Notes under the pieces: model-generated
Told to the model about the DNA's origin: nothing
Seen by the model: only the letters and a program-made list of their open reading frames with translations
The model's database searches: none
Made by a program: the position numbers and the translations under genes
In this document: positions 1-20,145 of the stretch, piece by piece
Layout of the letters: each line of letters begins with the position of its first letter
Numbering within the stretch: position 1 is the first letter of the stretch
IMG/VR virus record: IMGVR_UViG_3300042375_000086
Location: 1-20,145 of that record
DNA from: a virus
Direction: 5' to 3' (one strand)
Length of the DNA stretch: 20,145 nt

Positions 1-988
1 TCTTGACCTCTAAACCAGCATCCTCAAGCATCTCTAGTCGGCTCTTACCTGTGCCAAGTTCCCTGACCCTAACGTCATGCGGAAGGATATGCTCTGCTTT
101 AAGGTAGTCGTTGTCCTTAATCCACTTAACGTAGTGGTCTAAACCAACTCCGTGATTCTCGTAGTAGTCAAGCAAGCGCACCTCAGTACCCACCAACTGA
201 GCCACCCAGATAGACGTAGAGTCACCCATTCCCAAGTCCCAAGCAGTAAAAGTCCTACTTAGTTCCTCTCTAGGAATCTCCTGCATATGCTTTTTTTCTT
301 CTAACTCGTTGAGTATCTGCCCATAGTAAGAGCCTTCTACAGCAGCATCAAAGCTACACTCAAACTCTTGGCGGTACTTATCCTCACCCATCTCATTCTT
401 AGCAGCCTTCAGTTCTGTATCGTCCACCACACCTGTCTCAGAGGCTTTGAACTCTAGTAAGCCCCACCCATCCTCTTTCTCAGCCCTGTCTCGCAGTTCT
501 TTGAAGTGGTTGTGTCCCTTTGGTGTACCAATAAAGAGACACCACCCCTTGCGGTCTGTCAGGGCTGGTCTAACGATGTCTGTCCATATCTTAGGGTTCT
601 GGTCACCCACCTCATCAATGATTACCCCATCAAAGTATTGGCCTCGCAGGGAATCAGGGTTGTCTGAGCCGTATAGCTGAATACGCCTACCCCAGAAGTC
701 AACTCGTAACTCTGAGATGTTGTTAGTACCGCCTAGCGGAGTAGTGTATTTAACGAGATAGTCCCAAGCTACACGCTTTGCTTGTCCATAGGTAGGCGCA
801 ATGTAAGCGTATCTAGGAGTTTCTTTCTCGTTTAGCACCGCCTCACGGATTAAGTGATTAAGTGCTGCAACAGTCTTGCCAAACCTACGATGTGCCACAA
901 CCACCGCAAAGCGTTTGCCTTCCAGTAACTCGTGAACCTTTAGTTGGTGTTCCCTTGGCTTATAGGGAATTTCGATTACTTCGCCCAT
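1..988 (-). CDS. terL: Terminase large subunit, C-terminus cut by window edge
   Basis: This is the ATPase/nuclease motor that packages phage DNA into proheads. The visible 329 residues start at an ATG at 986-988 and run off the left edge. Seen directly: a Walker A-type loop HRRFGKT (residues 33-39), a Walker B strand VIIDEV (122-127) ending in the catalytic Asp-Glu, a coupling-like IGTPKG (153-158), and the start of the RNase H-like nuclease domain with TAWDLGMGDSTS (248-259), whose Asp251 should bind metal. Family terminases usually run about 430-550 residues, so roughly the last third is missing. The start lies inside the end of the small terminase candidate (13-bp overlap) with no clear Shine-Dalgarno, which suggests translational coupling. 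The family call is secure; the packaging strategy (cos or pac) cannot be read from here. Confidence 0.96.
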   Translation of the reverse strand, partial: MGEVIEIPYKPREHQLKVHELLEGKRFAVVVAHRRFGKTVAALNHLIREAVLNEKETPRYAYIAPTYGQAKRVAWDYLVKYTTPLGGTNNISELRVDFWGRRIQLYGSDNPDSLRGQYFDGVIIDEVGDQNPKIWTDIVRPALTDRKGWCLFIGTPKGHNHFKELRDRAEKEDGWGLLEFKASETGVVDDTELKAAKNEMGEDKYRQEFECSFDAAVEGSYYGQILNELEEKKHMQEIPREELSRTFTAWDLGMGDSTSIWVAQLVGTEVRLLDYYENHGVGLDHYVKWIKDNDYLKAEHILPHDVRVRELGTGKSRLEMLEDAGLEVK

Positions 989-1218
989 GTAACGATGTGC
1001 TGAAGTGGTTGGTCAGAGTCACCACTTATGGTTACTGAAGCCATATCTGGCATTGATTTACGCAATAGTATCTCAATAGCCTTCATCCTTGTAGGACTTA
1101 ACTCCTCAGTTTCACCAAGTGCATGATTTTGCAAAACATTTAGTAATTGACTTACTTGAATCTTTTTGCGTACATCTTCCTGATGAAGTTTGTTTATTGG
1201 TCTTCCGACTTGTGCCAT
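976..1218 (-). CDS. Terminase small subunit candidate
   Basis: This 80-residue protein sits directly upstream of terL and overlaps it by 13 bp, the usual place for the DNA-recognition subunit. The N-terminus is basic and polar (GRPINKLHQEDVRKK). The middle contains ALGETEELSPTRMKAIEIL followed by LLRKSMPDMASVTISG. The pattern 'lots of helix, then KAIEILLRK-PDLxxVxxxG' is typical of small terminase or DNA-binding proteins seen beside phage terL genes; that is recognition from memory, not a search. A strong GAGGAG Shine-Dalgarno lies 9 nt before the ATG. The length is short for TerS (often 100-180 residues), so it may be a minimal form. The family style and position support the call. Confidence 0.78.
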   Translation of the reverse strand: MAQVGRPINKLHQEDVRKKIQVSQLLNVLQNHALGETEELSPTRMKAIEILLRKSMPDMASVTISGDSDQPLQHIVTWAK

Positions 1219-1261
1219 TTTGTTTGACTCCTCTAGGGTTGGTCAAGGTTAAGTTAATACT

Positions 1262-3400
1262 TTATTCTAACAGACTTTGAATTTCTTTACGCTTTTCTTC
1301 GTCAAGCAAACTAGCAGCAGGAATTGCAGGAGTAGCAGCAAATAAAGGTTGACCTTTAGATGTTCCCTCTTTCATTTGAGGAGTAATATCTAAGTAACGG
1401 ATGGTTTCTTTAGATGGACGCTGTGCAGGAATCCCATCTGCATCCCTAGCATAACCTGTAGTTATCTGTGTCTCACCTACGCTTGCACCATACTTTTTGC
1501 CGTACTTATCCAAGAACTTAGGATAAATCTCGTCATAGTATTTTTTCATTCCTTCACCACCAACCTGCAAATCAAGTCCTGAATATTCTTCAGGAATTGC
1601 ATTTAGTTGATTTCGCAACGCATCAATTTGGTCTTCTGGTAAATCGTCTTTAATTGCTTGTCTAAGTGCTTTTCTGATTTCAGCATCTTTTTCTGCATTT
1701 ACAGCTATTTTTTGACCAAGTTCTTTACCAACATAATCTGGCAATTCTTTTGGGTCAACAGATTTGCTCATTACAAGTGCGCCATCATTGTCGTAACCTT
1801 GAAGACGACCATCTCTATATCCGACACGAGAAAGTTGTTTGCTTAAATCAAAGCGTTCTGCTTGCTGTTTACCAGTAGTCAAACCTATACGCTCATAGCC
1901 ATTGTCGGCAGCGTACTTAGTTAGTCGCTTGAGTGCTAGTTGATACCATGTGTCTTTAAATGGTGCGTCTGGAATACCAGTTTGACCAGTTTTTGCTAAT
2001 TCCTGCGCTTGGTTCATTAAATCAAAACGTTGTTGAGAGATTGCGTTTTTTTCTTCTTCCGTTTTTGCCTGTTCTTTTAATTTACCTAAACGCTTATGTT
2101 CTTCTTTTAAAGCAGTTATTTGTTGTTGCGCCTGATTTTGCGCTTTAGGGTCGTTATAGCCTTTTTCCCTACCAGCTTGATGCCAATCAGATTGAATTTC
2201 CTCAACCAATAGCATCTTTTTACCATCAGCATCAATGCGGTCATTAACCCTCATGTGAGCCAGAATATTAGGCTGGTCAAAGTGAGATGATTTATATGTA
2301 CTTGCATCTTCACCAGCATAAAACTTATCAAGTCTTGCTCGTTCAATATCTGTCAATGGAAGATTAGAAAAGCCACCTTGTCCATACTTTTCTCTAAGAG
2401 ACTTAGTATATTTATCATATGCACTCATGTTTTCTGGCAAGGTTAGCAATATCTCACGATAGTTCTCACCACCAGCTAACTGATATTTTCCGTATCTAGT
2501 TAAATCTTCTGCTTGTGCGCCTGATAATTCACTTATTATTTCTTCTCGTGACATTGCGTCACCATAATTATCTACTGGCTTGTATCCCCGAACTCGTACA
2601 TATTCATTTTGTAATTGTGTATCTGGTAATTTAGAAAAGTCTTGACTTCCATAAGTTACTTCTTGAACATCTACACGATTGTTAGCCAAGAAGTCTTGAA
2701 CCTCTTGTTTAGTAACATTGGGTTTGTCTCTCAGGAAGTCATCTAACCCTGTATAAGCCAGTTCTTCCTTCTTAACATCAGGTGCTTTCATCAAGTCGTT
2801 AATGAAAGACTGACCAGTTCCCTTGTTTCTGCCTAAGTTCAATGCTGCTTGCTCAGTAGCTGAATAGAAACCAATGTCAGAAACTGGTGCTTGTGGCTTA
2901 GTCTGCAATAGGCTTTCAATAGGCTCTACCTTAGTAGATAACAATCCTTGCTCTGGGGCAACAGCAAACAATGGCTGTGGCACTACCTTGCTCATCATAG
3001 TATTAGGACGCTGACCAAGCATAGTAGCTGCCAGTTCTTCACCTACTACTTGTCCTACCTTTTGCACACCCCTAACGGCTGGCATAGGGTTTAGCGGAAC
3101 AAATGACGCAGCTTGACCTGCTACCTGACCAATCCTAGATGTTGGTGCAAGTGGTAAATCTTTTAAGAACTTTTCTGTTGTGTAAGGAAACTGCGCTGGT
3201 GCTTCATAACTAACATCACCAAACATCTCTGTTGGGCTTGGTGACCTTAGTAAATTAGCTATGTCAGCAGGTAAACCTAACAAGCCAGCTAAACGTCCTC
3301 TAAGAACGTCAACAGGCAGATTAGCAGAATCAGCAGGGCTACCCTGTCTGCGCCTGTTTAACTGTGGATAAAATCCAAATGCTGCACCTAAATCTGCCAT
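1262..3400 (-). CDS. Large polyvalent-type virion-associated protein
   Basis: This 712-residue multidomain protein lies between the packaging genes and small conserved genes. The N-terminal 130 residues are Pro/Ala/Leu-rich. Residues about 175-245 (GFYSATEQAALNLG, GTGQSFINDL, YTGLDDFL, VTKQEVQDFL) form an alpha-helical module that I associate with very large phage and conjugative 'polyvalent' proteins. Residues 311-415 include GENYREILLTLP, HFDQPNILAHMRVNDR and LLVEEIQSDWHQAGREKGY. A charged coiled-coil-like stretch (about 420-472) separates this from PDAPFKDTWYQLALKR and YERIGLTTGKQQAERFDLSK (477-521), which in my memory of the family normally follows closely. The C-terminus ends in ITPQMKEGTSKGQPLFA and a charged tail. 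Such proteins are thought to be injected with DNA or to act soon after entry. The enzymatic role is not shown by the sequence. An alternative is an internal structural protein. Confidence 0.7.
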   Translation of the reverse strand: MADLGAAFGFYPQLNRRRQGSPADSANLPVDVLRGRLAGLLGLPADIANLLRSPSPTEMFGDVSYEAPAQFPYTTEKFLKDLPLAPTSRIGQVAGQAASFVPLNPMPAVRGVQKVGQVVGEELAATMLGQRPNTMMSKVVPQPLFAVAPEQGLLSTKVEPIESLLQTKPQAPVSDIGFYSATEQAALNLGRNKGTGQSFINDLMKAPDVKKEELAYTGLDDFLRDKPNVTKQEVQDFLANNRVDVQEVTYGSQDFSKLPDTQLQNEYVRVRGYKPVDNYGDAMSREEIISELSGAQAEDLTRYGKYQLAGGENYREILLTLPENMSAYDKYTKSLREKYGQGGFSNLPLTDIERARLDKFYAGEDASTYKSSHFDQPNILAHMRVNDRIDADGKKMLLVEEIQSDWHQAGREKGYNDPKAQNQAQQQITALKEEHKRLGKLKEQAKTEEEKNAISQQRFDLMNQAQELAKTGQTGIPDAPFKDTWYQLALKRLTKYAADNGYERIGLTTGKQQAERFDLSKQLSRVGYRDGRLQGYDNDGALVMSKSVDPKELPDYVGKELGQKIAVNAEKDAEIRKALRQAIKDDLPEDQIDALRNQLNAIPEEYSGLDLQVGGEGMKKYYDEIYPKFLDKYGKKYGASVGETQITTGYARDADGIPAQRPSKETIRYLDITPQMKEGTSKGQPLFAATPAIPAASLLDEEKRKEIQSLLE

Positions 3401-3406
3401 GATTAG

Positions 3407-3658
3407 TTACCACTTTACCTTGTTAGCCCAATAAGCTGCACTCATCTTACCTTTGGCAATATTCTCTGCGTGACGAGCCTTAAACGCTTCGTTACGCTTC
3501 GTTCCATCAGGTGAGCCTTTAGCCCCTTGTTGACCAAAGCGAATTAGCTTTACATCCTCACCACTCTTTGCCAAAACAGCGTGAGACTTAGTGGGATGGT
3601 TAGGAGTAGCTTTGGGCTTGTTGTAGCCAGAAAACTGCTCTGACCCACGCTTAATCAC
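3407..3658 (-). CDS. Conserved small phage protein near terminase
   Basis: This 83-residue basic protein starts with GTG at 3656-3658; the GTG overlaps the TGA of the upstream basic peptide (GTGA). Visible features are a lysine-rich start, HPTKSHAVLAKSGEDVKLIRFGQQGAKG (residues about 21-48), and an end in FKARHAENIAKGKMSAAYWANKVKW. I recognise the combination 'KLIRFGQQGA ... FKARHAxNIAKGKxSAAYWAxKVKW' as a widespread phage hypothetical protein often found in podovirus-like genomes near packaging or structural genes, but I know no established function. The high charge would suit nucleic-acid binding or a small virion component, which is inference. It ends six bases before the 712-aa gene starts, so the two are probably co-translated. 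Confidence 0.85.
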   Translation of the reverse strand: MIKRGSEQFSGYNKPKATPNHPTKSHAVLAKSGEDVKLIRFGQQGAKGSPDGTKRNEAFKARHAENIAKGKMSAAYWANKVKW

Positions 3659-3756
3659 TTTTTGGCTTTCTTTGCTGCGTTCTTAGCTGTACGCTCTCCA
3701 CGCATAGGCATAGGCTTAGCAGGTTTAGTCTTCTTCTGCATCAATTTCTGCATCAT
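3655..3756 (-). CDS. Small lysine-rich peptide, unknown
   Basis: This is a 33-residue open frame from ATG at 3754-3756 (or 28 residues from the in-frame ATG at 3739-3741). It bridges two confirmed genes: its start lies inside the 3' end of the cysteine-rich gene and its TGA overlaps the GTG start of the next gene. The product is very basic, about one-third Lys/Arg (QKKTKPAKPMPMRGERTAKN, then an Ala/Lys tail). Without it, a 66-bp gap would remain in an otherwise seamless operon. No function is recognised; nucleic-acid binding is a guess from charge. A G-rich AGGCGGTGG stretch precedes the first ATG but is not a clean Shine-Dalgarno. Confidence 0.5.
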   Translation of the reverse strand: MMQKLMQKKTKPAKPMPMRGERTAKNAAKKAKK

Positions 3757-4231
3757 TTCCACCGCCTGTTGATTTGTCGTTCCCATCATATTCATCCTCG
3801 GTTATTGGCCCACCACTAATCCATGCCTCACAAGTCCTCTTGGAAGCACATTTAAAGTCAAATACTTCACAATAGCCTAAGTCACCAGCGTCAATGACTT
3901 CCCAAGCATCCATCTCTGTACCGCCCATTTCTAAACCAGATTCAATGCAAGCAAGCATCTTAGGGGTTTGGATAAAAGCAGAGCAGTTTCCGCAACGAGA
4001 CTTTTTAGCCTGTGCAGGTGAGATTCTCCAAGCCTTAGAAATGTCACGCCAGTAATCCATGCTTGGCTCGTTAGGATTCATTGGGCCGTAGTTAGCCTTG
4101 TCGATAGCCTTTTGGCGACACTCAAGATTGACTTCTACGTCACCTGTGGCAACTGGACACGCTTCGCCTTTTTTCTCTTGGCTTTGTATCTCAATCTCAA
4201 TTTTTACGGATGGCTCTAATAATCCAGACAT
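3725..4231 (-). CDS. Cysteine-rich conserved phage protein, possible metal site
   Basis: This 168-residue acidic protein has eight cysteines (25, 38, 80, 83, 95, 121, 128, 134). The strongest cluster is RCGNC (79-83), LACI (93-96) and GYCEVFDFKCASKRTCEAW (119-137). The spacing C-x2-C-x11-C-x25-C-x6-C-x5-C suggests a zinc or iron-sulphur site. N-terminal CPVATGDVEVNLECRQKAID and YGPMNPNEPSMDYW resemble a recurrent phage hypothetical family located near terminase or capsid genes. The last 25 residues are almost entirely Asp/Glu/Gly/Ser. The role is unknown; a small virion or maturation protein is possible. It is the first gene after a strong terminator and a candidate promoter (4255-4283), with AGGG about 7 nt before the ATG, so it probably opens the packaging operon. 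Confidence 0.8.
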   Translation of the reverse strand: MSGLLEPSVKIEIEIQSQEKKGEACPVATGDVEVNLECRQKAIDKANYGPMNPNEPSMDYWRDISKAWRISPAQAKKSRCGNCSAFIQTPKMLACIESGLEMGGTEMDAWEVIDAGDLGYCEVFDFKCASKRTCEAWISGGPITEDEYDGNDKSTGGGNDAEIDAEED

Positions 4232-4254
4232 AGTTGTCCCTACGGAGTTTATTT

Positions 4255-4283
4255 ATTATCTCATAAAAAAAAAGAGGGAACAA
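4255..4283 (-). promoter_or_regulatory. Candidate sigma70 promoter for packaging operon
   Basis: On the minus strand TTGTTC (4283-4278) and GATAAT (4260-4255) are separated by 17 bp, placing a start site near 4248, about 17 nt before the ATG at 4231. The -10 is a 5/6 match but the -35 only 3/6. It overlaps the terminator hairpin and its T-run, so the same DNA may end one transcript and start the next. Confidence 0.4.
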
Positions 4284-4291
4284 GTCCCTCT
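4265..4291 (-). terminator. Rho-independent terminator of the accessory operon
   Basis: Reading leftward, AGAGGGA pairs with TCCCTCT (perfect 7-bp stem, 5-nt loop CTTGT) and runs straight into nine T residues. It lies 37 bp beyond the stop of the Ref-like HNH gene and before the cysteine-rich gene, so it closes the 5559-4328 operon. It is the clearest terminator in the window. Confidence 0.88.
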
Positions 4292-4327
4292 AAAGTCTCA
4301 ATGGCAACTGAGTGCGTCCATTGTGCG

Positions 4328-4585
4328 CTATCTGAAAAGATTTGCAAGCGTTAGATTTAAAACGTCCATCTCATTTAACTTCATTACCTTCCAAATCCTA
4401 GCCTGTCCGTGTATTCCGTTAAAGCTACCTTGATGGCAATCCTTGCACAAAGGAATACATAAGTATTGGTTATGTTGGACAATATGGTGTGCATCGCTTG
4501 GAGGAGAAGCGTTACAGACCCCACAAGGCATTTCTTTAATCTTTGCCAAGTGGAGTCGTTCCCTATTATTTGGTCTGTTGTTCAT
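4328..4585 (-). CDS. Ref-like HNH recombination-enhancement nuclease
   Basis: This 85-residue protein has the pattern of the P1 Ref/HNH superfamily, whose members cut DNA at RecA filaments or act in phage recombination. Visible are a CGVC zinc knuckle (21-24), a DAHHI core (31-35), LCIPLCKDCHQG (42-53) with Cys47, Cys50 and His51, and the closing FNGIHG (55-60). The paired CxxC motifs should hold a structural zinc, and His33/His34 with His51 or His59 the catalytic metal. It is far shorter than P1 Ref and keeps only the C-terminal nuclease fold. Its ATG overlaps the preceding gene's TGA (ATGA), and it is last in its operon, just before the terminator. A generic HNH homing-type nuclease is the main alternative. 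Confidence 0.82.
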   Translation of the reverse strand: MNNRPNNRERLHLAKIKEMPCGVCNASPPSDAHHIVQHNQYLCIPLCKDCHQGSFNGIHGQARIWKVMKLNEMDVLNLTLANLFR

Positions 4586-4752
4586 GCAATTTCTATGATT
4601 ACAGGGTTTAGCAATAGACGAGCATATTCCAATGCTCTATTTTCTGCGTCATCGCCAACCATACATTTTTGATACCGCCACTCAAATTCATACCATTTTT
4701 TAGTCTCAACAGTCCATGCGCCATCAGCGTCTTTTTTAATTCTTACTTTCAT
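4582..4752 (-). CDS. Small protein of unknown function
   Basis: This 56-residue product starts at the ATG at 4750-4752, chosen because AAGGA lies 4 nt upstream. An in-frame ATG at 4771-4773, overlapping the stop of the previous gene, would add seven residues. It begins with alternating basic residues and a beta-like KDADGAWTVETKKWYEFEW, followed by helix-prone GDDAENRALEYARLLLNPVI. I do not recognise a family. Its TGA overlaps the ATG of the Ref-like gene (ATGA), so it is probably translationally coupled to it. Confidence 0.7.
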   Translation of the reverse strand: MKVRIKKDADGAWTVETKKWYEFEWRYQKCMVGDDAENRALEYARLLLNPVIIEIA

Positions 4753-4769
4753 ATTTTCCTTCCAAAACT

Positions 4770-4967
4770 TCATGCTTCTCTTACATAAACACCAAAACTG
4801 GCAGCAGTATCACCAAAAGGTAATTGCTCTATTTTTTTAGCAATACGCTCTCGTTCTTGTTGAGCAACCAGATAAGCAAAGCGTTCAAGCATCAATTGAC
4901 ATTTATTAACTTCATCATCATAAAAGCCAACTTCTAGTGCTATGCGAATAACGTCTTCTCTATTCAT
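4770..4967 (-). CDS. Small conserved phage protein, unknown function
   Basis: This 65-residue, largely helical protein reads MNREDVIRIALEVGF, then LERFAYLVAQQERERIAKKI and DTAASFGVYVREA. The arrangement 'REDxIRxAxEAGF ... LERFAxLVAxxERE' is a common small early-region protein in phages of many Proteobacteria, recognised from memory; no biochemical role is known to me. A clear AGGAG lies 6 nt before the ATG. Its start overlaps the end of the 38-aa membrane peptide by 8 bp and its TGA overlaps an alternative start of the next gene, so it is embedded in the operon. Confidence 0.82.
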   Translation of the reverse strand: MNREDVIRIALEVGFYDDEVNKCQLMLERFAYLVAQQERERIAKKIEQLPFGDTAASFGVYVREA

Positions 4968-5076
4968 ACCAAACTCCTATGAAATAAACCACCAGCCACC
5001 AAAAGGCAGCTAGTGAAATAAGAATTAGTCGCCAAACTGCCTGTTTACTCAGCCTCGTAAGCCATGATTTTTGCAT
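4960..5076 (-). CDS. 38-aa single-pass membrane peptide
   Basis: This short frame runs from ATG at 5074-5076 to TAG at 4960-4962. A strong GGAGGA Shine-Dalgarno lies 8 nt before the ATG. The product has a basic start (MQKSWLTRLSKQ) and one long hydrophobic helix (about residues 13-35: AVWRLILISLAAF then WWLVVYFIGVWY), so a single inner-membrane segment with N-in topology is expected from the positive-inside rule. It overlaps the upstream gene by 32 bp and the downstream start by 8 bp, filling what would otherwise be the only sizeable gap in this stretch. Function is unknown; candidates are a membrane-acting early peptide, a superinfection-exclusion peptide or a lysis modulator, none shown by the sequence. 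Confidence 0.72.
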   Translation of the reverse strand: MQKSWLTRLSKQAVWRLILISLAAFWWLVVYFIGVWYE

Positions 5077-5296
5077 GGTCAGCTTCCTCCAAAATGTGCT
5101 TTGCAAGACGCATACAGCCCTCAATCTCTAACTCTTTAAACTGCTGGTCAGTAAAGATGCCCATGACGTTACGTCCTTCAAACCAGACTTCGTCAATGTT
5201 CTCGTTGTAAGTACCTTCCTCGTCCTGCTCGTATTCCATCACGACAGTAACGATTACAGAGCCTTCACCAGTTGTTGTGTCAAATTCGTATTTCAT
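5045..5296 (-). CDS. Acidic small protein, unknown function
   Basis: This 83-residue acidic protein begins MKYEFDTTTGEGSVIVTVVMEYEQDEEG, a beta-rich stretch, and ends with helix-prone FTDQQFKELEIEGCMRLAKHILEEADHAK. It has many Glu/Asp and a single Cys. AAGGA lies about 7 nt before the ATG. I recognise no domain. The small acidic fold could suit a protein-binding inhibitor or DNA mimic, but that is only an inference from charge. Its 3' end hosts the start and Shine-Dalgarno of the 38-aa membrane peptide in another frame. Confidence 0.75.
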   Translation of the reverse strand: MKYEFDTTTGEGSVIVTVVMEYEQDEEGTYNENIDEVWFEGRNVMGIFTDQQFKELEIEGCMRLAKHILEEADHAKIMAYEAE

Positions 5297-5314
5297 TTTG
5301 TTTTCCTTAAAATT

Positions 5315-5330
5315 GGGGGACTATGCCCCC
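5315..5330. other. Short GC hairpin between small genes
   Basis: GGGGG and CCCCC arms enclose a 6-nt loop in the 41-bp gap between the stop at 5338 and the start at 5296. Read leftward it is followed by AATTTT, too weak a T-run for a confident terminator. It may be a partial terminator, an RNA-processing site, or a stabiliser of the downstream message. Confidence 0.4.
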
Positions 5331-5337
5331 TGTTGAT

Positions 5338-5559
5338 TTAGTTAAGAATTAAGCGACCAGTTAAACCCCTAGACTTCAAGCAATCAATTGCGTTTTGAAT
5401 TGCCTCTCTACGAGAATGACCATAAAAAACTGGAGGTACATTCGTATCTGGCAAAGCACAATCGAACTCAACAATCCAAGCTGGAGGAACAGTAGCCCGA
5501 ATACGGGGGTTGTATTGTTCTTGTTGAAAGTAGCAATCTGCATTAAATTTGTTTGACAT
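5338..5559 (-). CDS. Small protein of unknown function
   Basis: This 73-residue protein is the first gene after the 5606-5634 promoter, with AAGGA 7 nt before its ATG. It contains PRIRATVPPAWIVEFDCALP, then FYGHSRREAIQNAIDCLKSR. The second half, 'aromatic-G-x-S-R-x-E-A-I-x-x-A', resembles the helix of proteins in which small beta-alpha modules process short substrates, but I recognise no family. A longer frame overlaps it on the same strand in another register (5376-5615); that one lacks a plausible Shine-Dalgarno and has a low-complexity hydrophobic composition, so I prefer this frame. Confidence 0.72.
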   Translation of the reverse strand: MSNKFNADCYFQQEQYNPRIRATVPPAWIVEFDCALPDTNVPPVFYGHSRREAIQNAIDCLKSRGLTGRLILN

Positions 5560-5605
5560 GACTTAATCCTTAAAAGTACCCTTGAGAATTTCTTGGGCTG
5601 AGTGA

Positions 5606-5634
5606 AGTATAGCAAACTAAACAGACTTGTGCAA
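5606..5634 (-). promoter_or_regulatory. Leftward promoter carrying the shared control element
   Basis: On the minus strand TATACT (5611-5606) is preceded by TGC (extended -10), and TTGCAC (5634-5629) sits 17 bp upstream. The 19 bases TGTTTAGTTTGCTATACTT (5623-5605) match the rightward promoter at 8133-8151 exactly. A start near 5599 gives a leader of about 40 nt to the ATG at 5559. The rest of the 5560-5655 gap holds no gene that I can support. Confidence 0.72.
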
Positions 5635-5655
5635 TTTATTTACTAGGTACTTTCC

Positions 5656-5988
5656 CTACTCCGTAGTTTTTACGCCAAGACGCTCACTTGCTTGCTCAGA
5701 CCGCCATATGTCGGCTTTCATCTGGGCGGCAACCAGCATGAACTTGAGGGTCTCCTCCCTCTCTATGGCCACCATTAGCCCTCTAAGCAAATCAGCATAC
5801 TCAATGTGGGCATAGGCTTCTCTCTCTTGCGACACAGCAGAGTCAAATCCTTTGGCTAACGCATCCTTCATCAGCAATGCCTTCTTGGTCTTGCGGAATT
5901 CTTCGAGGTACACCCTTTGTGCTTTAGCCTCGGCAAACTTTGGTGCGTTTTCAATGATGTATTCAATGGCTTTGTAGGGTGCTTTCAC
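5656..5988 (-). CDS. Conserved helical phage protein, unknown function
   Basis: This 110-residue, almost wholly helical, charged protein starts with GTG at 5986-5988, overlapping the TGA of the VRR-NUC gene (GTGA). It contains APKFAEAKAQRVYLEEFRKT (residues 15-34), KKALLMKDA, SQEREAYAHIEYADLLRGL and VAIEREETLKFMLVAAQMKA, and ends with WRSEQASERLGVK. The 'RVYLEEFRKxKKALLM ... EREAYAHxEY ... EExLxxMLVAAQxxxxxWRSxxAS' pattern is a recurring phage family seen near replication and recombination genes; I recall no assigned reaction. The coiled-coil character suggests a protein-protein adaptor. It is the last gene of the operon running from the Cro-like gene; no terminator follows. Confidence 0.82.
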   Translation of the reverse strand: MKAPYKAIEYIIENAPKFAEAKAQRVYLEEFRKTKKALLMKDALAKGFDSAVSQEREAYAHIEYADLLRGLMVAIEREETLKFMLVAAQMKADIWRSEQASERLGVKTTE

Positions 5989-6251
5989 TTGACTACTCCA
6001 ATCATCCTAAGTGCGGCTTCTGGGCAATCTATTCTTGCCAAGGTACTTCCAGACCAATTCTCAAAAAAGTCGGCTTGTAGCTTCGTTAAACGCTTTCTAG
6101 GCCCTGATTTGACCTCCACGCAAAAGGTGTGGCCCTTGTAGCCAACCAAAAGGTCAACTGGCAGACCAATGACCCACACATATGCGCCTGCTGCTCGTAG
6201 TGCGCTTACGATGGCTTCTTGTGTTGCATCAACTCTTGCTGCTCTCCTCAT
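5985..6251 (-). CDS. VRR-NUC-type PD-(D/E)XK nuclease
   Basis: This 88-residue single-domain nuclease shows the core PD-(D/E)XK signature: DLLVGYKG with Asp33, then FCVEVKSG with Glu46 and Lys48, then LTKLQADFFENW with Gln59. Standalone VRR-NUC proteins in phages are usually 90-120 residues and act on branched DNA such as Holliday junctions, so this one is compact but complete. GAGG lies about 8 nt before the ATG. It overlaps the preceding gene by 23 bp and the following GTG by 4 bp. Its place between the replisome organiser and structural-side genes suggests processing of replication or recombination intermediates. An alternative is another Holliday-junction resolvase-like clade. Confidence 0.88.
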   Translation of the reverse strand: MRRAARVDATQEAIVSALRAAGAYVWVIGLPVDLLVGYKGHTFCVEVKSGPRKRLTKLQADFFENWSGSTLARIDCPEAALRMIGVVK

Positions 6252-6459
6252 TTCGTAACCTCGTCATTCTGTCCCTCAAAAGCAAAGTATCGGACTTTCC
6301 TCTGATTCGTTCCAAGTCCACGCACACACCCTGCCACCAGAGCAACGCTTTGCTTGAGCCAATCGTCAATTTCTTTTGGTTGAATCTGCGTATCCACTCC
6401 CTCGCTTCGCAATCCTTGAAGTGGTTTAATTCTGCTGGAGTCATTTGTAGGCCATTCAA
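6229..6459 (-). CDS. Small conserved phage protein, start uncertain
   Basis: This 76-residue frame starts with TTG at 6457-6459; an in-frame ATG at 6442-6444 would give 71 residues. The product is MTPAELNHFKDCEAREWIRR near its start, then WWQGVCVDLERIRGKSDTLL and RDRMTRLRNE. 'NHFKxCEAREWIRR ... I..RGK ... LRxRM' resembles small phage proteins next to VRR-NUC or replication genes. A competing frame, 6248-6466, begins with an ATG that overlaps the previous TGA (ATGA) but reads as a poor, Ser/Gln-rich sequence. Protein quality favours this frame and junction geometry the other, so translation through a shift is not excluded. Confidence 0.65.
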   Translation of the reverse strand: MNGLQMTPAELNHFKDCEAREWIRRFNQKKLTIGSSKALLWWQGVCVDLERIRGKSDTLLLRDRMTRLRNEESSKS

Positions 6460-6462
6460 ATT

Positions 6463-6642
6463 TCATTCTTCTTCAATCCCTGTCCAATGTTGTTCTTGCT
6501 TTGCAATTAATTCTGGCAATTGTTTTTGCAAAACTTTACTTTGTTCTGGAGTTAAAACTATTGTGATTGAGTAGTTTTGGAAGACAAGATAACCAACAGT
6601 TGATACAAAAAACTCAACAGGTTCTGCTTTACGGAATTTCAT
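6463..6642 (-). CDS. 59-aa small protein, unknown function
   Basis: This frame runs from ATG at 6640-6642 to TGA at 6463-6465. Its ATG overlaps the stop of the replisome organiser (ATGA), and its stop meets the next gene's start region. The product is MKFRKAEPVEFFVSTVGYLV, then FQNYSITIVLTPEQSKVL and KQLPELIAKQEQHWTG: a short beta-rich half followed by a helix. I do not recognise a family. It is a real gene by position: without it a 180-bp hole would break a gap-free operon, and the codon pattern is the same AT-rich one as its neighbours. Confidence 0.75.
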   Translation of the reverse strand: MKFRKAEPVEFFVSTVGYLVFQNYSITIVLTPEQSKVLQKQLPELIAKQEQHWTGIEEE

Positions 6643-7400
6643 ATATTTTCTTTCACTTTTTTAGCAAATTGACGTACAAAATCTGGCATTGGTGCAGCAT
6701 TTTTTGCATCAGCCTTAATCTTTTCTAAAACTACATTAGGCTCATTTGATGCAGGAACTGTGGTCCTGATGTTGTCGGCAGGGTTTGCTTTTGTCGCAAC
6801 CCAATCTGCTTTAAATGCTTGCCAACCACGAACAACACACTCCTCCAAAGCCTTTTCTAAAGTCCAACCAGCTTTTTTTGCTTCACTGGATATGGCATCA
6901 ATGGCTCTTTGGGTTATCGGTGCTTTCTTGGCTTTCCTCAAAGATTTAAATTCCTGCCAAACAGAATCAGAAACACCGCTAGGTGTTGCAACGCTAGTTG
7001 TTCTTTTATGTATCTGTTCTGTATCTGTATCTGTATCTATAGCGTTACTTGAACGTTTCTGTAACGTTTCATCAACGTTACTTACCTGTTTCTTTTTACT
7101 ACGATGCTTGGCAACCCGCATGGTGCTTGAGTCTGAGACAAATTGACGTTTATCCCAATTGAGTAAATTCCAGTGTTTGTCAATGAAATTCTTACTGATA
7201 AACAACTGCTTAGTTTCTTCCAATTCCCCTGTGGATAACCTTAGTTGAAACGCTATCTCCGTTTCATGTAACGTTTCAAGAACTTCGCTACATCGGAGGC
7301 ACATAAGCATGACATAACGTCTTTGCATAGCCTCTGAAAGCATTTGAATTTTAGGGTCGTGTGCAAACTCTGAATAGAGTCGAAACCAAGGATTAGCCAT
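6639..7400 (-). CDS. Replisome organiser / phage replication protein
   Basis: This 253-residue protein has the two-part layout of phage O- or DnaT-like replication proteins. Residues 1-90 (NPWFRLYSEFAHDPKIQMLS, QRRYVMLMCLRCS, FQLRLSTGELEETK, NLLNWDKRQFVSDSSTMRV) are a winged-helix DNA-binding module that should recognise the phage origin. A basic, Ser/Thr/Asp-rich linker (about 95-140) follows. Residues about 142-200 (SGVSDSVWQEFKSLRKAKKA, RAIDAISSEAKKAGWTLEKA, CVVRGWQAFKADWV) are the DnaT-like C-terminal module that recruits helicase or loader. The start ATG at 7398-7400 has AAGGCGG about 8 nt upstream. No DnaC-type loader or helicase follows, so it probably recruits host DnaB directly; that is inference. 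Origin repeats inside the gene were looked for and not found convincingly. Confidence 0.88.
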   Translation of the reverse strand: MANPWFRLYSEFAHDPKIQMLSEAMQRRYVMLMCLRCSEVLETLHETEIAFQLRLSTGELEETKQLFISKNFIDKHWNLLNWDKRQFVSDSSTMRVAKHRSKKKQVSNVDETLQKRSSNAIDTDTDTEQIHKRTTSVATPSGVSDSVWQEFKSLRKAKKAPITQRAIDAISSEAKKAGWTLEKALEECVVRGWQAFKADWVATKANPADNIRTTVPASNEPNVVLEKIKADAKNAAPMPDFVRQFAKKVKENI

Positions 7401-7512
7401 AATAATTTCCGCCTTTTACTCGCCCCTTGAAAGAAACAGTCGGCAGGAGAGGGGATAACTCTTTTCGGTACGCTCATGACTTCGTACCTAGCCGTTGTTT
7501 CAAAACATTGTA
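7401..7512 (-). other. 112-bp leader before the replication gene
   Basis: This is the only non-coding stretch over 100 bp in the leftward replication block. It contains in-frame alternatives that overlap the replication gene but have no family resemblance, and the Shine-Dalgarno of that gene. No clear promoter, terminator or repeat is visible. Confidence 0.4.
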
Positions 7513-7881
7513 TCAAATAAACTGGTTATTTGTAATATCTTGTGAAAACGATTTACCAAACAATCTTGTAGCTTGGGCGTTCATAACCGCATATTCAGCC
7601 TTAGAAAAGATACCTCTGGCATTGCGAATGTCGAATGGATTTAGCTTGTCGTAAGGCTCATCATTGGCAGCTTGGGTAGCTACAATCATATGTGGCTCTA
7701 AAGTGTACTGAGAAACCCAAGAACGTCCCATCTTAATTTTTCCAATTTTTAGTTTGTTTTTGTAACTCATTTTTGTGCAACAAGCTGCAATGGATAGTCG
7801 TGGTATGCCAGTTAAATCCTCTATTTGATAGGATGTAAGTGGGCCGTTTTGTAGGCATCTGATAACTGCTTCTTGTGTCAT
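7513..7881 (-). CDS. Winged-helix DNA-binding protein
   Basis: This 122-residue protein starts at the ATG at 7879-7881, whose ATGA overlaps the TGA of the Cro-like gene; a longer frame to 7944 exists but would run through Cro. Its N-terminus (TQEAVIRCLQNGPLTSYQIE, DLTGIPRLSIAACCTKM) is a winged helix-turn-helix, with recognition helix around residues 26-37 and the 'wing' GKIKMGRSWVSQYTL (48-62). The C-terminal 60 residues (IVATQAANDEPYDKLNPFDI, ARGIFSKAEYAVM) are unlike a known domain to me. It could be a second regulator that acts with Cro on the control region, or a replication accessory protein; the sequence cannot separate these. A GAC/AAC-rich 3' end meets the leader of the replication gene. 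Confidence 0.8.
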   Translation of the reverse strand: MTQEAVIRCLQNGPLTSYQIEDLTGIPRLSIAACCTKMSYKNKLKIGKIKMGRSWVSQYTLEPHMIVATQAANDEPYDKLNPFDIRNARGIFSKAEYAVMNAQATRLFGKSFSQDITNNQFI

Positions 7882-8030
7882 TTGAACCACTCTGGTCTGA
7901 GTTCTTTTAGTTGATAAATGCGTAACTGAGGGATTGTCTTCCAATGGTTAACAGCCGCCCTTGTGATACCTAATATTCTAGCAAGCTCACTCTGTGAGCC
8001 AGCAAGTGTGATAGCTTTTTTTATGTTCAT
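7878..8030 (-). CDS. Cro-like repressor
   Basis: This 50-residue protein has the lambda-type HTH at residues 12-31 (SQSELARILGITRAAVNHWK) followed by IPQLRIYQLKELRPEW, the short strand-helix tail typical of Cro/YdaS-like proteins. Length and layout match phage Cro (about 60-70 residues), slightly compact. The ATG at 8028-8030 has no Shine-Dalgarno, and the -10 of its own promoter (8042-8037) ends only six bases before it, so the message should be leaderless or nearly so. Downstream, ATGA couples it to the winged-helix gene. As the only HTH repressor seen, and adjacent to the divergent control region, it is the best candidate to bind the shared 19-bp promoter element. No CI-type partner is present here. 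Confidence 0.88.
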   Translation of the reverse strand: MNIKKAITLAGSQSELARILGITRAAVNHWKTIPQLRIYQLKELRPEWFK

Positions 8031-8036
8031 TTAACA

Positions 8037-8064
8037 AGTATAGCAAAGTTTACAAGATAAACAA
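8037..8064 (-). promoter_or_regulatory. Leftward promoter for the Cro-like operon
   Basis: On the minus strand TTGTTT (8064-8059) and TATACT (8042-8037) are 16 bp apart, with TGC before the -10 (extended -10). The expected start is at or next to the ATG at 8030, hence a leaderless transcript. The stretch 8056-8035 matches the rightward promoter's 8131-8152 at 19 of 22 bases, in inverted orientation. Confidence 0.78.
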
Positions 8065-8082
8065 TTAGGACAAACCCTTAGA
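8064..8082. repeat. Operator-like repeat, copy A
   Basis: ATTAGGACAAACCCTTAGA is 15/19 identical to copy B at 8095-8113, with a 31-bp spacing (about three helical turns). It abuts the -35 box of the leftward promoter. The TAGG...CTTA ends are imperfectly symmetric, as expected for a dimer-binding site. Confidence 0.55.
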
Positions 8083-8094
8083 TAAAAATACAAC

Positions 8095-8113
8095 ATTAGG
8101 GAAAACACCTAGA
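8095..8113. repeat. Operator-like repeat, copy B
   Basis: ATTAGGGAAAACACCTAGA is the second copy, with TAGG and CCTA arms in inverted orientation around a 7-bp centre. It lies 9 bp upstream of the -35 box of the rightward promoter, a place suited to an activator or a cooperative repressor. Confidence 0.55.
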
Positions 8114-8122
8114 AAATAGTTG

Positions 8123-8150
8123 TTGACCTGCTTGTTTAGTTTGCTATACT
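8123..8150 (+). promoter_or_regulatory. Rightward promoter of the recombination operon
   Basis: TTGACC (8123-8128) and TATACT (8145-8150) are 16 bp apart, with TGC in front of the -10 (extended -10). It is the strongest promoter-like sequence in the window: the -35 matches 5/6 and the -10 5/6. The start is expected near 8157, about 43 nt before the first ATG at 8200. Confidence 0.82.
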
Positions 8151-8158
8151 TGCATCAG

Positions 8159-8180
8159 CCCACAACAAAACGTAAGTGGG
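8159..8180 (+). other. Leader hairpin at the 5' end of the rightward message
   Basis: CCCAC pairs with GTGGG around a 12-nt loop and is followed by TATTTTTAAGG. The predicted transcript begins within a few bases of the left arm, so this would be a terminal stem-loop. It may protect the message, or act as a weak attenuator with the short T-run. Confidence 0.4.
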
Positions 8181-8199
8181 TATTTTTAAGGAAATCAAA

Positions 8200-8292
8200 A
8201 TGAAAAGTAAGATTATTCAGACGCTAGTTGAATGTGTATTAGCCATCGTTATCTTTGGCGGTATCGGTATCCTCTTAGCTTGGAGAGGCTAA
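8200..8292 (+). CDS. 30-aa single-pass membrane peptide
   Basis: This is the first gene of the rightward operon, with AAGGA 7 nt before the ATG and a TAATG junction to the next gene. The product has a short basic start (MKSKIIQ) and then one hydrophobic helix (TLVECVLAIVIFGG, IGILLAW) ending in Arg-Gly. A single inner-membrane segment fits. No family is recognised; small hydrophobic first genes are common in phage early operons, but the role is not evident from sequence. Confidence 0.72.
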   Translation: MKSKIIQTLVECVLAIVIFGGIGILLAWRG

Positions 8293-8447
8293 TGAACACA
8301 CACTACCTAACCCAAGTCCGTAGAATATTTCGCACATACGATGCGCCTCCAGAGGTCATTAGAGCCTACCAAAAGCAATGGGTGAAGTCAGTACGCCAGT
8401 TGGGTGACAAGTGGCTTGTAGCAAAGCCTATCGAAAGAATCCAATGA
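8292..8447 (+). CDS. Small conserved basic phage protein
   Basis: This 51-residue basic protein starts at the ATG at 8292-8294, which shares bases with the previous TAA (TAATG); a TTG further upstream in frame lies inside the preceding gene and is not needed. It reads THYLTQVRRIFRTYDAPPEV, then AYQKQWVKSVRQLGDKWLVA and KPIERIQ. The 'W.xSVRxLGDKWLxAxPI' pattern is a small family that recurs in early regions of many phages, known to me only as hypothetical. Its strong positive charge suggests nucleic-acid binding. ATGA couples it to the next gene. Confidence 0.8.
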   Translation: MNTHYLTQVRRIFRTYDAPPEVIRAYQKQWVKSVRQLGDKWLVAKPIERIQ

Positions 8448-8617
8448 CCAGACAAGACGCAATCAAAGATTTATCGCATGGTGAATACTGTTGCTACTGT
8501 ACTGAGCAAAAGACCTACGGCTTATGCTGTGGAGAAAACCACTTCGTACCTTTCGGGGATTTATACGAGGAAGACCAAGAAGCAATGATTGAAGAATATT
8601 TAAGTAAAGGAAAATAA
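8444..8617 (+). CDS. Small cysteine-rich protein
   Basis: This 57-residue protein begins at ATG 8444-8446, overlapping the previous TGA. Its core, GEYCCYCTEQKTYGLCCGEN, carries five cysteines in two close clusters with a nearby His, a likely zinc-binding knuckle. The C-terminus is acidic (DLYEEDQEAMIEEYLSKG). A small zinc-ribbon DNA- or protein-binding role is possible, but I recognise no named family. It ends one base before the ERF gene. Confidence 0.75.
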   Translation: MTRQDAIKDLSHGEYCCYCTEQKTYGLCCGENHFVPFGDLYEEDQEAMIEEYLSKGK

Positions 8618-8618
8618 A

Positions 8619-9221
8619 ATGGTACACAAGAAGTTAATGGCAGCAAGAATTGCCTTGCAAAACGCACCTCTAAAAAAGTCTGGTCACAATAAGTTTGCTG
8701 GCTACAGTTACTTTGAACTTGGTGACTTTATGCCAGAGATAAATGCAATATTTAATGAAGTTGGTTTGTGTGGCGTAGTGTCCTACGATTCTGAGATAGC
8801 AAGTCTGACAATTACTGACACAGACGATGGCACTAGCCTTGTTATTACATCACCAATGGCAGAAGCTAACCTAAAGGGTTGCCATCCTATCCAGAACCTT
8901 GGTGCAGTAGAAACGTACACCAGACGTTACCTGTGGGTTACAGCAATGGAAATCGTTGAGCATGACGCTCTGGATTCATCTGCACCCATTAAGGAACAAG
9001 TAATCATCACGCCATCACAAGGCATCCGAGATGAGTTACCCATTGAAATACTAAAGTATCTTGACGAATTAGCAGTTGAATTGATTGCTATTTGTGAGAA
9101 AGATTCCAAGGCAGCTTGGATGAGGTTGGAGCAGGAGAACTTAGAGCCAGACCAGAAGGTTGCTTTATGGACTCTGATGCCAAGTAATGTAAGAAGTGCT
9201 ATTAAGAAAGCGAAAGGTTAA
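8619..9221 (+). CDS. erf: ERF-family ssDNA-annealing recombinase
   Basis: This 200-residue protein carries the ERF signature GAVETYTRRYLW (95-106) and the preceding NKFAGYSYFELGDF (24-37). ERF proteins (named after P22 Erf) anneal complementary single strands for phage recombination and genome circularisation, forming oligomeric rings. The first 120 residues are the conserved annealing core; the C-terminal region (about 125-200) is helical, acidic, and poorly conserved in the family. The ATG at 8619 follows the previous stop by one base. It heads the recombination trio with an SSB-like protein and a PD-(D/E)XK nuclease. Confidence 0.95.
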   Translation: MVHKKLMAARIALQNAPLKKSGHNKFAGYSYFELGDFMPEINAIFNEVGLCGVVSYDSEIASLTITDTDDGTSLVITSPMAEANLKGCHPIQNLGAVETYTRRYLWVTAMEIVEHDALDSSAPIKEQVIITPSQGIRDELPIEILKYLDELAVELIAICEKDSKAAWMRLEQENLEPDQKVALWTLMPSNVRSAIKKAKG

Positions 9222-9222
9222 T

Positions 9223-9459
9223 ATGGAATACGACAATACAAACCGAGGAAGTTTGTTCAAGAACGACAGGAAAGACGATGCCAAGTTTCCTGATTACAAA
9301 GGCAGCTTAAATGTAGATGGCGTAGAATATTGGCTATCTGCTTGGCTAAAGGTCAGCAAAGACGGGGCTAAGTTTATGTCCCTGTCTATCAAGAATAAGA
9401 GTGCGGATTCGTTACCTAAGAAAAAAGTTGTTGACTTCGATGACGATGCGCCCTTCTGA
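9223..9459 (+). CDS. SSB-like ssDNA-binding protein
   Basis: This 78-residue protein begins at ATG 9223-9225, two bases after the ERF stop; a longer in-frame start would lie inside ERF. It reads NRGSLFKNDRKDDAKFPDYK, then GSLNVDGVEYWLSAWLKVSK and FMSLSIKNKSA, an OB-fold-like beta pattern, and ends VDFDDDAPF. The acidic tip with Pro-Phe resembles the C-terminal tail with which SSBs bind partners. I recognise it as a small phage ssDNA-binding family commonly found next to ERF/RecT recombinases. It would coat single strands for annealing. It is half the length of bacterial SSB. Confidence 0.85.
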   Translation: MEYDNTNRGSLFKNDRKDDAKFPDYKGSLNVDGVEYWLSAWLKVSKDGAKFMSLSIKNKSADSLPKKKVVDFDDDAPF

Positions 9460-9511
9460 TTACGAGGGGAAAGTTGTGCAAAGAGTCTTTCGGCTTGCAG
9501 ACGAGCAATGA
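9446..9511 (+). CDS. 21-aa linking peptide, tentative
   Basis: This frame starts at ATG 9446-9448 inside the tail of the SSB-like gene and ends with a TGA that overlaps the next gene's ATG (ATGA). The peptide is MRPSDYEGKVVQRVFRLADE plus Gln. It fills the 48-bp gap, so it may be a real coupler or leader for the nuclease gene. There is no clear Shine-Dalgarno, and at this length chance is a real possibility. Confidence 0.35.
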   Translation: MRPSDYEGKVVQRVFRLADEQ

Positions 9512-9888
9512 GTACCCTCACCACTATGAGAAATCAGTATGCGACTCATACTGACTTCCGTGATTTCCAAGGTTTGATTCCTAGTAACTTGCATTTCTTG
9601 CCTAGCAATATAGACATGATTTGCGAGAGGAGGGGACACTTCCTAATCGGAGAATGGAAGAAACCTAACGAGAATATGGCTACTGGTCAGCAATTGCTAC
9701 TCAAGGCTTTTGCTCAAGTTCCTAAATTTACTGTGTTAGTCATTATCGGTAACACAGACAACGAACAAACTGAAGTTGGAGATGTGTTCCAAGTGGTGCT
9801 AGGCAGGTGTGTAAAGATTGGTGAAGGTCTTGATTTCCTCAAAGACTTTTATGTCATGTGGTACGAATTTGCAAACTCGAAAGGATAG
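9508..9888 (+). CDS. PD-(D/E)XK nuclease of the recombination operon
   Basis: This 126-residue protein shows NIDMICERRGHFLIGEWKKP with Asp36, Glu49 and Lys51 forming a D...ExK catalytic core, followed by GQQLLLKAFAQ (60-70) and the strand TVLVIIG (75-81). That arrangement is a PD-(D/E)XK endo/exonuclease. With ERF and SSB next door, it may provide the strand resection that single-strand annealing needs, the role lambda Exo plays for Beta. That is inference, because the family is too divergent to name by eye. The start at 9508 is set by the ATGA junction; an internal ATG at residue 7 is an alternative. Confidence 0.82.
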   Translation: MSTLTTMRNQYATHTDFRDFQGLIPSNLHFLPSNIDMICERRGHFLIGEWKKPNENMATGQQLLLKAFAQVPKFTVLVIIGNTDNEQTEVGDVFQVVLGRCVKIGEGLDFLKDFYVMWYEFANSKG

Positions 9889-9890
9889 TT

Positions 9891-10196
9891 ATGTCATACG
9901 CAAATATAGAGATGAAGATAATTCAATGGTCTGAGCAAAGAAAGATTATTCCTAACAGCACACCAGAGATTCAGCTTCTAAAAGCAATGTCAGAGATGGG
10001 AGAACTTGCAGATGCCACGATTAAACATGACGAGGAAGCTATTGTGGATTCTGTTGGTGATGTCATGGTCTGCCTTATTAACTACTGTGTGCTGCAAGAC
10101 ATAAACTTAGTACAATGTATGGAAATAGCATACGACCAGATTAAGAATCGCAAGGGCATACTATTGCCTAACGGAGTTTTCCAAAAGGAGATATGA
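9891..10196 (+). CDS. MazG-like nucleotide pyrophosphohydrolase
   Basis: This 101-residue protein starts at ATG 9891-9893 with AAGGA 5 nt upstream. It has the four-helix MazG pattern: AMSEMGELADATIK with Glu35 and Glu38, then VDSVGDVMVCLINYC with Asp53 and Asp57, then ECMEIAYDQIKNRKG-type residues toward the end. The first of the usual E-x-x-D acidic residues is replaced by a Ser (S54), with Asp53 next to it a possible substitute ligand. Family members hydrolyse NTPs, dUTP-like nucleotides or alarmones. A role in cleaning the nucleotide pool or lowering (p)ppGpp during infection fits the operon but is inferred. ATGA joins it to the next gene. Confidence 0.83.
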   Translation: MSYANIEMKIIQWSEQRKIIPNSTPEIQLLKAMSEMGELADATIKHDEEAIVDSVGDVMVCLINYCVLQDINLVQCMEIAYDQIKNRKGILLPNGVFQKEI

Positions 10197-10198
10197 CT

Positions 10199-10411
10199 AT
10201 GAAATTTGAAATGGAATTCGGGCTTTTCAATGACAAGCTAGTTATTGAAACCCATGACTTTGACATTATTGAAATCTTCCAGAAGTTTGTGGAGTTTCAA
10301 GAAACACATGGTTGGGCAATTGACTATGTGGCTGTTGAACTTAATGATGGTGCGTTTGATGAAGAAGAAAAAATACCAGACTTTGCTTTAAACGCTCACG
10401 AGCCTTTGTAA
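10199..10411 (+). CDS. Acidic small protein, unknown function
   Basis: This 70-residue protein is the last gene of the rightward operon. I chose the ATG at 10199-10201 because GGAG sits 8 nt before it; the ATG at 10193, overlapping the previous stop, is only 2 nt from GGAG. It reads MKFEMEFGLFNDKLVIETHD, then FDIIEIFQKFVEFQETHGWA and ELNDGAFDEEEK. Acidic, with a beta-helix-beta look; I recognise no family. Its stop lies one base from the stop of the convergent membrane peptide. Confidence 0.7.
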   Translation: MKFEMEFGLFNDKLVIETHDFDIIEIFQKFVEFQETHGWAIDYVAVELNDGAFDEEEKIPDFALNAHEPL

Positions 10412-10412
10412 G

Positions 10413-10556
10413 CTACTTTGCTAACAAGTACAGCCCCACATTGCTAAAGGCGTAACCTGCGTACACGATAGCCATGTGCGGGTTATCTTTCCATAGTTGT
10501 TCACCAGCAATATAGGCGTAGATTGCCCCTGTGAGAATAATTAGCCAAGCACTCAA
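10413..10556 (-). CDS. 47-aa two-TM membrane peptide
   Basis: This frame starts with TTG at 10554-10556, which overlaps the TGA of the metallophosphoesterase (TTGA), and stops at 10413-10415. The product has two hydrophobic segments, AWLIILTGAIYAYIAG (about 3-18) and AIVYAGYAFSNVGLYLLA (29-46), with a short polar EQLWKDNPHM loop between. The pattern 'TGxxYxxIAxEQLWKxNxxMAIVYAGYAFSNxGL' recurs as a small phage membrane protein. A holin-like or antiholin role is possible, but no such activity is established. It is the last leftward gene before the convergent operon. Confidence 0.75.
   Translation of the reverse strand: MSAWLIILTGAIYAYIAGEQLWKDNPHMAIVYAGYAFSNVGLYLLAK
10454..10484 (+). terminator. 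Weak hairpin where the two operons meet
   Basis: AACCTGC..ACA pairs with TGTGCGGGTT (10-bp stem with a 2-nt bulge and a G-T wobble) around a 9-nt loop, then ATCTTT. It lies about 45 bp past the end of the rightward operon, inside the convergent peptide. A partial terminator for the rightward transcript is possible; the T-run is poor. Confidence 0.3.
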
Positions 10557-11539
10557 AACGCACTCACATCAATCACTTCACCACGAAACTCAATATGGTC
10601 ATCTGAAAACCGATGTACCAATTCTGGCCATAAGAGTTGTCCATTAAAGAAGTTTAGCACAGCAAAACCGCTTCTATGGTTAGAAGGATTAAGTTCAGCA
10701 TAAGTAAACTGTGGGCCATCTGGTTCAGCCAAAGTCCCCGTATCAACACCAAACCGATTCCCGTTATAGTCAGAAAAAGGTGTTACTTTCAAAGAATGTA
10801 GGTGTCCCGTGATGATGGACACACCCGCATTGACAGTATTGTTATGGGCAGCGTGAACCCCATTCTTATATCGGTGCTTAACAATCACTTTAGAAGTAGG
10901 CCATACTGCCCAACAGAAGTCCCAATTTGGGATATGGTCTGTCAGCTTAAAGCCAAATACTTCTTTAAACTGTGGTGCGTGTTGCGCTAATCTGTTACCA
11001 AAGCGAATATCGTGATTGCCCCATGTAAACACTAGCTTTACATTGTGTCGAGCTTCTTTAGCGGTTTCCTCTATTTCATCCAACGCAGATTGCGTAGCTT
11101 TGAGTTCTTGGATGACAGAAGTCTGAGGAAGTTCAGTTACGTCGTGGCGGCTTATGGACGCTCCATCGAACGCATCCCCGTTACATATCACCGCCTTGGG
11201 TTTGAACGTCTCTATAGCCCATAGAAGCCCTTTAAACGCTGTTGTTCGTTGTCCAATGAAGTGGGCATCAGAGAAAACAATCACAGTCCCATCCAGTATC
11301 CCAAGGTCAATCTGTTTTAAAGGAGAAAACGATTGTTTCCTAGCATCATACAAAGCACCTCTATGGTCAGAAGAATTTAACTTGATGTTATGAAACTTCT
11401 CCATGTTGCGTCTTCTTGAATGGATATTTCTAATATTGACACCAAGTATCTTTGCTAGTTTTTGAGCAGACTGGTGTTTGTCCCAAAGAGCAATAAAGTC
11501 CTCATCAGAACAAGCCTCACTATGATTAACAGACACCAT
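10553..11539 (-). CDS. Calcineurin-like metallophosphoesterase
   Basis: This 328-residue enzyme carries the full dimetal set: SDAHF (Asp91, His93), GDAFD (Asp122, Asp125), GNHD (174-177, with Asn175 and His176), a later His near VHAAHN (His229 or His232), and GHLH (His246, His248). Such enzymes cleave phosphodiesters in nucleotides or DNA. The first 60 residues (DEDFIALWDKHQSAQKLAKI, then LGVNIRNIHSRRRNMEKFHN) look like a helix-turn-helix that could tether it to DNA, an arrangement I recall in other phage members. AAGGA lies 5 nt before the ATG at 11537-11539, which overlaps the metalloprotease gene by 14 bp. The substrate is unknown; DNA-end processing or nucleotide recycling are options. 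Confidence 0.92.
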   Translation of the reverse strand: MVSVNHSEACSDEDFIALWDKHQSAQKLAKILGVNIRNIHSRRRNMEKFHNIKLNSSDHRGALYDARKQSFSPLKQIDLGILDGTVIVFSDAHFIGQRTTAFKGLLWAIETFKPKAVICNGDAFDGASISRHDVTELPQTSVIQELKATQSALDEIEETAKEARHNVKLVFTWGNHDIRFGNRLAQHAPQFKEVFGFKLTDHIPNWDFCWAVWPTSKVIVKHRYKNGVHAAHNNTVNAGVSIITGHLHSLKVTPFSDYNGNRFGVDTGTLAEPDGPQFTYAELNPSNHRSGFAVLNFFNGQLLWPELVHRFSDDHIEFRGEVIDVSAF

Positions 11540-11900
11540 TTGAATCCTTAGAAAGTAACTTTTCTAGCAGATTGATAACCCTATGCTCTTGCATCTCAAT
11601 CTCATCTTGAGATGATTTGGGGTCTTGAGAAACAACCATCAAGTCATGCAAAAAGATATGCAATAACTCATGCAAAGCAGTCTTATCTAAGCTCTCTGGA
11701 GTTATCTTTTCAGCCCCAAAGTCTCCTAAACGATACACAGCCAATCTAGCGTTAGGGGTAAACTCAACAGAAGCCATTGCTTGCTTGGCAGGTTTACTAC
11801 CCTTTTCGATTCTCCAATCACCAAGACTCAGAACTTGTTGCCACTTTCTAACACTTAGTGCAAACAGTTCAGCGTGTTCTGGTGTAGGAATGTTAGCCAT
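11526..11900 (-). CDS. HExxH zinc metalloprotease-like protein
   Basis: This 124-residue protein has ALHELLHIFLHDLM (76-89): His77-Glu78-x-x-His81 as the gluzincin core, with His85 a likely third ligand (HExxHxxxH spacing). The rest, WQQVLSLGDWRIEKG, MASVEFTPNARLAVYRLG and EHRVINLLEKLL, resembles small SprT/WSS1-like phage metallopeptidases. Such enzymes clear protein from DNA or trim proteins; here the target is unknown. AAGGTG lies 6 nt before its ATG. It sits between the lysozyme and the metallophosphoesterase, so it could belong to the lysis or the DNA-metabolism group. Confidence 0.84.
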   Translation of the reverse strand: MANIPTPEHAELFALSVRKWQQVLSLGDWRIEKGSKPAKQAMASVEFTPNARLAVYRLGDFGAEKITPESLDKTALHELLHIFLHDLMVVSQDPKSSQDEIEMQEHRVINLLEKLLSKDSNGVC

Positions 11901-11930
11901 ATCAACACCTTATACAGTATTTGTTACAGT

Positions 11931-12434
11931 TTAGTTTAAAAACAAAGCCACTTCAGCTTTACGTCTTTTGACAAGCCCTGCAACTTCTTTCCCACCCGCC
12001 TTAGTCCACGACATAAAAGCCTGTGCTGCGCCATCCCAATCCTCACGATTGACCTTCATGCGGATGGTTGACCTCTGGTAGTTTCCTAGCCCAGCGTTGT
12101 ACGCAAAAGAGACAACAGCGTCGAATTTGCTTTGATGGTTAACAAGATTAGGAGACAGTCGAAGAACACCACGTTCAAAAGTATTGATGTCAACTTTGAA
12201 CAACTCGACCAGTTCATCTTTAGACCAAACACGGGCATCTCCCTCTTTCAGTTGATAGTCAGACCTGATAAGCCCTGTATAACCCTCTTTACGGGCGTTT
12301 GGGAGGGCTAATTGGTCGCTGTACATAGCGTGACCCCACCCAACAGTCCAAATGGCGGCAGAGCATCTGTAAGGCTTGTTTCTATAGCCCTCAAAGAAGT
12401 GCATCAAGTCCTCACCAGCCTTGCTGATTTTCAT
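11931..12434 (-). CDS. GH24 lysozyme (endolysin)
   Basis: This 167-residue muramidase cuts the glycan backbone of peptidoglycan to release progeny. It shows the T4/P21-type E-8aa-(D/C)-5aa-T triad: Glu15 in FFEGYRNKPY, Cys24 in the usual Asp place, and Thr30 in IWTVGWGH. Downstream are FDAVVSFAYNAGLGNYQRST (104-123) and AAQAFMSWTKAGGKEVAGLV (136-155), both hallmark helices. The first residues (MKISKAGEDLMHFFEG) are polar with no signal peptide or SAR anchor, so a canonical holin should be needed for release. Its ATG overlaps the holin TGA (ATGA). Expression is as part of the leftward lysis operon. Confidence 0.95.
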   Translation of the reverse strand: MKISKAGEDLMHFFEGYRNKPYRCSAAIWTVGWGHAMYSDQLALPNARKEGYTGLIRSDYQLKEGDARVWSKDELVELFKVDINTFERGVLRLSPNLVNHQSKFDAVVSFAYNAGLGNYQRSTIRMKVNREDWDGAAQAFMSWTKAGGKEVAGLVKRRKAEVALFLN

Positions 12435-12934
12435 TTCTTAGCCCAAGAACGTGACCCGAACCAAAATCCAATTATTCCTCCAAGCATAGCCATCTCATCA
12501 CTAGAGAAAATAATGTCAGAAACTCGAATCAAATCGTCCATGTTAGTCACCAAACTAGGACGGGAGTAAACGTAGTAGGCAATCCAAGCGTTAATCATGC
12601 ACAACTCTAAAACAAAGATGTAGGTCACTACAGGGCGTACAGTCCCTACGAAGTTGACTACCCAAGTAGAAGCCATCTCCAAGACCTTCTCATCGTGCTT
12701 GAGAGCCGCCTCGGTCATCTGGGCATCTGTTTGCATGGCAATCTGGTCTGTGCGGATTTCCTCGACCTTCTGTTGGGCAATAAAACCCTGTGCCGCCAGT
12801 TGTAGTTCTCTTTCAGTCTGTACTTGAGCCAAGGCTAATTCATGCTTTTGGTCTGCTTTGTTTTGAAAGTAATCCAATAGTTTTGGCAAACCAGAGATTA
12901 AAAGACCACCTAGTGTTGAGAATAGAGAAAGCAT
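12431..12934 (-). CDS. Holin, 3-TM family
   Basis: This 167-residue protein has a weak N-terminal hydrophobic segment (LFSTLGGLLISGLPKLL, 4-20), a charged Gln/Glu/Lys-rich coiled-coil (about 25-85), a long membrane region VVNFVGTVRPVVTYIFVLEL then INAWIAYYVY, and the closing MLGGIIGFWFGSRSWAKK. 'GGxxGFWFGSR' is the signature end of the phage/GTA 3-TM holin family. Holins make lethal membrane lesions that let endolysin out at a fixed time. It overlaps the lysozyme start by 4 bp, the classic lysis pair. The long coiled coil before the membrane segments is expected in this family. Confidence 0.88.
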   Translation of the reverse strand: MLSLFSTLGGLLISGLPKLLDYFQNKADQKHELALAQVQTERELQLAAQGFIAQQKVEEIRTDQIAMQTDAQMTEAALKHDEKVLEMASTWVVNFVGTVRPVVTYIFVLELCMINAWIAYYVYSRPSLVTNMDDLIRVSDIIFSSDEMAMLGGIIGFWFGSRSWAKK

Positions 12935-12941
12935 AAAGTCC

Positions 12942-13091
12942 TTAAAAGGGAAGTTTAGACAACAAGTAATCCATGATTCTGTCTGACAAGAAGTTAGGTA
13001 ATATTTTCATAATGTCGAAAAACAACATAGCCGCCCAAGCACCGCCAATTATCTTAAAAACCATGTCGGCAGTCTTTTGGTACTCATTCAC
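12942..13091 (-). CDS. 49-aa membrane peptide
   Basis: This frame starts with GTG at 13089-13091, which overlaps the previous TGA (GTGA) and has AGGTG 6 nt upstream; a longer frame to 13148 is open but would double-cover the upstream gene. The product is NEYQKTADMVFKIIGGAWAA, then MLFFDIMKILPNFLSDRIMD and YLLSKLPF. One clear membrane helix (about 9-28) and a second amphipathic one are visible. It is directly upstream of the 3-TM holin, so an antiholin or pinholin-like regulator is possible; no family match was recognised. Confidence 0.68.
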   Translation of the reverse strand: MNEYQKTADMVFKIIGGAWAAMLFFDIMKILPNFLSDRIMDYLLSKLPF

Positions 13092-13576
13092 CGACCACAC
13101 CTGTTGGTAGCACAGTGGTCTAAGATTTCCCAAATGCCATACCCGCACATAACAATGATTAACAGAAGACCACCAAGCATCAAGCCTAGTTCTAAGTCTT
13201 CTTGGTCAGCCTTCTTTTTGCGTTCAGCCGCTTCTTTCTCTCGCCTAGCGTTATGAGCATCTTCTATGTCCATAGCAGAGGCACGAGCCTTAATCTTCTG
13301 CCATACGTCCATCTTGTTAGACTGAAAGAACAACATCTGAAGTTCTTTTTCAAAGGTTGCCGCTTGGTCTAAAGCCATCTCTATCTGAAGGGCTGTACCC
13401 ATGCTAGAGCCACCCTTCTTGGCAGACACTACGGCTTTGGTAGCCTCACTCTTAGCATTGAAATACTTACCTAGTAAAGGCCCAAGCGAAGCCACATCAT
13501 CAACAGTCTTAGAAGCCTGTTTAATGAGCTTTACGGCACTTTGGATGCCTTCTAGGGCTAGTTCTGGGCTAATCAT
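13088..13576 (-). CDS. Coiled-coil protein with C-terminal membrane anchor
   Basis: This 162-residue protein has an N-terminal helical region (ISPELALEGIQSAVKLIKQA), a Lys-rich central stretch, an extended coiled coil (ALDQAATFEKELQMLFF, then MDVWQKIKARASAMDIEDAH and NARREKEAAERKKKADQEDL) and one strong C-terminal membrane helix LGLMLGGLLLIIVMCGYGIW (about 129-148), ending HCATNRCGR. Tail-anchored topology, with the bulk in the cytoplasm, is likely. A spanin would have an N-terminal anchor, so that role is unlikely. A lysis regulator or membrane-tethered virion factor is possible. Its ATG overlaps the TGA of the frame at 13573-13737. Confidence 0.75.
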   Translation of the reverse strand: MISPELALEGIQSAVKLIKQASKTVDDVASLGPLLGKYFNAKSEATKAVVSAKKGGSSMGTALQIEMALDQAATFEKELQMLFFQSNKMDVWQKIKARASAMDIEDAHNARREKEAAERKKKADQEDLELGLMLGGLLLIIVMCGYGIWEILDHCATNRCGR

Positions 13577-13737
13577 TTCTTCTCAATTTTTTTCCACTCA
13601 AGGCAATAGACTTTTCTGTTGTAGACATCACCCGTCCAGCCCCACCTAACACACCTGTACTCAACCGATGTAAGGAAAGCAGATTGCAATAATATAGCCG
13701 CAAGATATGACAAAACAAATGAGAAAAGCAAGAGCAA
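13573..13737 (-). CDS. 54-aa membrane protein with RWGWTGDVYNRKVYCLEW tail
   Basis: This frame ends with TGA 13573-13575, overlapping the next gene's ATG (ATGA). The tail, CVRWGWTGDVYNRKVYCLEW followed by KKIEKK, resembles a phage family in which a short N-terminal membrane helix precedes 'C-x-x-W-x-WTGDVYNRKVxCLxW', with two cysteines that could pair. The N-terminus LLLLFSFVLSYLAAILLQSA is hydrophobic, like a signal anchor. There is no ATG in the frame; the earliest candidate is TTG at 13735-13737 with no good Shine-Dalgarno. The actual product may come from a +1 shift out of the 13661-13783 gene. An outer or periplasmic lysis (spanin-like) role is speculation. Confidence 0.6.
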   Translation of the reverse strand: MLLLFSFVLSYLAAILLQSAFLTSVEYRCVRWGWTGDVYNRKVYCLEWKKIEKK

Positions 13738-13783
13738 TGATAGGCTCTAGCCAATCTATTATTTTTTTATCAAGGTCTGCCAT
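13661..13783 (-). CDS. 40-aa membrane peptide in another frame
   Basis: This frame runs from ATG 13781-13783, inside the end of the XhlA-like gene, to TGA 13661-13663. The product is MADLDKKIIDWLEPIIALAF, then LICFVISCGYIIAICFPYIG: an acidic head and one long membrane helix with three cysteines. It overlaps the 54-aa frame by 77 bp in a different register, so the two share the same hydrophobic DNA. GGTG lies 5 nt before the ATG. It could be the true N-terminus of a +1-shifted fusion with the WGWTGDVYNRK tail. Confidence 0.6.
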   Translation of the reverse strand: MADLDKKIIDWLEPIIALAFLICFVISCGYIIAICFPYIG

Positions 13784-13983
13784 ATAGCACCAGCAGCCAT
13801 CACCAAGCCACCTATCCAAAGCATAGGCTTAGCAAGTGAAGCAATCCATCCCAACACCTTAACTGCGCCTTGGGCGGCTTCTATGGCCTCTACAAGACCC
13901 TTGGTGTTGTTGTCAATCCTGTCAACCTTTTGCTCAAGAGTAACCAATCGGTTGTAGATTTGTTCGTGAGTAATGTTGTCCAT
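13759..13983 (-). CDS. XhlA-like coiled-coil/membrane protein
   Basis: This 74-residue protein has an N-terminal heptad-like helix (HEQIYNRLVTLEQKVDRIDN then TKGLVEAIEAAQGAVKVLGW) and a C-terminal membrane helix (KPMLWIGGLVMAAGAIWQ). 'Coiled coil, then AxxGAxxVLxWIAxxAKPxLWIGGLV' is the pattern of XhlA/hemolysin-type lysis accessory proteins in phages, which sit in the membrane and help holin function. The tail-anchored topology matches. It is the first gene after the tail fibre, with the lysis genes following, so it probably opens the lysis cassette. Its 3' end overlaps the start of the 40-aa peptide. Confidence 0.8.
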   Translation of the reverse strand: MDNITHEQIYNRLVTLEQKVDRIDNNTKGLVEAIEAAQGAVKVLGWIASLAKPMLWIGGLVMAAGAIWQTLIKK

Positions 13984-13988
13984 GATTT

Positions 13989-15035
13989 TTAATACTCAAT
14001 AACAACAATGCCACTAGCACCAGCACCGCCACCGCTATTGCTACTACCTCCACCGCCACCTCCTGAGCCGTATGCTTTACCAGCTTTGCCAACTCCAAAT
14101 TGTGATGCTGAACTACCACCACCACCCCAGTAAGAAGCACCGCCAACTCCACCCGTTCCATAGGTAGAGCCATATGCTCCCATACCAGAGCCACCTAATA
14201 TATTTATATCTCCACCAGTAGCAGATGGCTCGGTATCTTGATTATCTAAGCCAGTCCAACCCTTACCGCCTTTTACAGTTGTAGCACCATAGACAAAAGT
14301 AGAGTCATTTCCATTTGCACTAGCAGCCCCGCCCGCACCAACAGTTACAGTTGCAGAACTACCAGACAATGTAAGTATTTTTATTGCTGTAGAACCTGCA
14401 CCACCACCAACATTATTTGTACCACTACCACCAGCACCACCACCCGTGACAGTAACTTTACATTTAACTACGCCCGATGGGACAGTCCAAGTACCAGATG
14501 AAGTAAAAACATCCATATTACTAAAACCACCAGAGGGTGATGCCCAAGTAGGTGCGCCAGACCCTGTTGATGCTAATACCTGACCAGCAGTGCCCGCAGA
14601 AGTGTAAGCATGGGCAGTTCCAGTTCCATAACCAACCCCTCCAGCAGTTGCAGTGGCAGTTGAGTTAGTACCGCCATTGGCAATTGGTAAAACTCCCGTC
14701 ACACCAGTAGTTAAAGGAAGCCCCGTTAAATTTGTGGCAACCCCGCTAGTAGGCGTTCCAAGAACAGGTGTCACCAAGGTAGGTGACGTTAAAGTCGGTG
14801 AAGTTGATAGGACGTTGTTACCAGAGCCAGTAGATGTAGAAACACCTGTACCTCCAGCAGTAACAGCAAGAAGGTCACCAGATGTACCTGCTTGCAAATC
14901 CTTCAATTGAGCCATCAATGTACGGATAGCATTGTTGATTCCCGAAGGCGCACAGCCCTCGTCGATGTTAATGCCACCAATATCCGTATTATTGTTAGCG
15001 GTACTGCTGTACTCTGAGATTTTTGTCTTTGGCAT
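13989..15035 (-). CDS. Tail fibre / receptor-binding protein with Gly-rich tip
   Basis: This 348-residue fibre protein has an N-terminal attachment-like segment (PKTKISEYSSTANNN, then EGCAPSGINNAIRTLMAQLK and DLQAGTSGD) that recurs in podo- and siphovirus fibres. A Thr/Gly/Ser/Pro repeat shaft (about 55-165: TSPTLTSPTLVTPVLGTPTS, LPLTTGVTGVLPIANGGTNS) follows. The C-terminal 160 residues (FTSSGTWTVPSGV, KVTVTGGGAGGSG, then glycine blocks to GASGIVVIEY) resemble T4 gp38/S16-type glycine-rich adhesin tips, where polyglycine loops form the receptor-binding lattice. Adhesin specificity would lie in these variable loops. AGGA lies before the ATG at 15033-15035. Confidence 0.88.
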   Translation of the reverse strand: MPKTKISEYSSTANNNTDIGGINIDEGCAPSGINNAIRTLMAQLKDLQAGTSGDLLAVTAGGTGVSTSTGSGNNVLSTSPTLTSPTLVTPVLGTPTSGVATNLTGLPLTTGVTGVLPIANGGTNSTATATAGGVGYGTGTAHAYTSAGTAGQVLASTGSGAPTWASPSGGFSNMDVFTSSGTWTVPSGVVKCKVTVTGGGAGGSGTNNVGGGAGSTAIKILTLSGSSATVTVGAGGAASANGNDSTFVYGATTVKGGKGWTGLDNQDTEPSATGGDINILGGSGMGAYGSTYGTGGVGGASYWGGGGSSASQFGVGKAGKAYGSGGGGGGSSNSGGGAGASGIVVIEY

Positions 15036-15045
15036 ATTAGTCCTA

Positions 15046-16986
15046 TTATGGGTTAGCCATACCAGTTAAATCAACTCGATAAGGCTTTTCTGTTAAACCA
15101 AATGTTGCTCCATATCCTAACTGAAGTGCTTTACGTTGCAATTCTTTGCTCAATGGCTCAACTGTCATAACAGATGCTTTTTTCATCAATGTAGCTGCTA
15201 ATTTAGGGTCTAGCATTGCATTAACCAGCAACTCACGAATTGCATCGTCTGTGCCGTTATAAAGCCAGTTCATAGGTGCAGATACCTTCTGTAAAACAAG
15301 AGGAACATCACCAAACATTTGCTTCCCAATCATGCCACCAATTACATTAGCTGTACTCATGTTTTTAAATGTATCCGAACCCATTGATTTTGTAGCACGA
15401 GCTAATACGCCACTATCTAAATCTTCAGCAACACGCTTAAGCACCGCAAGTTGCGTAGTAGAAAGATTAGTTTCTTTTTCGGCAGCACGAATAGCATTTA
15501 AAAATTTAGGTTGTGAAATCAAATAATCATTAACCCTTGACGGGTCTGGAGTAGTTGAAAGAACTTTACCTTTAAATTCTTGAGCAGCCTCAAGACGCTC
15601 AATTCCTCTGCTAGAAGCAGCATACTTACTCAAGTAGTCTTTGTAACCAGTAGCACCTGCTTCAATAGCATCATCTACAGCACGAATAACTGCACTAAGT
15701 GGTTCTTTTGCGGCTTTATACGCACCCGCAGTTGGCCCACCTCTGTCAGACTTGTCCAACAAACCTTGGGCAGCAGCCCTCAAATCTTTACGAATCTCAT
15801 AAAGTTCAGCAGGTGTAGATGCACGAGCAATATCGTCTTTAGCATCTTTCATCACAGAAATAACAGTCTGACGCTTACCAACTGGTGAAGCAAGAATGTC
15901 ATCAATAGTCTTATTAACTGTTAAAGCAATTCCAGATTGAAATATCTCTGGTGTAACAGTAGAATTAGCAAATGCGTTTTCACGCAATGGTGCAGTTACT
16001 TCATCACGCTTCTTAATGGCTGCTGTAAGTGCATCATCATCTTTAGCAAGACGATTAAGAATAGCCATCTGTGCTTGATTAGCTTCTAAAGCCTGAGTAG
16101 CAAAACGCCCCTTAGTTACATCCATTCCTTTTAATGCAGTCTCAGCATTAATCAAACCAATGTCACGAGTCGCTTGTGCAGTTGTAGGTGTGTATCCGCC
16201 AATCTTAGGAACATAAGTTGCACCAGCCTTAATTGCTTGTTCAGCATCAGATGCCAAGTTACGCAACACATTTCCTGTAATAACTTCACGCCCTGCCTCA
16301 GTAAATGGACGCACAATCTCTCTGGTTGTACGAGCAAGAACAGGCGCAGAACCTACAGCACCACCTGCTGTAGTAGCACCAGCCAAAGCACCTAATGCCT
16401 GACCAACAGGGCCAACATCACTCTCACGAGCAGCACCAGATGCCAATGCACCACCAGCAGCAGCAGCACCTTGAGTCTCTAAACTCTTAGTAAAGAAATC
16501 TTGCGCTGGTACTGGCAAATACTTAGCAACAGCAGCAGGGGCAGCAACGCCAAACCCTGCACTTGTTACATCTTGTACGATACGCTCTTGAGAAGTTTGT
16601 GGAGTAGGAACGCCAATTCGAGTCATTAAGTCTTGCAGACCCTGACTACTAGGCTTCATAACTTGGCGACCCGCCAAAATGTTAATCAATCCTGTTAGCG
16701 CATCAGCACCAATAGTAGGAATAGACAAAGCACCAGTTAATGCTGCTCGTCCTGTTAAACCTAGTTGTCTACCAAGGTCTTTAGCACTACCAATTTGCAT
16801 TTGCTCTGGACGAGGATAGCTAGTAATTTCTTTAATAGCTTCTTCTCTTGTTAACTTTTTAGCAGGTGCTGGTTGCTCAACAACTTTTTCACCACCAAGA
16901 ATAGCCAAACCTGCATCAGAGACTTTCGATAAGTCACCTGATTGCAATGCTATCAAGTCTTCATCTGACAGTTTGGTCAAGTCCAT
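15046..16986 (-). CDS. Large internal/ejection-type virion protein
   Basis: This 646-residue protein is mostly helical and Ala-rich. It begins MDLTKLSDEDLIALQSGDLS, a motif seen at the N-terminus of phage internal virion proteins, then has hydrophobic Ala/Gly-rich stretches (ALTGALSIPTIGADALTGL, TAGGAVGSAPVLA) and many helical segments (RNLASDAEQAIKAG, AILNRLAKDDDALTAAIKKR). No catalytic motif was seen, in particular no lytic transglycosylase ESxG pattern. Its position beside the fibre and the other large proteins fits a protein carried in the head and ejected with DNA. TAATG connects it to the upstream gene. Confidence 0.7.
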   Translation of the reverse strand: MDLTKLSDEDLIALQSGDLSKVSDAGLAILGGEKVVEQPAPAKKLTREEAIKEITSYPRPEQMQIGSAKDLGRQLGLTGRAALTGALSIPTIGADALTGLINILAGRQVMKPSSQGLQDLMTRIGVPTPQTSQERIVQDVTSAGFGVAAPAAVAKYLPVPAQDFFTKSLETQGAAAAGGALASGAARESDVGPVGQALGALAGATTAGGAVGSAPVLARTTREIVRPFTEAGREVITGNVLRNLASDAEQAIKAGATYVPKIGGYTPTTAQATRDIGLINAETALKGMDVTKGRFATQALEANQAQMAILNRLAKDDDALTAAIKKRDEVTAPLRENAFANSTVTPEIFQSGIALTVNKTIDDILASPVGKRQTVISVMKDAKDDIARASTPAELYEIRKDLRAAAQGLLDKSDRGGPTAGAYKAAKEPLSAVIRAVDDAIEAGATGYKDYLSKYAASSRGIERLEAAQEFKGKVLSTTPDPSRVNDYLISQPKFLNAIRAAEKETNLSTTQLAVLKRVAEDLDSGVLARATKSMGSDTFKNMSTANVIGGMIGKQMFGDVPLVLQKVSAPMNWLYNGTDDAIRELLVNAMLDPKLAATLMKKASVMTVEPLSKELQRKALQLGYGATFGLTEKPYRVDLTGMANP

Positions 16987-18218
16987 TATGGTTTCTTTCT
17001 ACGAGCAATCTCAGCTTGAATGTCAGCCATAGAAGGCATTGTCTGAACAGGTGCAGTTAACGCATCTGCAAGAGGGTTTAACAGTAATGAACCATTACCA
17101 CCTAGTTGCTGAGAAATACTTGAGTAAGGTGCTTTTTGAGCCTCAAGATTACGAGCCTTAGATTCAACTAATTTAGTTGCAACAGAAAGCAATCCCGCAC
17201 GTTCCTCTGGCAATAAAGATTGACCACTTAACGCTCGTTCTGCATAGGCTTTAATTGATTGAGGAATAGAACGATTGCCAAGAATAGTAGCTTTGTCGCC
17301 TTCTTGAACAGCACCTGATGGGTCATAAATCTTACCAATGGCATAAATCAATGCACCATCAGCAGTTTTATTACCTGCATTTGCTTCTGCCACGGCAGCT
17401 TTAGCAGCCTTAAATCTGTCAGCAACTTCCATTGCACCAGTATCTTTAACAACGCCACGCCAATCCTTTAAAACATCAGATTGTGCTTTTGCTATTGCTG
17501 TTGGGTCTTTTAAATCTACTGCAAATTTTGGTGCTTTTGCCGCTGTTTGTGTTTCCAAAAACTTTGCATAATCAGGATTATCTTTGGCAACCATAAACTC
17601 ACGCAAAGAAGTTGGCATTGCATCTTGTTTTGGTGCGCCTTGAGCAACAGTCTCTACTTTTCCAGTAATAGGATTAACACGAATAAGTTTTGCGCCTTCA
17701 GCCAATGAAGTAGTTTCACCACCCATAGCCTTTTGAGAAGCAACCAACTCACTTAGTGCTTTGCGTCCTTCTGGTGAACCCATCAACTGAGGAATTGCTC
17801 GTTGCAAATCAAAGCCACCAGCAGTCATTCCCTCACCTACTCGCTGACCCATTATGTCCTCGCCATACATCTCTTGAGGCTTGGTTACAGCACCTTGGAT
17901 AACACCTTGAATACGTTGTTGTTCAGCTAGTTGTTGTTGCTCTAACTTACGCTTGCGAATCATGTCAGCCAATTGAACATTCTGTAATTGGCTTTGCAAT
18001 GTGTCTTGCATACCGCCTTTATAGGCTTGCTGACCACGCTGTAAGCCTTCAACAATAGATTGTCCTGTGTTACCACCTTGGAACAATCGTCCTGCTAGTG
18101 CGTACAAGGCTTGTGCTTGTGCGTCTTCACGATTACGAGCAATGTCAGTAGGTGACATACCCAACAGACCCATTGTGTCTGCACCGCTAGTCCCAAAAAT
18201 GTCTAATAGTCCAGCCAT
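16986..18218 (-). CDS. Internal virion protein candidate, Gln-rich coiled coil
   Basis: This 410-residue helical protein starts MAGLLDIFGTSGADTMGLLG, contains the Gln-rich region GRLFQGGNTGQSIVEGLQRG then SQLQNVQLADMIRKRKLEQQ (about 43-98), and a helical C-terminal half (AIAKAQSDVLKDWRG; IPQSIKAYAERALSGQSLLP; EERAGLLSVATKLVESKARN). The pattern, location and size match internal or head-tail accessory proteins of podovirus-like phages, but no named family is certain. Its TAA shares bases with the next ATG (TAATG). Gene-to-gene spacing is minimal, so it is co-translated with the neighbouring virion genes. Confidence 0.68.
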   Translation of the reverse strand: MAGLLDIFGTSGADTMGLLGMSPTDIARNREDAQAQALYALAGRLFQGGNTGQSIVEGLQRGQQAYKGGMQDTLQSQLQNVQLADMIRKRKLEQQQLAEQQRIQGVIQGAVTKPQEMYGEDIMGQRVGEGMTAGGFDLQRAIPQLMGSPEGRKALSELVASQKAMGGETTSLAEGAKLIRVNPITGKVETVAQGAPKQDAMPTSLREFMVAKDNPDYAKFLETQTAAKAPKFAVDLKDPTAIAKAQSDVLKDWRGVVKDTGAMEVADRFKAAKAAVAEANAGNKTADGALIYAIGKIYDPSGAVQEGDKATILGNRSIPQSIKAYAERALSGQSLLPEERAGLLSVATKLVESKARNLEAQKAPYSSISQQLGGNGSLLLNPLADALTAPVQTMPSMADIQAEIARRKKP

Positions 18219-18226
18219 GTTAGTCC

Positions 18227-19138
18227 TTAACCAAAGAATGAGCCAAGGTCTTGATTACCATAATAACTACCAGTTCCAAATCCACCACCGCCACCAATTT
18301 GGCTCATAGCAGAAGGAGGCGTAGCACCAAATGGGTTTAACCAACTTAGGTTAGGAGAACCTAGATTCTTGTAAATACCAGCACCAGTAGCAGCAGTACC
18401 TAACAATTTTTGAAGCGTAGAAGTATCAGCAGCACCACTTGCAGTAGATGTTCCTACTCGTCCTAATGGATTGCCATATACCAACGACATATAGTTTTGC
18501 AAGTTCTGCTGTGGCTGGTTCTGCAAGAAGTTAAAACGCTGAACGTCAGCACCTAACTGTTGACCTTGGTAACCTTCACGCAACTGACCAGCATTTAACA
18601 ACTGCTGAATATCTTGGTAATCGGTAGCTGCCATCTGAGGGGCTAAACCAGTAGCTTGTTGCTGACGCTGACGCTCTGCCTCGTAGTTCTGGTAAGCAAG
18701 TTGACCTGCTGTGTTAGTCAGGGCTTGTGCATACTGCCCCGTAGCACGATTCTGTAGGTTACCCATAGCACCAGAGCCATAACGCCCTGCTAGGCTTGCT
18801 TTAGAGCCAATGTCGCCTAGTGTCTGTTGGAACTGAGTCTGTGCAGCTTGGGCAGCAGGAGCAAATGCACCCTGAAAGAAAGGGTTTCCACCCAAATAAG
18901 CACCGCCAATAGTTCCTTGCAATTGTTGCTGTGCAGCACCAGTTAAAGGATTACCAGCTAAAGCACGAGTCTCCAGAGCCTGAAGACCTGCTTGTGTAGT
19001 CTGAGAGGGGGCTACAAAGGTTTCGCCTGTGTAGTATTGTGGGCCACCGCCCTGATAAAGTTGCTGAGCCTGTCCCAGACCATACGTTAAATATGGTGCA
19101 ATTGTTGGGTCAACTGTGGATGTGGTAGTGGTAGCCAT
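18227..19138 (-). CDS. Gln/Ala/Gly-rich virion protein
   Basis: This 303-residue protein has a repetitive composition: Tyr/Gln/Gly N-terminus (DPTIAPYLTYGLGQAQQLYQ), Gln/Ala-rich helices (FAPAAQAAQTQFQQTLGDIG, NYEAERQRQQQATGLAP, FNFLQNQPQQNLQNYM) and a glycine-rich end (GGGGGFGTGSYYGNQDLGSF). I recognise the layout 'TTTSTVDPxIAPYLTYGLxQAQxLY' as a common structural or injected protein in aquatic phages, function unknown. AGGAG lies 7 nt before the ATG, and the gene has its own candidate promoter in the 70-bp gap upstream. Confidence 0.75.
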   Translation of the reverse strand: MATTTTSTVDPTIAPYLTYGLGQAQQLYQGGGPQYYTGETFVAPSQTTQAGLQALETRALAGNPLTGAAQQQLQGTIGGAYLGGNPFFQGAFAPAAQAAQTQFQQTLGDIGSKASLAGRYGSGAMGNLQNRATGQYAQALTNTAGQLAYQNYEAERQRQQQATGLAPQMAATDYQDIQQLLNAGQLREGYQGQQLGADVQRFNFLQNQPQQNLQNYMSLVYGNPLGRVGTSTASGAADTSTLQKLLGTAATGAGIYKNLGSPNLSWLNPFGATPPSAMSQIGGGGGFGTGSYYGNQDLGSFFG

Positions 19139-19159
19139 CTTTTACTCCTAAAAGTTCGG

Positions 19160-19185
19160 ATTCCGAGATGGGTCATCCACGGAAT
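19160..19185 (-). other. Inverted repeat at the leader of the virion operon
   Basis: ATTCCG TGG and CCA (TCT) CGGAAT form a 9-bp interrupted stem around ATGAC. It falls at the predicted start of the 19188-19216 promoter, so it is either an RNA hairpin near the 5' end or an operator-like palindrome over the start site. Confidence 0.5.
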
Positions 19186-19187
19186 AG

Positions 19188-19216
19188 ATTATACATAAAT
19201 TATTAAAATCAACCAA
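19188..19216 (-). promoter_or_regulatory. Candidate sigma70 promoter for virion genes
   Basis: On the minus strand TTGGTT (19216-19211) is 17 bp upstream of a perfect TATAAT (19193-19188). It lies in the only non-coding gap of the right-end structural genes, about 50 bp before the ATG at 19138. The -35 overlaps the stop region of the fibre-like gene. Confidence 0.65.
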
Positions 19217-19991
19217 TAATTGCATAGCGATACTTCTTATTAGCCGTTGAATTTGCAAAGTGGGTTATCGTAGCCGTACCCTGTCCTTGGGAACTTGCGT
19301 AGATGTTTGTTGATGCAGCGAGTGACACCAAGTTAACAGTCGCTATGACTGAAGGCGTAGCTGGTCTTGTTGGGCTTGTTCCAGCAGCATAATGCTCGAT
19401 TACAACACCAGTATCTGACGCTCTCCACATTAACTGAACATAGTCATTAGCCGCCAACTCTACAAAGAAGTTCATTGCCCCAATTAAGTGATATGGGTCA
19501 CCAGATGATTTTCTCTGCGCTAAACCAAACCTACTGTTGGAGGCAGTTATATCTGTTCCATTCTTTCTAAACCAAATATCTGCATCTTGTGAGTCATTAG
19601 TAGTATTTTTTAACTGAATACTAAACTGTATGTTATACAACCCTGCCACTTTTACATTTAACCTAGAACTGTTTGATAAAGTAACCCCATTAGAGTAATC
19701 GGTTGTATCAAAGGTAATAGGGTAGGCAGTCGTTGTATTAGCTACAGTCTGGTCTGTTCCGTCTTGAAAAGCCCCATAAGGTGAGTAATCAGTAAAAGCA
19801 GCAGCAGAGGCAGGGACAAATAAGATAACGCTGTCTGGGCCAATCCTTCTGTCTGTCAAAGTGGTAGTAACAGCACCACCAGTTGCCAGAGTCAAAGTCC
19901 CTGTGTTGTTAGTCTTTCCGTCCATGATTCCACGGACAACCTCTGCAACTTCACGCTCATTGCCACCAAAGGGAGGAAGGCTTCTAAACAT
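19209..19991 (-). CDS. Beta-rich fibre-like structural protein
   Basis: This 260-residue, Thr/Ser/Asn-rich, beta-strand protein begins MFRSLPPFGGNEREVAEVVR and GIMDGKTNNTGTLTLATGGA, then VTTTLTDRRIGPDSVILFVP, a recurring phage module ('GKTNNTGTxTLxxxxxxTxxxDxRxGxxSVIxF'). The rest (ITFDTTDYSNGVTLSNSSRL, VKVAGLYNIQFSIQLKNTT, NDYVQLMWRASDTGVVIEHY) resembles a C1q/TNF-like or carbohydrate-binding jelly roll as in head or tail fibres. It is likely a surface decoration or host-contact protein. Its ATG at 19989-19991 shares bases with the upstream stop (TAATG). Which capsid or tail site it occupies is not shown. Confidence 0.75.
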   Translation of the reverse strand: MFRSLPPFGGNEREVAEVVRGIMDGKTNNTGTLTLATGGAVTTTLTDRRIGPDSVILFVPASAAAFTDYSPYGAFQDGTDQTVANTTTAYPITFDTTDYSNGVTLSNSSRLNVKVAGLYNIQFSIQLKNTTNDSQDADIWFRKNGTDITASNSRFGLAQRKSSGDPYHLIGAMNFFVELAANDYVQLMWRASDTGVVIEHYAAGTSPTRPATPSVIATVNLVSLAASTNIYASSQGQGTATITHFANSTANKKYRYAIIG

Positions 19992-20145
19992 TATCGTGCG
20001 CCTCCACCAACGATATCTACATCAATACCTACTGCTGTTTTCCAATTAGCACCCGTAGGAACTAACTGAAAACGATGGTATCTACCCCTAGAACGTAAGG
20101 GTACTCTGTTCTCTGTTGTGGCAGCTAGTGCAGTTGAATAGGTCA
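19991..20145 (-). CDS. C-terminus of a virion structural protein, cut by window edge
   Basis: The last 50 codons of a gene that enters from beyond the right edge. The visible end reads TYSTALAATTENRVPLRSRG, then RYHRFQLVPTGANWKTAVGI and DVDIVGGGAR before TAA 19991-19993. 'RSRGRYHRFxLxPTGxxWxTAxGIDVDIVxxGxR' resembles the C-terminal strand block of phage tail or stabilisation proteins seen upstream of fibre genes. Its full identity cannot be decided from the piece. Confidence 0.72.
   Translation of the reverse strand, partial: TYSTALAATTENRVPLRSRGRYHRFQLVPTGANWKTAVGIDVDIVGGGAR

Follow-up and report, generated by a model that had tools for sequence, protein, structure and literature searches.

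The Cro circuits of P22 and lambda, the closest described systems to the locus analyzed here, pair a small helix-turn-helix (HTH) protein of the P22_Cro family with imperfect 16–17-bp dyads placed over divergent early promoters, and cro is the first gene of the replication operon. In the telomere phages phiKO2, N15, and PY54, which are temperate and carry a prophage repressor, operators are likewise 16 bp long and their outermost nucleotides set the specificity of Cro; phiKO2 Cro binds OR3 only and shows no autorepression (PMC4997575). A repeated regulatory unit is known from Cluster K mycobacteriophages, where SAS/ESAS, an inverted repeat combined with a start site, stands before several genes in each genome (PMC3203893). 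The present locus, in a 20,145-nt stretch of viral DNA from IMG/VR (the window), shares with P22 and lambda the protein family, the dyads over divergent early promoters, and the position of cro. Unlike in those phages, there is one operator per promoter rather than three per divergent promoter region, no repressor gene lies between the divergent promoters, an internal promoter 2.4 kb away carries a third operator, and neither CI nor an integrase was found: profile searches of 18 records, which may be incomplete, gave no match to integrase (PF00589) or S24 peptidase (PF00717) and none above cut-off to HTH_3 (PF01381). This fits a lytic phage in which Cro is the only regulator of the Cro/CI type, and the arrangement looks like a CI-less, Cro-only circuit. 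Compared with SAS/ESAS, sequences and hosts are different, each genome has only two full copies of the unit, the unit includes a promoter and a putative operator, and a candidate DNA-binding protein can be named (PMC3203893).

A preliminary description of the window had proposed that one element is used three times. The 19-bp repeat TGTTTAGTTTGCTATACTT occurs exactly at 8133–8151 (+) and 5605–5623 (-), with a third copy at 8036–8054 (-) that differs from it at 3 of 19 positions and no further match in the window; the chance expectation is 0.02, and three copies were seen in 0 of 100 dinucleotide shuffles, in accordance with that proposal. The 16-bp core of the repeat is an imperfect dyad, GTnTAG-N4-CTAnAC; two of the sites fit the symmetric consensus perfectly, and the third departs from it at two positions. 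Each copy includes TGnTATACT and occupies a plausible promoter (P_right, P_cro, and P3; Table 1), and counting 7 nt past each -10 reproduces the start positions suggested earlier (A8157, A8030, and A5599, all predicted). We consider it highly likely, from the sequence features set out below, that the three copies are operators for a Cro-like repressor, lying over the spacer and -10 of these promoters. P_right leads into genes for recombination, SSB, and MazG, and P_cro into cro, a winged-helix-like gene, and replication genes; P3 is a second leftward start past the replication block, heading to HNH and terminase genes. The predicted P_cro start is the A of the cro ATG, so that this mRNA would be leaderless; the distance from the -10 to this ATG is 5–7 nt in 174 of 179 loci. 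A separate observation concerns the Rfam int-alpA RNA (RF02996), which has a match of 30.3 bits, just below the cut-off of 35.8, at 7424–7498 (-), between the second gene of the cro operon and a replication gene; the match recurs in 16 of 18 related records, three times above the cut-off, though an integrase was not found in them.

Table 1. Predicted promoters, putative operators, and associated features, in coordinates of the window.
Feature	Position	Strand	Details
Putative operator O at P_right	8134..8149	+	GTTTAG-TTTG-CTATAC, 16-bp dyad over spacer and -10
P_right	8123..8150	+	-35 TTGACC 8123-8128, spacer 16 nt, extended -10 TGCTATACT, hexamer 8145-8150
P_right predicted start	A8157	+	from spacing to conserved CA in relatives
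Putative operator O at P_cro	8038..8053	-	GTAAAC-TTTG-CTATAC, distal half degenerate
P_cro	8037..8064	-	-35 TTGTTT 8064-8059, spacer 16 nt, -10 TATACT 8042-8037
P_cro predicted start	A8030	-	first base of cro ATG
Putative operator O at P3	5607..5622	-	exact GTTTAG-TTTG-CTATAC
P3	5606..5634	-	-35 TTGCAC 5634-5629, spacer 17 nt, extended -10 TGCTATACT, predicted start A5599
Element A of P_right	8097..8111		TAGGGAAAACACCTA, centre about -53
Element A of P_cro	8066..8080		TAAGGGTTTGTCCTA on the - strand, centre about -42
Element A of P3	5644..5658		TAGGGAAAGTACCTA on the - strand, centre about -52
Hairpin leader of P_right	8158..8181	+	1 nt past predicted +1; ribosome-binding AAGGA 8188-8192
Hairpin leader of P3	5578..5598	-	followed by AAGGA 5571-5567 and ATG of 5338-5559 gene
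cro-like gene	7878..8030	-	50 aa, HTH of P22 Cro family (PF14549)
First gene past P_right	8200..8292	+	30-aa predicted membrane peptide
Winged-helix-like protein gene	7513..7944		adjoins cro

Searching IMG/VR with the Cro protein gave 397 related stretches, the best 80 of which were taken as relatives; further loci came from a second clade and then from a third (Gln-type) clade. It should be noted that these relatives are metagenomic contigs and possibly incomplete; near-identical DNA was not found in the INPHARED phage collection. The search of related phages for the three-site layout, as proposed in the preliminary description, recovered it in 49 of the 53 close-relative loci with a downstream flank longer than 4.2 kb. 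With a profile of P_right sites, the relatives' loci give P_right, P_cro, a third site 2.2–4.1 kb downstream of cro, and one weak match elsewhere. When ten 30–35-kb relatives were scanned over their whole genomes, strong O sites were found at the three promoters and only scattered low-scoring matches elsewhere. P_right and P3 are duplicates of a single cassette, which consists of element A, a -35, the putative operator across an extended -10, a hairpin at +1, and a ribosome site, and the full cassette is present exactly twice per genome in these ten relatives and in the window (Markov control, about 0), with the exception of one record with duplicated ends. The bases flanking the -10 boxes, the loss of which would have contradicted the preliminary description, are retained by relatives at both P_right and P3. 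The distal half of the P_cro site varies among them (GTTAAC, GTTGAC, or GTTGAT), and 9 of 54 non-redundant close relatives no longer have it. As a correction to the preliminary description, the putative operator at P_cro is the weak member of the set, sometimes lost.

The cassette has a wider distribution than the full layout. P3 was not found within the about 5 kb examined in clades 2 and 3, which share the Cro cassette, and on this comparison the third promoter is specific to the window's clade. Its place directly past the gene ending at 5656 suggests that leftward transcription would be restarted there, as already proposed, and led towards the HNH and terminase genes, with the qualification that the restart belongs to this clade. 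One Gln-type locus (L187) has an additional complete cassette, whose TATAAG arms agree with its Cro type, indicating that cassette copies occupy different places in different phages; this copy lies in the rightward region, about 467 bp upstream of cro, and has TTGACA, TATAAGACAACTTATAAT, and a hairpin leader. The early-region genes common to all compared clades are only Cro and the 30-aa membrane peptide, which is conserved (73–79%) in clades whose other genes differ and may be a functional cargo of the cassette. The repeat belongs to a larger promoter cassette that is conserved and transferable. The window's terminase is 63% identical to that of Methylophilales phage Venkman; Venkman and MW202481 share the terminase without the cassette. 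The cassette is also present on a Comamonadaceae MAG contig (L084), and from this single such MAG we infer, weakly, that the host is probably in or near the Comamonadaceae.

In relatives, the centre of the P3 dyad is TTTG, AAAT, TAAA, or AAAA while the arms persist (e.g., GTTTAG-AAAT-CTATAC, GTTTAG-TAAA-CTATAC, and GTTGAG-AAAA-CTATAC), and in several of these variants the -10 is TACAAT, shifted by 2, at an unchanged distance to the leader CAG. P_right centres in clade 2 are CAAA, ATTT, ATTG, ATTA, CGTT, or GTTT within constant arms. Promoter consensus does not account for arms that stay constant around a changing 4-bp centre and a changing -10 register, in agreement with the preliminary description, and we read the dyad as an operator. 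The Cro-like protein scores 39.5 bits against the P22_Cro profile PF14549 (cut-off 30.2), and its best plausible PDB match is P22 Cro (1rzs; E = 0.0025). The first variable residue of its recognition helix, which we take to align with position 27 of lambda Cro, is usually Arg; a single clade has Gln instead. Arg-type Cros go with GT-type operators (GT..AG arms) in 134 of 134 non-redundant loci and Gln-type Cros with TATAA-N6-CTTAT-type operators in 13 of 13 scored loci; 6 further Gln-type loci that were cut by the scan window have TATAA in the wider sequence. Fisher's exact test gives 7e-19, a value that overstates independence because the Gln-type cases essentially form a single lineage; the change from Arg probably took place once, and the association is strong in quality, not in count. 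The GT/TA arm switch is in line with the specificity of the phiKO2 and PY54 Cro proteins for the outermost nucleotides of their operators (PMC4997575). Other positions of the recognition helix vary widely without a change of operator and correlate poorly with it, and RS-type Cros retain GTATAG at P_right or P3 in several loci (L080, L081, L068, and L070–L072). An initially suggestive association of RS-type helices with GTNGAG operators was rejected, being contradicted by L080, L081, and L181/L182 and by unchanged P3 sites. The operator is very probably read by the phage's own 50-residue Cro-like repressor.

We considered whether the copies might instead have arisen by duplication of a single strong extended -10 promoter and be conserved through RNA polymerase recognition, given that every copy has TGnTATACT at a plausible promoter and that the leader is duplicated as well. 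This is very unlikely: the conserved dyad reaches 6 bases upstream of any sigma-70 contact, its arms survive both the replacement of the TTTG extended -10 and the shift of the -10, and its distal half becomes ATAAG along with the Cro helix. The fact that the operator follows the Cro helix residue also bears on the question of whether another protein reads the dyad, the winged-helix-like protein being an example whose gene neighbors cro and is conserved in 76 of 80 close relatives. The other two clades retain the operator but lack that gene in every one of their 99 loci, and the short list of early genes shared across clades holds, besides Cro, the 30-aa peptide alone, so that a reader other than Cro is likewise very unlikely. 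The regulon of three promoters under a Cro-like protein that was originally suggested is in this way upheld by the layout, the near-exclusive sites, and the Cro covariation; what was underestimated is the size of the unit, which extends to a second dyad and a hairpin leader.

The second dyad, element A (TAGG-N7/8-CCTA), lies upstream of all three promoters, either at -42 or, farther out by a turn of the helix, at -52. Among 152 non-redundant promoters, the distance from element A to the -10 is 20–25 nt (94 promoters) or 30–34 nt (58 promoters) and never 26–29 nt, i.e., the two clusters differ by one DNA turn. A -35 starting with TTG is found in 3 of the 94 promoters with a near element A (about -42) and in 50 of the 58 with a far one (about -52; Fisher 8e-28, inflated by relatedness). 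The divergent promoters of the window are more widely separated, and two copies are present between them, each at the usual distance from its promoter. At P3, the first TAG of element A doubles as the stop codon of the upstream gene (5656–5988), an overlap that recurs in many relatives. Element A is the same under Arg- and Gln-type Cro, and it is also unchanged in MW202544, a distant phage with a Cro of about 50% identity. Because it is constant across Cro types and the shared early genes are only those named above, a host factor is its simplest reader; the winged-helix gene was rejected for this role, since clades 2 and 3 have element A but not this gene. The geometry resembles that of NarL-family boxes, which we take to be 7-2-7-like dyads, and the position relative to the -10 is like that of LuxR/NarL-family boxes such as the CrbR ACTU motif. 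The latter (TACTACCATCGTCGAAT) is located at -52 to -36, just upstream of RpoD promoters, and was rejected as the identity of element A since the sequences do not match (PMC5715377).

We also searched 101 host-family genomes for element A together with a -10-like hexamer at set spacing, with gene starts assigned by a GC3-based proxy (a longest-ORF proxy being unsuited to GC-rich host DNA). The numbers are small: 17 matches at a spacing of 22–24, 5 at 27–29, and 10 at 32–34, and, again in small numbers, 15 of 17 host matches precede a same-strand gene start, whereas a composition-matched motif does so in 5 of 17 cases (p = 0.001). A reversed-pattern control gave more matches than element A itself, perhaps because TAGG/CCTA is rare in these genomes; position relative to genes and the composition-matched motif were therefore used as controls. 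Two host matches precede what seems to be the same SCP2-like gene in two genomes (the gene name was judged by eye). An element-A-like box in L295 and L299, from host-family genomes G115 and G117, is embedded in a longer stretch conserved between the two, TAGGGTTT..TACCTAAAACAATC.ATTAGACATTAACAAACGCGATGACTAAGAT. A promoter-spaced copy of element A was not found in the Comamonadaceae MAG of L084. These observations are suggestive, and element A is probably the site of a host activator.

The P_right and P3 transcripts are predicted to start at the A of CAGCCC, so that the hairpin begins at +2. There are 54 distinct hairpin cores among 232 leaders, most with an ANNNC pentaloop, and compensatory changes are seen both next to the loop (GC/GC, AC/GU, and GA/UC) and in the outer stem (A-U to G-C); anchoring of the alignment on pairing biases the count for the inner pairs but leaves that for the outer pair unaffected. 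In the window, folding is better than in shuffles for the leader of P_right (z = -2.26) and not for that of P3 taken alone (z = -0.21), and the hairpin is conserved and covarying across relatives. Most likely, it would protect the 5' end of the mRNA.

Both added parts of the cassette can be read differently. As a dyad at -42 or -52 of all three promoters, element A might be a second site for Cro or another phage repressor, activating or repressing from -42 as lambda CI does at OR2, and its distances match those of activation of the lambda PRM type. We regard this as unlikely, given that element A is unaltered across the Arg-to-Gln change in Cro and in MW202544, that no candidate reader gene besides Cro is common to all clades, and that, in small numbers, the same box stands at the same spacing before genes in host-family genomes. 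The hairpin, in turn, could be a nut-like or put-like site for antitermination or RNA-protein recognition, as its pentaloop is conserved while the stems change and it occurs only on the P_right and P3 transcripts, both of which enter long operons. This reading, somewhat unlikely in our view, has to accommodate the position of the hairpin at the predicted +1 with the ribosome-binding site directly after it, as for a 5'-protecting hairpin; moreover, a conserved boxA-like element was not found past the hairpin, and an antiterminator gene was not identified. Protection of the mRNA 5' end is thus our preferred role for the hairpin.

In the circuit that we propose, host RNA polymerase would fire all three promoters early in infection, probably aided by the host activator at element A. 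As Cro accumulates, it would bind the strong operators at P_right and P3, in which both half-sites are good, and shut both promoters down, and the half-degenerate operator at P_cro would fill later, resulting in loose autoregulation. Tentatively, this group may thus be one of lytic phages with a portable two-input cassette, in which a host-factor box at -42/-52 would turn transcription on according to host physiology and the Cro operator would turn it off, with only the Cro input coevolving with the phage protein and the host box staying fixed among phages that otherwise differ.

The locus provides an example of a Cro-type circuit where lysogeny genes were not found. The analysis gives a regulatory map for an uncultured group of freshwater phages that is well represented in public viromes. 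The Cro helices matched with their operators, a clean Arg/Gln switch among them, form a natural data set from which rules of protein-DNA recognition may be derived. If element A is the box of a host regulator, the start of the lytic program would be tied to the physiology of the host.
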